DNA of 64,000 nucleotides, taken from contig DASUHB010000034.1 of assembly GCA_036273715.1 (NCBI GenBank), positions 62,001 to 126,000 of the forward strand, given 5' to 3'. Below the pieces are notes generated by a model. That model had not been told where the DNA came from and ran no database searches. It worked only from the letters and a program-made list of their open reading frames with translations. Shown one piece after another: positions 1-64,000 of the stretch (position 1 is its first letter; each line of letters opens with the position of its first letter). Source of the stretch: Gemmatimonadaceae bacterium (GTDB taxonomy: Bacteria > Gemmatimonadota > Gemmatimonadetes > Gemmatimonadales > Gemmatimonadaceae). A program made the position numbers and the translations under genes.

Positions 1-889
1 GCGCAAGCACACTGATCGCTTCCGCGTTGGCTTGCGGTTGCGCCGGCTGCGGAGCACCAAAACGCCCGCCTTCCGGCGCCGGAATGCCGGTCTGCGCGGC
101 CTGAATCTCAACGTTCTCCGGGAACGCCGCCGCGCTCTCGATGTACGAGCGGCGCTCATCGATCCGACCCCGAATCGCCGCGAACTCAGGCACTTCGCTC
201 GTATAGAGGCGCGTCACATCGATGACGGCCGCGCTGTCGGGACCGTACGCCTCCACGTTGAAGATCGCAACGATGGGCGCATAGTTGGACGCCTCGACCG
301 ACCGGTAGACCGCGAGCGACGAATCGGCGGTGATCGAGAAGGTCGGTGACCGGAGAATGATGCGATCGCCATCGCGCTGCCACACGAGCGTGCGTTCGCC
401 GAACTCATCGCCCCCATACTCGCCGAAGCCGCCTCGCGGCTGATCGGGCTCTGCTGCAGCCGCCCGATCGTACCGGCCGACGAGGAGCATGTCGACGCCG
501 AGCTGTTTCTGCGGGATCTCGAAATAGAGACGGTCGCACTGGACGTGGACGATGAACATGCCGCGATAGGTCTTCGCGGCGCGCGTGATGACGCGATCGT
601 AGGGCCGCGGGCGCGGTGCGCCGGTCGCAACCTGACGGGCGGCACCGGTGTCTCGCGCGGCTGCGGCCGCTGCCGCAGCGGGTGCCGCTCCGCCGGGTGC
701 GCCGGGTGCGCCACCGCCACCACCTCCTCCTCCGGCTCCGCATACCGCTCCGCGCGCCGGGCGCTGCTCCGAGATCATTGCTGTTGCGGGCTGCCGTACG
801 GGCTCAGGCGCCTGCTGACTAGGTTTGTGGGCGCAGGCAGCCGCGGATGCGGCCGCCAGTGCCAGGGCGGGAAGAAGTTTTCGATTCAT
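1..889 (-). CDS. Zinc-dependent metalloprotease lipoprotein (DUF5118/DUF5117 family), N-terminal part
   Basis: This frame starts at the ATG at 889 and runs off the left edge, so only about 296 codons are visible of a family usually longer than 800 residues. The N-terminus has a hydrophobic stretch ending in a lipobox (AASAAAC), so an outer-membrane or periplasmic lipoprotein is predicted. A Gly- and Ala-rich linker follows. Next comes a segment typical of the DUF5118 domain (TYRGMFIVH, then LYFEIP and DMLLVGRY) and the start of DUF5117 ([14 protein letters not shown], then [12 protein letters not shown]). In this family the zinc-binding HExxH lies further downstream, outside the window, so catalysis cannot be judged. 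The gene is divergent from the LD-carboxypeptidase. No clear Shine-Dalgarno sequence precedes the start. The family call is from motif memory and is fairly secure. Confidence 0.75.
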
Positions 890-1153
890 CACAGAGGTGG
901 ACCGCCGGAGATGAGTAGAGCGCCCGACTCGACCAGCGGCAGGTCGAGATGGACAAGGGAGGCGACAAGCTAACGACGCACGACGGGGCCGATTCGCTGA
1001 AGCATTATTCATCGCGGTTTCACACATTCGCCAGAGTGTGCGTCCATCAATTTGCAAGGGCATTTTCGTCTGGCGACGCGCCCTTCGAGCGGTGTAGCAT
1101 TGGCTATAGGCCCGTCAGCGGCCGCAGACCTCGTTCGACTCACTGGTCACCCC

Positions 1154-2269
1154 ATGATTTCTGACGGCGGCGACAAACCCGCGCCCCTCATCAAGCCGCC
1201 CGCGCTCGTCAAAGGCGACGCAATCGGAGTCGTCGCGCCGTCGTACGCGCCGCGTCCCGGGTGGCTCGTGCGCGGCGTGAAGGCGTTGGAGCACGTCGGC
1301 TTCAGCGTCGTGCTCGACCCCGAGATCTCGAAGGGCCGGCGATTCAAGCGCGCCGAAGATGAGCGGCGCGCCGAGAATTTCATGGGCGTGTGGCTGGATC
1401 CGAAGGTCAAAGCCGTGGTCGGCGGCACAGGCGGCTATGGCGCGGTGCGTATGCTGCCCTATCTCGAGCCGGAGATTTTCCGCCGCAACCCAAAACCGTT
1501 CGTCGGCTACTCGGACATCACGGCGCTCCATCTCTGGCTCATGCGCCGAGCAGGCCTCCGCGTTTTTCACGGGCCCACGGTGGACGATCTGATTCCGAGC
1601 GCGCGCGACCCGACGATGGCCTCGCTGCTCAACGCGCTCATGATCCCCAAACCGCCGGCGAAGCTGGGCAAGGGCATGGCGCGCGTGCTGCGGCCCGGGC
1701 GCGCGACGGGCCGTCTCATCGGCGGCAACCTGTCGTTAGTCCAGCAGACGATCGGCACGCCGTACGAAGTCGATACGCGCGACGCGATCCTCTTCCTCGA
1801 GGAAACGCGCGATCCGATGAGCGTGCTCGACGAGCGGCTCGTGCACCTCCGCGCCGCGGGCCTGCTGCGCGCGGTGAAGGGCATCGTGTTCGGCCAGCTC
1901 TCGATCGACCGCTCGGAGGAAGATGAGTTCGAGGACTTCCTGCTCGACCTGGTCTCGGACCTCAACGTGCCGGTGCTCGCCGACTTCCCGGCCGGACACG
2001 AGGTGCCGAACCTCACCGTTCCGTTAGGCACCGAGGTCGAGCTGGTGGCCGAGGACGCCGGAGGCTGGATCGCCTACCGCGAGGATGCGCTCGAGGAGGC
2101 GCCGCGCGAGGCGCCCGCCGCCAAGGACGCCGCGGCGCCGCCGAGCGCGCCGCCGCCCAACACGACCTCGCCGAACGCGAGCTTGCCCAACGCAGCATCG
2201 CCGAACGCGAGCCCGCCCAACGGCGAGTCCGCCGAGCCGGCGCGGGAGCCGGCGGCGACCGCCCGCTGA
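1154..2269 (+). CDS. LD-carboxypeptidase (peptidase family S66, LdcA/MccF type)
   Basis: A 371-residue serine peptidase of the S66 family, whose members cleave L,D bonds of murein peptides (LdcA) or microcin C-like adducts (MccF). The nucleophile motif is seen as GYSDIT, the glutamate as FLEETRDP and the histidine as PAGHEVPN, matching the Ser-Glu-His triad in order. No signal peptide is visible, so a cytoplasmic role in murein recycling is inferred. An in-frame ATG at 1052 would add 34 unconserved residues; the start at 1154 places the conserved core (KGDAIGVVAPS) close to the N-terminus, as in the family. The C-terminus carries a 60-residue Ala/Pro-rich tail with five PN pentapeptides that is not part of the enzyme fold. 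Whether the substrate is murein or a peptide antibiotic cannot be decided from sequence. Confidence 0.88.
   Translation: MISDGGDKPAPLIKPPALVKGDAIGVVAPSYAPRPGWLVRGVKALEHVGFSVVLDPEISKGRRFKRAEDERRAENFMGVWLDPKVKAVVGGTGGYGAVRMLPYLEPEIFRRNPKPFVGYSDITALHLWLMRRAGLRVFHGPTVDDLIPSARDPTMASLLNALMIPKPPAKLGKGMARVLRPGRATGRLIGGNLSLVQQTIGTPYEVDTRDAILFLEETRDPMSVLDERLVHLRAAGLLRAVKGIVFGQLSIDRSEEDEFEDFLLDLVSDLNVPVLADFPAGHEVPNLTVPLGTEVELVAEDAGGWIAYREDALEEAPREAPAAKDAAAPPSAPPPNTTSPNASLPNAASPNASPPNGESAEPAREPAATAR
2156..2230 (+). repeat. Five tandem PN-x3 pentapeptide repeats in the LD-carboxypeptidase tail
   Basis: Twenty-five consecutive codons read PNTTS, PNASL, PNAAS, PNASP, PNGES: five 15-bp units that always begin with Pro-Asn. 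They lie in a disordered Ala/Pro-rich extension after the catalytic domain. Slippage of a 15-bp unit could change the copy number between strains. Confidence 0.8.
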
Positions 2270-2273
2270 CAGC

Positions 2274-2756
2274 CTAACTCGAAGACCGGGCGCGCACCGG
2301 ATCCAGACCCCTAACCGCCGCGCGCGCCGTCTCGCTGTCCATCATGTACCGCCCGACGGCCTCCACCACGGCGGCCGGCAGCGGCACCTTCGCGAAGCTC
2401 TGCCGCGACACGCATACCAGCACCTGATACGCCGCCGCGTGCAGCGATGCGCCGTCCGCATCGAGCACATCGAAATTGATCGTCAGCGACGACTCGCCGA
2501 CGCGGCTGAAATACGTCGCCACCTCGAGACGGTCGTCCAGGCGCGCGGGCCGGTAGAACTCGGTGTGCATGACCTTGCGCGGCAACCAGATGTCGTAGCG
2601 CTCGAACATCTCGCGGAACGGCAGCCCGCACGCGCGAAAGATCTCCGTCTCCGCGAGCTCGTAGAAGCGGATGTACGCGCCGTAGCAGATGATGCCGGCG
2701 AGATCGATGTCGCCCCAGCGAACGTATTCGGCCACCACGAACGGCGTCTTGGGCAT
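2274..2756 (-). CDS. Acyl-CoA thioesterase of the 4-hydroxybenzoyl-CoA thioesterase (hotdog) family
   Basis: A single hotdog domain of about 160 residues. The N-terminal signature WGDIDLAGIICYGAYIRFYE aligns with the family pattern in which an Asp and a Gly-Tyr pair sit near the thioester; the Asp is present. The family hydrolyses acyl-CoA or acyl-ACP thioesters in the cytoplasm; the substrate is not predictable here. The start at 2756 (MPKTPFV) places the first beta-strand right at the N-terminus. A longer GTG start at 2819 would add 21 unconserved residues. The stop codon TAG sits inside a copy of the GTTAGGC word. It is convergent with the LD-carboxypeptidase, 4 nt away, with no obvious functional link. 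Confidence 0.8.
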   Translation of the reverse strand: MPKTPFVVAEYVRWGDIDLAGIICYGAYIRFYELAETEIFRACGLPFREMFERYDIWLPRKVMHTEFYRPARLDDRLEVATYFSRVGESSLTINFDVLDADGASLHAAAYQVLVCVSRQSFAKVPLPAAVVEAVGRYMMDSETARAAVRGLDPVRARSSS

Positions 2757-2875
2757 GCGATGAATGTAGGGCGCGCCGGCGCTCGTGTCACGCGAGACTG
2801 GCCCCCACCCCACGCGCACGTTAGTTATTCCGATGCGAGCACGACGCGTCCAATGCGCGCTCGCGTGGAGAACCC

Positions 2876-3367
2876 ATGGAGAATCACGAGTCCACCGGCC
2901 GACGTTCTTTTCTCCGCGCCGCCCTCCTCGGCGCCACGGCGTTGGCGCTGAGCGGACGCGATCTGCTCGCCGCGCAAGGCGCTCACGATGGCCCCGGCGA
3001 CGATATGCCCGATGCCGCGAAGAAAGTGCTGCGCGAGCATTTCGGCGCGCGTTCCATCAAAGATGGGCACGTGAGCCTCGATCTCCCCGAAGTCGCACCC
3101 GACAGCCGCGAAGTCCCGATCTTCATCGAGACCGATCTCCCGATGGATCCCGACCACTATGTGAAGGCCATCCATCTCGTGGTCGATCACAACCCCGACA
3201 TCTACGTCGCCGGCTTCGAGCTCACGCCTGCGTTAGGCAAGGCGTCCATCGACACGCGCATCAAGATGCGGCGCAGCTCCCAGGTGCGCGCCATCGTCGA
3301 AACCAGTCGCGGCGAGCTGTGGTGGGCGCACAAGCTCGTCTACACCACGCTCAACGGATGCGTGTGA
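2876..3367 (+). CDS. soxY: SoxY-type sulfur carrier protein with Tat signal and shortened swinging arm
   Basis: SoxY carries sulfur intermediates on a C-terminal cysteine in periplasmic thiosulfate oxidation, as a dimer with SoxZ. The 163-residue protein begins with a twin-arginine signal (RRSFLRAALLGATALALS) and continues with the SoxY Ig-like fold (IFIETDLPMDPDHYVKAIHL, then FELTPALGKASIDTRIKMR). The C-terminus is odd: it ends NGCV instead of the usual GGCGG arm, so the carrier cysteine is penultimate. GGAG lies about 6 nt before the ATG. soxZ follows after one base and a metallohydrolase overlaps that. No soxA, soxB, soxX or soxC is nearby, so a quinoprotein-associated or alternative sulfur-carrier role is possible. 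Confidence 0.82.
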   Translation: MENHESTGRRSFLRAALLGATALALSGRDLLAAQGAHDGPGDDMPDAAKKVLREHFGARSIKDGHVSLDLPEVAPDSREVPIFIETDLPMDPDHYVKAIHLVVDHNPDIYVAGFELTPALGKASIDTRIKMRRSSQVRAIVETSRGELWWAHKLVYTTLNGCV

Positions 3368-3368
3368 C

Positions 3369-3716
3369 GTGACCTCCGTCGCGGGCCCCCTCACCGGCGA
3401 TGCGCGCATTCTGCTGCCGCCCGGCATCCAGAAAGACAGCGTGATCTACGTGCGCGCGCTCGTCGCGCATCCGATGTACACGGGGTTCTCGCGCGACGAA
3501 AAGGGCGCGCTCATCCCCGAGTACTACATCAAGACGGTCGAGATCACGTACGGCGGGCGCCGCGTCGCGCGCTTCGCCTGGACGTCGGGTATCAGCCGGG
3601 ATCCGTACGTCGCCTTCCCGTTGCGCGCGACGCACGAAGGCCCGCTGCACATCGCATGGACCGACACCAAGGGCCGGGTCTATACGCAGACTGCCGCCAT
3701 CGCCTTCGGCGGTTGA
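3369..3716 (+). CDS. soxZ: SoxZ, partner of the SoxY sulfur carrier
   Basis: A 115-residue SoxZ domain with no signal peptide; in this family it is exported folded with SoxY through Tat. Recognisable blocks are HPMYTGFSRDEKGALIPEYY, ITYGGRRVARF and the closing HIAWTDTKG. The start is GTG at 3369, one base after the soxY stop, so translational coupling is expected. The last bases overlap a TTG start of the next gene. SoxY and SoxZ fix the interpretation of each other. Confidence 0.88.
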   Translation: MTSVAGPLTGDARILLPPGIQKDSVIYVRALVAHPMYTGFSRDEKGALIPEYYIKTVEITYGGRRVARFAWTSGISRDPYVAFPLRATHEGPLHIAWTDTKGRVYTQTAAIAFGG

Positions 3717-4810
3717 CGCTGCGACGAGCGATGGCCGCCGCCATCGCGCTGCTCGCAGCGCGCGGCGCGCATGCCCAACAGACGATCGTCCCGCGGACCC
3801 TGAGCGCGGATTCGGCCACACGCGCGGCGATCGCCAGCCGGTATCCGCGCGACCGCTCGGATACGTTGCCCGCCTTCCCGCTGCGCGAGCTCGCGCCGGG
3901 CGTCTACGCGGTCCTCGGCGACACGGGCCGGGGCGTGGAGGGGAGGCCTAACGCAGGCTTCGTCGTCACGCCAGCCGGCGTCGTCGTCATCGATGCGCTC
4001 GCCAGCCCGGGCGAAGGCCGCGTGCTGATGCGCACCATCCGCACGGTGACCCGGGCGCCGGTGCGCTATCTGGTCCTCACGCATCACCATCCGGACCACA
4101 CCTTCGGCGCCATCGTGTTCAAGCGCGCAGGCGCGCGCGTGATCGCGCACCCCGATCGGCGCACGCTGGCCAACATCGATGGCGACGACCGGCTCGCCAG
4201 CGACTGGACCGGCGTCATGGGTCTCGAGCAGATGCGCAGCTTCGCCTACGCCGATACGCCGGACATCCCGGTGCGGCGCGACACGATGCTCGTCGTCGGC
4301 GGACGCCGCATCGAGATCGTGCGCCCCGGTCCGGCGCACACCGCGGGCGATCTCATGGTGTGGCTGCCTAACGAGCGGGTGTTGTTCGCCGGAGATGTTC
4401 TCGTCGAAGACGGCGTCTCGATGATGGTCGACGGCAGCTCCGCCGCGATGCTCGGGGCGCTGTCGCGCATTGACGCACTCGATCCGCGCGTGGCCGTGCC
4501 CGGACACGGCCGCCTCGCGACGCACCCGGCAACCCTCGTTGCGACCACGAGATGCTACGTGCTCGCGCTCCGCGACACGATGCGGCGCGCGGTCGCCGAC
4601 GGCGTCCGCATGGGCCTCGCGCTCGACCAGCTCCCTCAGGCCGACCGCGACCGGCCGGTGTCGCTGCACTCGCGCCTGCGCCGGAACGCGGTACGCGTGT
4701 ACAGCGAGATGGAGCAATCGCTCCTTGGCTCCTCTCCGTCCAAAGCGGCCCTGGCAGCGGAGGCGAGGCAGCTCTCCGCCTGCCCGCAGTCGGGCTCGAA
4801 CGTTCGATAG
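3713..4810 (+). CDS. Exported MBL-fold metallohydrolase linked to soxYZ
   Basis: A 365-residue metallo-beta-lactamase-fold hydrolase. The metal-binding motif is THHHPDHT (H-x-H-x-D-H), followed by a conserved His in GPAHTAGD, Asp in FAGDVL and the final His in VPGHG, so the dinuclear site looks complete. The start is debatable. A TTG at 3713 overlaps the soxZ stop and gives a good signal peptide (TLRRAMAAAIALLAARGAHA); ATG at 3731 would drop the positive n-region. I prefer TTG. Similar hydrolases (SoxH, or the quinoprotein-relay zinc metallohydrolases) occur beside SoxYZ-like carriers, so it probably acts on a carrier-bound or small thiol ester in the periplasm. The exact substrate is unknown. 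Confidence 0.8.
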   Translation: MTLRRAMAAAIALLAARGAHAQQTIVPRTLSADSATRAAIASRYPRDRSDTLPAFPLRELAPGVYAVLGDTGRGVEGRPNAGFVVTPAGVVVIDALASPGEGRVLMRTIRTVTRAPVRYLVLTHHHPDHTFGAIVFKRAGARVIAHPDRRTLANIDGDDRLASDWTGVMGLEQMRSFAYADTPDIPVRRDTMLVVGGRRIEIVRPGPAHTAGDLMVWLPNERVLFAGDVLVEDGVSMMVDGSSAAMLGALSRIDALDPRVAVPGHGRLATHPATLVATTRCYVLALRDTMRRAVADGVRMGLALDQLPQADRDRPVSLHSRLRRNAVRVYSEMEQSLLGSSPSKAALAAEARQLSACPQSGSNVR

Positions 4811-5004
4811 GTCGCACCGCTGCTCCTCGATTTAGCCGCCCCCGGACAGCGTTGCCGGGTTGCGCTCGAGGTTCTCAAGGGTCGCCGTACCGATCCGATA
4901 CTCCAGGGTGACCGCGAAGCACATCGGCGGCCGTAGCAACCACTTGGCCCGGTTCGGCAGGCTGCCGCGCCCAATTGTCCTCCGCGAGACAGGTCGCTTT
5001 CGAC

Positions 5005-6981
5005 ATGCACTGGCTAGTCCAGATCGCCCAGCGCGCGAACTTGCCGCGCGCCGAGACGCTCGATATTGCCGCCGACATGTCCACGCCGATGGCGTGGGCC
5101 GGCGTCGAACAGCATTGCGGGTTGGGCGAAGACGTACTCGTGCGCGCCGTTGCCGCCGCGACCGGACTCGAGGTTGCGAAGTTCGCGGATGCGCATCCCC
5201 CGGCGCGCCGCTTGGTGCCGGATCGCATCGCGCGCCGGTGGAACGTGGTGCCTCTGCGCGAGACCGACAAGCACATCGTGGTCGCGACGAGCGATCCATC
5301 CAACGTCGAAGCCGAGCAAGCCATCGCGTTCGCCTCGGGTCGTCGGGTGATGTTCGAGATCGCGAGTCCTGCGATGTTGCACGCTGCGCTGGCGGTGCCC
5401 GGTCAACCGATCGCGCCCTCGACCTCGACGCCGATCAACGGCACGAAACCGGTCAGCGCGACGGGTGCTGTGCTCGACGCTGCGGGCGTTGCGCAGGTGG
5501 CGGATCGGCTGATGGCCGACGCGATTGCAGCCGGCGCCAGCGACGTGCAGTTCGAGCCGGCGAAGACCGGCGGCATGGTGCGGTTTCGCATCGACGGCGT
5601 GGTTAGGCCGTACGCCGAACTCGAGACGGCGGAGTTCGAGCGCCTCGTGGCGCGGGTGAAGGCGCTGGCGCGCCTCGCGACCGCCGTGCGGACGCGTCCG
5701 CAGGAAGGCAAGATCAAGGTGGCGACCGGCGCCGCCGCCGGAATCGAGTTGCGCGTGGCGACGATCCCGACGCGCGATGGCGAGCGCGCGACCGTACGCA
5801 TTCCGACGGCCGGAGACGCGCGCACGCTCGCCGATCTCGATGCGATGCCCGACGATCTCGCGCGGTTGCGCGAGCTGTGCGCGGCGCGCGCCGGCCTCGT
5901 GCTCGTGTGCGGCGCTCCCGGCTCCGGTCGTACGACCACCGCGTACGCGTTGGCGCGCGAGGTGGTCGGCCGCGGCACGCCGGTCACGAGCATCGAGGAT
6001 CCGATCGACAGCTGCGTGCCGGGCGTCTCGCAGATGCAGGTCGACATCCGCACCGGTCTCACGGCGGCCGCGCTCGCGCGCGAAGCGATGGCCGCGGACG
6101 GCGCTGCGATTCTGGTGGGTGAGCTGCGCGACCGCGAAACCGCCGACCTCGCCGTGCAGGCAGCCACGACCGGGCATCTCGTCATCGCCGTCCTGCAGGC
6201 ATCGAGCGCGCTCGGCGCGATCGATCGGTTAGGCGAGCTGGGTCTTGGCCGCACGCGCATCGCCGCCGCGTTGCACGGCATCGTGGCGCAGCAGCTGCTC
6301 CGCCGCGCCTGCACCGCGTGCGGCGGGAGCGCCGTCGGCCAGGCGTGCGCCTCCTGTGGAGGCAGCGGATTGCGCGGGCGCGTGCCGATATTCGAGATCG
6401 TCGCGACGACGCCGCCGCTGCGCGAGCTCATCGCCGATGGCGCCCCGCCGTCGGCGCTGCATCGCAGCATCGGGGCTGCGGGTTCGCGCTCGATCGAGGA
6501 AAGCGCGGCCGCGCGCATTGCCGCCGGCCACACCACCGCCGGCGAAGCCGAGCGTGTGTTAGGCGTGGCGCCGCACCCCGGCGCCGCCGGGAAGCCGGCC
6601 GAGCCGCGCCGCGTCCTCGTCGCCGACGATGACGAGATCGAGCGTCACCTCGCGTGCACGCTGCTCGCCCAACAGGGATTCGAGCCGCACCAGGCGTGCG
6701 ACGGCGCCGTCGCGATCGAGATGCTCACTTCCGAGCGCCGTTTCGCCGCGGTGGTGCTCGACCTGCACATGCCGCGCGTGGACGGCCGCTCGGTGCTGGC
6801 CCACATTCGCCGGACGCCGGCGCTGGCCACGCTCCCGGTGATCGTGCTCACCGGGTCGGGCGACTCGCGCACCGAAGTCGAGATCATCGACGCCGGCGCC
6901 GACGACTACCTGTCGAAGCCCGCCGACCCACCCCGGTTCCTCGCCCGCATCCGCGCCGTATTACGCCGGGCCGCCGCCTAA
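5005..6981 (+). CDS. Degenerate GspE/PilB-like ATPase fused to a C-terminal response-regulator receiver domain
   Basis: A 658-residue fusion. Residues 1-130 resemble the N-terminal domain of type II secretion/type IV pilus ATPases (GspE/PilB). Residues 150-520 are the ATPase core, including GELRDRETADLAVQAATTGH and a four-cysteine zinc site (ACTACGG and ACASCGG) near residue 440. Residues 535-655 are a complete receiver domain with VADDDE, LDLHMP (phosphoryl Asp near 585) and a Lys in SKPAD. The motor looks impaired: Walker A reads GAPGSGRTTT with Arg in place of the invariant Lys, and the usual TLHTN His box reads VLQAS. A regulatory pseudo-ATPase is therefore inferred. ATG 5005 is preferred over TTG 4975 because conserved sequence begins just after it. 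It heads an operon with HPt, receiver and kinase genes; the stop TAA is part of a GCCTAACG word. Confidence 0.8.
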   Translation: MHWLVQIAQRANLPRAETLDIAADMSTPMAWAGVEQHCGLGEDVLVRAVAAATGLEVAKFADAHPPARRLVPDRIARRWNVVPLRETDKHIVVATSDPSNVEAEQAIAFASGRRVMFEIASPAMLHAALAVPGQPIAPSTSTPINGTKPVSATGAVLDAAGVAQVADRLMADAIAAGASDVQFEPAKTGGMVRFRIDGVVRPYAELETAEFERLVARVKALARLATAVRTRPQEGKIKVATGAAAGIELRVATIPTRDGERATVRIPTAGDARTLADLDAMPDDLARLRELCAARAGLVLVCGAPGSGRTTTAYALAREVVGRGTPVTSIEDPIDSCVPGVSQMQVDIRTGLTAAALAREAMAADGAAILVGELRDRETADLAVQAATTGHLVIAVLQASSALGAIDRLGELGLGRTRIAAALHGIVAQQLLRRACTACGGSAVGQACASCGGSGLRGRVPIFEIVATTPPLRELIADGAPPSALHRSIGAAGSRSIEESAAARIAAGHTTAGEAERVLGVAPHPGAAGKPAEPRRVLVADDDEIERHLACTLLAQQGFEPHQACDGAVAIEMLTSERRFAAVVLDLHMPRVDGRSVLAHIRRTPALATLPVIVLTGSGDSRTEVEIIDAGADDYLSKPADPPRFLARIRAVLRRAAA

Positions 6982-6983
6982 CG

Positions 6984-7370
6984 ATGCCGACACCCACCGG
7001 TACCGCCGCCGATGCCTCGGCGGTCGAGCTCGACCGCGCGCTCGAGCGCCTGCGCCGCTTCGGCGGCGATGCGCTGCTGCGCGACATGATCGACCTGTTT
7101 CTCGAGCACGCGCCCAAGCGCATCGCGGCCTCGCGCGACGCGCTCGCGGCGAACGACCTCGCGCCCGTCCGTCTCGCCGTGCATTCGTTGGTCTCGAGCT
7201 GTGCACAGTTAGGCGCCGAGCAGATGCGGCGCCTGAGCGCCGAGGCCGAACAGGCCGTGGCGACGAATCCGGACGCGCTCGCCGGCCTCCTCGAGGCGCT
7301 CGAGCGCGAGTTCGCCATCGTGCAACCGCTCCTCGTCTCCGCCCGGCCGCACGCCGGCCCAGCATCATGA
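6984..7370 (+). CDS. Histidine-containing phosphotransfer (HPt) protein
   Basis: A 128-residue four-helix HPt domain that relays phosphate between a kinase or receiver and another receiver. The phosphorylatable histidine lies in LAVHSLVSSCAQLGA, equivalent to the family AHxLKGSSxxLGA; the usual Lys-Gly after the His is Val-Ser here. The preceding segment DMIDLFLEHAPKRIAA is also typical. It starts 2 nt after the upstream fusion gene and its stop overlaps the ATG of the next receiver (ATGA), so all four genes of this block are probably co-translated. No membrane or DNA-binding segment is present. Confidence 0.85.
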   Translation: MPTPTGTAADASAVELDRALERLRRFGGDALLRDMIDLFLEHAPKRIAASRDALAANDLAPVRLAVHSLVSSCAQLGAEQMRRLSAEAEQAVATNPDALAGLLEALEREFAIVQPLLVSARPHAGPAS

Positions 7371-7741
7371 AGACCATCGCGGTCGTCGAAGACAACGCCG
7401 ACAACCGGCTGTTGCTGCGCGCGCTGCTCGACGAGCGCTTCCGCATCGTCGAGTTCGAGACCGGCGCCGATGCTGTCGCGGGCCTGCCCGACGCCGGCGC
7501 CGAAGTCGTGCTGCTCGACATCTCGCTGCCCGGCATGGACGGCGTCGAGGTGCTCGCGCGCCTGCGCAATGATGCGCGCACGGCACGGCTTCCGGTCGTC
7601 GCCCTCACCGCGCACGCCATGGCCGGCGACCGAGAGAACTATCTGCGCGCCGGATTCGACGAGTACGTCACCAAGCCCATCGTCGATGAAACGGTGCTCT
7701 TCGATGCGATCGATCGCCAGTTAGGCAAGAGCGCCGCGTGA
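7367..7741 (+). CDS. Single-domain response regulator (receiver only)
   Basis: A 124-residue CheY-like receiver with no output domain. The acidic pair is in VVEDNADN, the phosphoryl Asp in LLDISLPGMDG, the Thr in ALTAHA and the Lys in VTKPI, so the site is complete. The start ATG overlaps the HPt stop, and the TGA stop overlaps the GTG start of the kinase. The phrase ALTAHAMAGDRENYLRAGFD is characteristic of receivers in hybrid-kinase phosphorelays rather than of motility CheY proteins, so it is likely the intermediate or terminal acceptor in this operon. Confidence 0.9.
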   Translation: MKTIAVVEDNADNRLLLRALLDERFRIVEFETGADAVAGLPDAGAEVVLLDISLPGMDGVEVLARLRNDARTARLPVVALTAHAMAGDRENYLRAGFDEYVTKPIVDETVLFDAIDRQLGKSAA

Positions 7742-10461
7742 CGCGTCCCCGCGCCGGGCTCGTCGGCACGCTCGCCGCGTGCGTCGTCATCCTCGGGGTC
7801 GCCGGCGGCCTGGCCGCCCGCCACACGCGCGAGGTGGCGACGCAGGAACGCTGGATCGCGCACTCGTACCAGGTCAAATCCATGATCAACGCGCTCATCG
7901 TGCAGATGGGCGTCCTCGAAATGGATCACGCACGCCGGGCGTTCTCGGCGCGCGATACGATGCCCGAGCGCCGCGCGCCGCAGGTGATCAAGATCGGCAA
8001 CATTCTCCGCAGCCTCCGCGAGATCACCGCCGACAACCCGTCACAGCAGGTGCGCATCATCCGCCTGGGCCGCCTGATCCGCGCACGCCACGCCCAACTG
8101 GATACCGTGGTGCGTGCTGCCGTCGCGCGCGGCACGCCGAACCGCGCGCTCACCGCCGCCGATACACCGTTGCTCGACTCGATCAACGACATCACGACGG
8201 CGATGCGCGCCGAAGAAGATTCGTTGCTCGTGGTGCGCGTCGCGAGCAGCCGGCGCTCCGTGAACGTCGCGCTGCTGGTGCTCGTGGCGCTCACGCTCAC
8301 GGGGTGTGTCGCGGTCGGCACCGCCGGCACGAGCCTCCTGCGCGAGAACCGCCAGCACCGCGCGGCGCTCGCCGCGCTGGCCGAGAGCGAGGACCGATAT
8401 CGATCGCTCGTCGCCGACGTGCAGGACGTGATCTTCCAGACCGATGCCGACGGCCGCTGGGTGCTCCTCAACCCATCCTGGACGCGCATCACCGGCCTAA
8501 CGGTGAGCGAATGCCTCGGCCGCCACGCCATCGAGCACGTCCATCCGGCCGACGCCGGGACGTTGCTGCGCAGCCTCGGAGATCTGCTCAGCCGCGCCGA
8601 ACAGACCATCGCGCAGCCGTTCCGTCTGCTCGCGCGCGACGGGAGTGTGCGCTGGGTGCAGATGCACGCACGCGCCCATCAGGATGCGAATGGACGTCTG
8701 CTCAGCATGGGCGGCACCCTCAGCGACATCACCGCGCGCATGCAGGTCGAGGAGCGCCAGCGCCGCGACGATGAACGCATGCGGCAGGTGATCGAAGACA
8801 TGCCGGTGGCCGTCGCGATGTTCGACCGCGAGATGCGCTATCTCTTCGCCAGCCGCCAGTGGCGTATCAAGCACAGCTTGCACAAGATCGAGATCGAGGG
8901 CCGCTGTCACTACGATCTCGTCCAGGATGTGAGCGCCGAGGCGAAAGCCGTGCATCGCCGCGCCCTGGGCGGCACCATCGTCCGCCGCGAAGAAGAGCGC
9001 GTCGTTCGCAGCGACGGCGCCGAAGACTGGTTCCGCTGGGAAGTGCGCCCGTGGCTGGAGCAGGACGGCGCGGTAGGCGGCATCATCGTCACCACCGAGC
9101 GTATCACCGAGCGCAAGCGCGCGGAGCAGGAGCGTATGGCCCGGCTCGAGGAGCAGTCGACACGGACGCTGCTCGAGGCCAACGAACAGCGCTACCGCAC
9201 CGTGGCCGAAGCGCTGCCGCAGATCGTGTTCACCGCGCGCCCCGATGGATGCACCGACTACTTCAACCAGAACTGGTATGCGTACACCGGCCTAACGCAG
9301 CAACAGAGCCTCGGCTGGGCGTGGCACGCCGCCGTCCATCCCGACGACGTCGATCGCGTGACGGAACGATGGACGAAGAGCTGCAACGACGGCACCGGCT
9401 ACGAAGTGGAATACCGCTTCCGCCGCGCCAGCGACGACGTCTATCGTTGGCACTTGGGCCGCGCCGTGCCCGTGCGTGACGACGCCGGCCGCATCGTCAA
9501 GTGGATCGGAACCTGTACCGACATCGACGACCGCAAACGCGCCGAAAACGCGCTGCGGCAAGTGCGCGAGCAGCTCGAAGTGCTGGTCGCGGTCCGCACG
9601 AACGAGCTCTCACGCGCCGTCACCGATCTCCAATCCGAAATCGCCGAGCGCTCGCGCATCGAGGATGCGCTGCGCGTCGCCAAGGACTCGGCCGAAGCAG
9701 CCAACCGCGCCAAGAGCGACTTCCTCGCCCGCATGAGTCACGAGCTGCGCACGCCGCTCAACTCCGTGATCGGCTTTTCGAATGTGCTCATCAAGTCGAA
9801 ACGCTCGAACCTCAATGCGCAGGACCGCGAGTACGTCGAGCGCATTTCGTCTAACGGAACGCACCTGCTCGGCCTCATCAACGACCTGCTCGACCTCTCC
9901 AAGATCGAGGCCGGCCGCGGGACCCTCACCCTGTCGACGGTGGACCCGGGAGCGCTCGTCGCGAGCACGCTGGCGCAATTCGACGCCCAGACGCAGGGAC
10001 GCGACGTCGAGCTCATCGCACACGTGCCGTCGGGCGTACTGCCGCTCGAGACGGATGCCCAACGGCTTCGGCAGGTGCTCATCAACCTCGTCGGGAACGC
10101 GCTCAAGTTCACCGCGCAGGGCAGCGTGAGCGTGCACGTCCGCGCGGATCCCGTCAGCTCGCGCGTGACGCGCATCGATGTGATCGACACGGGCATCGGC
10201 ATTCCGGCCGACCGACAGGAAAAAATCTTCGAGGCGTTCGAGCAAGCCGACGTCGGCACCGCCCGCCGATACGGCGGAACGGGACTCGGCCTCGCGATCT
10301 CGCGCGCACTCTGTCAATTGATGGGCTACTCGCTCGATCTGCGCAGCGAGCCCGGCTCCGGGTCCACGTTCAGCATTGTGATGGTGAAACCGTTGAGCGC
10401 GAAAACTCCAGCAGCGTCGTTACCCGCGCTTAGCTCGTCGGCCAATACGGCACTCGTCTAG
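7738..10461 (+). CDS. Membrane sensor histidine kinase with three PAS domains
   Basis: A 907-residue sensor kinase. A first membrane helix (residues about 8-26) and a second (about 178-198) bracket a helical periplasmic region of about 150 residues resembling CHASE3-type sensors. Three PAS/PAC modules follow at about 215-335, 345-460 and 475-615, each ending near an ITERKRAE-like linker. Then come a HisKA domain with the phosphorylated His in MSHELRTPLN (about residue 668) and a HATPase with N box GNALKF, G1 DTGIGIP and G2 GTGLGLAIS. No receiver is attached, which fits the separate receiver and HPt genes just upstream. The GTG start overlaps the preceding stop. The ligand is unknown; PAS domains could sense redox state or small molecules. 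Confidence 0.92.
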   Translation: MTRPRAGLVGTLAACVVILGVAGGLAARHTREVATQERWIAHSYQVKSMINALIVQMGVLEMDHARRAFSARDTMPERRAPQVIKIGNILRSLREITADNPSQQVRIIRLGRLIRARHAQLDTVVRAAVARGTPNRALTAADTPLLDSINDITTAMRAEEDSLLVVRVASSRRSVNVALLVLVALTLTGCVAVGTAGTSLLRENRQHRAALAALAESEDRYRSLVADVQDVIFQTDADGRWVLLNPSWTRITGLTVSECLGRHAIEHVHPADAGTLLRSLGDLLSRAEQTIAQPFRLLARDGSVRWVQMHARAHQDANGRLLSMGGTLSDITARMQVEERQRRDDERMRQVIEDMPVAVAMFDREMRYLFASRQWRIKHSLHKIEIEGRCHYDLVQDVSAEAKAVHRRALGGTIVRREEERVVRSDGAEDWFRWEVRPWLEQDGAVGGIIVTTERITERKRAEQERMARLEEQSTRTLLEANEQRYRTVAEALPQIVFTARPDGCTDYFNQNWYAYTGLTQQQSLGWAWHAAVHPDDVDRVTERWTKSCNDGTGYEVEYRFRRASDDVYRWHLGRAVPVRDDAGRIVKWIGTCTDIDDRKRAENALRQVREQLEVLVAVRTNELSRAVTDLQSEIAERSRIEDALRVAKDSAEAANRAKSDFLARMSHELRTPLNSVIGFSNVLIKSKRSNLNAQDREYVERISSNGTHLLGLINDLLDLSKIEAGRGTLTLSTVDPGALVASTLAQFDAQTQGRDVELIAHVPSGVLPLETDAQRLRQVLINLVGNALKFTAQGSVSVHVRADPVSSRVTRIDVIDTGIGIPADRQEKIFEAFEQADVGTARRYGGTGLGLAISRALCQLMGYSLDLRSEPGSGSTFSIVMVKPLSAKTPAASLPALSSSANTALV

Positions 10462-10558
10462 TCGCATTTAGGGACTTGCGCGGATGAGAAAACGGCGCGT
10501 CTTGCAACGCGCTAGCGGCGCGGATAGACTAGAGGCCCCCGCGCTCGCCATTCCCGCC

Positions 10559-11203
10559 ATGCCCAAACCTGCCCCGCACATTGCTCACCATTTCGTCTTT
10601 CTCGGTGAGCGGCTGTGGCTGGACTTCGTCAACACGGATGATCTTCACCGAGGCGTTCGCACCGATGCGCTGCGCGATTTCGACGCGCTCTTAGGCTGGC
10701 TCGAAGCCGCGTCCGTGCTCGACGCCGAACGTGCGTCCGGCATCCGCCGGCGCGCTCAGCAGCAGCCGGCCGGCGCGACCGCGGCGCTCGCTGATGCACG
10801 GCGCGTGCGATCCGTGTTGCGCTCACTGGCCGAACGCGGCCTTCACGGCAACGACGTTCGACAAACCGCGGTGCGCGAGATCAATCGTGTGTTGGGCCGC
10901 AGCGCGGGCGTGCGACGCCTCGAAAGCCGTGGCGACGGCGAATTCGTCCGCAGCTTCGTGCCGGTGGGTGATGCGTTCGCAGGTTTGATGATTCCAATCG
11001 TGGAATCGGCGGCCGATGCACTCGTGTTGGGCGAGCTGGTACGCGTGCGACGCTGCGCCGACCAACGCTGCCCGCGCGTGTTCTTCGACGGAACCAAGAA
11101 CGGACGACGCCGATGGTGTGACATGTCGTCGTGCGGAAATCGCGCCAAAGCCGCGCGGCACCGCCGCAAACTCACCGAAGATCGGTTGGTCGTCAGCCGT
11201 TAG
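10559..11203 (+). CDS. ABATE/CGNR zinc-finger domain protein
   Basis: A 214-residue protein with an N-terminal ABATE-type region (HFVFLGERLWLDFVNTD) and a C-terminal CGNR zinc finger, in which RCADQRCPRVFFD supplies two Cys and RRWCDMSSCGNRAKAARHR the other two plus the name-giving CGNR. Family members are presumed DNA-binding regulators of stress or small-molecule responses; none of that can be confirmed here. An earlier in-frame ATG at 10484 adds 25 unconserved residues, so ATG 10559 is chosen. A strong hairpin follows the stop. It is convergent with the sigma factor gene. Confidence 0.85.
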   Translation: MPKPAPHIAHHFVFLGERLWLDFVNTDDLHRGVRTDALRDFDALLGWLEAASVLDAERASGIRRRAQQQPAGATAALADARRVRSVLRSLAERGLHGNDVRQTAVREINRVLGRSAGVRRLESRGDGEFVRSFVPVGDAFAGLMIPIVESAADALVLGELVRVRRCADQRCPRVFFDGTKNGRRRWCDMSSCGNRAKAARHRRKLTEDRLVVSR

Positions 11204-11212
11204 AAACGACGA

Positions 11213-11247
11213 GAGCCGGCGTCATGCGCGAAGCGCAACGCCGGCTC
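11213..11247. terminator. Bidirectional terminator-like hairpin
   Basis: Perfect 10-bp arms (GAGCCGGCGT and ACGCCGGCTC) enclose a second 5-bp stem (TGCGC, GCGCA) closed by a GAA triloop. It sits in the 65-bp gap between the convergent CGNR and sigma factor genes. No long T-tract is present, as is usual in GC-rich genomes. Confidence 0.7.
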
Positions 11248-11268
11248 CCATCGAGTGTTCGCTCTTGG

Positions 11269-11943
11269 CTACACGCTCACGGTCTGCGGCCCGCGACCTT
11301 TGATGTAGCCCATCTCGGTTGCGTAGTCGACCAGTTTCTTCTGCAGAATGTGCCGCCCGCGGAAGAGTCGCGACTTCACCGTTCCCTCCGGGACGCCGAG
11401 TATTTCCGCGATTTCCGCGTAGCGCAATCCGTGCACATCGCTGAGCACGACGGCCGTTCGATACTCCTCGGGTAACGCATCGATGGCGCGCGTCACTTCG
11501 TCGTCCACGAACGAATTGTAGAATTGCCCCTCGGGGTCCGCCTCGCCGACGACTTCGTTGCCCGACCAGCCGTCGATTTCCTCGGGCAACGGAAGCTCGC
11601 GCGACGTAACGCGCCTGCGGCGACTCACGAAGACGTGATAGAGAATCGTGAACAGCCACGCGCGGGCATTCGTCCCGAGCCGGTATTGCTCCCAACGCTC
11701 GAGCGCGCGCAACACAGTCTCCGAGACCAGATCTTCAGCCTCGTCGCGCGCATGCGACAACTTGAGCGCGAAACTGAAGAGCGCATCCAGCTGCGTGAGA
11801 ACTTCCGCCTCGAACATTGCGCGTCGCTCGCGCGGATCGGTCGGGGCATTCTCTATTTCGACCGCCGGTGCCGCGGCCTCGGCAGGCCGAGCGCGCAGAG
11901 GAGCCAGGTCCTCGTGCGATTGGTTTCTCTCTTTTGTCATCAT
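11269..11943 (-). CDS. ECF-type sigma-70 family RNA polymerase sigma factor
   Basis: A 224-residue sigma factor with region 2 (LFSFALKLSHARDEAEDLVS, RALERWEQYRLGTNARAWLF) and region 4 (IDALPEEYRTAVVLSDVHG, then YAEIAEILGVPEGTVKSRLF). Such factors direct RNA polymerase to a small regulon. The first 45 residues are a less conserved, charged extension. Its ATGATG start overlaps the stop of the upstream tetR gene, so the repressor and the sigma factor are co-transcribed and probably co-regulated through the palindromic operator upstream of tetR. No anti-sigma factor is adjacent, which makes TetR-controlled abundance the likely on-switch (inference). Confidence 0.92.
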   Translation of the reverse strand: MMTKERNQSHEDLAPLRARPAEAAAPAVEIENAPTDPRERRAMFEAEVLTQLDALFSFALKLSHARDEAEDLVSETVLRALERWEQYRLGTNARAWLFTILYHVFVSRRRRVTSRELPLPEEIDGWSGNEVVGEADPEGQFYNSFVDDEVTRAIDALPEEYRTAVVLSDVHGLRYAEIAEILGVPEGTVKSRLFRGRHILQKKLVDYATEMGYIKGRGPQTVSV

Positions 11944-12602
11944 CGGCCACTCTCCTTCCCCACCGATTGGTCCGTGCCCCCCACCAGATCTCGGACGGCG
12001 CCGGCGTGCCGCTCATCCGCTCGAACATGGGACATCACGAAACGTCTCAGACCGGTTGCCACATCCTCGAGAACGGCGACATCGCGTTTCACGCGCGACA
12101 TGAACAGCGCTCCTTCGAGTGTGGCGACGATAAATCGCGCTAGTGCCTCCGTATCGACATCGTCTATCATCTGCGGCCGTGCTTCCCAGAACAGCGCTTG
12201 CAGCTGCCCAGTCCATCGCTCGAACAGCGCGTCCACGTGCTTGCGGAATCCCTCGTGCTGCTCGGCCATTTCGGTGGCGAGCGCACCGCACGGGCTCACG
12301 CCCTCGCAGCACCCGCGCTCGGCCTGGCTCTCCACGATCCAGTCGATGAATTCGTCTAACCGAGCGAGCGGCGGCAGCATGGGGTCTCGCAGCACCGCGA
12401 GACCGGTCTCGGCGAACACTTCAAACTGGTGCAGCAACACCGCGTAGCCGAGTTCTTCTTTCGACTTGAAGTAGTGATAGAAATGACCTTTCCCGCAGAG
12501 CCCAGCTTCGTGAATGACGTCCTCGACGGACGTCTGCTGGAATCCCTGGCGACCCATCACGGCTGTCGCGGCTTCCACGATCTGTGTTCGGCGATCCTTC
12601 AT
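11940..12602 (-). CDS. TetR/AcrR family transcriptional repressor
   Basis: A 220-residue repressor. The N-terminal helix-turn-helix is clear: AATAVMGRQGFQQTSVEDVI, then EAGLCGKGHFYHYFKSKEEL. The rest is the helical ligand domain with several cysteines (ERGCCEGVSPCGA), which could sense an electrophile or metal, although that is speculation. The gene is first in an operon with the ECF sigma factor, with stop and start overlapping. A promoter whose spacer contains the palindrome GACCGATCGGTC lies directly upstream, and only 8 nt separate its -10 box from the ATG. Autorepression, with a leaderless or near-leaderless transcript, is inferred. Confidence 0.92.
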   Translation of the reverse strand: MKDRRTQIVEAATAVMGRQGFQQTSVEDVIHEAGLCGKGHFYHYFKSKEELGYAVLLHQFEVFAETGLAVLRDPMLPPLARLDEFIDWIVESQAERGCCEGVSPCGALATEMAEQHEGFRKHVDALFERWTGQLQALFWEARPQMIDDVDTEALARFIVATLEGALFMSRVKRDVAVLEDVATGLRRFVMSHVRADERHAGAVRDLVGGTDQSVGKESGR

Positions 12603-12610
12603 GGCGACGT

Positions 12611-12639
12611 ATGATAAGACCGATCGGTCCTAAAAGCAA
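12611..12639 (-). promoter_or_regulatory. tetR promoter with embedded operator palindrome
   Basis: Read on the minus strand: -35 TTGCTT (12639-12634), a 17-nt spacer, then -10 TATCAT (12616-12611). The perfect 12-bp palindrome GACCGATCGGTC at 12618-12629 fills the spacer, the classical position for a TetR-type repressor. Transcription would begin at or next to the A of the start codon. Promoter boxes were identified by eye only. Confidence 0.65.
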
Positions 12640-12737
12640 TGGCTGCGCTACCAGCTTTGTAACGATCTATATGACAACGCATTAGATTATAGTTATCAAA
12701 TCCACTACCGGTCGCTGACTGTTCTCTGACGGTCAGT

Positions 12738-12757
12738 TGTGGACCGCTCGGTCCACA
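12738..12757. promoter_or_regulatory. Second GACCG-N2-CGGTC operator candidate near the GNAT gene
   Basis: TGTGGACCG and CGGTCCACA are 9-bp inverted arms separated by CT. The core GACCG-N2-CGGTC is identical in half-sites and spacing to the palindrome in the tetR promoter 120 bp away. It lies 63 bp upstream of the divergent acetyltransferase gene, suggesting that the same TetR controls both directions. The surrounding 200 bp are notably AT-rich. Confidence 0.6.
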
Positions 12758-12819
12758 CCCGCGGGGACCGGCCGGGGGCGTTATCTTGATCGCCACCCCG
12801 GCTTTGCCCAGAGATCCCG

Positions 12820-13365
12820 ATGGCTACTACTACCGTCACGCGCACGTACCTTGAGCTCACCGAGCCGGGGCAGTTGCGGGCCGCAGATACCGATCCACGG
12901 TTGCAGATCGTGCGCGTGGAATCGTGTCCGCCCTCCTTTTTCCGTTATCTCTACGCCGAAGTTGGGCGGAACCACTACTGGCGAGATCGGTTGGGCTGGA
13001 CCGATGCGCAGATCGTCACGTATCTGGCGGCGCCGACCATCAGCTTGTGGGTGGCATGGCTGGGCGGCGCTCCGGCCGGATACTTCGAGCTGCGTCGCGC
13101 CGAGTCCGGCGACACCGAGATCGTCTACTTCGGGTTGATCCCGGAGCGGACGGGACAGGGCTGGGGGAAGCAGCTGCTCACCGGCGCGGTGCGACAGGCC
13201 TGGTCGGACGGCGCGCGCCGGGTGTGGCTGCACACCTGCACGCTGGACAGTCCGCACGCGCTGCCTAACTACCGGGCGCGTGGCTTCGTGCCGTTCCGCG
13301 AAGAGCGCTACGCGGCCGAGGTCGACGACCCGCCGCCAGAGCCTAACGCAAGGCGCGCCGGCTAA
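12820..13365 (+). CDS. GNAT family N-acetyltransferase
   Basis: A 181-residue GNAT domain protein that transfers acetyl from acetyl-CoA to an amine. The acetyl-CoA loop is seen as ERTGQGWGKQLL after the beta-strand EIVYFGLIP, and the C-terminal part (PNYRARGFVPFREE) is typical. Substrate specificity is not predictable. It is transcribed divergently from the tetR-sigma operon with a matching operator between them, so it may belong to that regulon. Its TAA stop overlaps by three bases the TAG stop of the helicase on the other strand. No clear Shine-Dalgarno sequence precedes the ATG. Confidence 0.88.
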   Translation: MATTTVTRTYLELTEPGQLRAADTDPRLQIVRVESCPPSFFRYLYAEVGRNHYWRDRLGWTDAQIVTYLAAPTISLWVAWLGGAPAGYFELRRAESGDTEIVYFGLIPERTGQGWGKQLLTGAVRQAWSDGARRVWLHTCTLDSPHALPNYRARGFVPFREERYAAEVDDPPPEPNARRAG

Positions 13366-15995
13366 CGGCGGCGCCGGCCGCGGCGATCGTGATGCCGGTT
13401 TCGCGGCACACCGCGGTATCGCTCCCGCCCATCGCCGGCGCGCTCTCCGGGCGACCACGGCAGCTCGAGCAGGTGCTGCAGCTCATCGAGGCTCGCGGCG
13501 CGAACCGCTCCGCGTTGTCCGCGGGTAACCACGAAGCGCACGGGCCGATCGAAGTCGGGCAGCTCCGACGCCGCCAGCGTGCGCGCCATTTTCTCGGGAA
13601 GCCGAAGCCGAACGACGCCGGTCCCGTCCTCCTCGACCTCGTACTCGACGGGCACCTCGTGTCCGCGAATCGTGGTCGACGACGGGAGGGCCATCCAGCG
13701 GGCGCGCTCCTCGGCCGACACGAAGGCCTCGGGATCGAGGCGCAGATCCGCGGCGCGAAACTCCTCCATCGAATGCACGCCGGCGAGCCTGGACTCGTAG
13801 AACGCGGTGAGCTCCTGCAGGCCTAACCGGGGAGTGATGCCGCCCGAGCGCCGATGGACCTCCCGCAGCTCGTCGATGGCGCTCCGGTTCTGCCGCACGG
13901 CGTGGTGGCGCGCCTCGCCGCGAGCCAGAGCGCCGGCCAGGACGTGCCTGGCCTGCGCGGCCAGCGCATCGGGAAACGTGTCCAGCGGCTCGCGCTCGCG
14001 CCCCAACTCGAAACCGTGGTACTGTGTACGCCGCGAGACGGCGAGCGCGGCGCGCTTGCGCTCGGGGTCGTACACCACTTCGGATTCGCCTAACGACGCG
14101 TACCGGCGAATGAGGTCGAGCGAGATCTGCGTGCCCTCAATAGCCGCGCGCGCGGTGCCCGAGCGATCCGCGAAGTAGCGAAGCGAGCCCGCCACCGCGC
14201 CCCAGCTGCCGCACACGCTGCCCTTCGAGACACGCGCCTCTTCGCCCTCGGCGGTCTGCTCGCCGATCACGAGATCGAACGGCATGATGCGCGCGACCAG
14301 ATCGGCGAAGCGCCCGTACACCGCATCGGTGGCCGGCATCATGCGCGACGGCAGCGGCACTCCGATCGCGCGGTAGATGCTCGCCATGCCTAACGCTGCA
14401 TCCTCGATGGCCTTGACCAGCGCCCCGCGCCGCTCGGCCCAGTCGTCGATCCCCTCGCTGAACAGATGCCGGGGGAGCCCGTACACTTCGCCCACGGAAC
14501 CATGACGCCGGTACGCCTCGGCATACAGGTTGTACGCGGTGAGGTGATCGCTGCCCGGCACGATCACGCCCTCGAGATCGCGCTCGTCGCGCGTCATACG
14601 ATGCAGCGACTCGATCGACGCGGCCACGGCGATGTAGGAAATCAAATCGTCGTCCGCGTGGACGAGCAGCTCCGCCCAGGGCCGCTCCACCGGCAGCGCC
14701 TCGACCGATTTGCCGTATGACGTGAGGCGTCCGTTCTCGATGATGCCGCGCCGCTCCAGCCGGGCGACCGCGGCGCGATACGCCGCTCGGTCTAACGGAA
14801 CCGGCAGCTCGAGCTCGTCCGCGCGCACGCCCAGATCGGCGCACGTCAGCGCCACACGCTCCGAATCGCCGGCGAGCTGAAACTCCGGCGCCGTCGGCCG
14901 CAGCGACCGAAACTCGATGTCGCGGTCGCTGAGAATGAACACGCGCCCGCCTGCGACGCGTCCGTGCACGCGCCCCGCCATCTGCAGAATCTCGTTCGCA
15001 CCCAGATGTACGCGCGTGAGCACGTTGCGCCCGTGTTCGATGAGATTCGCGAATCGCGTGTCGTCGATCACGACGGTGTCCAGCCCGCGCACGTTGAGCG
15101 CGCTCTGTCCGGCGGCAGTCATGGCGAGCACGTACGGCTTCCGCACCTCGCCATCCAGAAACGGCCGAATGACTCGGATCGGCTCTCCGCCGTGATAGAA
15201 TGCGCTCTCGATGCGCGACGACCTCCGGTGCACCATGTCCGCGACATCCTCGACGGCAGCCCGCGTCGGCAGAAACACGCCCACACCGCGCCGCTCGCGC
15301 TGCACGCGGGTCAAGAACCGCTCGTCGAGAAACTCGAGTGGATGCCGGTTCATCACGACGACCTTCGCCGCCTTCTCGGGATCGAACGCCTGCACCTCGA
15401 GGACGGCTGCCGAGTCGAGATAGTTCGCGTAAAACGCCGGATCCACCGTCGCTGACAGCCAGATGCTGCGGCACCCCACCCGCTTGCCTAACGCAAGGCA
15501 GAGCTCGAGCTCCGCCGATGTCTGGTGGATTTCATCGACGATGAGCGTATCGCGCTCCAGAATGTCGCCGTCCTGAAACCAGCGCCGAGCGATGCCGGTA
15601 GTAACGATGACGACGTTCCAGGTGGGCGTTTCGGGCGTGGCCTCTCGCTCTCGATTCACCACGCCGACGCGCAAGGCCGTGCCCAAAATAGTCTCGGCCA
15701 TCGTGCGGATCGCGAGCGTCTTTCCGGTGCCCGTCCCGGCGATGATGCCGAATCCCTTGCCCGCGCCCGCCAGGTCCCGGATTTCGGCGCCGTGCTCGCG
15801 CTCGAGCAGCGTCTCGAGATGCAGTCCGATCGCGATCTCGATCGTCTCGCACGCGGCACGTGTGGGAGCGATCACGATCACGCGGCCCGTCGCCGGCTCG
15901 GCCGCGACGAACGCATCGTGATCGGGCGGTAGGCCATGGTCCTGCGGCCGGCGGAATTGCGGTGAATCACTTGCCACGTGCGAAGCTTGTGGCAA
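13362..15995 (-). CDS. DEIH-box superfamily 2 helicase (HrpA/HrpB-like)
   Basis: An 877-residue helicase. Visible motifs in order are Walker A GTGTGKT, motif II DEIH, motif III SAT and motif VI QMAGRVHGR, so both RecA lobes are present. The DEIH form and the long C-terminal region (residues about 400-877) recall DEAH RNA helicases, but the C-terminal half has no domain I recognise. It ends in an Arg/His-rich tail (RNRHHDRRGRRRR) that may bind nucleic acid. Codon 1 at 15995 is followed by a short variable segment before the conserved core. It is convergent with the acetyltransferase, with overlapping stop codons. RNA or DNA as substrate cannot be decided. Confidence 0.82.
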   Translation of the reverse strand: MPQASHVASDSPQFRRPQDHGLPPDHDAFVAAEPATGRVIVIAPTRAACETIEIAIGLHLETLLEREHGAEIRDLAGAGKGFGIIAGTGTGKTLAIRTMAETILGTALRVGVVNREREATPETPTWNVVIVTTGIARRWFQDGDILERDTLIVDEIHQTSAELELCLALGKRVGCRSIWLSATVDPAFYANYLDSAAVLEVQAFDPEKAAKVVVMNRHPLEFLDERFLTRVQRERRGVGVFLPTRAAVEDVADMVHRRSSRIESAFYHGGEPIRVIRPFLDGEVRKPYVLAMTAAGQSALNVRGLDTVVIDDTRFANLIEHGRNVLTRVHLGANEILQMAGRVHGRVAGGRVFILSDRDIEFRSLRPTAPEFQLAGDSERVALTCADLGVRADELELPVPLDRAAYRAAVARLERRGIIENGRLTSYGKSVEALPVERPWAELLVHADDDLISYIAVAASIESLHRMTRDERDLEGVIVPGSDHLTAYNLYAEAYRRHGSVGEVYGLPRHLFSEGIDDWAERRGALVKAIEDAALGMASIYRAIGVPLPSRMMPATDAVYGRFADLVARIMPFDLVIGEQTAEGEEARVSKGSVCGSWGAVAGSLRYFADRSGTARAAIEGTQISLDLIRRYASLGESEVVYDPERKRAALAVSRRTQYHGFELGREREPLDTFPDALAAQARHVLAGALARGEARHHAVRQNRSAIDELREVHRRSGGITPRLGLQELTAFYESRLAGVHSMEEFRAADLRLDPEAFVSAEERARWMALPSSTTIRGHEVPVEYEVEEDGTGVVRLRLPEKMARTLAASELPDFDRPVRFVVTRGQRGAVRAASLDELQHLLELPWSPGERAGDGRERYRGVPRNRHHDRRGRRRR

Positions 15996-16019
15996 GCGCG
16001 AAGCAGAGGGAAGCCGCGC

Positions 16020-16511
16020 CTAGTGAATCCGAATGTGCGACATCGGCGGACCGCTCGGCTTGTGCGGCTTCGGCACTTGCCGAGGCGGCATGCGCGGCGG
16101 CGGCCGCTGCACACGCGGACGCGGTTGATTCGTGTTCGGATCGACCGTGCGCGGCTCGCCCGCTTTTGGATCGTTCGGCTTGGGCTCGTTGCCCTGCGTC
16201 GCGTTAGGAGCCGGCTCGACCGGTTTCGGCGGCTGCTCCACGAGTCGCGGCGCCTGCACCTGACCGCGAGGCGGGCGCAGCTCCTCGCCAAAAATGACCC
16301 GCGCGTTGGACGGGCGCCGGCGAATCGCCGTCGCGCAATCCGTCGGCGCAGGCTGCCGCTCCGCGGGAACGCCGTCGATCCAGATGCGGCACATTCCCGG
16401 CGGCGGCCGGTGCGCGATCACGCTCTGGTCGCCGCTTTTCCCATGCTCCGCCGTCTGCGCGGCAAGCGGCACAGTCAGGGCGAGGAGGAGGGTCAGAGCG
16501 AAGCGGGTCAT
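16020..16511 (-). CDS. Small secreted proline-rich protein with PPGMCRIW motif
   Basis: About 163 residues with a signal peptide (MTRFALTLLLALTVPLAAQ). After it comes a compact conserved motif, RPPPGMCRIWIDGVPAERQ followed by PTDCATA, containing two cysteines that could form a disulfide. I know this motif from periplasmic proteins of unknown function in several phyla. The remaining 90 residues are low-complexity, rich in Pro, Asn and Arg, and probably disordered. ATG 16511 is chosen because the signal peptide begins there; ATG 16526 is also possible. A perfect 16-bp palindrome lies in the upstream gap. No function is assigned. Confidence 0.7.
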   Translation of the reverse strand: MTRFALTLLLALTVPLAAQTAEHGKSGDQSVIAHRPPPGMCRIWIDGVPAERQPAPTDCATAIRRRPSNARVIFGEELRPPRGQVQAPRLVEQPPKPVEPAPNATQGNEPKPNDPKAGEPRTVDPNTNQPRPRVQRPPPRMPPRQVPKPHKPSGPPMSHIRIH

Positions 16512-16652
16512 TGCATCTCCGAACATGCGGGTCTCACGGCCCCTCAGGCCTGCAGGGGCAATGCCATGATTCCCGCGATTCTAATCTAATGTAACGCTAA
16601 GCGACATAACAGCTTACGAATTGGCAGCAGCGGGGTCCGCGAGATGGTGTCC

Positions 16653-16668
16653 ACATGTCCGGACATGT
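16653..16668. promoter_or_regulatory. Perfect 16-bp palindrome, possible operator
   Basis: ACATGTCCGGACATGT is perfectly self-complementary with no loop, so it suits a dimeric repressor better than a terminator. It lies in the 201-bp gap between the end of pfkA and the start of the small secreted protein gene, both on the minus strand, so it could control the latter. Confidence 0.4.
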
Positions 16669-16712
16669 CCGTCCGACCGGCTGGACTGACCTTCGCCGCG
16701 ACCGCGCCGGTT

Positions 16713-17792
16713 TCAGTCGCCGAACGAGACGCCCGTCGCCCGCGCCGTCATGACCACGTCGTGCATCGGGTCGACTCGTTTGGGCACGGCTAACGCCTCG
16801 GCGATGGGAATACAGACTATGTGCGGCGACTGCAACGCCACCATCTGCCCGAAGCATCCGGCCGCAATGGCGCGGACCGCTGCCCCACCGAAGCGCGTCG
16901 CGAGCAACCTGTCGTACCCGGTAGGCATGCCGCCGCGCTGCAGATGGCCAAGCACCAGCGACCGACATTCCTTGCCCGTTCGCGCCTGGATCTCACGCGC
17001 CAGCTTGTCGGCCATCCCGCCTAACCGAAGCTCCTCGCCCGGCAACGACGGGCCCAGCACCGAGACGGGGCCGCCGAGCGGCCGCGCACCCTCGGCAACG
17101 ACGACGATCGAAAAGTAGCGACCGGCACGATCGCGCGATCGGATTTTGTCGCAAACTTTTTCGATGTCGTAGGGAATTTCCGGAATGAGAATCACATCGG
17201 CCGTGCCCGCCAGCCCGCTGTGCAGGGCGATGAACCCGGCGTCGCGCCCCATCACTTCCATCACGATCACGCGATCGTGACTCTCGGCAGTCGTGTGCAG
17301 CTTGTCGATCGCCTCGAGCGCCGTGTTCACGGCGGTGTCGAATCCGAAGGTCGTGATCGTCCCGCTCACGTCGTTGTCGATCGTCTTCGGGACGCCGACC
17401 ACTTTCATTCCCCGCTCGAACAATCGTTGGGCGATGCGGAGCGAGCCGTCGCCGCCGATCGTGATCAACGCGTCGATGCCGAGGTTGCGCGCTCGTTCGA
17501 CGAGCTCCGCCGAGCGGTCGAGCTCGCAGTAGGTGCCGTCGGCGGCGATGGCCGGATAGTGGAACGGGTCGCCGCGATTGGTCGTGCGCAGAATGGTGCC
17601 GCCCAGGTGGGCAATGCCGCGCACCGATTCGCGCGTCAGCGGCACCACTTCGTCTTCGCCTAACAGACCGGCGTAGCCCCGCTTGACGCCCAGGACTTCC
17701 CATCCGCGTCCGATCGCGGATAGCACCGCGGCGCGGATGACGGCGTTCAAGCCGGGCGCATCACCGCCGCCGGTCGAAATCGCGATGCGCAT
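16713..17792 (-). CDS. pfkA: 6-phosphofructokinase, group III (mixed-substrate clade)
   Basis: A 359-residue phosphofructokinase catalysing fructose-6-phosphate to fructose-1,6-bisphosphate in glycolysis. Visible motifs are STGGGDAPGLNAVIR at the N-terminus, the phosphoryl-donor motif TIGGDGSL, the catalytic PKTIDND and the sugar-binding MEVMGRDAG. The donor residues are mixed. Gly in GGDGS, where PPi enzymes have Asp, indicates ATP use. Lys in PKTIDND, where E. coli PfkA has PGTIDND, is shared with PPi-type and actinobacterial group III enzymes. ATP is therefore the likely donor, but sequence does not settle it. The selW-like gene ends 38 nt upstream on the same strand, so the two may be co-transcribed. 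Confidence 0.92.
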   Translation of the reverse strand: MRIAISTGGGDAPGLNAVIRAAVLSAIGRGWEVLGVKRGYAGLLGEDEVVPLTRESVRGIAHLGGTILRTTNRGDPFHYPAIAADGTYCELDRSAELVERARNLGIDALITIGGDGSLRIAQRLFERGMKVVGVPKTIDNDVSGTITTFGFDTAVNTALEAIDKLHTTAESHDRVIVMEVMGRDAGFIALHSGLAGTADVILIPEIPYDIEKVCDKIRSRDRAGRYFSIVVVAEGARPLGGPVSVLGPSLPGEELRLGGMADKLAREIQARTGKECRSLVLGHLQRGGMPTGYDRLLATRFGGAAVRAIAAGCFGQMVALQSPHIVCIPIAEALAVPKRVDPMHDVVMTARATGVSFGD

Positions 17793-17830
17793 CCGACGCC
17801 GCGTCTAACGATCGCCGCGCGGTGCGCCCA

Positions 17831-18073
17831 TCAGCCGGCACGCTCCGCTCGCGCGCGCTCGATCAAACCGAGCACCTCGCCTTCCTTGGCGTGACGCCCG
17901 AGCTTCGATTTTTCGAAGATCGGCCTCCCGTCGAGCGACACCTCGAACCGTCCTCCGCGCGACGGCTGCATCGCGATCGACGCATCCGGGTAGTGTGCCT
18001 TGAGCTCGGCCGCCAACCTGGTGGCCCTCGGCTCGTAGTTTCAAAGCGTACAGTATTCGATCGTAATCGTCAT
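17831..18073 (-). CDS. selW: SelT/SelW/SelH-family redox protein, probable selenoprotein with TGA-encoded selenocysteine
   Basis: Eighty codons read from ATG 18073 to the stop at 17831-17833, with one in-frame TGA at 18043-18041. Around the TGA the protein reads MTITIEYCTL-U-NYEPRA, which places it exactly at the second position of the CxxC/CxxU redox motif of the Rdx (SelW) fold. The rest (LAAELKAHYPDASIAMQPS, GGRFEVSLDGRPIF, KEGEVLGLIERA) continues the family without interruption. Conventional gene calling would start after the TGA and lose the active site. A SECIS-like hairpin follows the TGA. SelW proteins are thioredoxin-like, glutathione- or peroxide-linked redox proteins. It lies 38 nt upstream of pfkA. 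The alternative is a Cys codon mutated or misread to TGA. Confidence 0.82.
18002..18034 (-). promoter_or_regulatory. Putative bacterial SECIS hairpin after the SelW TGA
   Basis: On the minus strand, starting 7 nt after the TGA, GAGC pairs with GCTC. With small bulges the helix continues through GGGCCA against TGGC-N2-CC, and the apical loop is CCAGGT, beginning about 20 nt downstream of the TGA. This lies within the distance known for bacterial SECIS elements, and the loop holds the GG-T sequence reminiscent of the E. coli fdhF element. The structure was drawn by hand. Confidence 0.5.
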
Positions 18074-18079
18074 GCGTCC

Positions 18080-18274
18080 TCACAGGTAGCGCCATCGGCG
18101 CGTCCGCCGCGCCACTGCGAACCATACGCTTCCAACGCAGAGCAATGCCAGCGGCAGCCGTGCACCAAGCTCGCCGAGGGATCCGTCAAGACAGATCTCA
18201 TAGAACGGCACGGACGGTACCGCTCCCGGCAGCCGCAATGATTCGGACCGCCCTCCACGAATTTGCTCACACAA
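18080..18274 (-). CDS. Possible small membrane protein upstream of the selW-like gene
   Basis: An open frame of about 64 codons ends 6 nt before the selW-like ATG. Its C-terminal half forms a plausible membrane helix followed by a positive tail (LPLALLCVGSVWFAVARRTR). The start is unclear: only a TTG at 18274 or internal GTG codons are available, and no Shine-Dalgarno sequence is visible. It could be a short single-span protein, the remnant of a longer gene, or chance. I do not recognise it. Confidence 0.3.
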   Translation of the reverse strand: MCEQIRGGRSESLRLPGAVPSVPFYEICLDGSLGELGARLPLALLCVGSVWFAVARRTRRWRYL

Positions 18275-18323
18275 AGCTGTCCCGCCACTGCTATCTCATG
18301 CGCGTCGACTTCCCGGAGGAAGG

Positions 18324-18740
18324 ATGCGCTCAGGTCATAGTCTGTGGGAGCTGGTCGCCGCGCTTACCATCATGGCAACGTTGGCGGCCATGGGAGCGCC
18401 GGCTGCCATCCGGGCCCGCGACCGCGCGGCGGCGCGCGCCGCCGCTACCACCATGCGCGCCACACTGGCATCCGCTCGCGATGCAGCACTCTCGAGCGCA
18501 GCGGCTGCGCTCGTCGTCATCGACGCGTCGGTCGCCACGGTCTCGATAATCGTCAATCGAGACACCGTCCTCCGACATTCGCTCACCGGCGATCTGCGCG
18601 CTCGACTTTCCGCGAGTCGAGACAGCATTCGATTTGGGCCAACGGGTCGAGCCTTCGGCGCGTCGAATACCACGCTCGTCATTCGATCCGGGTTCGCGGC
18701 TGAAACGATTACGGTTTCGCGCGTTGGGAGAGTGCGATGA
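18324..18740 (+). CDS. Prepilin-like protein with type IV pilin N-terminus (GspH-like)
   Basis: A 138-residue protein starting MRSGHSLWELVAALTIMATL. This matches a prepilin-peptidase site (Gly, then a residue normally Phe but here His, with Glu at +5) and a hydrophobic helix. The rest resembles GspH/FimT pseudopilins in size, with beta-rich sequence such as LVVIDASVATVSIIVNRDTV. Such minor pseudopilins sit at the tip of a type II secretion pseudopilus or type IV pilus. A good Shine-Dalgarno sequence (GGAGGA at 18315-18320) supports the ATG. No other pilus or secretion genes are next to it; the gene is an orphan and convergent with the next gene, 4 bp away. Confidence 0.75.
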   Translation: MRSGHSLWELVAALTIMATLAAMGAPAAIRARDRAAARAAATTMRATLASARDAALSSAAAALVVIDASVATVSIIVNRDTVLRHSLTGDLRARLSASRDSIRFGPTGRAFGASNTTLVIRSGFAAETITVSRVGRVR

Positions 18741-18744
18741 CGCC

Positions 18745-19923
18745 TCAGGCCAACTCGATTGCTCTCCCGGCAAGCCTCGCAATCATCCCGATTCGAAACG
18801 TGACCTCGGCGGCCAAGGTCTCGGGGGTCGGGCGCGGCTCCAATGGAAAGTTCGCCCACGAAAACGGTACGCTCGAGCGAAGCGACGGTGGACGCTTCTC
18901 CACACGCCACGCGCCGCGCTCGTCGCGCTCGCCCAGTACGTGCTCGAACAACCGCGACCAGTTCTCGTTGCGCCGCAACAGCCCCAAACGCGCCAAAATT
19001 TCGAGCCAGAACAATGCGCCGGCCAAATCGCTTTCTACGGTGCTGCGATGCGGCAAGGGATCGCCTAACACCAGGTGCGACTCCGGAACGACACGTTTCC
19101 CAATCACACGAGCCGGCGTAGCGCGCGGAGCCGGCTGCGCAAGACACCCGTACACATGCTCCATGATGATATAGTTCTCGCTCCGGAACCTCGGCATGTG
19201 CGCGAGCATGATCAGAGCGTAAATCGACGGCGGCGACGCCTCCGGCGCCAACACATGCTGATTACCTGCGCGCACGAACGGCTTCTCGGCCAGCGGCGAC
19301 CGCAGGTAGGCAGACACGCGGTCGACAATCCGCCTCGCCGCACCCCGAAGACGCGGATCTCCTTCGTATCCCGCTTGCGCAAGCGTCGCCGCTGCCGCCT
19401 CGCGCAAGATGCCTCGGCCGTGCCGCACGAGCTCCACGTCGCCGGCATTGGGCCCGCGCGGAGCGAGCTCGTACATCAAGCCGGCATCATCATCCTCGGC
19501 CAACAAGCGAAAGAGCGCACGCCTGGCTCGAATCAACGGAGGCGATTCGCGATCCCATCCGTATTCCAGCATCCGCCTAACGGCCGGCATCGTCCCGATG
19601 CCCTCGAAGTCACCGCCACGAACGCCGGGCATCGTCAGCATGGCGCCGTTCCACGTCCCGTCAACGCGCTGCGACAGAGCAAGCGACAGCGCGGGCTCAT
19701 ACGAGTACGGAAGCGAAGCCATAGAAACGGGCAGGCCGCTCAAGCGAGCGACCTCGATGCTGGCGCGATACTGTATGGGAGCTATCGCCGAACTGAATAT
19801 CCAGGACAGCGGGAAGACTACCGGTTCTGCGGGAGATTGTGGGACAGGCGCTGGTACGCCCGGCATCGTCGGAACGGTCACAGCGCCCTCGCCATCGCGG
19901 TAAGTCGTTGGAGGACAACGCAA
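18745..19923 (-). CDS. Unknown protein with possible alpha/alpha-toroid (prenyltransferase-like) fold
   Basis: A 392-residue cytoplasmic protein without signal peptide or membrane helix. One segment, LSLALSQRVDGTWNGAMLT, resembles the QW-type repeats of squalene-cyclase/prenyltransferase toroids, and the remainder is helical with alternating hydrophobic blocks (IYALIMLAHMPRFRSENYII, FWLEILARLGLLRRNENW). I do not recognise a specific family and see no catalytic DxDD motif. The start is uncertain: ATG 19923 or ATG 19866 (MPGVPAPVP) are both possible. It is convergent with the prepilin-like gene. Confidence 0.6.
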   Translation of the reverse strand: MRCPPTTYRDGEGAVTVPTMPGVPAPVPQSPAEPVVFPLSWIFSSAIAPIQYRASIEVARLSGLPVSMASLPYSYEPALSLALSQRVDGTWNGAMLTMPGVRGGDFEGIGTMPAVRRMLEYGWDRESPPLIRARRALFRLLAEDDDAGLMYELAPRGPNAGDVELVRHGRGILREAAAATLAQAGYEGDPRLRGAARRIVDRVSAYLRSPLAEKPFVRAGNQHVLAPEASPPSIYALIMLAHMPRFRSENYIIMEHVYGCLAQPAPRATPARVIGKRVVPESHLVLGDPLPHRSTVESDLAGALFWLEILARLGLLRRNENWSRLFEHVLGERDERGAWRVEKRPPSLRSSVPFSWANFPLEPRPTPETLAAEVTFRIGMIARLAGRAIELA

Positions 19924-20173
19924 TAACGGGCAACACCCAAGGCGCCCGGCCTCCGGGCCTAACGATATCAGGTTTTTGTCCGGGCGCCAGAGGGCTCGAC
20001 GGCGGCAGCGGCGGACGTCATCTGTTCATAAGTCGTTGCTGGGCTTCACGGTGTCAAACCTGTGACCGTGTCGTAAGTGCCCGCCCTCTTAACGCCGAGC
20101 TCGCGAGTACGTCCACCATCGCGAATCACCATGAGCGTGCGTTTGCACGCGTTAGACCTGGACGGGAGGCAAT

Positions 20174-20593
20174 ATGTTGAGGCTACGACTAGCGGCGTTT
20201 GGCGCCGCGATGGCAGTCGCTCTTGCAGCAGCCACTACCTCAGCGCAGACGGCGAGTCCGCCGGCGCGGCAAGACATCCGTCACGACACGCGCGACATTC
20301 GTTCGGACCGTCGCGACATTCGCGCCGACACCAGAAACGTGCGCCACGATCGCCGCAGCTTACGAGCCGACGGTCACCGGTTGGTGCGCGATCGGCGAGC
20401 CATCCGTCACGATCGCCGGCAAGGAAATCGCGCCCGGCTGCATGCGGACCGCCGGCACTTCCGGCACGACGTCCGGCGAAGCCGGCACGACCACCGCGCG
20501 CTCCGACGGAATCGGCTTGACCGGCGTAGCAACGCACGTGACCTGAGAGCCGATAAACGCGATCGCCGGCGGGACGTGCGAGCTCGTCAGTGA
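20174..20593 (+). CDS. Secreted Arg/Asp/His-rich heptad-repeat protein
   Basis: A 139-residue protein with a clear signal peptide (MLRLRLAAFGAAMAVALAAA, then TTSAQ). From residue 33 it consists of heptads of the form R-x-D-x-R-x-I/V/L: RHDTRDI, RSDRRDI, RADTRNV, RHDRRSL and so on to the end. The regular spacing suggests one long, highly charged helix. Similar DRRDIRxDRR proteins of unknown function exist in soil bacteria. The Arg/His richness could bind nucleic acid, metals or polyanions outside the cell, but this is a guess. GGGAGG at 20164-20169 is a good ribosome-binding site. A strong hairpin follows the stop, so it is probably monocistronic. Confidence 0.8.
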   Translation: MLRLRLAAFGAAMAVALAAATTSAQTASPPARQDIRHDTRDIRSDRRDIRADTRNVRHDRRSLRADGHRLVRDRRAIRHDRRQGNRARLHADRRHFRHDVRRSRHDHRALRRNRLDRRSNARDLRADKRDRRRDVRARQ

Positions 20594-20602
20594 GGCATTT
20601 TG

Positions 20603-20629
20603 CTGCGGCCGGCCTCGGGTCGGCCGCAG
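20603..20629 (+). terminator. Terminator-like hairpin after the heptad-repeat gene
   Basis: Perfect 9-bp arms CTGCGGCCG and CGGCCGCAG with a 9-nt loop begin 10 nt after the stop codon. There is no T-tract, so intrinsic termination is plausible but not certain. Confidence 0.55.
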
Positions 20630-20746
20630 TCGCTCGCGCCAAGGGTTGTCGCCGCCGAGGAGATATGTCCCTGCCGGTACGAAGTTGGCTTGTGGACGGG
20701 TTCTCGAACGGTCATCTTGACGGCAAGACCCTCTCAGCGCCGGAGC

Positions 20747-22843
20747 ATGATCGAGAGCCTGCTTACACGACCGGTTCACAAGGTATCCGACCGCGTCCGC
20801 TTTGACGGGCGAGTCTTGTTCCTTACCGAGTCTCCAGAGTTGGTCAAGCGCCAGCTAGCGGGCGAGGATCTGCCGTTCGATCCTCGCGCGCCGGCCGGAA
20901 CGCCGCTGCACCCGAAGCTGCGCGACAACATCTCGACCGACGAGATCACACCAGCGTACATCTGCTACTACTTCGACGAGACGCTGGGAGACTTCCCGTA
21001 CCTCGGCCTCAAGTGCGGCGACGAATTTCCCATCGTGCGCGGCTCGGTCCGCGCGGGGCACTTCGTCGCGTCCGTGTCCGGCAAGCGACGGGGCAAGGGC
21101 TCGTCGCGGGAGCAGTCGCCTTACGCAGAGCTGGTTGCGGGTATCAAGCTCGTCATCGCCGAGAACATCGAGCGCATCTATCGGGAGAACTGTCAGAACC
21201 TCGGTGTGTTCACGTCCACCGATTTCGGGTTGATCGAGCGCGTGCGCCGCGGCGAGGACATTCCCCTCTCCGAATTCACCAAGGACGAAGGCGGGATATC
21301 GCGGGGCATCATTGAATACGGCGGCCTGTTCAACTACAACCTCGCCAGGCTGCAAGGAAAGGTCGCCGTCCCCACGGTCACCACGCCGCGGCGCCCAATG
21401 ACGATCGCCGAGAAGATCTTTGCGAAGCATTGGGTGGCGGACCCGTCGAGCGGGGCGATCGGGGTACCGGCGGTCAAGCCGGGAGATCAGGGGTTCGTCC
21501 GGACGGACATCCGCTTCAGCCACGAGTACGTGACGCCGATGGCCGCGATCTTCTTCGACCAGTTGGTCGGACCGGACGAACCGGTGAATGATCCGTCGTC
21601 GGTGTTCTTCTTCCGCGACCATCTCACGTTCCTGGACCAGGTCATGCGGCCGGAGCACGTGCAGATGGGGCTTCTCGACGTGGCCAACCAGCTCGAGAGC
21701 AAGCAGCGCGAATTTGCTGCCGCGAAGGGCATCAAGCTGTACGGCCAGCTCGACCATCGCCTGAACCTGCACGGCGCGCTCGCCGCGGCGGGCTCCGAGG
21801 CGATCTGCCACTCGAAGATTCTCGAGGCGCACGCCCAACCGGGTCAGGTGATCATCGGCTCGGACTCGCACACACCGCACGCGGGCGCCGTGGGCTGCAT
21901 CGCGTTCGGCGTCGGCACGACGGCGATCTTCAATTCCTGGATCACGAACGACGTGCGGGTCGAGGTGCCGAAGTCCTTCAAGGTGGTCGTGCGCGGCCGC
22001 AAGCCGCCTAACATCACGGCCAAGGACTTCATGCTCGAGATTCTGCGCCATCCGTACATCAAGAGCGGCGAGGCAATCGGGCAGATCATCGAGTACGCGG
22101 GCGAGGCGGTCGAGGCGTTGTCGGTCGATGAGCGCGCGACCATGACGAACATGGCCGCTGAGGTCGGCGCCTTCACCGGCATCATCGCGCCCGACGAGCG
22201 CACGGTCGAATATCTGGTTGCCCAACGCGGCATGAGCGCCGAGTCGGCGCGCGCCTTGTGCGACGGTCTCAGGTCGGATCCGGATGCGTCCTACGTGAAG
22301 GTGATCGAGATCGACGCATCCACTCTGCGTCCCATGCTCGCGCTGCCCGGCGACCCGGGCAACGGCCTCTACGTGGACGAGCTGCCCGGTGAAGTTCGGA
22401 TCGACATTGCCTACGCGGGCTCGTGCACGGCGGGCAAGAAGGAAGACATGGACATGTATGCCCGCGTGTTCGCGGAGGCGCTGGAGCGGGGCGAGCGTGT
22501 CGCGCAGCACGTCCGTTGCTTCATCCAGTGCGGGTCGCGCGAGGTGTTCGAGTACTGCCAGGAGCGCGGCTATGACCGAGTCTTCGCGGACGTCGGCGCA
22601 ACGTTCGTCGAGCCCTCGTGCGGCGCGTGCATCAATGCGGGTCCCGGCGTGTCGCGCACGAAGGAGGAGGTCACGATCTCTGCCATCAACCGCAACTTCC
22701 CCGGTCGCTCCGGTCCGGGACAGTTGTATCTGGCGTCGCCGTACACGGTGGCCGCTTCGGCGATTGCGGGTCGCATCGTCGAATGGACGTCGGGACACGA
22801 CGAGCGCGACGCCGCACGCACCGATGAATTGGTCCACGCCTGA
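20747..22843 (+). CDS. Aconitase-family hydro-lyase with fused swivel and catalytic domains
   Basis: A 698-residue [4Fe-4S] hydro-lyase. The N-terminal third is the small-subunit (swivel, LeuD-like) domain, recognised by RDNISTDEITPAYICYYFDE and GKGSSREQSPYAE. The C-terminal two thirds are the catalytic LeuC/aconitase part with IGSDSHTPHAGAVGC and all three cluster cysteines, one in AGSCTAGKKED and two in PSCGACINAGPG. Swivel-before-catalytic order is as in AcnB without its HEAT domain, and opposite to AcnA. The substrate could be citrate/isocitrate, isopropylmalate or a related 2-hydroxyacid; no leu genes are adjacent. ATG 20747 is chosen because the upstream 49 in-frame residues look non-coding. 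Confidence 0.85.
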   Translation: MIESLLTRPVHKVSDRVRFDGRVLFLTESPELVKRQLAGEDLPFDPRAPAGTPLHPKLRDNISTDEITPAYICYYFDETLGDFPYLGLKCGDEFPIVRGSVRAGHFVASVSGKRRGKGSSREQSPYAELVAGIKLVIAENIERIYRENCQNLGVFTSTDFGLIERVRRGEDIPLSEFTKDEGGISRGIIEYGGLFNYNLARLQGKVAVPTVTTPRRPMTIAEKIFAKHWVADPSSGAIGVPAVKPGDQGFVRTDIRFSHEYVTPMAAIFFDQLVGPDEPVNDPSSVFFFRDHLTFLDQVMRPEHVQMGLLDVANQLESKQREFAAAKGIKLYGQLDHRLNLHGALAAAGSEAICHSKILEAHAQPGQVIIGSDSHTPHAGAVGCIAFGVGTTAIFNSWITNDVRVEVPKSFKVVVRGRKPPNITAKDFMLEILRHPYIKSGEAIGQIIEYAGEAVEALSVDERATMTNMAAEVGAFTGIIAPDERTVEYLVAQRGMSAESARALCDGLRSDPDASYVKVIEIDASTLRPMLALPGDPGNGLYVDELPGEVRIDIAYAGSCTAGKKEDMDMYARVFAEALERGERVAQHVRCFIQCGSREVFEYCQERGYDRVFADVGATFVEPSCGACINAGPGVSRTKEEVTISAINRNFPGRSGPGQLYLASPYTVAASAIAGRIVEWTSGHDERDAARTDELVHA

Positions 22844-22931
22844 CGGGGTCGCGGCCGAACGCGTCGCGACCGTTGCCAGCGGTGTGTTCATGTCCGGCGT
22901 TCACCGAACGGCGCTGCACTCGTGATCGCGC

Positions 22932-23753
22932 ATGCGGGGTGAGTTCGTCGACGTAGGGGGCGCGCGCATCTATTACTACGCCACGGGCACGCGGGGCGCG
23001 GGCGAGCCGGTCGTACTCATTCATGGCTTCCCGACCTCGTCGCATTTGTGGCGCGACGTGGCGCCGCTGATCCCCGAGGGCCACCGCGTGGTGGTGATCG
23101 ACCTGCTCGGCTACGGCCGGAGCGATCCGCCTAACGGACGCGATCTGAGCATCAAGGGCCACGCCGAGCGCGTCATCGGACTGCTGGACGCGCTGCGCAT
23201 CTCGTACGCGTCGATCGTCGGACACGACCTGGGTGGTGGGATCGCGCAGTACCTGGCCGTGCGGCATCCGACCCGCGTGGCCCGGCTGGCGCTCATCGAC
23301 TCGGTGGCATTCGACGACTGGCCAACGCGGCAGCTCAAGCTCGCCCGCACCACGCTGCCGCTGACGCGCTTCCTGCCGGCAACGTGGATTCTATCGATGC
23401 TGCGTTCGGAGCTCGAACGGGGCTACGCGCACGAAGACAACGGCGCCCGGTCGATCGATATCTACGTTCGACCGTTCTGCCACCCATCGGGACGCGACGT
23501 GCTCGTGTCGCACCTCGAGGCGCTCGATGCCGAAGAAACGATCGCCTTGCAGCAGCGGCTCAAGGACATCGTCGCGCCGACGGCGATCGTGTCGGGCGCG
23601 CACGACCCATTTCTGCCGCCGGCGTTGGCGAAGCGCCTGCAGGCCACCATACCCGGCTCGTCGCTCGACATCATCTCGGACGTGCGGCACTTCACACCCG
23701 AAGAAGCCCCCGAGACGATCAGCACCATTCTCTCGGCCTGGTTGCAGCGTTAG
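22932..23753 (+). CDS. Alpha/beta hydrolase with Asp nucleophile (epoxide hydrolase/dehalogenase-like)
   Basis: A 273-residue alpha/beta hydrolase. The oxyanion motif is HGFPTSSHLW, and the nucleophile elbow reads GHDLGGG, so the nucleophile is Asp rather than Ser. That places it with epoxide hydrolases and haloalkane or haloacetate dehalogenases. The acid is probably Asp in SGAHDPFLP and the base His in VRHFTPEEAP. No signal peptide is present. It follows the aconitase by about 90 bp on the same strand with no strong evidence of co-transcription. Its TAG stop lies in a CGTTAGGC word. Choice of substrate needs the lid residues, which I cannot assign. Confidence 0.82.
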   Translation: MRGEFVDVGGARIYYYATGTRGAGEPVVLIHGFPTSSHLWRDVAPLIPEGHRVVVIDLLGYGRSDPPNGRDLSIKGHAERVIGLLDALRISYASIVGHDLGGGIAQYLAVRHPTRVARLALIDSVAFDDWPTRQLKLARTTLPLTRFLPATWILSMLRSELERGYAHEDNGARSIDIYVRPFCHPSGRDVLVSHLEALDAEETIALQQRLKDIVAPTAIVSGAHDPFLPPALAKRLQATIPGSSLDIISDVRHFTPEEAPETISTILSAWLQR

Positions 23754-23798
23754 GCGATCGATTCGCGCTCGGGGCGGCGATGGCCTCGACGCGCCAAT

Positions 23799-25733
23799 CT
23801 AGATTTTGCGCACTTCGTCCGCTGCCTCGAGCACGTGGCCGATGTCCCGTGAGAGAGCGCGCGCTTCCACCGTCGCGCTGTTGACTTCTCCGATCGCCGA
23901 CTGGACGCCGGAGGCGCGCAGCTTGAGCAGATCGAGCTTGAGGTTCCCGAGCGCGATCCCGACGCTCTCCAACTGCCCAACGAGCCGCTCGCGGCGCGAC
24001 GTGAGCTGCAGCAGCGATGCGTGCTGCCGCTCGAGCAGCGACAGGCGGCGCTCGTGTTCGGTGGTCGCATCGGGCTCGCGCTTCACAGTGGCGATCCGCT
24101 GCTCGAGCTCGCCCATCGCCGACGGCGACAGATCGCGATCGAGGTGATGCAGCATCTGCGCGATCGATGCGGTGCGCTGCGCCAATCCATCCACGGTCGG
24201 TTCGACATCGGGAATGAGATCGCGATCGGCTTTGCCGAGCGATGCGATGATGGCGAGGATCGTGGCGCGATCGGCGGCCGCTCGACGGACGGCGTCACCG
24301 TGAGGTCCGGCGAGCACATCCGGAGGCGCGAGCCTGGCCGCATCGACTTCGGCTTGCGACGGGCCGGGCAGCGCCGGCGCGGCGACACCCGGCCCAACGG
24401 TGCGCACGGCATCCGGATCGGGCTTCTTGAAGATGCGCTTCCAGGTGATGCCCTCGGCCCACAGCGCGCTCCATTGTTTCATCACCGACGCGCCCATGGC
24501 TAACGCAACGAAGAGGAACCACGGAAACTCGGGCGACGTGAGCACGTTGATGCCGGCCAGCATGACGACGACGATCCCGGTGCTGGCCAGATTCCGCCGG
24601 AAGACCGTGATGCGCTCTTCGATCGGCCGCGACAAGAACCGTTCGGACCGGGACATCCGCCGCAGGTCGCGCGCCGACAGCGCCTGGGCGGCATAGTGCA
24701 GCGGTGGAACGACGGCCGACGCGCCTAACGGTTGCGGCGCGATGATCGGCGGCGGGCGCGTCGGCGCCGGATTCGCCGGCGCCGCATTCGCCGGCGCGAC
24801 GCGCGTGTTGTCCGCGGGCGGCGGCCAGGCACCGGCCGGCGGCGCGATGCGCGGCGGCGCCGAGGCCGGCGTGTGCTGCCACGGCACGCGCGGCGCTTCG
24901 TCGCGCAGCAGCGCGTCGCGGAACGCCGTCGCGGTCGGCCACCGATCTTCGGGACGCTTCACCAGCGCGCGCGCGATCGCGCCCTCGAGCGGCGCCGGGA
25001 TGTCGGGCCGCAGCGAGCGCAGCGGCCGGGGCGTCTCACTGATGTGCTTCATCATCATGGCCGGCGTGTTGCTGGCATGGAACGGCAGCACGCCGCTCAG
25101 CGCCTGATAGGCTACCACGCCCAACGAATAGATGTCGCTGCGGCCATCGACGTCCCGCTCGCCTAACGCTTGCTCGGGCGACATGTAGGCCGGCGTGCCG
25201 ACGGCGATCCCGGTGACCGTGAGGCGCGAGTCGGCCTCCACCGCGCGCGCGATGCCGAAGTCGGTGACCATCGGCCGGCCGCCTTCGCGCTCGATCAGAA
25301 TGTTGTCGGGCTTGACGTCGCGGTGCACGACGCCGTGCGCGTGCGCGTAGGCGAGCGCGCCCGCGACGTCGCCGAGGATCCGGCGCGCATCGGCGATCGA
25401 GAGCGGACCACGGGCAATGCGCGCGGCCAAACTCTCGCCGTCGACCAACCCCATCACGAAGAACACGATGCCATCGCGCTCGTCCACCGAAAAAATGGGC
25501 ACGATGTTCGGATGGCTCAGCTGCGCGGCCGTCTGCGCCTCGCGCAGGAACCGGCGCTTCACGTCCTCGCGAAACGCCAGCTCGGGAGGGAGCACCTTGA
25601 TGGCGACGGGGCGTTTGAGCCGCAGATCCATCGCGCGGTACACCACCGCCATCCCGCCGCGTCCAACTTCGGCGTTCACCTGATACGCATCGCCGACCGC
25701 CGCGGTCACGCGATCGCGCATGGGATCCGTCAC
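23799..25733 (-). CDS. Serine/threonine protein kinase with membrane pair and C-terminal coiled coil (copy 2)
   Basis: A 644-residue Hanks-type kinase. Residues about 14-275 are the kinase: GRGGMAVVY loop, VAIKVL lysine, catalytic HRDVKPDN, DFG and SPEQ, all intact. A Pro/Ala-rich linker leads to two close membrane helices (around 380-425; GIVVVMLAGINVLTSPEFPW) and then about 200 residues of helical, coiled-coil-like sequence ending at the C-terminus. The membrane pair resembles the 2TM domain. It is a paralogue of the gene immediately upstream, whose stop is 3 nt before this start, so the two form an operon. Substrates and signals are unknown. Confidence 0.92.
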   Translation of the reverse strand: MTDPMRDRVTAAVGDAYQVNAEVGRGGMAVVYRAMDLRLKRPVAIKVLPPELAFREDVKRRFLREAQTAAQLSHPNIVPIFSVDERDGIVFFVMGLVDGESLAARIARGPLSIADARRILGDVAGALAYAHAHGVVHRDVKPDNILIEREGGRPMVTDFGIARAVEADSRLTVTGIAVGTPAYMSPEQALGERDVDGRSDIYSLGVVAYQALSGVLPFHASNTPAMMMKHISETPRPLRSLRPDIPAPLEGAIARALVKRPEDRWPTATAFRDALLRDEAPRVPWQHTPASAPPRIAPPAGAWPPPADNTRVAPANAAPANPAPTRPPPIIAPQPLGASAVVPPLHYAAQALSARDLRRMSRSERFLSRPIEERITVFRRNLASTGIVVVMLAGINVLTSPEFPWFLFVALAMGASVMKQWSALWAEGITWKRIFKKPDPDAVRTVGPGVAAPALPGPSQAEVDAARLAPPDVLAGPHGDAVRRAAADRATILAIIASLGKADRDLIPDVEPTVDGLAQRTASIAQMLHHLDRDLSPSAMGELEQRIATVKREPDATTEHERRLSLLERQHASLLQLTSRRERLVGQLESVGIALGNLKLDLLKLRASGVQSAIGEVNSATVEARALSRDIGHVLEAADEVRKI

Positions 25734-25736
25734 ACG

Positions 25737-27695
25737 CTACCGCGCTCCGCGCGCCGCGGCTCGCCGCGCTTCGTCGACTCCGCCAACGGCCGCGTCCACC
25801 TCGTCGGCCAGATTCCGCGCGCGCTCGGTGAGCAAGGTGATGTGCTGACTCACGCTGGCCACGCCGCCGGCGCGCAAGCGCAGCACGTCGACGCGCATGC
25901 CTTGCAGCGCGAGCGCGCAGCTCTCGAGCTTGGCCCAGGTGTCGGCGCGGCGCTTGATTGCGTCCGCGACCGCGCGACGGTCGCGTTTGAGGCGCGCCAG
26001 CCGCCGCACGCGGTCCTCGCTCGCGGCGTAGTCCAACGGGTTGGCCTGCGCTTCGAGCGTCGTGATCTCACGCTCGATCCGATCCGCATCATCGGGATGC
26101 GACGTGCGATCCAGGTCGACCAACGACAGCGCCAGCGACTGCACCCGATGGTACAGCCCTTCCGCGGCCGGCACGACGCCGTTGACCAGATTCTGGTCGG
26201 ACGCAGGCAGCGACATGACTAACCGAAGAATCTCGCCGCGATCCACTTCCGCTCGGCGCACGGCGTCCGTGTACCGTCCGAAATCCGCCGACGGCGTTCC
26301 GCCCGGCGTGGTGGGCGACGGCAGCGCGGCACGCGCCGCTTGTTCGCGCAGGCGCAGCTCTTCGCGCTTTTTCTTGTCGAACACCGATTGCGCCTGCTCG
26401 ACGGTCTCGGATGCCACATCGATCAGCCGGCGGTCGCGCGGCTGATGAAACACGTCGCGCCAGTCGTATCCCGCCGACCAGAGCCGGGAATACCGGGCCG
26501 CCATGATCATGCTCCAGATGACGGTGACGAAGAGGAGCCCGGAGCTCCAGAACACCGACGCGAGCACGATGACGAGGTTGACCGAGAAGTACTTGAGGAA
26601 CTGCGACCGGAAGTGCGACACCTCGGGCGCCGACCAGCGCGCGATGTCGTCCGGCGTCGGCGCGCCGTGACGCGCTTGGTTAGGCACGAGGCCGGCGGGC
26701 GCCGGGTAGGGCGCGACCGGCAGCGGCGACGTCGCCGGCGGGCCCCACGTCGCCTGCGACATCGTCGGCGAGGATCCCCACGCGGTTTGGGGCGCGGTCG
26801 TCTGCGACGAGCGCGCCGGCATCTGGCTCGTGTCGCCCGACATCACGGCCTCGAACGCGGCGGCGCTCGGAAACCGGTTGGACGGCTCCTTCTCCAGCAG
26901 CGCCATGATGGCGGCCGAGAGGTCCGGGGGCACATCGGGACGCACCTGGTCGAGCGGCGCCGGCCGCTCCGAGATGTGCTTCATGAGCATCGCGGCCGTG
27001 CTCGATGCCTGGAACGGCAGCTGTCCGGCCAGCATCTGGTAACCCACGATGCCTAACGAATATAGATCGCTGCGGCCGTCGATCTCGCGGTCGCCGGCCG
27101 CCTGCTCGGGCGACATGTACGCCGGCGTGCCGATCGCGACGCCCGTCGCCGTCAGACGCGAGTCGGCGCCCTCCTGGATCGCGCGCGCGATCCCGAAGTC
27201 GGTCACCATCGCGCGACCGTCCTCGCCCAACAGAATGTTGTCGGGCTTGATGTCGCGATGGATCACGCCGCGCGCGTGAGCGTACGCGAGCGCGTCGGCA
27301 ACCTCCCGCAAGATGCGCCGAGCTTCATCGACCGGCAGCGGTCCGCGCTCCACCAATCGCTTGGCCAGCGTGTCGCCATCGACACAGGCCATGACGAAGA
27401 ACACGAGCCCCTCGCGTTCGTCGACGCTGTAAATCGGAACGATGTCGGGGTGGCTGAGCTGCGCCGCCGTCTCCGCTTCGCGCAGGAATCGCGACTTGAT
27501 CTCGCCGCGAAAGCCGAGCTCCGGCGGCAGCACTTTGATTGCTACCATCCGTTTGAGCCGGCGGTCTTTTGCTCGATAGACGATGCCCATCCCGCCGCGG
27601 CCCAGCTCACGATCGAGCTCGTAGTTAGCCGCCAGCGCGCGCTCGACGAGCGCGTTCAGTTCGGCATCGGAGGAAGTCGCGGTCGGATCGAGCAC
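25737..27695 (-). CDS. Serine/threonine protein kinase with membrane pair and C-terminal coiled coil (copy 1)
   Basis: A 652-residue kinase with the same architecture as its downstream neighbour: kinase domain (GRGGMGIVY, VAIKVL, HRDIKPDN, DFG, SPEQ), Gln/Pro-rich linker, two membrane helices (VNLVIVLASVFWSSGLLFVT and the following segment) and a helical C-terminal region (residues about 450-652). The kinase halves are very alike whereas the C-terminal parts have diverged. This points to tandem duplication followed by divergence of the sensing or partner region. The start is GTG 27695, 222 bp from lon on the opposite strand. It is the first gene of the pair. Confidence 0.92.
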   Translation of the reverse strand: MLDPTATSSDAELNALVERALAANYELDRELGRGGMGIVYRAKDRRLKRMVAIKVLPPELGFRGEIKSRFLREAETAAQLSHPDIVPIYSVDEREGLVFFVMACVDGDTLAKRLVERGPLPVDEARRILREVADALAYAHARGVIHRDIKPDNILLGEDGRAMVTDFGIARAIQEGADSRLTATGVAIGTPAYMSPEQAAGDREIDGRSDLYSLGIVGYQMLAGQLPFQASSTAAMLMKHISERPAPLDQVRPDVPPDLSAAIMALLEKEPSNRFPSAAAFEAVMSGDTSQMPARSSQTTAPQTAWGSSPTMSQATWGPPATSPLPVAPYPAPAGLVPNQARHGAPTPDDIARWSAPEVSHFRSQFLKYFSVNLVIVLASVFWSSGLLFVTVIWSMIMAARYSRLWSAGYDWRDVFHQPRDRRLIDVASETVEQAQSVFDKKKREELRLREQAARAALPSPTTPGGTPSADFGRYTDAVRRAEVDRGEILRLVMSLPASDQNLVNGVVPAAEGLYHRVQSLALSLVDLDRTSHPDDADRIEREITTLEAQANPLDYAASEDRVRRLARLKRDRRAVADAIKRRADTWAKLESCALALQGMRVDVLRLRAGGVASVSQHITLLTERARNLADEVDAAVGGVDEARRAAARGAR

Positions 27696-27756
27696 TAAAT
27701 GGGTCTGTAAGGGAATACAAGATGCTTAGTGTACCATGCCCGGCAGCGTCTGAAAA

Positions 27757-27771
27757 GACGACCCGGTCGTC
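27757..27771. promoter_or_regulatory. Short inverted repeat in the kinase-lon divergent promoter region
   Basis: GACGAC, then CCG, then GTCGTC forms a 15-bp inverted repeat midway between the divergent kinase and lon genes. It could be an operator for lon or the kinases. No consensus for HrcA/CIRCE was found in this gap. Confidence 0.3.
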
Positions 27772-27917
27772 GTGGCAGTTGCATTACGTCAAAGCGACGG
27801 GAAGAAGTTGCAAATCCTGCCCGCGAGGCGTACCTCATGCCGGTGCACGAGGCGCGGAACCTGTGCCTCGGCGCGTCGATTCACGCTGTTGGACAGTACT
27901 CCAAGAGATCATCCGAC

Positions 27918-30479
27918 ATGGCACAACGACAAACACTACCAGTTCTACCGCTTCGGGGAACGGTGATATTCCCGGGCCTCACGCAGCCGATCGCGGCTGG
28001 GCGGCCGGGCACTTTGCGCGCCATCGAAGCGGCGCTCAAGGCGGACCGCCTGGTGTTCGCGGTAGCGCAGCGTGACAATACCGACGAGCCGTCACCCGAC
28101 ATTCTCTATTCGATGGGTGTGATCGCCCGCATCGGGCAGGTGCAACGCGGATTGGGCGGCGTGCAACTGCTTCTGCAAGGCGAGCAGCGTGCAACGTCAC
28201 TTCAATACACCACAACCGACAACTATCTCGCGGCGGTCGTCGTGCCGGTGGAGGAAATGAATCCACTGGACGAGCACGACCCGGCGTTCGAGGCGCTGCA
28301 CAAGGAGGCGCGTGAGCGCGCGGCCGAGCTCGGCGAGAAGCGTGGGCTGCCCGAAGAAGTCGTGCACCAGGTGCTGGACTCGGTGACGGAGTCGGGCAAG
28401 TTCGCCGACCTCGTCGCGGGCTACATCGATTTATCGGTGCCCGAGAAGCAGGGTCTGCTCGAAACGTTGAGCGTCGAAGAGCGGTTGCGCCGCGTGCTCG
28501 TGCACGTGCAGCGGCAGATCGGCCTGCTCGAGGCGCAGGAAGAAATCAAATCGCAGGTGCAGGAGGAGTTGGGCCAGCGCCAGCGCGAGATGTATCTGCG
28601 CGAGCAGATGAAGGCGATTCAGAAAGAGCTGGGCGACGACGACCAGAGCCGCGAGATCGAGGAGCTGAGAGAAAAATTGTCGAAGCTCGAGCTGCCGAAG
28701 ACGGCGCGGCAGGAAGTCGAGCGCGAGTTGGGCAGACTCGAGCGCTCGGGCCGGGAGTCGATGGAAGCGCAGGTGATTCGCACGTACCTCGAGTGGATCG
28801 CCGAGCTGCCGTGGAATACGCGGTCGGACGACAATCTGGACCTCAAGCACGCGGCCGAAGTGTTGGACGAAGATCACTACGGTCTTCCGGACGTGAAGGA
28901 CCGCGTTCTGGAGTTCCTGGCGGTGCGCCAGTTGCGCGCGCAGGAGTTGGCTGCGGAGGTCGAGAAGACGGGCGAATTCCCCGCGGCGAAAATCCGTCCG
29001 CGGCGCGACGAGGCGACGCCGTCGCTCACGCCGACCGACGACGGCCGGACGATCACCGACAAGCGCGAGGCGAAGGCGCGCGCGATGGCGAAGGGTCCGA
29101 TCCTGTTGTTCGTCGGCCCGCCGGGGGTGGGCAAGACCAGCATCGCGAAGTCGATCGCCCGTGCGTTAGGCAGAGAGTACGTGCGCGCCTCGTTGGGCGG
29201 CGCGCGCGACGAAGCGGACATCCGCGGCCATCGCCGGACCTACGTCGGCGCGATGCCCGGCCGCATCGTGCAAGGGATGAAGCAGGCGGGCACCAAGAAC
29301 CCCGTGTTCCTGCTCGACGAGGTCGACAAGCTCGGGGTTTCGTTCCAGGGCGATCCGGCGAGCGCGCTGCTGGAGGTGCTGGATCCGGCGCAGAACGACA
29401 CGTTCACCGATCACTATCTGAACGTGCCCTTCGACTTGAGCGAAGTGTTGTTCATCGCGACGGCCAACTTCATCCAGAACATTCCCGCGCCGTTGCTGGA
29501 CCGCATGGAAGTGGTGGAGTTCTCGGGCTACACCGAGCGCGAGAAGGCCGAGATCGCGAAGAAGTATTTGATTCCGCGGCAGCTCGAGGAATCGGGGTTG
29601 GGCGGCAAGGGGGTCACGTTCGACGACGATGCGGTAATGCGGGTGGTGAGCAGCTACACGCGCGAGAGCGGCGTGCGGCAGTTGGAACGTCAGATCGGGG
29701 CGGTGGCGCGCAAGGTGGCGCGGCGGATCGCGTCGGGCGAGGAGGTGCCGCACGAGCTGACGCCGGGCGATGTGCGCGAGCTGCTGGGGCGGCCGAAGGT
29801 GCACCCGGAGCACGCGGCGGAGGAGAACGAGGTGGGTGTGGCCACCGGCATGTATTACACGCCGGCGGGCGGCGACATCATGTTCGTCGAGGCGGCCGTG
29901 CGGCGGTTGTACGGTGCGGCGTCGCCGGGCAGCATCACGGAAAGCGGTCCGTTAGGCACCGTGTCGCTCATTCTCACCGGCCAGTTGGGCGATGTGATGA
30001 AGGAGTCGGCGCGGGCGGCGCTCACGTATGCGGCCACGCATGCGCGGCGTCTCAAGATCGCCGAGGATGGGCTCGGCAGCATCGAGGCCCACATCCACGT
30101 GCCGGCGGGGGCGATCCCGAAGGATGGTCCATCGGCCGGTGTGACGATGGCGACGGCGCTCGTGTCGGCGTTGTCGGGCGTGCCGGTGCGCCGCGACGTG
30201 GCGATGACGGGAGAGATCACGCTGCGGGGCCGCGTTCTGCCGATCGGCGGCTTGAAGGAAAAGGTGCTCGGCGCACACCGTGCCGGCATCACGACCATCA
30301 TTCTGCCCAAGGAGAACGAGGCCGATCTGGAAGACATCCCGGAGGAAGTGCGTCGGGTGCTGTCCTTCCACCCGGTGACCACGCTGGATGAAGTATTCGC
30401 GATCGCGCTGGCGCCTAACGGCGCCGGCGCGAACGCGCATCCGCCCGTGGAAGAAGAAGAGCCCGCGGGCGCGCGCTGA
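27918..30479 (+). CDS. lon: ATP-dependent endopeptidase Lon
   Basis: An 853-residue Lon protease that degrades misfolded and regulatory proteins in the cytoplasm. The N-terminal LAN domain starts LPVLPLRGTVIFPG. A coiled-coil region follows, then the AAA+ module with Walker A GPPGVGKTS and Walker B FLLDEVDKL, and the protease domain with the Ser-Lys dyad (DGPSAGVTMA and GGLKEKVLGAHRAG). A charged insertion of about 50 residues (near RPRRDEATPSLTPTDDGR) precedes Walker A and is longer than in E. coli Lon. ATG 27918 (MAQRQTLPVL) is preferred because the family begins here; earlier in-frame ATGs at 27729 and 27837 add non-conserved sequence. It is divergent from the kinase pair. Confidence 0.96.
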   Translation: MAQRQTLPVLPLRGTVIFPGLTQPIAAGRPGTLRAIEAALKADRLVFAVAQRDNTDEPSPDILYSMGVIARIGQVQRGLGGVQLLLQGEQRATSLQYTTTDNYLAAVVVPVEEMNPLDEHDPAFEALHKEARERAAELGEKRGLPEEVVHQVLDSVTESGKFADLVAGYIDLSVPEKQGLLETLSVEERLRRVLVHVQRQIGLLEAQEEIKSQVQEELGQRQREMYLREQMKAIQKELGDDDQSREIEELREKLSKLELPKTARQEVERELGRLERSGRESMEAQVIRTYLEWIAELPWNTRSDDNLDLKHAAEVLDEDHYGLPDVKDRVLEFLAVRQLRAQELAAEVEKTGEFPAAKIRPRRDEATPSLTPTDDGRTITDKREAKARAMAKGPILLFVGPPGVGKTSIAKSIARALGREYVRASLGGARDEADIRGHRRTYVGAMPGRIVQGMKQAGTKNPVFLLDEVDKLGVSFQGDPASALLEVLDPAQNDTFTDHYLNVPFDLSEVLFIATANFIQNIPAPLLDRMEVVEFSGYTEREKAEIAKKYLIPRQLEESGLGGKGVTFDDDAVMRVVSSYTRESGVRQLERQIGAVARKVARRIASGEEVPHELTPGDVRELLGRPKVHPEHAAEENEVGVATGMYYTPAGGDIMFVEAAVRRLYGAASPGSITESGPLGTVSLILTGQLGDVMKESARAALTYAATHARRLKIAEDGLGSIEAHIHVPAGAIPKDGPSAGVTMATALVSALSGVPVRRDVAMTGEITLRGRVLPIGGLKEKVLGAHRAGITTIILPKENEADLEDIPEEVRRVLSFHPVTTLDEVFAIALAPNGAGANAHPPVEEEEPAGAR

Positions 30480-30488
30480 CGCGCCGCC

Positions 30489-30731
30489 TTACTGGATGAG
30501 GCGCTTGGGCTCGGCCGGCGCGGCGCCGGCCGCGTCGTCGTGAACCGGCCGGGTGCCGGCCGGGGGCAGCACGCCCGGCACATCGACGTCCAAACCGCCC
30601 AGACTCCGCTTGAAGTCTCGAATGCCTTTGCCTAACGTCGCCCCCAGCTCGGGCAGACGGCGCGGGCCGAAGAACACGAGCACGATTCCCAGAATCAACA
30701 GCAGTTTATCGATGCCGATGTCGCCGAACAC
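30489..30731 (-). CDS. tatA: Twin-arginine translocase subunit TatA/TatE
   Basis: An 80-residue TatA-type protein: an N-terminal membrane helix (IDKLLLILGIVLVFFGP), the hinge FGPRRLPELG, an amphipathic helix (ATLGKGIRDFKRSLGG) and an acidic/Pro-rich tail. TatA forms the pore for folded Tat substrates such as the SoxY-type carrier in this window. tatB and tatC are not adjacent. The PBP gene ends 13 nt upstream of this start on the same strand, so co-transcription is possible. Confidence 0.92.
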   Translation of the reverse strand: MFGDIGIDKLLLILGIVLVFFGPRRLPELGATLGKGIRDFKRSLGGLDVDVPGVLPPAGTRPVHDDAAGAAPAEPKRLIQ

Positions 30732-30743
30732 GTGACCTCCAGG

Positions 30744-32804
30744 CTACTGCTGGCCGATGGGTCCCCAGGCCCACAACGCCCAGGCCGCCGATGCCGGCGC
30801 GCCGGGCTGCGTCCCATCCATGAAGTATTCAGTGTAACGCTGGTCGGGGGGAGTGCTGTCCGTTGCCGGCGCTCCGCCTAAACGGTCGAGCTCGGCGGTC
30901 GCGATGCCTGCCGGCACGTCGTCCCAGGTGCCGGCCGGTTGATTCCCCTGATAGTAGTGCGCGATCATGTCGCCCCAGATCGGAGCGGCCAGGGTGCCAC
31001 CGGCCGCGCCCGCCACGATCGGCTGCGGCGTGTCGAAGCCCAACCACACGCCGGCCACGACGTCGGGCGTCATGCCGACGAACCACACGTCGGTGTTGTC
31101 GTTGGTCGTGCCGGTTTTCCCCGCGACTGGAATGGCATCGGGCACCCATTTGCGCACCGACGTCGCGGTGCCGCGCGCGACCACGTCGCGCATCATGTCG
31201 CGCACGATGAAGGCGATGCGCGGATCGAGCGCGAAGCGCGGCGCCTGCGCGGGCGGCGCCCACACCTGGTGGCCGGCGCGGTCGTCGACGCGCACGATGT
31301 AGCGCGGCGCGACGACGGCGCCGAGGTTGTCGAACACGGTGTAGGCCGAGACGAGATCCACGGGCCGCACGGCGCTCGCACCGATCGCGCTCGAAGGATA
31401 CGGCGCGATCGGCGTCTCGATGCCGAGCCGTTTGGCGAGCGCGATGACGCTGTCCATGCCGACGCGCATGCCCAGCTGCACGGCCACCGGATTGCGCGAC
31501 TTCACGAGCGCTTCCCGCACCGTGATCGGCCCCAGGAACAGGCCGTCGGCGTTGCCCGGGCGATACGTCGTCCCGTTAGGCATCGGGATGGCGAGCGCCG
31601 TGTCCGAGATGAGTGCGTTGGGCGGAATGCTGTCGCGCAGCGCGCTCGCGTACACGATCGGCTTGAACGCCGACCCGGGTTGGCGCAGCGCGTTGACCGC
31701 GCGGTTGAACGGCGACGCGGCATAATCCCGGCCGCCGACCATGGCCAGCACGTCGCCCGTCTGCGGGTCGATGGCCACCACCATCCCCTCGAGAAAGTCC
31801 GTACTGCCCTTCGCGCGGTGCGCGAACGTCTCGTGGTGGTATCCCGGACGCGCCTCCACACGGGCGAGACCGGAATCGAGCGCCATCGTCGCATCGCGCT
31901 CGAGGTCGGGGTCGATGGTCGTCACGATCCGGTAGCCGCCGTTCATCACCGGCACCCCCGCCTGCTCCGCTTCCTCGCGCACGAGGTCGACGACGTACGG
32001 CGCCGCTGCCGGCATGCCGGCGTCGGGCGCAGTGACTAACGGTTGCTGCTCCGCCTGATCGGCCTCGGCGCGGGTGATGTAGCCCTGGTCCGCCATCAGC
32101 GAGAGTACGAGATTCCGCCGCTCGCGCGACCGGTCCGGATGCTTGATCGGATCGTACAGCGCCGGTCCTTTGGGAAGCGCGGCGAGCGTGGCGGCCTGTT
32201 CCAGCGTTAGGCGCGCGGCCTCGATGCCGAAGTAATGCCGCGCCGCCGCTTCGATGCCGTACCACCCGTGCCCGAAGTCGATGTCGTTGAGGTACGCTTC
32301 CAGGATCTGTTCTTTGCTGTAGTGCCGCTCCATCTCGCGCGCCGCCGCCTGTTCGCGCAGCTTGCGCGCGATGCTCCGGTCGCTGCGATTGATCACGTCG
32401 GGATGCATGTTGCCGACGAGCTGCTGCGTGATCGTGCTCGCGCCCCGCGCGTGCCCGCGCAGCGCGTCTTTGAGCGCGGCCGCGACGCCGACGACGTCCA
32501 CGCCGTCGTGCTGGTAAAAGCGCTGGTCTTCGACGGAAATGAACGCCTCGCCGACGTATTTCGGCAGCGAGCGGATCGACACGCTCGTGCGAATCTCGCG
32601 GCCGATTTCACCGATGAGGGACGTGCCGTCGCGCGCGAACACCAGCGATGACTGCGCCGGCTGCACGATCTGCCAGGCATCCCCAGTGGTGCCGCCGCTC
32701 TGCGCGCGTGCTGCGACCGGCGGCGAGGCGAGCACAACCACTATCGCCGCGAGCATCACCCGCTTCGAGCGCGGGCGCGCGTGCACGGCCACTGCAACGT
32801 TCAT
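30744..32804 (-). CDS. Class A penicillin-binding protein (bifunctional glycosyltransferase/transpeptidase)
   Basis: A 686-residue PBP1-type enzyme that polymerises and cross-links murein. An N-terminal membrane anchor or signal (KRVMLAAIVVVLASPPVAAR) is followed by the GT51 glycosyltransferase (EDQRFYQHDG, GASTITQQLVGN) and the transpeptidase with Ser in GSAFKP, SRN and KTGTT motifs, all intact. ATG 32804 lies directly before the anchor; the same frame stays open upstream only as antisense of nadE. It sits divergently to nadE, with a 168-bp gap, and upstream of tatA. Confidence 0.93.
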   Translation of the reverse strand: MNVAVAVHARPRSKRVMLAAIVVVLASPPVAARAQSGGTTGDAWQIVQPAQSSLVFARDGTSLIGEIGREIRTSVSIRSLPKYVGEAFISVEDQRFYQHDGVDVVGVAAALKDALRGHARGASTITQQLVGNMHPDVINRSDRSIARKLREQAAAREMERHYSKEQILEAYLNDIDFGHGWYGIEAAARHYFGIEAARLTLEQAATLAALPKGPALYDPIKHPDRSRERRNLVLSLMADQGYITRAEADQAEQQPLVTAPDAGMPAAAPYVVDLVREEAEQAGVPVMNGGYRIVTTIDPDLERDATMALDSGLARVEARPGYHHETFAHRAKGSTDFLEGMVVAIDPQTGDVLAMVGGRDYAASPFNRAVNALRQPGSAFKPIVYASALRDSIPPNALISDTALAIPMPNGTTYRPGNADGLFLGPITVREALVKSRNPVAVQLGMRVGMDSVIALAKRLGIETPIAPYPSSAIGASAVRPVDLVSAYTVFDNLGAVVAPRYIVRVDDRAGHQVWAPPAQAPRFALDPRIAFIVRDMMRDVVARGTATSVRKWVPDAIPVAGKTGTTNDNTDVWFVGMTPDVVAGVWLGFDTPQPIVAGAAGGTLAAPIWGDMIAHYYQGNQPAGTWDDVPAGIATAELDRLGGAPATDSTPPDQRYTEYFMDGTQPGAPASAAWALWAWGPIGQQ

Positions 32805-32972
32805 ATCGTTCACCAAAGCTCCAGCCAACCCGGCGCACCGCGCGCCGGACGTTCCCAGTGTGATACCCGACAGCGTTCCGAATGACACACGATCCGCGGG
32901 CGGCAAGATAACCCGCCCCTCCCCGAATTCTGTGACATTGCTCCACTGAGCCTGTCGCACCACCTTTTTGTC

Positions 32973-34814
32973 ATGCCTTCCGTCATCGACGTCGCAACCG
33001 TCCAGTTCGCGCCTCGCAAAGGCGAATACGAGGCGAACCTCGCGCGCCTGGGCGAGTTGTTTGCCCAACTCGACGGCCTCGCGCCCCGGCCGCAGGTCCT
33101 TCATCTGCCCGAGACCGCACTCACGGGATATTTCCTCGAGGGCGGCGTTCGCGAATTCGCGCTCACGGCCGGCGCACAAGCGGCCGATCTGCAGCGCGTG
33201 TACCGCAACGCCGTCCCGCAGGCAGCCGACCGGACGCTCGAGATCGTACTCGGCTTTTACGAGGTCTGGAACAACATCCTCTACAACAGCGCGATGTGGG
33301 TGCGGGTCGGCGGCGCTGCGCCGCTGGTCAGGCACGTCCACCGGAAGAACTTCCTGCCGACGTACGGACTGTTCGACGAGGAACGGTTCGTCGAGCGCGG
33401 TCAGTCGTTCCGGGCGTTCGACACACCGTGGGGTCGCTGCGCCGTGCTCATCTGTGAGGACGCCTGGCACAGCCTGACGGGGACGCTGCTTGCACTCGAT
33501 GGCGCCCGCGCCATTTTCGTTTGCTCGGCCGCTCCGGCGCGAGGTCCGTGGCCGCGGGAGGACGGAATTCCTGGTCCGGCAAGCGTGGCCCGATGGGAGC
33601 GGCTCGTGCGCGACATCGCCGAAGAGCACGGGGTGTTCGTGTCGTTCTCCAACCTCGCATCGAGCGAGGCCGGCAAATCGTTTCCGGGTGGCGCGTTGGT
33701 CGCGGGACCCAAAGGCGACGTGCGCATCCGTGGTCCGATGTGGACGGAGGCGATTCTGCCCATCGCGATGGACCTGGGCGATTTGACGCGTGCCCGGGCC
33801 GACATGCCGCTTCTGGCCGACCTTCGCACCGCGATACCCCACCTGGTCGGGACGCTGGCGCGGATCCAGAACGGCCATGGGGATGCCCTGCAGTACGACA
33901 GCGACGGCTGCGAGGCGCGGACGATTCCGCCGGCGACGGCGAGCACGGCGCGAGCGAGGTCGATGGACGTCGTGGATGGCGGGATGGCCGCGGCCGGCGC
34001 GCCGCCGCCGCTGGAGATCGATCCGGCGCTCACCGAAGAATGGCTGGCCGCGTTTCTGCGCGACGAGATCGCGGGCCGCGGGTTCGGCAAGGGCATCGTG
34101 GCCTTGTCGGGCGGGGTCGACTCGTCGGTGACCGCGTATCTGGCGGCGCGAGCGTTAGGCGCGGACAACGTGGTCGGCGTGCGGCTGCCGTACCGGGCCT
34201 CGAGTCCCGAAAGCCTGTCGCACGCGCAGCTGGTGATCGATGCGTTGGGCATCGAGGGACGGACGGTGGACATCAGCGCCGCGGTCGACGGCTACCTGGC
34301 CAACGAGCCCGAGGCCGATGCGACGCGCCGCGGCAACGTGATGGCGCGCGCGCGGATGATCGCCTTGTTCGATCTGTCGGCGCGCTACTCGGCCATTCCG
34401 TTAGGCACTGGCAACAAGACCGAGCGGCTGTTGGGCTACTTCACCTGGCACGCCGACGATTCGCCGCCGCTCAATCCGTTAGGCGACCTGTACAAGACGC
34501 AGGTCTGGGCGCTGGCGCGCCACCTGGGCGTGCCCGGCGCGATCATCGACAAGCCGCCCACCGCCGACCTCGTGAGCGGCCAGACCGACGAGGGCGACCT
34601 GGGCATCTCGTACGCCCGGGCCGACCTGATCCTGCAATGGCTGCTGCACGGCTACGCGCCGGTGGAGCTCGAGGCGCGGGGCTTCGCGCGCGACGAGGTC
34701 GAGCTGGTGCGCCGGCGCGTCGAACGCACGCACTGGAAGCGCCGGCTGCCCAGCGTCGCGATCATGAGCTCCACGGCCATCGGCGAAAGCTGGCTGAGGC
34801 CCGTCGACTACTGA
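32973..34814 (+). CDS. nadE: Glutamine-dependent NAD+ synthetase
   Basis: A 613-residue two-domain enzyme converting nicotinic acid adenine dinucleotide to NAD+. The N-terminal nitrilase-type glutaminase has its Glu-Lys-Cys triad in PETALTGY, HRKNFLPTYG and LICEDAWH. The C-terminal synthetase has the ATP PP-loop LSGGVDSSV and conserved GTGNKTERLLGYFTWH and KPPTADL. All catalytic residues are present, and ammonia channelling between the domains is expected from the family. The 3' end overlaps the end of the convergent cheX-like gene by 7 nt. Several Leu-Gly pairs are coded TTA-GGC within the GTTAGGC word. Confidence 0.95.
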   Translation: MPSVIDVATVQFAPRKGEYEANLARLGELFAQLDGLAPRPQVLHLPETALTGYFLEGGVREFALTAGAQAADLQRVYRNAVPQAADRTLEIVLGFYEVWNNILYNSAMWVRVGGAAPLVRHVHRKNFLPTYGLFDEERFVERGQSFRAFDTPWGRCAVLICEDAWHSLTGTLLALDGARAIFVCSAAPARGPWPREDGIPGPASVARWERLVRDIAEEHGVFVSFSNLASSEAGKSFPGGALVAGPKGDVRIRGPMWTEAILPIAMDLGDLTRARADMPLLADLRTAIPHLVGTLARIQNGHGDALQYDSDGCEARTIPPATASTARARSMDVVDGGMAAAGAPPPLEIDPALTEEWLAAFLRDEIAGRGFGKGIVALSGGVDSSVTAYLAARALGADNVVGVRLPYRASSPESLSHAQLVIDALGIEGRTVDISAAVDGYLANEPEADATRRGNVMARARMIALFDLSARYSAIPLGTGNKTERLLGYFTWHADDSPPLNPLGDLYKTQVWALARHLGVPGAIIDKPPTADLVSGQTDEGDLGISYARADLILQWLLHGYAPVELEARGFARDEVELVRRRVERTHWKRRLPSVAIMSSTAIGESWLRPVDY

Positions 34815-35251
34815 CGACGCCGTTCGGCCAGCTCGAGGAGGACGCGGGCGCGACCCGCTTCCACTTCGAGCTCGATGTGCGACGCGCCTCCGGTCTCGGC
34901 CGGCGCGCCGCGCGCCGGCGGCGCGAGCGTTAGGCACGCGCTCGGCCCCAGAATGTAGGGCAGCGCGTTGCCGCAGATCACGTTGGCCATCTCGCCCAGG
35001 GCATCCCACCGCCACGGCTCCGCCTCTTCGCCATCCAGGCCGAGCATGTTTTCGGCGATGGCGCGGAACACGTCGTCCGAGACCCGCAGCGTGAGGCACC
35101 CGGCGTGCGCGCCGTCGAACGCGACGCTCACGGCGGCCGGCAGCGCGTCGAGCCCGCTCGGCGTTTCCACGGCCGCGCCGACGGAGAGCAGGCCGAGCTC
35201 CTCGAAGGCGAGGGTGGCGGCCACTCGGAGGGCGATCGAATTATCGGTCAT
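34808..35251 (-). CDS. CheX/CheC-like chemotaxis phosphatase
   Basis: A 147-residue protein with one CheC/CheX-type signature, ALGEMANVICGNALPYIL, where Glu and Asn are the catalytic pair that dephosphorylates CheY-P. It lacks the second copy found in CheC, hence CheX-like. The start ATG 35251 overlaps the end of the receiver gene by 11 nt; a GTG at 35266 is less likely. It is the last gene of the chemosensory operon and overlaps the 3' end of nadE on the other strand. It probably terminates the signal of the receiver encoded just upstream. Confidence 0.78.
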   Translation of the reverse strand: MTDNSIALRVAATLAFEELGLLSVGAAVETPSGLDALPAAVSVAFDGAHAGCLTLRVSDDVFRAIAENMLGLDGEEAEPWRWDALGEMANVICGNALPYILGPSACLTLAPPARGAPAETGGASHIELEVEAGRARVLLELAERRRQ

Positions 35252-35663
35252 GGTCGGGTGCACCAAGGGCGCGCAGCACCGCGTCGCGCAGATCTTCCGG
35301 CGCGAACGGCTTGTGAAGAAAGCCGTGGCCCATCGCCATCACCTGCGCCGCGCGCGCATCGCTGCCATCGGACGACACGACGATGACCCGCGGCCCGCGC
35401 GCCGTCGGCCGGCCGAGGCGCGCCAGCATGTCCAGGCCGCTCAGGCGCGGCATGTTGATGTCGACCAGCGCGAGGGTGACGGGCTCGGACGCGAGGATAC
35501 CGAGGCCGGCTTCGCCGTCGGCCGCTTCGTGCACCGTGCCTAACGGAAGCCCCGTGAGCCGGAGCGTACGGATGATCATGGCCCGCATCACGCGGCTGTC
35601 GTCCGCCACGAGCACGGTCAACGGCGCCTGTGCGGTCGCCGCGGCATCGCTTCGATCGATCAT
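35241..35663 (-). CDS. CheY-like receiver protein of the chemosensory operon
   Basis: A 140-residue single receiver domain with DDSRVMRAM, phosphoryl Asp in LVDINMPRLSG, Ser in VVSSDGSDA and Lys in LHKPFAP. The first about 15 residues are a short extension. Its start overlaps the cheD stop (ATGA) and its end overlaps cheX, so it is tightly embedded and is the likely target of CheA in this cluster. The output could be a motor, pilus or other partner; no flagellar genes occur in the window. Confidence 0.9.
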   Translation of the reverse strand: MIDRSDAAATAQAPLTVLVADDSRVMRAMIIRTLRLTGLPLGTVHEAADGEAGLGILASEPVTLALVDINMPRLSGLDMLARLGRPTARGPRVIVVSSDGSDARAAQVMAMGHGFLHKPFAPEDLRDAVLRALGAPDHDR

Positions 35664-36160
35664 AGTTCGCCCTCCCGGTCCGGCGTTTTGAGCCAGACGC
35701 GGCCCGTGGCAAGGTCCAGCGACAGAGTGCGCCACACGCGGGTGCCGCCCACGTCGTGCGCGTGGATCAGGATGCCATTCTTCCATAGCAGCTTTCGCAG
35801 CATGATCAGATTGCGCTTGCCGATCTGGAAACCATCAGCCGTGGCGTCGCCGGCCGACGCGCCACCGGCCACCGCGACCCGCAGCCGGGCCTTGCTCGCG
35901 CCCAACCGATAGCAGTCGCGAAAGAGCGCCGCCACGCCGGTGTCCACGTACTCGAGCGGGCGGTCGCGCGATCGCTCACGGTCGTCGGTGGACGCGGGGA
36001 GCGGAACGTGCAGCAAGCCGCCCACGCGCGCCACCGGATCGTACACCGCCACGCCGAGGCAGCTGCCTAACGCATGGGCCACGAGCCGCTCGCCCGTGTT
36101 CGACACGCACATCGCGCCCACGCCCACGATGCGCTCCCCATTCGCCCGCGTCGCCCGCAT
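35660..36160 (-). CDS. cheD: Chemoreceptor glutamine deamidase CheD
   Basis: A 166-residue CheD. The catalytic Cys and His are visible in HALGSCLGVAVYDP and GGLLHVPLP. CheD deamidates receptor glutamines and can stimulate CheC-type phosphatases; a CheX-like protein is encoded two genes downstream. The start at 36160 follows the cheR stop by 1 nt and the stop overlaps the receiver gene (ATGA). A conserved C-terminal block (DGFQIGKRNLIMLRKLLWKN) supports the call. Confidence 0.92.
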   Translation of the reverse strand: MRATRANGERIVGVGAMCVSNTGERLVAHALGSCLGVAVYDPVARVGGLLHVPLPASTDDRERSRDRPLEYVDTGVAALFRDCYRLGASKARLRVAVAGGASAGDATADGFQIGKRNLIMLRKLLWKNGILIHAHDVGGTRVWRTLSLDLATGRVWLKTPDREGEL

Positions 36161-36161
36161 C

Positions 36162-37040
36162 CTAACGCACGTACACGGCCGGCTGCACGTAGCGCAGGCC
36201 GTGTGTCACGGTGCCCAGACTCTCGGAATGCCCGACGAACAGGTGCCCGCCCGGCGCCAGCATCTGCCAGAACCGCTCGACCAGCCGCTGTCGGACCCGG
36301 GCATCGAAATAAATCATGACGTTGCGGCAGAAGATCGCGTCGAACGGTCCGCGCAGGGGCCAGTCGCGAACGAGATTCAACCGCGCGAAGCGAACGATGG
36401 CGCGCAGCTCATCCCGCACGACGAAGCGATCGCCGCTGGACGTGACATCGACCATGCGCCGGCGCAACGTCGCCGGGATTGCGGCCACCGCACGGGCGCC
36501 GTACGTGGCCGCGCGCGCACGGGCGAGGGCGCGCGACGACACGTCAGTGGCGAGGATGCGGGCCGAAGCGAACCGTTCCGGCGGCAGATGTTCGCGCATG
36601 AGCACCGCGATGGTGAACGGTTCTTCGCCAGACGCGCATCCGGCGCTCCAGACGCGAAGCGGCGCGCTGCCGCGCGCCATCGCAGGGAGCACGGTGGCGG
36701 TGAAAAAGTCGAAGTGCGCCGGTTCGCGGAAGAATGCCGTCTGGTTGGTGGTCAGTGCGTCGACGAGCTCGCCCAGCTCCGCGAATTCCCGGCGCATCGC
36801 ACCGTTTTCGACGCGGTCGAGATACGCCGAGAACGTCGGCGCGCCGATATCGACGACACGGCGCCCGAGTCTCGAGCGCACGAGCTCTTCCTTGCCCGCG
36901 CGCAGCCGAATTCCACAAGTCTCGTACAAGAGTTGGCGGAGCCGGTGGAACTCGTGCGGCCGGAGCGGAGGAATGAGCGACCACACGGCCGCCTGACGGT
37001 CGGCGGCCGGCGCGTCAGAACTCCTCGAGAACGTCATCAT
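36162..37040 (-). CDS. cheR: Chemotaxis protein methyltransferase CheR
   Basis: A 292-residue SAM-dependent methyltransferase that methylates receptor glutamates. The N-terminal helical domain ([16 protein letters not shown]) is followed by the SAM domain with [24 protein letters not shown] and [10 protein letters not shown]. It overlaps the end of the receptor gene by 26 nt. The stop is the TAG of a CGTTAGG word. No cheB methylesterase is present in the cluster, so how methylation is reversed is open. Confidence 0.95.
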
Positions 37041-39159
37041 CGCCCAGGTCGAACGGGTGCGGCGTTGCGTTAGGCGCAGGCGACGGCGGCGTGCCGAACG
37101 CGTGGCGGCCCACCGTGCCGCGCGGCGCGATCGGACGAATCGGCGACGGGCCGGCGGGCACGCCTCGATGCGGCGTGCGGCGGTTCGCGCGCGCGGTGGT
37201 TTCGCGGCGCGGCGTCGCGGGCGCGGTCGCCAGCTGGAAGTGCCCGACCAGCGTCTCCATTTTTTCTGCCTGTCCCGACAACTCCTCGGCCGCGCTCGCA
37301 GATTCCTCGGCGTTGGCGGCGGTTTGCTGCGTCACGCCGTTCATCTGCTCGACGCCGGCCGCGATCTGTTCGATGCCCTGGCTCTGCTGCTCGGAGCCGG
37401 CCGCGATCTCCGCCATCGCCGCGCCGACCTTGTTGACGTGCTCGGTGATGTCGCCGAAGCTCGCCATGACTTCGCGATTGATCACCGCTCCGCTCTCGGC
37501 GTTCTTCACGGACTCCTCGATCAACGATGCCGTGTTCTTCGCGGCTTCGGCGCTGCGCATGGCAAGGTTGCGTACTTCTTCGGCGACCACCGCGAAGCCG
37601 CGGCCCGCATCGCCGGCGCGCGCCGCTTCGACCGCGGCGTTGAGGGCGAGAAGGTTGGTTTGGAAGGCGATTTCGTCGATCGTTTTCACGATGCGCGCGG
37701 TGGCGGCCGCTGCGCCGGTGATGCGATCGGTGGCATCGGCGAGCCGCTTCATGCTATGCGCGCCGCGCGTGGCGCTTTCGCGCGCCGCTTCGCTGAGCTG
37801 CCGCGCATCGCGGGCGCTGAGCGCGTTCTGGCGCGTCATCGCGCCCATCTCCTGCAGGCTGCTCGACACTTCCTCGAGGGAGCTCGCCTGTTCTGCCGCG
37901 CCCTGCGCGAGGAGCTGGCTGCCCGCGCTCACCTGGCCGGCGCCGGCCGCGACCTGCTCGGCGGCCATGGCGACTTCGGCGAGCGCTTCGTCGAGTTGGC
38001 CGAGCGCTTTGTTCAGCGCTTGCTTGATGCGCGCGTGTTCGCCACGGTATTCGCCGCGCACGCGGGCGCGCAGGTCGCGTGCGGCCACGCGGTCGAGCAC
38101 TTCGGCCGCTTCGTGCACGGGCGCGATGACGGCGTCCAGCGTCTCGTTGAAGCCGGCGACGAGGTCGTGGAAGGTTCCGCGAAAGCGGGTCGCGTTGCCG
38201 CGCGTGGCGAGCTCGCCCTGCTTGGCGGCGTCGATGAGCGCGCGCACCTCTCGCGTTAGGCCGGCGAGCGCCTCGACCATTTCCTGGAACGAGTGGCTGA
38301 GCACGTCGTTGGGCCCGCGCGGCGTGACGGCCACGCCGATGTCGCCTTCGCCGAGGTGGCGCGCGACCGCGGCAAATTCCCGTTGGGCATCGATGATGCG
38401 CCGGAGTCCCTGCGCCAGATCGCCCATCTCGTCGTGCGACGTAACCCAGACGTCGACGTCGACCTGTCCCTGTGCGATCAGGTCCATCTTGGTCGACAGC
38501 TCGGACACCGGCCAATTGATGCCGCGCTCGAGAACGAACGCCGCGATCAGCGTCACGACCATCGTGACGATGGAGCCCCATTCGAGCGCGCGCCGCACGT
38601 TGGCATCTCGCTCGGCGCCTGCCGCGCGGACGGCGGCCTGGACGCTCTGCTCCTGTGCGATGCCGGCGAGGATGAGCCGCCGCATGTCGTCGAGCTGCTG
38701 CTGTTCGCCGACCGCTCCGGCAGAAACGGTTCCCGTGGCTGCACGCCGGGCGTGAAGCGCCGGCGCGATGATGTCGTCGTGGAGCGACGTGCCTGACGCA
38801 TCGAGCTGTTGCCACCGTGCGTGCTGCGCGGGGTCGTCGGTGGACAGGCGCTCGAGCGAGTCGACCTGGCGGCGAAACGTCGACCACCCCTGGTCGGCGT
38901 CGCGCGCGGCCCCATCGCCTTCGCCGAGCATCGCGCCGCGGAAGCCGGCATCCATGGTCAGGAGTCCGGACAGCGCATCCTGTGCGCCGTCGATCACGTC
39001 GATGACGTGCTGCGTGGCGGCCCGATCCGCCGCGCCCGTGGTGATGGCGCGGTGCACGTAGATGCCCTGAGCGAGCACCATCGCGAACACCGCCGCGAAG
39101 GCGACCGTCAGTTTCCAGCGCATGCGCAGGTTGTAGAACCAATTCATGGTCATGGCCAT
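37015..39159 (-). CDS. Methyl-accepting chemotaxis protein with CHASE3-like sensor and HAMP repeats
   Basis: A 714-residue receptor. A membrane helix ([17 protein letters not shown]) precedes a helical periplasmic domain of about 150 residues, a second helix ([17 protein letters not shown]), HAMP segments and the signalling hairpin. The hairpin tip is typical ([20 protein letters not shown]) and is followed by [15 protein letters not shown]. The C-terminal 80 residues are a Pro/Arg-rich linker ending in DDDVLEEF, not a canonical CheR-docking pentapeptide. ATG 39159 is chosen from three close ATGs (39159, 39153, 39147). The ligand is unknown. Confidence 0.92.
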
Positions 39160-39184
39160 CGATCCCGGCTCGAGGAGGCTTTGG

Positions 39185-39661
39185 TTAGGCAGCGGTCGGC
39201 GCGCCGCTCGGCGCACCGGCGGCCGCGAGGTCGCCGGCGTCGATGACGCGCGAGATGTCGAGGAGCAGTCGGACGCGGGCGCCGGACTTGGCGACGCCGA
39301 CCAGGTACTCCGTGCGCGCGCCGGCGCCTAACGGAGGCGGCGGGGCAATGTCGGCGGCGCCGATGTCGGCCACTTCGGAGACGCGATCGACGAGCAGGCC
39401 CACGTGCGCCGCGTGCGCGGCCACCACGATGATGCAGCTCGTCGGTCCGGGCTCGCACGGCGGCAAGTCGAACTTCCGGCGCAGATCGATGATCGAGATG
39501 ACGCGGCCGCGGAGGTTGATCACGCCGCGGACGAACGGCGGGGTGCGCGGCACGCGCGTCATCGGAAGCACACCGATGATCTCGTGCACGGCGAGGATTT
39601 CCATGCCGTACTCCTCGGCGCCGAGAAAGAACGTAACGTATTTCCCTGCCGCCGCGCTCAT
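39185..39661 (-). CDS. cheW: Chemotaxis coupling protein CheW
   Basis: A 158-residue CheW domain that links receptors to Che[21 protein letters not shown], then [20 protein letters not shown] and [11 protein letters not shown]. The start overlaps the cheA stop (ATGA). The stop TAA is within a GCCTAAC word. An Ala/Gly/Pro tail of about 15 residues ends the protein. Confidence 0.95.
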
Positions 39662-41862
39662 GCGACCGCCTGCGTGCCGGTGAACGGTTGGGCGCGCCGC
39701 GCGAGCTCGAGCACCTGCGGCACGTCGAGGATGAGGCCGACGCGGCCGTCGCCAAGGATCGCGGCGCCGGCGATGCCGGGGATGTCGCCGATCCCCGCGT
39801 TGACGGCTTTGGCGACGACTTGCTGCTGGCCGAGAATCGCGTCGACGAGCAGCGCCGAACGGCGCTCGCCGGCGCCGACGACCATGAGCAGCGCCGCCGT
39901 CGGATCTTCGCACGCCCCGTCGACGCCCAACAGCGCGTGCAAGCGGACTAACGGAAGCACGTCCTGCCGCAGGCGCACCATCTCGCCGCGGCCGCCCACG
40001 CTGAACAGCGCGCTGCGGTCGGGGCGGAAGCTCACGATGACGTTCGTCGTGGGCACGATGTATCGTTCGGCGCCCACGCGGACGAGCATCCCGTCGGTAA
40101 TGGCCAGCGTCAGCGGGACGCGGATCGTGAACGTCGTTCCACGGCCCGGCTCGGACTGGACATCCACCCGGCCGTGGAGCGCCTGGATGTTGCGGCGCAC
40201 GACGTCCATCCCCACCCCGCGCCCCGATACGTCCGTGAGGCGATCGGCCGTCGACAGGCCGGGCGCGAAGATGAGATCGAGCACGTCTTCCTCGCTGGGC
40301 TGCTCGCCCGGTCGGACGAGACCGCGCACCTGCGCGCGTTCGAGTATCCGTCCGCGCTGCAATCCGCGACCGTCGTCGCTCAGGGCGATCACCACGTGCC
40401 CACTCATCTGTGTGGCGCGCAGCGTTAGGCATCCGGTGGCCGGCTTGCCGAGGGCCTGACGCTCGGCCGGCGATTCGATCCCGTGGTCGATCGCGTTGCG
40501 GACCATGTGCATGAGTGGATCGGCCACGAGCTCCACCATGTTGCGGTCAAGCTCGGTCATCTCCCCCTCGACCCGGCACTCGACCTCTTTGCCCGCGCGT
40601 TGAGCGAGATCGCGCGCGATGCGCACCAGCTTGTTGCAGGTTCCCCGGAGCGGCACCATGCGCAGGCCCATGCTCATGTCGTGCAGGTCGCGCACGAGCT
40701 TGCCCGCGTGCGCGACTTTTCGCGACAGCTCGGGATGGTCGTGTCCCGCGGCCGGGTCCTGGGCGATCATCCAGTGCGCCACGACCAACTCGCCGACGAG
40801 ATCGACCAACGCATCCAGCCGGTCGAGTCGCACCCGCGCCGTGTGCGTGGCGCCGCTGTCGCGCGCGACCGCCGCCGTCGCGCCGCGCGGTGCCGCCGGT
40901 ATTGCGCCCGGCACGGCCGGCACGGCGTCCGCGTTCTCGAGCTCGCGCAGCACGTCGACGAAATCGGGGGGATACGCGAGTGGAAGGCCGTCGCGCGACG
41001 CATCGAGCGATTGGACGGTGTCGCGAAGCGCATCGAGCGCGCGCAGCGACAGAGCCGCGATGCGCCCCGCAAACCCGTCGCGCTGGCGACGCTCGCCTAA
41101 CAGCGACTCGCCGTGGTGCGCGAGGGCGACGAGTCCATCGAGCTTGAGGAAGCCGGCCGTGCCCTTGATCGAGTGGAACGCGCGCATCACCGTTTGCGCG
41201 GCCTCGATGTCGTCGGGCTCGCGCTCCAGCACGAGCATCGCGGCTTCCGCGCTCTCGATGTATTCACGCGCCTCGTCGCAGAAATCGCCGAGCAGCGCGC
41301 TGTCGGTGTCGTCGGGCACGGATAGCGGAAGGAGGCCGTCGGCACGGGCGAGCAACGCGTGCGGTTTGCGGTCCGACATCCCGATGAGATCCGACGTGCG
41401 GGGCTTGAGCGCAGGCGACGCTTCTGTCAGGTTGCGCATGATGGCGATGATCGAGCGCTCGGGACCTTCCACCATCGACAGCCGGTCCGGCGCTTTGGGT
41501 GAGGCGAGGTAGGTGCGCACCGCATCGAGCAGCACCTGCGCCGCCCGGTGGAGTGCCGCCTGCCGCTCGCCGCGATCGCGGTCCGGTCGCAAGGCCTCGG
41601 CAACCAATCGGAGCGACACGCAGGCGCGCGATTCGCGGACGGGCACCTGCTCGATGAGTCGCATCACGTCGCCACGGAGTGCGCCACGGGTTTCGAGATC
41701 CGAAACACCGAGCCGCCCGAGAGCGGCGCTCAGTTCGTCGAAGCGCGTGAGAAGGGCGCGAGGAACGCGACGTGATGATGATGACACGCGGAGCGGGAAC
41801 GCGAGTGTGGTGGCGAGGCACGAGAGGCGGCGCGGCCGGCGCGGGCGGCGCCTCTGATGCAT
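39658..41862 (-). CDS. cheA: Chemotaxis histidine kinase CheA
   Basis: A 734-residue CheA. The P1 HPt domain has its His in AFHSIKGTAGFL (about residue 230), unusually far from the N-terminus because about 190 residues without a recognisable domain come first. P3 dimerisation, the P4 ATPase (HMVRNAIDHGIE, DDGRG, SGRGVGMDVVRRN) and the P5 CheW-like domain (LAITDGMLVRVG, then ILGDGRVGLILDVPQV) follow. No receptor-type P2 is obvious. The true start may lie downstream of ATG 41862, since the first 30 residues are Arg-rich and non-conserved. It is the first gene of the seven-gene operon. Confidence 0.93.
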   Translation of the reverse strand: MHQRRRPRRPRRLSCLATTLAFPLRVSSSSRRVPRALLTRFDELSAALGRLGVSDLETRGALRGDVMRLIEQVPVRESRACVSLRLVAEALRPDRDRGERQAALHRAAQVLLDAVRTYLASPKAPDRLSMVEGPERSIIAIMRNLTEASPALKPRTSDLIGMSDRKPHALLARADGLLPLSVPDDTDSALLGDFCDEAREYIESAEAAMLVLEREPDDIEAAQTVMRAFHSIKGTAGFLKLDGLVALAHHGESLLGERRQRDGFAGRIAALSLRALDALRDTVQSLDASRDGLPLAYPPDFVDVLRELENADAVPAVPGAIPAAPRGATAAVARDSGATHTARVRLDRLDALVDLVGELVVAHWMIAQDPAAGHDHPELSRKVAHAGKLVRDLHDMSMGLRMVPLRGTCNKLVRIARDLAQRAGKEVECRVEGEMTELDRNMVELVADPLMHMVRNAIDHGIESPAERQALGKPATGCLTLRATQMSGHVVIALSDDGRGLQRGRILERAQVRGLVRPGEQPSEEDVLDLIFAPGLSTADRLTDVSGRGVGMDVVRRNIQALHGRVDVQSEPGRGTTFTIRVPLTLAITDGMLVRVGAERYIVPTTNVIVSFRPDRSALFSVGGRGEMVRLRQDVLPLVRLHALLGVDGACEDPTAALLMVVGAGERRSALLVDAILGQQQVVAKAVNAGIGDIPGIAGAAILGDGRVGLILDVPQVLELARRAQPFTGTQAVA

Positions 41863-41966
41863 GTCATCGACGCGCGCGACCTAAGGACGCAACGATCCCG
41901 GCGTTGCGAGGTTTGGCGCAGGTTCGTCGCTGAGGTGCGCGAACCGTCCTCTATTCTGGAGCCGTG

Positions 41967-42344
41967 ATGTCGAAAACGGTGCTTGTGGTCGAGGACTCGG
42001 CTCTGTTTCAGAAGGCGTACACGGCGGCCCTCGCCTCTTATCCGGGCGATTCGCTCGAGGTGCTTTACGCCTCGAACGGCGAAGAGGCCATCGCGCAGGT
42101 GGAGCAGCGACCCGCGATCGATCTCATCGTGCTCGACGTGAACATGCCCGTGATGGACGGCCCGGCATTCCTCGAGCGTTTGCGTCGCGACTATCCGTCG
42201 CTCGACATCCCGGTGATGTTCTCGAGCACGCGAGCGTACGCGATGCGCGACAAGATCGGCGACACGATGGGCGTCGTGGCCTACCTACAAAAGCCGTTCG
42301 CGCCGCGCGAGCTGCACGCGCTCCTCGACAAAATCTGGGCCTGA
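41967..42344 (+). CDS. CheY-like response regulator
   Basis: A 125-residue receiver with VVEDSALF, phosphoryl Asp in VLDVNMPVMDG, Ser/Thr in MFSSTRAY and Lys in LQKPFAP. It is divergent from cheA with a gap of about 100 bp, so both may share regulation. The ATG at 41967 is preferred to the GTG at 41964: GGAG at 41958-41961 gives a 5-nt spacing. A perfect hairpin follows the stop. It may be a second, competing phosphate acceptor for CheA. Confidence 0.9.
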   Translation: MSKTVLVVEDSALFQKAYTAALASYPGDSLEVLYASNGEEAIAQVEQRPAIDLIVLDVNMPVMDGPAFLERLRRDYPSLDIPVMFSSTRAYAMRDKIGDTMGVVAYLQKPFAPRELHALLDKIWA

Positions 42345-42367
42345 CCGGCGGCGAGGCTCGCCGCCGG
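42345..42367. terminator. Bidirectional terminator hairpin
   Basis: Perfect 10-bp arms CCGGCGGCGA and TCGCCGCCGG close on a GGC triloop, immediately after the receiver stop and 12 nt before the end of the convergent HNH gene. No T-tract is present. Confidence 0.7.
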
Positions 42368-42378
42368 CGGCTGCGTCG

Positions 42379-42783
42379 CTACGCCGCGTAGGCCAGGCTG
42401 ATCGCCCGGCGCGCGCCGCGTTTGAGCGCGCGGTGAACCACGCGCGCGTACGTCAGAAAATTGAGACCGGCCACGGGATAGCGAATGAAAAACTCATGGG
42501 GCAGCATGTCGCCCTTCATTCGATTGCAGGGTGCGCACGCCACGACGAGGTTGCCGGGAACGTGCGCGCCGCCGTGTGCGAGGGGATAGACGTGGTCGAT
42601 GGTGGCGATCGCAAGATCCAACGGAGCGCCGCAGTACACGCAGCGGCGGCAACAGTCGCGCATCATCGCGCGCTTGAGCGCGCGTTTTTCCTCACAGCGA
42701 CGGGGATGCAGAGGTTTACGGTGAAGCCCGCGTGTGCAGCGCGGGAGTGGAGGGACGATGCGGTGAAGAGCATGCCGTGACAT
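42379..42783 (-). CDS. HNH endonuclease family protein
   Basis: About 134 residues with a canonical HNH fold: CVYCGAPLDLAIATIDHVYP supplies two zinc Cys and the DH, and NLVVACAPCNRMKGD the Asn and the second CxxC. Small stand-alone HNH proteins may be nicking nucleases, restriction-type enzymes or domestic nucleases; the target is unknown. ATG 42783 is chosen because the remaining N-terminus reads plausibly; longer in-frame starts run through a strong hairpin at 42801-42844, which argues against them. It is convergent with the receiver gene. Confidence 0.82.
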   Translation of the reverse strand: MSRHALHRIVPPLPRCTRGLHRKPLHPRRCEEKRALKRAMMRDCCRRCVYCGAPLDLAIATIDHVYPLAHGGAHVPGNLVVACAPCNRMKGDMLPHEFFIRYPVAGLNFLTYARVVHRALKRGARRAISLAYAA

Positions 42784-42800
42784 TGCACCTCGCCGAAAAG

Positions 42801-42844
42801 CAGCGACGCCCAGCATCGGGGATCTCCCGAGCTGGGCGTCGCTG
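42801..42844 (-). terminator. Long perfect hairpin with T-tract upstream of the HNH gene
   Basis: CAGCGACGCCCAGC (42801-42814) and GCTGGGCGTCGCTG (42831-42844) are perfect 14-bp arms; inside, TCGGG and CCCGA add a second stem. On the minus strand the hairpin is followed by CTTTTC, as in an intrinsic terminator, and preceded by TTTTT. It could end an unannotated minus-strand RNA or act as an attenuator in the HNH leader. The rest of the gap 42784-43091 shows no gene. Confidence 0.6.
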
Positions 42845-43091
42845 GAAAAACGAGCCGCGGAGGCACGTTCATTCGATCGTGCATCGCGCTCGACGCGTGA
42901 TCGATCCGTTGATGTCCTTCGTCGCGGACCGTGAGTGCTCATGATCCTCGGAAAGCGTGACGCTACAAGTGAGCCGTGCGTCACAGCATTGCACTCCAAG
43001 TGCCATCCGCGCAAGACCGACGCGGTTGTCCGCTCCGTAACGACCTACCCCCACCTCCGCGTCGCTCGACGCGGTCGCCGTTGGGCGAGCG

Positions 43092-45215
43092 ATGACGTCG
43101 ACCACCGCCGAACCCGCCATTCTGCTGCCGAACCGCCCTGCCTGGCTGACAGACGAGACTGTCCGCCGGTCGGTTGTCGTATTTGCCGCGTTCGCCATTC
43201 CGGTGGGCTTCGCGTTTCACCAGTATGCGCGTCCGTTTCCGTGGCTCGGGGCGGCGCTGCTGCTCGTGGTCGCGATTGCGACTCGAGCGTTCGGGATTCC
43301 GCTTCCCGGAAAGGGATTCGCCAGTTTTGCGGTCGGCGCCGGCATCGCGGCCGTGGTCGCGCTCGGATGGGCGGCGGGCGCGCTGGCCGCGGGGATCGGC
43401 ATTCTGATCGGCGACGTCGCCGTGCGACGGCTGCCGCTGCGCAATGCGGTGGGCAACGCGGCGCATTTCTGCACGGCGTGCAGCCTGAGCGGGATGGCGT
43501 ACTACTGGGTGGCCAACGGCCAGTTGGGCGCGAGCATGTTCGTCTCGTCCAACTCGTGGCGGCTGGCGCTGCTCATCTGCCTGTTCATCGGCATTCTGAA
43601 CGCGACGTTCTACCTGCAATTGCGATTGTCGCCGGCCATCGCGTGGGTGGACGCCCGGCTGACGGCGCGCTGGGAGAGCACGGTCTCGGTGCTCGCGACG
43701 CTGCTGGCTCTGACGGCCATGCGGCTCGCGTACAGCCGGGCCGACTCGCGGTGGTATTTCGTGGAAGGCGGCATTCTGATCGGCGTGGCCGCGCTCACCC
43801 ATTGGCTGGTCAAGAAGGGTGCGTTAGGCGAAAGTCTGCAGATGGTGCAGCAACTCTCGCGCGTCATGAGCGCGAGGCCGGAGCTGCACCGCGCGATGAG
43901 CGACATCGAGGCGCTGACGCGCACGCTCGTGCCCTGGGAGGAGATGGGCATCGCGCGGTTCGACGAGGCGGCGCGCCAATTCGTGGTGCTCACGGACAGC
44001 GGGAACACGCATCTGCCCGGCCTGCGATTCCCGGCCGACCAGGGCATGCCCGCGCTCGCCCTCCAGCGCGGCCGCGCAGTGACGCGCCGCGATGCCGGCG
44101 CCGATCTCAACGAGGTCACGCGGCACGCGGGCTCCGAGATCGCGGTGCCGCTCAAGTACGGCGACCGGCTCGTGGGCCTGTGGATCGTTAGGCATTCGCG
44201 CACCGACATGTATCGCGACTACGACGCGCAGCTGCTCGACGGCGTCGCGCCGCAGCTCGCGCTGTCGTTGTCGCTCGACTCGCTCATCCAGCCGGTGCTC
44301 GATGCGTCCGAGCACATGACGCAGCACGTGGAGGCGATCACCGCCACCACGCAGCAGCTGCACGCATCCTCCCAGGAAAGCGCCAATACCGCGCGCATGC
44401 TCGCCTCGACGGTGCGCGCGCTGTCCGACACGCTGTCCAAGGGCGCGGACGAAGCGCGTGCGGCGCAGGAAGTGGCCGAGAGCACGGTGTCCGAGGGACG
44501 CGGCACGCAGATAAAGGGCGAGCAGATGCTGAAGGATTCGCGCATGGTGCGCGGCGCCACGGAGCAGGCCTCCGCGCAGCTCACCGCCGCGGCCGCGATC
44601 GTACAGGAAGGCGCGCAGGAAGTGTCGCGGCTTCAAGACGTCTCGAGCGCCGTGCAGAAGTTCGGTCAGACGATCACGTCGCTCGCCGACCAAACCGGGT
44701 TGCTGGCCTTGAACGCCGCCGTCGAAGCGGCGCGTGCCGGGACGCACGGACGTGGATTCGCGGTGGTCGCGCAGGAGATCCGTGCGCTCGCCGACCGCAG
44801 CGCCGCGGAAGCGGAAGCAATGGACCGCGCGGTGCGTGAGATTCGCGCGGCACTCGATCGGGCTGTGACGCTCATGCAGCGCACGAGAGAAGAAGTCTTG
44901 GGCGTCGCCCAAGCGAGCAGCGGTTGGGTCGATGAGCTCGACCGCATCGTGGCGGCGTCGGAGACGGTGGCATCAGCCGGGTATCGCATCGTCGATGCGG
45001 CGCGCGAAAACGCGCAGCGTTCCGACATCATGGCCTTGGCGCTCGCAGGCGCTCAGCAGGACGCATCGCACGCGGCGATGGAGACCGACGTCGTCGCCGG
45101 CGCCAGCACCCAGCAGGAAAGCGCAATCGAAGCGCTCAACGATGCCGCGACGCAACTGAGCATCACCGCGCACGAACTGGCGGGCGCGGTGGCGGCTGTG
45201 AGAAAGGCGGACTAA
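43092..45215 (+). CDS. Methyl-accepting chemotaxis protein with multi-spanning membrane sensor and GAF domain
   Basis: A 707-residue receptor of unusual layout. Residues about 28-230 hold six to eight membrane helices (for example [20 protein letters not shown] and [19 protein letters not shown]), resembling MASE-type integral sensors rather than a periplasmic domain. A GAF-like domain follows (about 255-400; [35 protein letters not shown]), then a signalling domain with a variant tip ([35 protein letters not shown]). No HAMP domain is obvious. It probably senses a membrane-soluble or cytoplasmic cue and feeds the adjacent che cluster. Only part of the canonical hairpin is conserved, so its kinase coupling may differ. 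Confidence 0.87.
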
Positions 45216-45244
45216 GCCTCTCCTGTCGAGCAGGCGTGCGGCGC

Positions 45245-45727
45245 TCAGATAGCGCTGAGCTGCGGCACCCCGCGTCCCTTCTTCATCGGATCGCGCAAGC
45301 TCGCAATGATGCGGGCCGCCGTCGCGTCGAGCTGCGTGCGGTCCGGCATGGATGAGCCCGGGAATGGCAAGGGGACGTCGAATCCATCGCCGACGCGTCT
45401 CGGTATCAGATGGATGTGGAAGTGGTACACGTCCTGGCCCGCCGACTCGCCACTCGAGACCACCAGATTCATTCCCTCGGTTCCGCTCACCCGTCTGACC
45501 ACCGGTCCGAGCTCCATGGCGACCGAGAACAAGTGCATGCCGAGGTCTGACGGAAGATCGAGCAGCGACTCGTAGTGCTGGCGCGGGACCACGAGCACGT
45601 GTCCGTGGTTCACCGGCTGAATGTCCATGAATGCGAGGGCATCACGATCTTCATAGCACATCGAGACTTCTGCGGCGCCTTGGATGATGTCGCAGAAGAT
45701 GCAGTGGTTGGTGCCGGGGCGATTCAT
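45245..45727 (-). CDS. HIT family nucleotide hydrolase/transferase
   Basis: A 160-residue histidine-triad protein. The zinc-like Cys pair CIFCDIIQG at the N-terminus and the triad QDVYHFHIHLIPRR are clear. HIT proteins hydrolyse nucleoside phosphoramidates or dinucleoside polyphosphates. GGAGGGAGG directly upstream of ATG 45727 is an excellent ribosome-binding site and fixes the start against longer frames. It is divergent from the TPR-CHAT gene. Confidence 0.93.
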   Translation of the reverse strand: MNRPGTNHCIFCDIIQGAAEVSMCYEDRDALAFMDIQPVNHGHVLVVPRQHYESLLDLPSDLGMHLFSVAMELGPVVRRVSGTEGMNLVVSSGESAGQDVYHFHIHLIPRRVGDGFDVPLPFPGSSMPDRTQLDATAARIIASLRDPMKKGRGVPQLSAI

Positions 45728-45841
45728 GGAGCCTCCCTCCGTTGAGACTGCGTTGTTACGCACGGCTGGTGCCATCGACGCAGCCCGACGATGCAGCGCT
45801 ACTCTTGCTGCGCAAGCCAGCCGATCTGTATTAGTAGCCAG

Positions 45842-48682
45842 ATGATTCTCATCCGCGCCGCACTGGCCGTTGCCGCTCTCTTTCAGTCGGCCCCCTCCCC
45901 CGTGAACGCGGGGTCGCCGACACAGATCGTTGCATCGGTGACACGGGCGGTGGAGCATGACAGTGCGGCCGAAGCGCGCGAGATGTGGTTGGTCCGGCTG
46001 AGCCAGGACCCGAACGACCGCGGGTCGCTGCTCGCACTCGAACTCCTCGCCGAGCGGGTCTACGACTTTCCCAGGGCGACGCAGTATTTCGGCCGGCTGG
46101 TGAGCGCCGGCACTCCGCCCGACAGCTTCGCGGCGTACGGTGCGCTCGAGCGCGGCAAAGGATTGTTCAGCCGGGGGCTGCTGACCCAGGCCGAATCCAT
46201 GTTCGTGGACGCGGCGGCGATCGCGCGCGCGGCGCGCGATCGGCCGGCCGAATTCGATGCAACGCTCGGCGTCGCGATGGCGCGCGGTCGAACGTTAGGC
46301 GGCGAAGTCGAGGCAGCGATGCTCGACAGCCTCGGCCGCAACGTACCGCGCGACCCCGCGCTCGACGCCGCGTGGCGCTGCGAGCGCGCGGCGCTGGCGG
46401 CGCGCACGGGCGAGCGCACCGCGGCGGCGCTGGCCACCCAGGGCATCGCGCTCGCGCGGCGCGCGGGGGATACACGTCTCGAGGCGCGATGCACGTGGAT
46501 TCTGGCACAGGACTACGTGCGGCAAGGCGACATGCACACCGTGGCCGTTCTGCTCACGCGCGCCGAGGCGATGCTCGAGAATGCGCACGAGCGCTCGGGG
46601 CTGTCGTCGATGCTGCAGTGGCACGGGTTCATGGAAGTCTCAATCGCCAACTACGGTCGCGCCCAGCAGCTCTTGCAGCACGCGGTGCGCGAGGCGGAGG
46701 CCTCGGGCAATCTCTCATCGCTGGCGTGGTCGTTGGTGAACCTGAGTCAGATCTCGCTCTCGATGAACGACCTGCCGTCGGCCGAGGATCGCGCGGCCCG
46801 CGCCGAGTCGTCGTTCCGCGCGACGAAAGACCAATGGGGACTGGCAACGGCGATCGGGCTGCGCGGGCAGGTCGCGTTGGACATCGGCGACACGGCGGCG
46901 GCGCGCCGCCAGTACACGGTGGCGTTGGGCCTGGCCCGACGGGACCGCAATGCGTTAGGCATCGCGGGCGCGCATCTGGCGCTGGCCGACCTCGCGGTGC
47001 GCGAGCGCGACTGGCCGGTGGCGCGGCGCGAGCTCGACGCGCAGCGCGTCGCGTTCCAGCGAGGAGGCGCCACCGGCTGGGCCTCGGGACAAGACTTTTT
47101 CTACGGCGTGCTCGCGCTGCGCCAGGGCAAGTGGAGCGAAGCGGCGCGCCGGTTTCGCGCCGACCTGGCGACGCTCGACAGCTCGCAGCACGTTAGGCGC
47201 TACCTGTCGCAAGCGCTGACCGCCGAAGCCTTCCTGCGCCGGGGCGACACGATCGCCGCCGAGCAACGGTTAGGCGAAGCCAGCGCGCAGCTCGACGCGT
47301 GGCGCAATACGCTCGGCGATCAACAGCTCAAGCAGCTGGCGTTTCAGGTACGCGATGCGTTCGGCGGGCGGCCGCCGGCGATCGCGATGCTCATCGCGGG
47401 CATCGCGCAGGCGGGCCGCGTGGAGCAGGCGTTCGCGCTCGCCGAACGCCGCCGCGCCCGCGAGCTGCGCGACCGCTTGTCGCGCGCCGCCGGCTTGCGG
47501 CTTGCCGCCGGCGACAACGCCGACGTCCCCGGGGCGACGGCGCCGGTCACGGCGGCCGACGTGCAGCGCGCGCTTCCCGACGACCGGACGGCCGTGCTCG
47601 AATACGTTGCCGGTCGCGCGGGTCAGCCGACCACCGTGTTCGTGCTCACGCGGCATCGCGTGCGCGTACACGTGCTGACGCCGCTCGATTCGGTGCGCGA
47701 CGCCGCCGCGCGATTCGAGGCGCTGATCGAGAGCGGCGGACACGTGCGCGAGCTGGCGAGGCAGTTAGGCAAAGCGATGCTCGAGCCTGCGCTTCGCGAT
47801 CTGCCGTCCGGAGTAACCAATCTGGTCGTCGTGCCCGACGAGGCGCTGTGGTCGGTGCCGATGCAGGCTCTCGTCCTCGATGATGGCCGCTGGGCGATCG
47901 AGCGCTACGCTATCGCTACGGTGCCGTCGGCCGCCGTGTCCGTGATGTTGTGGCAGCGGCCGGCCCCGTCCGGGCCGGCGCGGCTTCTCGCGTTCGGCGA
48001 TCCGCAGTTCGCCGGCGAGGACGATGGTGGCGCGGGCCCGATCGCCCTGCGCGCGGCGACGGCGCACGATGCATCGCTGCCGCGTCTGCCAGGGACGGCG
48101 CGCGAGGTGCGCGCGGTGGCGCGCTTTGCCTCGGACGCGGTGATTCGTCTGCGCGGCGATGCGAGCGCGGCGTTTCTCGAGCGGACGCCTCTCGCGTCGT
48201 ATCGCGTGATCCACTTCGCGACGCACGCGGTGACCGACGACAACGGCATCTCGCACGCCGGCTTGGCGCTCGCGCCCGGCAGCGGCAGCGATGGCTTCGT
48301 GAGCGACGGCGACCTCGCGGCGCTGCAGCTGAACGCCGACCTCGTGGTGCTGTCGGCATGTCACACGGCCGGCGGCGCTGTGTTAGGCGGCGAGGGTGTG
48401 CGCGGACTCACGGCGCCGCTGCTCCAGGCCGGCGCGCGCTCGGTGCTGGCCACCGAATGGCCGGTGGACGACGAACGCACGGTGCCGATGATCGTCGCGT
48501 TCTATTCCGCGCTCGCGGACGGCCGAACCGTAGCGGATGCGCTGCGGGAGGCGGCGCTCGACGCGATGAAGAATGGCGCGCCGCCGCGCGAATGGGCCGC
48601 GTTCCGGCTCGTCGGCAACCCGACCGTGCGCGTGCCGCTCCGTCAGGCGCGCGGCCTCTTCGGCTGGCCGTGGTGGCGCTAG
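45842..48682 (+). CDS. Exported TPR-CHAT protein (caspase-like peptidase domain)
   Basis: A 946-residue protein. A signal peptide (MILIRAALAVAALFQSAPSP) is followed by about 500 residues of tetratricopeptide-like helical repeats and a C-terminal CHAT domain. The catalytic pair is visible: His in VIHFATHAVTDD (about 794) and Cys in VVLSACHTAGG (about 840). CHAT is a caspase-like peptidase fold; TPR-CHAT proteins are usually activated by partners bound to the TPRs. Here export is predicted, so it would act in the periplasm or outside. ATG 45842 is chosen over 45791 because the signal peptide begins there. It is convergent with an anti-sigma/ECF sigma pair, a linkage I regard as suggestive. Confidence 0.87.
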   Translation: MILIRAALAVAALFQSAPSPVNAGSPTQIVASVTRAVEHDSAAEAREMWLVRLSQDPNDRGSLLALELLAERVYDFPRATQYFGRLVSAGTPPDSFAAYGALERGKGLFSRGLLTQAESMFVDAAAIARAARDRPAEFDATLGVAMARGRTLGGEVEAAMLDSLGRNVPRDPALDAAWRCERAALAARTGERTAAALATQGIALARRAGDTRLEARCTWILAQDYVRQGDMHTVAVLLTRAEAMLENAHERSGLSSMLQWHGFMEVSIANYGRAQQLLQHAVREAEASGNLSSLAWSLVNLSQISLSMNDLPSAEDRAARAESSFRATKDQWGLATAIGLRGQVALDIGDTAAARRQYTVALGLARRDRNALGIAGAHLALADLAVRERDWPVARRELDAQRVAFQRGGATGWASGQDFFYGVLALRQGKWSEAARRFRADLATLDSSQHVRRYLSQALTAEAFLRRGDTIAAEQRLGEASAQLDAWRNTLGDQQLKQLAFQVRDAFGGRPPAIAMLIAGIAQAGRVEQAFALAERRRARELRDRLSRAAGLRLAAGDNADVPGATAPVTAADVQRALPDDRTAVLEYVAGRAGQPTTVFVLTRHRVRVHVLTPLDSVRDAAARFEALIESGGHVRELARQLGKAMLEPALRDLPSGVTNLVVVPDEALWSVPMQALVLDDGRWAIERYAIATVPSAAVSVMLWQRPAPSGPARLLAFGDPQFAGEDDGGAGPIALRAATAHDASLPRLPGTAREVRAVARFASDAVIRLRGDASAAFLERTPLASYRVIHFATHAVTDDNGISHAGLALAPGSGSDGFVSDGDLAALQLNADLVVLSACHTAGGAVLGGEGVRGLTAPLLQAGARSVLATEWPVDDERTVPMIVAFYSALADGRTVADALREAALDAMKNGAPPREWAAFRLVGNPTVRVPLRQARGLFGWPWWR

Positions 48683-48722
48683 CGTCGAACACCGACCAGC
48701 GCGCGGGCGAGCGCCGCCGGCA

Positions 48723-48758
48723 GCCTAACGACGTGGCGGCCCCGGCGTTGCGTTAGGC
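48723..48758. repeat. Inverted pair of the GCCTAACG/CGTTAGGC word, possible terminator
   Basis: GCCTAACG (48723-48730) and CGTTAGGC (48751-48758) are 8-bp inverted copies separated by 20 nt in the gap between the convergent CHAT and anti-sigma genes. They can form a hairpin, so here the iterated word may contribute to transcription termination. Confidence 0.5.
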
Positions 48759-48760
48759 CG

Positions 48761-49366
48761 CTACCGCGGCCCCACGGGCACGATCGCCGAGCGCACTTCG
48801 CTGCCGTCCGACAATCGCGCGCGCACCCACCACTGCTCGTTCGGCACCGGCGACCCCCGCAAACGCGTCGGGAGGGCGAACGACGTGTCGGCCGTGGTTC
48901 CGGCGGCGAGCACCGCACCCTGCCCGTCCATCACTTCGACCAGGTAGGACACCGCGCGCGGCACGGCGTGCCAGCGGAGCACCGAAGCGTGCGCGATCGT
49001 CGGAGCCAGCACGACTCCGCGTGCGGCCGGCCCGCGCATCTCGGTCCTGCCCGTCGATGTCGACCGGAGCGCGATGGCCGCCGCCGCCACCGCGATGATC
49101 GCGGATGCAGCAATGACCCAGGGAGTCGCCAGACGGGAAGGGCGCACCGTCGGCGCCGCTGCGCGCAGCGCCCGGAGCAGCTCGAGCTCCTGACTGCACG
49201 ACGCGCACGCGAACGCATGATCGAGCGTCGCCAAGCGCTCCTGCTCGGTGCCGTCCCGGTTGACGAGCGCCTGCAGCGCCTCCGGCTGCGGGCACGATGT
49301 GCCGGGCGACGCGTCGCGCGCCGCCAACGCCTCCCGATACAGCTCCTGCAGCCGTGCGTCTGTCAT
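48761..49366 (-). CDS. Zinc-finger anti-sigma factor with one membrane helix
   Basis: A 201-residue transmembrane anti-sigma factor. The zinc-binding anti-sigma signature is seen as HAFACASC, with a further Cys in SPGTSCPQPEAL. The membrane helix (WVIAASAIIAVAAAAIAL) lies at about 82-100. The outer domain (VLRWHAVPRAVSYLVEVMD) looks like a fibronectin-III-like fold. The start overlaps the sigma factor stop (ATGA). It holds the sigma factor until an envelope signal releases it (family knowledge). Confidence 0.85.
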   Translation of the reverse strand: MTDARLQELYREALAARDASPGTSCPQPEALQALVNRDGTEQERLATLDHAFACASCSQELELLRALRAAAPTVRPSRLATPWVIAASAIIAVAAAAIALRSTSTGRTEMRGPAARGVVLAPTIAHASVLRWHAVPRAVSYLVEVMDGQGAVLAAGTTADTSFALPTRLRGSPVPNEQWWVRARLSDGSEVRSAIVPVGPR

Positions 49367-49959
49367 CTTTCCGCCTCCGGTCCGATCCCTTGCTGCGTTA
49401 GGCGCTCGCGAAGATCGGCGAGCCCGCGATACAGCAGATTGCGCGTCTTGGCCTCCGACCAGCCCAATAGCCCGGCGATCTCTTCACGGGTGTAGCCGGC
49501 CAGATACATGCGAACCACCGGCCGGCGCGACGGCGTGATCGTGTCGATCGCACGCGCCACCTGCTGCGCCAACTCCGACGACTCCAGCGACCGTTCAGGC
49601 TCGCGACGCGAGGGCGCGGCAGGGTCCTGCCCAACGTCCTCCAACGCATCCTCCCGCGGCCGGCGATGGCGCCGCAGCACGTCGAGCGCCGCCGACACCG
49701 CCGTCCGGTACAAGTAAGACGAACCGACCGAGGAAATCTGCTCACCACCTACCGGGCCCAACGATACACCGTCGGCCCCGCGATTCGAGCCCTCCGCCCT
49801 CGCGCGCCACAACCGGATGCGCACTTCCTGAAACACTTCGTCGACGTCGCTCTCCGACAACCCGTGACGGATGCCGATCCGGCGCACCATTGCGGCGAAT
49901 CGCATCAATACCGCCTCGATGGCCGGCGAGATCTGATCGGTCACGTGAGGAACACCCAT
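49363..49959 (-). CDS. ECF sigma factor paired with a membrane anti-sigma factor
   Basis: A 198-residue ECF sigma factor: region 2 (GLSESDVDEVFQEVRIRLWR, YLYRTAVSAALDVLRRHRR) and region 4 (RRPVVRMYLAGYTREEIAGL, GWSEAKTRNLLYRGLADLRE). Between them is an acidic/Ser-rich linker. The anti-sigma gene overlaps its 3' end. The pair is convergent with the exported TPR-CHAT gene, so the CHAT protein may belong to its regulon or signalling path (inference). Confidence 0.9.
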   Translation of the reverse strand: MGVPHVTDQISPAIEAVLMRFAAMVRRIGIRHGLSESDVDEVFQEVRIRLWRARAEGSNRGADGVSLGPVGGEQISSVGSSYLYRTAVSAALDVLRRHRRPREDALEDVGQDPAAPSRREPERSLESSELAQQVARAIDTITPSRRPVVRMYLAGYTREEIAGLLGWSEAKTRNLLYRGLADLRERLTQQGIGPEAER

Positions 49960-50185
49960 GGCGCGAAGCTAGCGAGCCCGTCGTCTCGTCGCAAAAGACC
50001 GACCCGGCGCCTCGCGAACGTGCCGCTCCCCCGGCTCGTGCGTCCCGCAAAGAGGCCGGCTGCACGGCACGCCGCCGGCGCGGCCCTCACGGGCGGCTCG
50101 GACGCGGCCCGTCGTCGCGATTCGGCTGCCCATCCTCCGTCGTGAATGGTAAATTCAGGTGCTGGCTTCACTCACACAGGGGCTC

Positions 50186-52294
50186 ATGGCTACTCAAACA
50201 CGTGCCGAGCGTCGCGGCGCCGCGGCGCTCACCCGCGATCAGCTGATTGCGGCGTACCGGACCATGTATCTGTCGCGACGGCTGGACGACAAAGAGATCC
50301 AGCTCAAGGGACAAAACAAGATCTTCTTTCAGATCTCCGGCGCCGGTCACGAAGCGGTGTTGACGGCCGCCGGCATGGCGCTGCGGCCCGGGCACGACTG
50401 GTTCTTCCCGTACTACCGCGACCGCGCCCTGTGTCTCCAGTTAGGTGTGACGCCGGCCGAGATGTTGTACGAGGCCGTGGGCGCCGCGCGCGACCCCAGT
50501 TCCGGCGGCCGGCAGATGCCCAGCCACTGGGGCAGCAAGCGCCTCAACATCGTATCGTCATCGTCGCCCACCGGCACCCAGTTTCTGCACGCCACCGGAT
50601 GCGCCGAGGCGTCGCTCCGCGCATCACTGCTCTCGATCACCAAAGGCTTCGAGTCCGATGAAGTCACGTACGTGTCGGCGGGCGATGGCACGACCAGCGA
50701 AGGCGAGTTCTGGGAATCGCTGAATACCTCCTGCAACCTCGGCCTGCCCGTCGTTTATCTCATCGAAGACAACGGCTACGCGATCTCGGTGCCGGTCGAA
50801 GTGAACACGGCGGGCGGCAACATCTCGAAGCTGCTCGCGGCGATGCCGGGGCTGTTCATCGAGGAGGTGGACGGCTGCGATGTGGTGGCCAGCTACGCGG
50901 CGATGAGCAAGGCCGTCGCGTACGCGCGCGCACGCCGCGGGCCGGCGTTGGTGCACGCGCACGTGATCCGGCCGTACTCGCACTCGTTGTCCGACCAGGA
51001 AACGATGTACCGGCCGCCCGAGGAGCGCGAAGCGGACGCGGCGCGCGATCCGTTAGTCACCTTCCCCAAGTGGCTCGTGGCCGAAGGCCACATCAGCGAC
51101 AAGGACCTCGAGGCGCTCAAAGCCGAGGTCGACGCGGAGATCCTCGCGGCAACGGATGACGCGCTCCCCCAGCCGCAGCCGGCGGCCGACACGGTGCTCT
51201 ACGCCGTGTACTCGCCCGACGTCGATCCGACGAGCGAACAATTCGACACCGAAGACGATCCCAAGTTCTCGGGCGAGCCGACGACGATGGTCGATCTGCT
51301 CAACGCGTGCATGAAAGACGAAATGCACCGCGACGGGAACATCCTCGTGTTCGGTGAGGACGTGGCCGACGCATCGCGCTCGCAGTACCTCGGCAAGGTG
51401 AAAGGCAAGGGCGGCGTGTTCAAGGTGACGTGGGGCTTGCAGAAGGAATTCGGCGGCGACCGCGTCTACAATTCTCCGTTAGCCGAAGCGAACATCGCCG
51501 GCCGCGCGGTCGGCTTGGCGGTGCGCGGGTTCAAGCCGGTGGTCGAGATTCAGTTCTTCGACTACATCTGGCCCGCGTACATGCAGATTCGCAACGAGCT
51601 CGCGACCATGCGCTGGCGCTCGAACAACGAATTCAGCGCGCCGGCCGTGGTGCGCGTGACGTACGGCGGCTACATCCGCGGCGCGATCTATCACTCGCAG
51701 ACCGGGGCGTCGCTGTTCACGCATTGTCCCGGGCTGCGCGTCGTCTGCCCGGCCACCGCGCTCGATGCGAACGGACTGTTGCGCACCGCGATTCGCTGCG
51801 ATGATCCGGTGATCTTCCTCGAGCACAAGCATCTCTATCGCCAGACGTACAACAAGGGCCGCAATCCGGGGCCGAACTTCATGATTCCGTTCGGGAAGGC
51901 GAAGATTCTGCGCGAGGGCGCGGGCATCACGTTAGTCACGTACGGCGCGACGGTACAGCGCGCGCTGGTGGCGGCGAACAAAGTGGCGGAGGACGGCATC
52001 GACGTCGAGGTGATCGACTTGCGGACGCTCTCGCCGTGGGATCGCGACGCCGTGATGACGTCGGTGCGCAAGACATCGCGGGTGATCGTGGCCTACGAGG
52101 ATTCGCTCTCGTGGGGCTACGGCGCGGAGATCGCGGCGGCGATCGCGGACGAGTGCTTTGCGTGGCTCGACGCGCCGGTGAAGCGCGTGGCATCCACGGA
52201 CACGTTCGTGGGCTATGCGCCGTCGCTCGAGGATGCGATCCTGCCGCAGACCGACGATTTCGTTCGCGCCTACCGGGAGCTGGCGGCGTTCTGA
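50186..52294 (+). CDS. Fused E1 alpha-beta subunit of a 2-oxoacid (branched-chain type) dehydrogenase
   Basis: A 702-residue thiamine-diphosphate enzyme that decarboxylates 2-oxoacids and acylates the E2 lipoyl domain. Residues about 1-330 are E1-alpha (ISGAGHEAV, thiamine motif [15 protein letters not shown] to EDNGYAIS). After an acidic linker the E1-beta part follows ([54 protein letters not shown]). The fused form is known for 2-oxoisovalerate dehydrogenases in several phyla. No E2 or E3 gene is adjacent. ATG 50186 is preferred over ATG 50159. A strong terminator follows. Confidence 0.93.
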
Positions 52295-52321
52295 GCTCCC
52301 GCTGGTTCTTCGTTAGCCAAG

Positions 52322-52352
52322 ACGAGGCCCGCGTGTCGTACGCGGGCCTCGT
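52322..52352 (+). terminator. Intrinsic-terminator-like hairpin after the E1 gene
   Basis: Perfect 13-bp arms ACGAGGCCCGCGT and ACGCGGGCCTCGT with a GTCGT loop lie 28 nt after the stop and are followed by TGTGT. This is the strongest terminator-like structure in the window. Confidence 0.8.
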
Positions 52353-52565
52353 TGTGTCGGGCCGCTGCGATCGCCTAAGTCACAAAGGCGAGCTGGGGCG
52401 GCGGGATTCTACAGATAGAAAGCGCCTAACTGTCCATAGAATTCGGAATTGCGACGCTAATACCTCACGCGTTCTGCCGCCTTCGCCAAACTCAGGCACA
52501 GACGTCCAGTCGCGACGGGAATGAGTGTCGAATCCGCCGACGTTAGGCACCGGCGCCGATGGCAT

Positions 52566-53744
52566 CTATTGAGGCAGGTGCATTGCGCGCATCGCCGTTC
52601 GAAACAGTTCATTCACAACTGGTTGGCATGCTACGACATTCCGCGCCGCTCGGAAGCGCGCGTAGCCAGTGCTCGCGAGATTCTCCCGTAGCTGCATCGC
52701 CGCGGCAGTGTCTCGTTGCCCGGTCTCTTCTCTGGCAAGCAGTTGCAGTGTTTCTATCGCTACCACCTCGTCATCTAGCCTACGGGCCCCTGCAATCACC
52801 TCCTCGGCTACCGCGCGCGCCTCTGGACTGGCTGCGACCATCCAGGCCGCCCGGACGATTTGCTGCACCAGAAGGAGAAACGCGACCGACCTGCGGTCGT
52901 CGATGCGCAGCTTTCGGCAAATGCGAATGAGCTCGTTGAACTCGGAGGCAGCTGCGTCGATTTCGTTCGCAAGGGCACGGACCTCAGCAGCACGATATCG
53001 AAACACTAGCTTCTGCCGTGGCTCTGCGCTTCGCTCATATAACCGAGCTTGATGGACCGCTCGATCCGGATCGTCACTCTGGCCTAACGCGACGACAGAG
53101 GCTTCTTGCAAAGCATACGTGGCCTTCGTGGCGACAATCCGGTGACTGAATATTGCTTCGAACCGCAGCACATCGTCATAGCGTTGCTGTGCGAGGAACA
53201 CGCTCAGCGATTCAAACGCGAGTACGAGCTCGCCGAACTCGGCCGCTTTGGTCCGATCCCAATCTAGAAGTGGCCAGAACTCATCGCCGATCTCGCATCC
53301 GGCAAGCAACGGTGTTTCGCGCGCGGTATAGGCGCGTACCTCGGTGAAGCACCGGAGCGCAAGATTGATATCCCCCCGACGGCCAGCGAGGCGCCCCTTG
53401 TTGATCCAGGGCTGGACTATCAGGAGCAGGACCGACGGCATGCCGTGACAAGTCGCAATTGCCTGCAGCCACCTGATCTGTTGATCGCAGAGGGCATCCG
53501 CATTACCAACAAGCCCTGCATGTGCTTGCACCAAAGCAGCCTGATTGGTGTAACCGATTACGGCTTGGCAGTGCTCGAACGATGGAATACGGCGACGCGT
53601 GGAAGTAGCGTCATTTAAGAACCCGAGTAGCTCCTCAGACCAGCGACCGAGTGGGCGCCGCGCCATCAGTTGAATCGGTGTCAGTAACCGATGGGCAGCA
53701 GGGATCACAAGCCCGCCGGGATGAGCACTCGTCGCCATTTTCAC
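52566..53744 (-). CDS. Unknown helical-repeat (TPR-like) protein in the low-GC island
   Basis: A 392-residue cytoplasmic protein made of amphipathic helices (KGRLAGRRGDINLALRCFTE, VRALANEIDAAASEFNELI) that look like degenerate tetratricopeptide repeats. No catalytic motif or membrane segment is seen, and I do not recognise the family. GC content is visibly lower than in neighbouring operons, suggesting transfer. The GTG start at 53744 overlaps the stop of the upstream membrane-protein gene (GTGA); ATG 53738 is an alternative. The pair forms a small operon. Confidence 0.65.
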   Translation of the reverse strand: MKMATSAHPGGLVIPAAHRLLTPIQLMARRPLGRWSEELLGFLNDATSTRRRIPSFEHCQAVIGYTNQAALVQAHAGLVGNADALCDQQIRWLQAIATCHGMPSVLLLIVQPWINKGRLAGRRGDINLALRCFTEVRAYTARETPLLAGCEIGDEFWPLLDWDRTKAAEFGELVLAFESLSVFLAQQRYDDVLRFEAIFSHRIVATKATYALQEASVVALGQSDDPDRAVHQARLYERSAEPRQKLVFRYRAAEVRALANEIDAAASEFNELIRICRKLRIDDRRSVAFLLLVQQIVRAAWMVAASPEARAVAEEVIAGARRLDDEVVAIETLQLLAREETGQRDTAAAMQLRENLASTGYARFRAARNVVACQPVVNELFRTAMRAMHLPQ

Positions 53745-54181
53745 GCCTCTAAATGGTCAGTCCCAATGTCGGTGGCTTGCATCAAGGGGCGTACTAACCG
53801 CGCTTGCAGCGGTCGTTCCACTACAAACGCGGCCCTGTCCACGCATGTGTCGGAACGAGTCTTACGAAAATGTCGGCGGCCTAACACCGTGCGCCGTCTA
53901 CGATGGCGCACAATCCAGCCTCGTGCAGTTGACGCGAGCTGACCTATCGGCCGAGCGATCGAGCGATACACGAACCGCAGGAGGGCGTACGCGACGAGAG
54001 TTCGCCACAGAACTGAGAGCGCAGCGGCTAGGATAGGCCGGCACGCGATCGGTCGTTGTTCAACGGCGCCACGCAAGCGCACGAGGGCAGACGGATAAGT
54101 CCGTAGCAGCGCTGGTCCAACATCGGTCAGCAAGGCATGCCCGATATAAACGGCAAAAACGCAGAACAGCACCGAGTACAC
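53741..54181 (-). CDS. Unknown membrane protein in the low-GC island
   Basis: A 146-residue frame with two hydrophobic helices, at the N-terminus (MYSVLFCVFAVYIGHALL) and at about 48-70 (ILAAALSVLWRTLVAYALLR), followed by an Arg-rich cytoplasmic tail. Its stop overlaps the start of the next gene, which supports it being real. It overlaps a divergent plus-strand frame by 45 nt, so at least one of the two starts may be wrong. No family is recognised. Confidence 0.5.
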   Translation of the reverse strand: MYSVLFCVFAVYIGHALLTDVGPALLRTYPSALVRLRGAVEQRPIACRPILAAALSVLWRTLVAYALLRFVYRSIARPIGQLASTARGWIVRHRRRRTVLGRRHFRKTRSDTCVDRAAFVVERPLQARLVRPLMQATDIGTDHLEA

Positions 54182-54385
54182 CGAGAGGAGCAGGGCGGCT
54201 CGACGCCTAGAAAACTACTTGACGTGCTGCATCTCTTCGACGGCCAACGCACGACAGATGCGGCGGTCGAGGAGATCGCGAATCGCACGGACATTGAGAT
54301 GGAAAGGTCTCTCTTACGCAAACTCGTTGACTTCGGTGTGCTGACACCTGTACCCGCAACCCTCACGCCGAGCGGTCCCGCATGA
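54137..54385 (+). CDS. PqqD-like winged-helix small protein
   Basis: An 82-residue frame whose core reads KLLDVLHLFDGQRTTDAAVE, then LLRKLVDFGVLTPV. This matches the pattern of PqqD-type peptide-binding winged helices (lldG-x-t-x-e-i ... L-x-x-x-G-l-L). Such domains present RiPP precursor peptides to modifying enzymes or occur in unrelated regulators. No radical-SAM, YcaO or protease gene is nearby, so a RiPP role is only a possibility. Its first 15 codons overlap the divergent membrane-protein gene. Confidence 0.45.
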   Translation: MPDINGKNAEQHRVHREEQGGSTPRKLLDVLHLFDGQRTTDAAVEEIANRTDIEMERSLLRKLVDFGVLTPVPATLTPSGPA

Positions 54386-54809
54386 TTGCGCGGCACGCGG
54401 CATCGGACAAGAAACGGTGCGTCACCGACCGCTTCGCGCTGCCAGCAGCACGCGCACCGACAAATACAGCGCAAGACTGCGCGGTCATCCCATGACGCCG
54501 AACACGCCGGACTGCGCTTTCGAGCGGGGATCACGATCAGCCAGAATCGCACGCTTAGCTGCGAGTTGATGGTCAATATGCTTTGAGCGCACGTGCACGC
54601 ATGCGGTGGGTTAGGCAGCCGCGCTGACCAGCCCTCATGGCCACGCGACGGAGCATTCACGCCACCAAGCCGCTCGTGGCGAGAAGGGCACGGTAATGAG
54701 CAGGGGCGCAGCGTGGCGTCGCGCGAGTCGAGCGGCACTGAGGGCCGAGGTATCCGGTTCGGCGGAGCTGGCCGGCGACGCCGAACGGCATGGCAGACGT
54801 CACGACGAT
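54386..54809. other. Gap without recognisable gene
   Basis: I see no reading frame with coherent protein character, no tRNA and no strong hairpin in this stretch of mixed composition. One GTTAGGC copy lies near 54611. It may be eroded accessory DNA. Confidence 0.5.
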
Positions 54810-55213
54810 TCAGCCCGGTTGATGCGGATCAACGCCTCTTAGGCGGCCCCTGGCCGATCGTTGGGCTGTACACTCGGCGACGCGGGTCTTGACTAACTTC
54901 GCCACCAGCGCGTCGGGAAGCGACTGCGAGGGAGAGAATCGCACTGAGCCCTTCGTCGTATCGTACCGTTCTAGCTCACGGGCGTGGACCGCCAGCGGAT
55001 GCGCCCCGATGTAGAGCGCGCAGTGCTTCACAGCGGCCGCGAACGAGAGCAGCGTGCGCCATTGACGCGGTACGTCGGCATGTCGTAGCTGATGCACTCC
55101 TCGGCATCGGGCGCAACAGCGCGGATCACCGTGCGTAACCGCTCGAGCGCGGCTCGCTGCTCCGCCGTCAGGCGCGCGAGGTACGCATCGATCGTGGCAG
55201 GTTTCGATCTCAC
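54810..55213 (-). pseudogene. Frameshifted DUF1801 (YdhG-like) protein gene
   Basis: From ATG 55213 the frame gives the N-terminal half of a DUF1801 protein (ATIDAYLARLTAEQRAALER, AVAPDAEECISYDMPTYRVN) and then ends prematurely. The C-terminal half continues in another frame from about position 55050 (LLSFAAAVKHCALYIGAHPL, KGSVRFSPSQSLPDALVAK). One missing base, or two extra, near 55050 accounts for the break. Intact members are small proteins of about 120 residues, some called iron chaperones. It could be a true pseudogene or a sequencing error. Confidence 0.75.
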
Positions 55214-55519
55214 GCCACCTCGCGGATTTCGCGCCTCGCAATCGGCCGCGCCCGTCCGTTAGCCTCTTTGCCGGCTCGCCGCGCTCGTGGAACTGGTCCA
55301 TCGGTGGAGTCTGCACGAGACGTCCTGCCAGCGCCAGCCCCGGCTTCGCAACGCCTCCCGTGCGCGCCCCAAACTGAGCCTGTACTATCGCGTTCGCGTT
55401 GCGCGACAGTAACACGCCGCTCGCCGCACCGGTCGTGTAGAGCTAAGTTGGAGGTCGGCGCCGGCCGATGAGCGCGCCCCGTGCACGTTCAGCTCGCACC
55501 GGATTCAAGGAGCCCTCGC
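55214..55519. other. Gap upstream of the S9 peptidase gene
   Basis: No convincing gene. On the minus strand a short frame near 55415-55280 has protein-like character (LLSRNANAIVQAQFGARTGG) but matches no family I know and runs into the DUF1801 pseudogene in a different context. The S9 gene ribosome-binding site AAGGAG is at 55507-55512. Confidence 0.4.
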
Positions 55520-57661
55520 ATGAAGTCGATGATGGCCGCGTTCGCCTTCGTGTTCGCCGCGGCGCCGGCGCTGCTCGGCCAGACGCCCGTGAACACGTCG
55601 TTAGGCAGCGTGCAGGGACCGCACCCGTTCAACGTACGCGACCTCGTGATGATGGATCGCGTGAGCGACCCGCAACTCTCACCCGACGGACGTTGGGCCG
55701 CGTTCACTGTACGCCGCACCGACTACGCCGCCAACCGCGGCATCACGGCGATCTACGTGCTCGATCTCGACGGTACGGCCGCGCCCGTGCAGGTGGTCGA
55801 CAAGGCCGCGCAGCCGCGTTGGGCGCCCGATGGACATCACCTCTACTACATGGCCGCGGCCGACGGCGTCGAGCAGCTGTGGCGCGTGGATTTGGGCGGC
55901 GCTACCACCGGTCTCGACCCCGCGGCGCACGCCGCCCCGGCGCAGGTGAGCCGCACGCCGCTCGACCTCAACACGTTCAAGTTGTCGCCCGATGGCTCGC
56001 ACGTGCTCCTGTCGTACGAAGTCGACACCGACTGCCCGACGCTCACCTGCACCGCCCAACGCATCGCGGCGCGCGCGGCCGACAAGGCGAGCGGCACCAT
56101 CTATGAGCGGTTGTTCGTTAGGCACTGGGACGCGTGGGCCACGGGCCGCCGCAACCAGCTGTACATCGCGGCCATCGATGCATCCGGCCAGATTCCAACC
56201 GAGCCGACCCTGCTGAGCAAGGGCATCGACGGCGATGTGCCGAGCAAGCCGTTCGGCGACGAGAGCGAATTCTCCTTCTCGCCCGATGGCAAGACGGTGT
56301 ATTTCGGGATTCGCATCGCCGGGACCACCGAGCCGTGGTCCACCAACTTCGACGTGTACCGGGTGCCCGCCGACGGCTCCTCCCCGCCTAACGACCTGAC
56401 CTCGGCGAACAAGGCCTGGGACGCGTATCCGGTTCCGGCGCCCGACGGCAAGACACTCTACTACCTCTCGATGAAAACGCCGGGCTTCGAGTCGGACCGC
56501 TTCCGCATCATGGCCATGGATCTGTCCACCGGCCAGTCGCGCGAAGTCGATCCGAGCTGGGACCGGTCCGCCGGCAGCCTCACCATCTCGCCCGATGGCA
56601 AGACGCTCTATGCAAGCGTGGACGACCACGGCGAGCACCCCATCTTCGCGATCGATGCCACCACCGGCAAGGCGACGCGCATCGTGGGCGATGGGACCGT
56701 CAGCGGATACTCACTCGCTCACGGCCGGATTCTTTTCGCGCGCGATGATCTGAAACACCCATCTGACCTCTACACGATCGACGCCGCCGCAACGAGCGCA
56801 CGCGCCCAACAGGTCACGCATTTCAACGCCGACGCGCTCGCGAACGCCAAGGAAGGCGACTGGGAATTCTTCACCTTCCAGGGGTGGAACGGAGAACCCG
56901 TGCAAGGCTACGTCGTCAAACCCGTGGGATACGAACCTGGCAAGACGTACCCGGTTGCGTTCCTCATCCACGGCGGTCCGCAGGGCGCATGGGACAACGG
57001 CTGGAGCTATCGCTGGAATCCGCAGACGTACGCGGGCCAGGGCTTCGCCGTGGTGGCGATCAACTTCCACGGTTCCACCGGCTACGGCCAGGCCTTCACC
57101 AACTCCATTTCCGGCGACTGGGGTGGCAAGCCCCTCGAGGACCTCAAGCTCGGCTGGGCGGCGGCGTTAGGCAAATACGCGTTACTCGATGGGCGCCGAG
57201 CGTGTGCGTTAGGCGCGAGCTACGGCGGGTACATGACATACTGGATCGCCGGCGTCTGGAACGGGCCGTGGAAATGTCTCGTCGACCACGATGGCGTGTT
57301 CGACACCCGCGCGATGTACTACGACACCGATGAATTGTGGTTCGAGGAGCGCGAAAATGGCGGCACCCAGTACGAGCACCCCGAGAACTACGAGAAGTTC
57401 AACCCGCTCGACCACGTGGCGCAGTGGCGCGTGCCAATGATGATACTGCACAGCAACCAGGACTTTCGGATTCCGATCAACCAGGGCATGGGCGCGTTCA
57501 CCGCGCTCCAGCGCCGCGGCATTCCGAGCGAGTTTCTCACCTTCCCGGACGAGGATCACTGGGTGCTCAAGCCGCACAACAGCGTCCAGTGGCACGACGC
57601 CGTCAACGCCTGGCTCGCCAAGTGGACCGCCAAGGATGCGGGCCGCACGGCGTCGCGCTGA
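55520..57661 (+). CDS. Exported S9 family prolyl-oligopeptidase-like serine peptidase
   Basis: A 713-residue peptidase with a signal peptide (KSMMAAFAFVFAAAPALLGQ). Residues about 40-440 form a beta-propeller with repeated SPDGRWAAFT, SPDGKTVYFG and SPDGKTLYAS motifs. The C-terminal alpha/beta hydrolase domain has its Ser in GASYGGYMTYW (about residue 566), Asp in HSNQDFRIPIN and His in DEDHWVLKP. It should cleave oligopeptides in the periplasm or outside, like acylaminoacyl or dipeptidyl peptidases. AAGGAG at good distance supports ATG 55520 over the ATG at 55481. The active-site Leu-Gly is coded by the TTA-GGC of the iterated word. Confidence 0.93.
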   Translation: MKSMMAAFAFVFAAAPALLGQTPVNTSLGSVQGPHPFNVRDLVMMDRVSDPQLSPDGRWAAFTVRRTDYAANRGITAIYVLDLDGTAAPVQVVDKAAQPRWAPDGHHLYYMAAADGVEQLWRVDLGGATTGLDPAAHAAPAQVSRTPLDLNTFKLSPDGSHVLLSYEVDTDCPTLTCTAQRIAARAADKASGTIYERLFVRHWDAWATGRRNQLYIAAIDASGQIPTEPTLLSKGIDGDVPSKPFGDESEFSFSPDGKTVYFGIRIAGTTEPWSTNFDVYRVPADGSSPPNDLTSANKAWDAYPVPAPDGKTLYYLSMKTPGFESDRFRIMAMDLSTGQSREVDPSWDRSAGSLTISPDGKTLYASVDDHGEHPIFAIDATTGKATRIVGDGTVSGYSLAHGRILFARDDLKHPSDLYTIDAAATSARAQQVTHFNADALANAKEGDWEFFTFQGWNGEPVQGYVVKPVGYEPGKTYPVAFLIHGGPQGAWDNGWSYRWNPQTYAGQGFAVVAINFHGSTGYGQAFTNSISGDWGGKPLEDLKLGWAAALGKYALLDGRRACALGASYGGYMTYWIAGVWNGPWKCLVDHDGVFDTRAMYYDTDELWFEERENGGTQYEHPENYEKFNPLDHVAQWRVPMMILHSNQDFRIPINQGMGAFTALQRRGIPSEFLTFPDEDHWVLKPHNSVQWHDAVNAWLAKWTAKDAGRTASR

Positions 57662-57690
57662 CCGCCGGGCGGCGGAGCTGCGTTAGGCAA

Positions 57691-59223
57691 TCATCCGGCG
57701 CGCACCGACAACGCGTGCCGGAAGACGTTGCGGGGGTCCCACTTCGCCTTGATGCGCTGCAACCGCGGGTAGCCGCTCTGGAAGTACACCGTGCTCCACG
57801 GGACGCCTGACGTATTGAACGCCGGATCCGCGATGTCGGTGTCCGGATGGTTGATCAACGCGCCGTCGTACGCATCGCCGGGCACCGGTACGCCGCCCGT
57901 GTCGGCGAAGAGATCACGATAGAACGTCCGGACCCACGAGAGGTTCACCGCCTCATCGCGCGGCTCCACCCAGCCGACGCTGCAGGCGATGTCGAGAATC
58001 GCATTCCGTTGGGCGGATGCGGTTGCGTCCCGCGGCACCGCGTTGATCTGGCCGCCGTACGTCGCCAGGCCGAGCAAGCCGCCCATCACATCGACGTCGC
58101 CGCGTACGAGATGCGCGTACGCCGTGTCGATCTGGCGGTCGGTGAGGCGGCGTGAGAGCAGGGCGTCCTTCACCTTCGAGCTCACGCCGCCGGGCGGCAT
58201 CGTGAAGAGGTCGGGAAAGGGCTGCAGGGCAAAGTCGAGCCACGACAGTCGCGTGACGTCGCGTCTGGCCGGCGCGCCTAACGCGCCGCACAACACCGCC
58301 AGGTGGCCCTCGACCAGCCCGTCGGCCGTGCCCGCCGGCGCCGTGCTCACACCGCGCGCGACGATGGTGCCGAGCTGTTTGCGGTGCAGCTCGAGCAGCG
58401 CCCACAGCGAGGCCGCCGGCGTTCCCGGAGCGCTGTTCTGTTCGCACCAGGTGCCGTGAGCGCGCAGGAGCCGCCGGAATTTCTCTTCGTCGACCCCGTC
58501 CCAGCTCCACTCGGCGCGGAACGTCGTCACGGTGTCGGGCGCGCGCGGCAGGAGCGTCGCGGGGTCCGAGCCCACTACGTTAGGCGAACGGAACCAGTAG
58601 CGCGTGACTGCGCCCAACGTCCCGCCGCCCGCGCCGGTGCTCGCCCACCACAGATCGCGGTGCAGATCGTCTGCCTCGCGTGCCGCGACGACGCTCGTGG
58701 CGCGTCCGCCGGCATCGACCGTGACAACCTCGACCGCGTACAGATAGTCGGCAGCCAGACCGAGCTGCCGGCAGAGAAAACCGAAGGCGCCGCCACACAC
58801 GTGGCCGCCCATGCCGATTCCGGGATACTCGCCCAGCGGAATCACGGTGCCCCATGAGTCGGCCAGCGCGCGGAAGGTGTCGCCCACCGTTGCGCCCGCT
58901 TCGACGCAGATCGCCCGCCGCTCCGGATCATAGGCGATGCGCCTCATCGGCGACACGTCGATGATCGCGCGAACCTCGGCGTCCGTCACGAAGTTCTCGA
59001 GGCAGTGTCCGCCGCTCGTGATGGCGAGTCGACGCCCTTCCCGCACCGCCTCTTCGACAGCCGAGACTACCTGCGCCGTCGAATCCGCTACGCGCACGTA
59101 GTCCGGGCGGCCGCCAAAGCGCCTGTTGAATTGTCTCTCGATGACGGCGCGATACCGCTCGTCGTCGGGGCCGAGCTTCGCGCCGGAGTTGCGCACGCTG
59201 CGGGTTGCGGATGGTGTCATCAT
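57691..59223 (-). CDS. FAD-dependent oxidoreductase of the berberine-bridge-enzyme type
   Basis: A 510-residue flavoprotein with a PCMH FAD-binding domain and a C-terminal BBE segment (YFQSGYPRLQRIKAKWDPRN). The His in ITSGGHCLENFV and the Cys in GMGGHVCGGAFGFL occupy the two positions that carry FAD bicovalently in aclacinomycin oxidoreductase-like enzymes, so bicovalent flavin is likely. Such enzymes oxidise sugars or secondary metabolites. No signal peptide is present. GGAG lies just upstream of the ATG pair 59223/59220. The gene ends 29 bp from the convergent S9 peptidase. Confidence 0.88.
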   Translation of the reverse strand: MMTPSATRSVRNSGAKLGPDDERYRAVIERQFNRRFGGRPDYVRVADSTAQVVSAVEEAVREGRRLAITSGGHCLENFVTDAEVRAIIDVSPMRRIAYDPERRAICVEAGATVGDTFRALADSWGTVIPLGEYPGIGMGGHVCGGAFGFLCRQLGLAADYLYAVEVVTVDAGGRATSVVAAREADDLHRDLWWASTGAGGGTLGAVTRYWFRSPNVVGSDPATLLPRAPDTVTTFRAEWSWDGVDEEKFRRLLRAHGTWCEQNSAPGTPAASLWALLELHRKQLGTIVARGVSTAPAGTADGLVEGHLAVLCGALGAPARRDVTRLSWLDFALQPFPDLFTMPPGGVSSKVKDALLSRRLTDRQIDTAYAHLVRGDVDVMGGLLGLATYGGQINAVPRDATASAQRNAILDIACSVGWVEPRDEAVNLSWVRTFYRDLFADTGGVPVPGDAYDGALINHPDTDIADPAFNTSGVPWSTVYFQSGYPRLQRIKAKWDPRNVFRHALSVRAG

Positions 59224-59372
59224 GGTCTCCGTCATCTTTTGCGGCACCATCGTCCGCCGGCACGCGCACGCGCTGCTCGATGAGCCGCTCCGAGATGATC
59301 CGACCGCAATGATGTTGCCATCGTTCTGCGTGTTGCGCGTCGATTCGCGCGCGGACGCGGGATCGGGCTTAC

Positions 59373-60074
59373 CTAGAACAATCCCGGCAGGGCGCCCCAG
59401 GTGGCGTTGCGATATTCGGAGTAGGATGGTCCGAAATGCGACGACAGGTGCTGCTCCTCGAGCCGCACTTTGCGCCAGTAGGAGACGGTAATGAGGGCGA
59501 ACCCGAGGAGCGCGTGCACCTCGCCCGAGATGATTGCCGTGCAGGCGTACATGCCTAACAGGGCGGTGTAGATGGGGTGCCGGAGCGCGCGATACGGGCC
59601 GGCCCGCACGAGTTCCTGCCCCTGCGTGGCGGCAATCGCGCCACTCCAGTGGCGGCCCAGGCTTCGGCGCGCCCAGACGCCGAGCGACACGAACAGCACC
59701 TGGATCGCAAGGGCGATGGCCCCAGTGACGACGGAGGATGGAAGAAAGCGTGTGCGCAGTCCGGGGATGCTCAGGAACACCATCAACTGACCGATCGACA
59801 CGAGCGTGAGGTGCACCCAGCGCGACGCGTGCGATTCGCGTCGCTCGACGGGCGCCGCGCTCGCCGCGGCGACCTCCCAGTAGAGGCTGAACGCGACCCA
59901 GAGCGCGAGCGAGATGTAGAGTGCCGGCGTGAAACCGGCGAGGAGCGACGACGCCCACGCGAATGCAGCGTTGTGCTGGCCGTGAGGCGGCCGTTCCGCG
60001 TAACGGGCGACGAGCGCGCCGACTGCGGCGCCGCCTAACGTCGACCAGAGGAGCGTTCGGGCGCGAGCGGTCAT
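59373..60074 (-). CDS. Isoprenylcysteine carboxyl methyltransferase (ICMT)-family membrane protein
   Basis: A 233-residue integral membrane protein with about five helices and the family signature LVRAGPYRALRHPIYTALLG near the C-terminus, followed by RLEEQHLSSHFGPSYSEYR. In bacteria such proteins (ICMT/NnrU-like) methylate unknown lipids or small molecules with SAM; real isoprenylcysteine is not expected. ATG 60074 begins MTARARTLLWS with a first helix directly after. The next gene upstream on the same strand ends about 70 bp away. Confidence 0.82.
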   Translation of the reverse strand: MTARARTLLWSTLGGAAVGALVARYAERPPHGQHNAAFAWASSLLAGFTPALYISLALWVAFSLYWEVAAASAAPVERRESHASRWVHLTLVSIGQLMVFLSIPGLRTRFLPSSVVTGAIALAIQVLFVSLGVWARRSLGRHWSGAIAATQGQELVRAGPYRALRHPIYTALLGMYACTAIISGEVHALLGFALITVSYWRKVRLEEQHLSSHFGPSYSEYRNATWGALPGLF

Positions 60075-60141
60075 GCGGCGCGGCCTCCAACTGCGGTGTA
60101 GACCGCGAGGGCCGTGCGATCCGGCATTCGGATGCGGGTCC

Positions 60142-60936
60142 CTAGGGTCTCGGCGCCGTGGCGCCCAGGGTGCGGCGAGCGGCTGCCAGCCGCAGGCGCA
60201 GGCCCGGCACCGCGCTCGCGGTGGCGGGGTTGGCGGCGAGCTTGCCGATCGCTTCGTCCACCGCGTCCAATCCGAGGTTGGCGCCGAAGCGGGTCGACGC
60301 CTGCCGCCACGCGCTCTGGAACTGGGGATCCGCGGCCAGCTCGGTCTCGCCTAACGATTGCGCCTTGCCGATGATGTCGGCCAGCGCCGTCACGGCACGC
60401 TGTGCTCCCTGCGCGGTCGAAAAGCTGCGCGGGTTGCCCACCGCCTCGAGCTCCGGCATGCTCTCGATGAAACGGTGCATCGCCGCCGCCTGCGCTGCGT
60501 TGCGCGGGGTGTTCGAGTGCATCAGTGCCTGCGCCGCACCCATGATCGCGAACGGGGCCGTGGCCGCGTGCGTCAACACGGGCGTGCCGGACACGACACC
60601 GGTGAGCGGCAGCGCGCCCAGCGCCAACCCGCCTAACCCATGGACGACGTGCAGGATTCGGCCCTCGATGCCGAACAAAACGTGCGTTACGTCCCGCAGT
60701 GGTGCGAATCCGAACAGCGCCGCACCGCCGAGGCTCGTCCATGACGCGGTCGACTCGCCGGCGAGCTTGAAGTGCTGGTATGCGCCGAGGCACAACAGCG
60801 CGACGAGTAGCAGCGCGGCGTGGAGCAGCACGCGTCTCGCGATGGACGCGAGCGATCGTCGCGGCTGCGGCACATGCCCCGCGGCTTGCAACTGCGCAAC
60901 GGCTTCCTGGTTCAGCACGCGACACTCCATCCGCAT
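60142..60936 (-). CDS. Unknown membrane protein
   Basis: About 264 residues. A helix near the N-terminus (VLLHAALLLVALLCLGAYQH) and one or two further hydrophobic segments (HVVHGLGGLALGALPLTGVV) precede a helical C-terminal half without recognisable motifs (ALADIIGKAQSLGETELAAD). I know no family for it. Several ATG codons (60951, 60945, 60936, 60930) are in frame; 60936 is a compromise. It lies between the ICMT-like gene and the ester hydrolase on the same strand. Confidence 0.6.
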   Translation of the reverse strand: MRMECRVLNQEAVAQLQAAGHVPQPRRSLASIARRVLLHAALLLVALLCLGAYQHFKLAGESTASWTSLGGAALFGFAPLRDVTHVLFGIEGRILHVVHGLGGLALGALPLTGVVSGTPVLTHAATAPFAIMGAAQALMHSNTPRNAAQAAAMHRFIESMPELEAVGNPRSFSTAQGAQRAVTALADIIGKAQSLGETELAADPQFQSAWRQASTRFGANLGLDAVDEAIGKLAANPATASAVPGLRLRLAAARRTLGATAPRP

Positions 60937-61012
60937 GGGTCCCATCACCATGCGCGCACCCGGCGATCCGGTCAAGTATGGCGGGCCGCGCCGGGGCCCT
61001 CCGGCTCGATTC

Positions 61013-62983
61013 TCAGCCGCCGGTGACGACCGGCAGCTCCACGAAGCTCGCGTGTCCCGGCTCGTGGAACACGCGCTGCTCCGCTTTTCTGTAGTCGCCG
61101 GGCTTGGCCCAGAAGATGTTGGGCACGAAGGTCTGCGGATTCCGGTCATAGAGCGGGAACCAGCTCGACTGGATCTGGACCATGATGCGGTGCCCTGGCA
61201 GAAAGACATGATTCGCGGTGGGCAGGTTGAACTTATAGAGCAGCGGCTCGTTGGGCGTGATCGGTTTGGGCGTTTCGAAGCTCTCGCGATACCGGCCGCG
61301 GAAGATGTCCATGGAGACAGGCAGCTCGTAGCCGCCCATGGCCGGGTCGTCGCCCACCTCGTCCGGGTAGACATCGATCACCTTCACCACCCAGTCGGCG
61401 TCGGTGCCCGACGTCGAGGCGACAAGGTTGGCGACCGGCTGGCCGCTGATCTTGACGGGCTCCGTTAGGGCGGGCGTTTCGTACGAGAGCACGTCGGTGC
61501 GGCCTCCGACCTCGCGCTGGTCGTCCACCAGCCACCGGACCCACGTGAGCGGCGGCACGTAGCCGATGGGCTGGATGGGGCGAGTGCGGAACGGGACCGG
61601 CTTGGCCGGGTCGGAGACATAGGCGTCGAACGCGGCATCGGGCGGCCCTTGGCGCGGCGCGTCGAAGCTCGCCGTTAGGCCGGCGCCGAGATAGAGGGGC
61701 GTTGGGCGAATGGTGCACCCGGCATCGCAGCCCGACGGCCACGAGCGCAGGCGCTCCCATCGGTTGGTGCCGGTCTCGTAGGCGTTCACCGGCGCCACGT
61801 CCATCGGCGGCGCGCCATCCTTGAGATAATGCGCGAGAAAAGGCCCGAGAATATTCCGTTGAAAGTACTCCGAGCTGTTGGCCTGAAAGTCGATCGCGCC
61901 TAACGCGCTGCCGTTCTCGATTTCCTGGCCGTGGTGCCACGGCCCGATCACGAGAAAGACCTTGTGGTTGGAGGTGTCCTTGGGCTTGATCGCCTTGTAG
62001 ACCGCGATCGCGCCGTAGATGTCCTCCTGATCCCACAGGCTGTGGACGAGCATCACCGGTATGGTGATCGGCTGCGCCGCGAGAATCTTGTCCATCGCCT
62101 GCTGCTGCCACCACGCGTCGTAGCTCGGGTGCGCGAGGATCTTGTTCCAGAATCCCACCTGCTCGAGTCCGTGCCGCTTGCCTAACTCGCCAGCCGAGCC
62201 CGATTGCATGTAGACGTCGTAGTCGTCGAAGTGGTCGGTCCACCACTTGGCGCTGTTGTCGCGCGTCGCTTCCTGCTCGAGGATGTACGGCATGTTCTGC
62301 TCGCGGAACGCGCCGTTGTGGAACCAGTCGTCGCCCATCCATCCGTCGACCATCGGGTTCATCGGCACCGAGACCTTGAGCGCGGGATGCGGGTGCACGA
62401 GGCCCATCAGGGGCTCGAACCCATCGTATGAGATGCCGAGCTCGCCGACGTTCCCGTTGGTCTCGGGGACGTGCTTGATGAGCCAATCGATGGTGTCGTA
62501 GGTATCGGTCGATTCATCGACCGTGGTCGGATTGAGCGGGCCGACCAACGGGCGGTTCATCACGTAGTCGCCCTCGGAGCCGTACTTGCCGCGGATGTCC
62601 TGGACGACGCGAATGTAGCCGCCGGGAATGATCACCTGGAGCGCGTTGTCGTAGCCGTTGAGCTCCGGCGCGAGGTGCGCGCTCTGGGCGTAGGACGTGG
62701 TTGCGGTCGCATCGTACGGCGTGCGCGTGAGCAGGATCGGCGCGCGGTGTGCGCCTTTGGGCACGAGGATGACGGTGTGCAGCTTCACGCCGTCGCGCAT
62801 CGGGATCATGACGTCGCGGCGCTCGTAATCGAAGGTCGAGGTCTCGGGTTTGAACTTGGCGGGCGTCTCGCTGGGAAGCGTGGGCGTCTGCGCCGCGGCA
62901 CGCCCGCCCGCGACGATGCAGGCCGCGAGCACGCCAGCGACGAGGACGCGGACCAATGCGTTAGGCGGCAAATGGGATGACAT
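61013..62983 (-). CDS. Exported CocE/NonD hydrolase, alpha-amino-acid ester hydrolase-like (family S15)
   Basis: A 656-residue hydrolase with a signal peptide (VLVAGVLAACIVAGGRAAAQ). The nucleophile motif GELGISYDGFE is the GxSYxG elbow of the family; Asp in VHSLWDQEDIYG and His in IGPWHHGQ complete the triad. The C-terminal jelly-roll domain is present (PGHRIMVQIQSSWFPLYDRN). Relatives include alpha-amino-acid ester hydrolases and glutaryl-7-ACA acylases acting on beta-lactam side chains, but also plain esterases and X-Pro peptidases, so the substrate is open. The gene follows the YciI-like gene on the same strand. Confidence 0.9.
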   Translation of the reverse strand: MSSHLPPNALVRVLVAGVLAACIVAGGRAAAQTPTLPSETPAKFKPETSTFDYERRDVMIPMRDGVKLHTVILVPKGAHRAPILLTRTPYDATATTSYAQSAHLAPELNGYDNALQVIIPGGYIRVVQDIRGKYGSEGDYVMNRPLVGPLNPTTVDESTDTYDTIDWLIKHVPETNGNVGELGISYDGFEPLMGLVHPHPALKVSVPMNPMVDGWMGDDWFHNGAFREQNMPYILEQEATRDNSAKWWTDHFDDYDVYMQSGSAGELGKRHGLEQVGFWNKILAHPSYDAWWQQQAMDKILAAQPITIPVMLVHSLWDQEDIYGAIAVYKAIKPKDTSNHKVFLVIGPWHHGQEIENGSALGAIDFQANSSEYFQRNILGPFLAHYLKDGAPPMDVAPVNAYETGTNRWERLRSWPSGCDAGCTIRPTPLYLGAGLTASFDAPRQGPPDAAFDAYVSDPAKPVPFRTRPIQPIGYVPPLTWVRWLVDDQREVGGRTDVLSYETPALTEPVKISGQPVANLVASTSGTDADWVVKVIDVYPDEVGDDPAMGGYELPVSMDIFRGRYRESFETPKPITPNEPLLYKFNLPTANHVFLPGHRIMVQIQSSWFPLYDRNPQTFVPNIFWAKPGDYRKAEQRVFHEPGHASFVELPVVTGG

Positions 62984-63025
62984 GAGATGATCGAGTGCGG
63001 GTGAATCGGCGAGAACGCCGGGTGG

Positions 63026-63304
63026 TCATCGGTCCGGCACGAGCACTTCGTTCCATTCCCGAATGGTCCAGTGCGCGACGATGCCGTTGGCCACGAACGG
63101 ATCTTCGCGCACGAACTGTTCGGCGGCCGCCCGCGTCGAAAAGATACCCATGGCGCCGCCGGCTGGTTCGTCGGCGAATGGCCCGATCATGAGCAGGCGG
63201 CCATCGGCATGAAACACGCGCCAGAGTGCGCGATGCGCCGCGATATGTGCGGGCACCTTTGTCAAGAAATCGGGTGTCGCTTCGTACATGAGGGCGTATT
63301 TCAC
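63026..63304 (-). CDS. YciI-like protein
   Basis: A 92-residue YCII-domain protein (KYALMYEATPDFL, HRALWRVFHADGRLLMIGPF, AMGIFSTRAAAEQFVREDPF). The family folds as a ferredoxin-like dimer with a His-Asp site and is found in catabolic or signalling settings; its role here is unknown. The start is taken as GTG 63304, because GGAG lies 7 nt before it and the protein then begins MKYALMYE as in the family. A GTG at 63316 would add four residues. Confidence 0.82.
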   Translation of the reverse strand: MKYALMYEATPDFLTKVPAHIAAHRALWRVFHADGRLLMIGPFADEPAGGAMGIFSTRAAAEQFVREDPFVANGIVAHWTIREWNEVLVPDR

Positions 63305-63442
63305 GAGAGGCTCCACTGCTGCCGCGCCGCATTGTTTCTGCGCACGAGATCAAGACGCGGGTGACGGATGGTGCACAAAGAGGCGTCGTCGATGCGTTCG
63401 GCGCAAGGGCCCCGTTGTGCCCCGGAGTTCGTCTCGTCGCGG

Positions 63443-63738
63443 TTAGTCGGCGCGCAGCGCGACGACCGGGTCGCTGCGCGCCGTGCGCTGCGCAGGAACC
63501 ACGCTCGCGAGCACGCTCACAGCGGTGAGCACGAGCGCCGCGACACCCAGCACCGCCGGATCGCGCGGCGACGTGACGTAGGTTTCGATGGGACCAGGCC
63601 GCCTAACGAAATCGAGATGACCACGCAGCCACAACCACGGCGGCAACCCCGGGTGAACGGCGCAGACTCCGCGGCGCCTATGCAAAGTCCTGTCGCAGGT
63701 TGTCGATGATCGTGACCGTACGTATCGCGTCCCCTCCG
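63443..63738 (-). pseudogene. Internally deleted ADOP/MacB-FtsX-type permease remnant
   Basis: Two pieces of an ADOP-family permease (normally about 800 residues) survive in about 300 bp. The N-terminal piece reads IIDNLRQDFA, a TAG stop, then PRSLRRSPGVAAVVVA, as in the start of these proteins (DLRYALRSLRRSPGF). The C-terminal piece, in another frame, reads DPAVLGVAALVLTAVSVLAS then VVPAQRTARSDPVVALRAD, the usual last helix and PARRAARxDPxxALR end. The middle is gone. This is a decayed gene. Confidence 0.75.
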
Positions 63739-63960
63739 GGCGACCGTCTAGCGTTGGGCGGCACCCGTCCACGGATGGATCTGCCGGGTGGCCACCATGA
63801 GAGTCGCGCCGGTGCCGCACGACCCGCAAGCGTGGGGTGAATGCCTCACCGAAGGTGCCCAACAGCTGCCGGCGATCGCACGGAACTTCGCGCGTGCACG
63901 CGAACTTCGTTGGGTGGTGTCGTTCATGACCGTTGCCACTTTGAACACGAGGGATGGAGC

Positions 63961-64000
63961 ATGCGCAAGGCTTTCGCAGTCCCAGCGATGCTGTTGGCCG
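63961..64000 (+). CDS. Start of an exported-protein gene at the right edge
   Basis: An ATG at 63961 followed by RKAFAVPAMLLA suggests the beginning of a signal peptide. GGAG lies only 2 nt upstream, so the start is tentative. Thirteen codons are visible; the product cannot be named. Confidence 0.4.
   Translation, partial: MRKAFAVPAMLLA

Follow-up and report, generated by a model that had tools for sequence, protein, structure and literature searches.

A SelW-type selenoprotein gene with an in-frame UGA, paired with pfkA, in Gemmatimonadaceae

We identified selW, a gene of the Rdx/SelW family interrupted by an in-frame TGA, in a 64,000-nucleotide stretch of a Gemmatimonadaceae genome (the window); all available computational tests identify it as a genuine selenoprotein gene. 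The gene, its UGA, a downstream hairpin, the selenocysteine (Sec) machinery and a conserved gene order were all found computationally. Our joint reading, which we hold with great confidence, is that the UGA would be decoded as Sec by way of SelB and the hairpin, that the SelW-type product would carry a CxxU redox centre, and that selW and pfkA probably form an operon. The features at the start of the argument are:

17831..18073, minus strand: selW, Rdx/SelW-family selenoprotein of 80 residues (open reading frame read through TGA, with profile matches)
18041..18043, minus strand: in-frame UGA, predicted selenocysteine codon, residue 11 of CxxU (TGA in 69/69 genomes; Cys variants in relatives)
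18078..18081, minus strand: GAGG, probable ribosome-binding site, separated from the ATG by 4 nt (from the sequence)

On the minus strand, the frame runs from an ATG at 18073 through the TGA at 18043-18041 to a terminal stop TGA at 17833-17831, and it translates as MTITIEYCTL-[TGA]-NYEPRATRLAAELKAHYPDASIAMQPSRGGRFEVSLDGRPIFEKSKLGRHAKEGEVLGLIERARAERAG-stop, with the residues after the in-frame TGA beginning NYEPRA and a redox motif, C8-T-L-U11, near the N-terminus. The start is well placed, given an in-frame stop two codons 5′ of the ATG and the GAGG just before it. When read through, selW scored above the curated cut-offs of three profiles: Rdx (PF10262; 73.2 bits versus 22.6), SelTWH_Campy (NF041051; 94.3 bits versus 88) and CXXU_selWTH (TIGR02174; 61.5 bits versus 34.2). 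The family match covers residues on either side of the TGA, which the initial annotation had correctly located at the CxxU position between family-like flanks. Judged from its sequence, the assignment to the Rdx/SelW family is unambiguous, and solved structures related to the product are PDB 2obk, 2fa8 and 2p0g. SelW proteins are regarded as thiol oxidoreductases, and in the thioredoxin-like product the Cys-x-x-Sec pair would form a thiol/selenol redox centre. Upstream of selW, a divergent open reading frame (18324-18740 of the window, plus strand) has a prepilin-like N-terminus (GHSLWELVAALTIMATLAAMG) and possibly encodes a GspH/FimT-type pseudopilin.

Were the TGA a true stop, the locus would be a pseudogene, or its product would be a short downstream open reading frame of 61 aa starting at a TTG at 18016. 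Ordinary gene callers would detect only this TTG frame, which lacks the CxxU motif (the loss of the active site had been foreseen), and the shortened protein would be without both the redox centre and the first strand. We looked for selW in an order-level sample of 99 genomes, consisting of the window's own and its relatives, and found it in 69, every one of which has TGA at codon 11. From a phylum-wide draw of 200 genomes, 99 had a SelW match, and the best match contained an in-frame TGA in 96 of these. Variability across the three codon positions is coding-like on both sides of the TGA, with values of 0.31/0.21/0.47 ahead of it and 0.34/0.24/0.47 past it, and flat 5′ of the selW start (0.74/0.72/0.73); codons in both parts thus show protein-level constraint, and the sequence preceding the start does not. 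This constraint, the identical position of the TGA in 69 genomes and the compensatory hairpin described below leave termination at the TGA very improbable. A sequencing or assembly error converting TGC or TGT to TGA might be suspected because the source assembly is a draft metagenome-type bin. However, the TGA is common to 69 separate assemblies and also occurs in named records (JAICLH010000027, JAQBQB010000030 and others), so the codon is genuine, as originally proposed, and the likelihood of such an error is negligible.

Selenocysteine as the preferred reading of the UGA is further supported by a conserved RNA structure just past the codon, of which two parts can be distinguished:

18008..18026, minus strand: core bacterial SECIS stem-loop (covariation, tree, loop G in 68/69 genomes)
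18002..18034, minus strand: outer hairpin extension GAGC/GCUC, shared by the window genome with a minority of relatives but not order-wide

The core stem pairs 18026-18019 with 18015-18008, with one A.C mismatch in the window genome, and encloses a loop at 18018-18016 (GGU here) that starts 22 nt past the UGA. This is the arrangement by which a bacterial SECIS is recognized, namely a hairpin just past the UGA with a small apical loop containing a G. Numbering columns from the first base past the TGA, such that columns 15-22 pair with 26-33, we took the variable columns up to column 45 and tested every pairwise combination for covariation. The top pair was 15-33 (18026-18008; z 9.1), paired in 65/69 genomes versus 41.8 expected and occurring as G-C (42), A-T (15) or C-G (7), followed by 18-30 (18023-18011; z 7.9), paired in 68/69 versus 59.7 expected. 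Both of these best-covarying pairs are stem pairs, which supports the SECIS-like hairpin that had been suggested. The covarying columns are third codon positions, and most of the substitutions there leave the amino acid unchanged (Arg CGG/CGA/CGC with Ala GCC/GCT/GCG). A PfkA-based tree requires at least 15 changes in each of columns 15 and 33 and at least 17 changes in the state of the pair, indicating that the two columns nearly always move together. Third positions 21 and 27, within the stem, are invariant on this tree, versus 16-25 changes at positions 9, 12, 39, 42 and 45 outside it. The stability of the hairpin exceeds that of ~96% of synonymous recodings (median); the single-sequence folding energy in the window genome was no better than that of shuffles (z −0.02), and Rfam gave no usable match to the hairpin. 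The initial annotation had the hairpin beginning 7 nt after the TGA, which fits the outer stem in the window genome (about 7 nt), whereas the order-wide conserved hairpin starts at 15 nt. In the proposed mechanism, SelB would bind the hairpin 15-33 nt past the UGA and deliver Sec-tRNA to the ribosome at codon 11.

Comparison of CxxC and CxxU homologues, as had been recommended, recovered Cys versions at the same column. One is found in G166, a complete single-contig genome of genus g23, where SelW reads IALCVG-C-NYQPRA with TGC (Cys) at the TGA codon (locus L146, G166:C1:2895500-2899500; gap to pfkA 5 bp). This genome has no selA match and no tRNA-Sec above the family cut-off, its best score of 43.9 bits being similar to tRNA-Ser cross-matches. 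Its hairpin is broken, with G.G at stem pair 15-33, the otherwise invariant C21 replaced by G and the loop G23 replaced by C. Genomes of the same genus with TGA in selW have selA (G027, G052 and G163) or, in G203, no selA match but a tRNA-Sec at 75 bits. Similarly, the Chloroflexi homolog L064 has Cys at the column where other Chloroflexi homologs have TGA.

The claim that the organism decodes selenocysteine is supported by the gene content of the source genome, a 4.34-Mb draft of 81 contigs (98.7% complete, 2.6% contamination) in which the window lies on contig 34. The Sec trait is complete, with selA, selB, selC and selD all present on contigs other than the window's: selA scored 540.7 bits, a full-length selB 331.9 bits, selD 380 bits and tRNA-Sec, with anticodon UCA, 76.7 bits (gathering score 47). 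The selD gene adjoins tRNA-Sec and has its own in-frame TGA (...ARCAG-U-ASKMGP):

L018 about 2451-1410, minus strand on L018 (G000:C19:11075-11992): selD, itself a selenoprotein gene (in-frame TGA)

Sec-containing SelD has been listed for many bacteria (PMC1794560). Sec-tRNA would here be made by SelA using selenophosphate from SelD. Across the 99 genomes, SelW and SelA were both found in 64 and both missing from 22, with 13 discordant cases (5 and 8; odds ratio 35, Fisher P = 5e-11). The genomes positive for SelW and negative for SelA are incomplete drafts, and tRNA-Sec exceeded 70 bits in five of six tested genomes of this kind (G002, G007, G092, G095 and G203; not G060). Conversely, eight genomes have selA without a SelW match (G004, G006, G021, G029, G030, G035, G056 and G066); some are incomplete drafts, and other selenoproteins may maintain the Sec trait in these eight. 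Neither selA nor SelW was found in G026 and G051 (genus g22), G034 and G058 (genus g30) or other genomes of family f1, which belong to several genera and retain pfkA, suggesting that this family has lost the Sec trait repeatedly.

The gene following selW in the window is:

16713..17792, minus strand: pfkA, 6-phosphofructokinase of the mixed-substrate subfamily (TIGR02483, PFK_mixed; profile match and adjacency)

It starts 41 bp past the last sense codon of selW. Among the 61 genomes of the order having both genes, selW immediately precedes pfkA in the same orientation in 60, covering three families; the median gap is 26.5 bp, and in several genomes the two genes overlap. In family f3 (L094, L098 and L049), the last few bases of the selW match also belong to the beginning of pfkA, which suggests translational coupling. 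The pair also occurs in two genomes of family f4 of the same class, while families f5, f7, f8 and f9 of the class have a TGA-containing SelW located away from pfkA, and none of nine loci outside the phylum had the pair when searched by motif to a distance of about 3 kb. The pairing therefore characterizes the order together with one or more sister families. We considered whether large open frames at some homologs (for example 767 aa in G074) represent fusions and rejected this, as selW and pfkA in G074 are separated by a gap of 8 bp; in GC-rich DNA, long open frames often arise by chance. A promoter scan found none, and terminator-like matches fall inside genes. Based on the gene order, selW would be the upstream gene of a probable, order-wide selW-pfkA operon and the two would be co-transcribed. 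We found no relevant report linking SelW to pfkA, phosphofructokinase or Gemmatimonadota among open-licence papers, and the near-invariant pairing across the order appears to be unreported.

The initial annotation also held that the locus couples a SelW redox protein to pfkA, a statement that stands as conserved gene order only. The pairing suggests a role for SelW at or near PfkA, for example in reversing PfkA oxidation, through which SelW may protect or tune PfkA or its pathway. The stronger proposal, that in Gemmatimonadaceae and sister families SelW serves PfkA or its immediate pathway as a dedicated, selenium-dependent redox partner, is tentative and in our estimate rather unlikely. A direct thiol switch on PfkA is disfavoured because no PfkA cysteine is tied to the presence of SelW, the sole well-conserved one, C214, occurring in 57/59 linked and 15/18 unlinked sequences. 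Nearly balanced, if slightly on the improbable side, is the alternative that the UGA encodes Sec and the gene order has no functional meaning for PfkA, reflecting an old arrangement, a shared promoter or chance. The lack of a cysteine that tracks SelW is consistent with this, as are the separate locations of the genes in f5, f7, f8 and f9 and in other phyla and the 18 genomes that retain pfkA without selW; in contrast, adjacency in 60/61 genomes from three families, in some with the genes overlapping by a few bases, and survival of the pair after loss of the Sec trait in G166 argue against it. As a separate observation on cellular thiols, a 607-aa frame in the source genome (G000:C2:29057-30349) has two partial BshC matches that both fall short of the cut-off (130.5 and 127.2 bits versus 265.8), which hints at bacillithiol.

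Since standard annotation would truncate or miss selW, a selenoprotein active site present in most genomes of the order is easily overlooked. The function of SelW has been called unclear (PMC1088965), and its near-invariant pairing with a phosphofructokinase gene, retained after a Sec-to-Cys switch, provides a concrete, testable hypothesis. If SelW were a partner of PfkA, entry into glycolysis would be tuned by a selenoprotein, and the widespread SelW family would have a specific bacterial role.

A precedent for thioredoxin-type control of phosphofructokinase is chloroplast AtPFK5, a redox-controlled enzyme and thioredoxin-f target (PMC7998735), although as a plant enzyme acting with thioredoxin it can serve as an analogy only, and it has a regulatory Cys, whereas PfkA here has none that tracks SelW. 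Closer are the bacterial SelW-like selenoproteins (Zhang et al. 2005, 2006; PMC1088965, PMC1794560), which share with this locus the Rdx family, CxxU, an in-frame UGA, a SECIS right after the UGA whose small apical loop contains a G, and few Cys homologs in Sec-using organisms; the locus differs in that pfkA is conserved next to it and in its host, which is from Gemmatimonadota, a lineage that PMC1794560 does not name. The epsilonproteobacterial SelW is also similar, as the window's selW exceeds the equivalog cut-off (NF041051; PMC4607533). According to PMC4607533, these genes were wholly missed by annotation and epsilonproteobacterial selenoproteins have a short apical hairpin that includes an invariant guanosine, as do marine selenoproteins (PMC1088965), and the hairpin here matches both. 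The phylum differs, and a link to pfkA is not mentioned in the passages of PMC4607533 consulted. Overall, the SelW-like family itself is already known and this locus is a further member of it; the pfkA neighbour is the less expected part.
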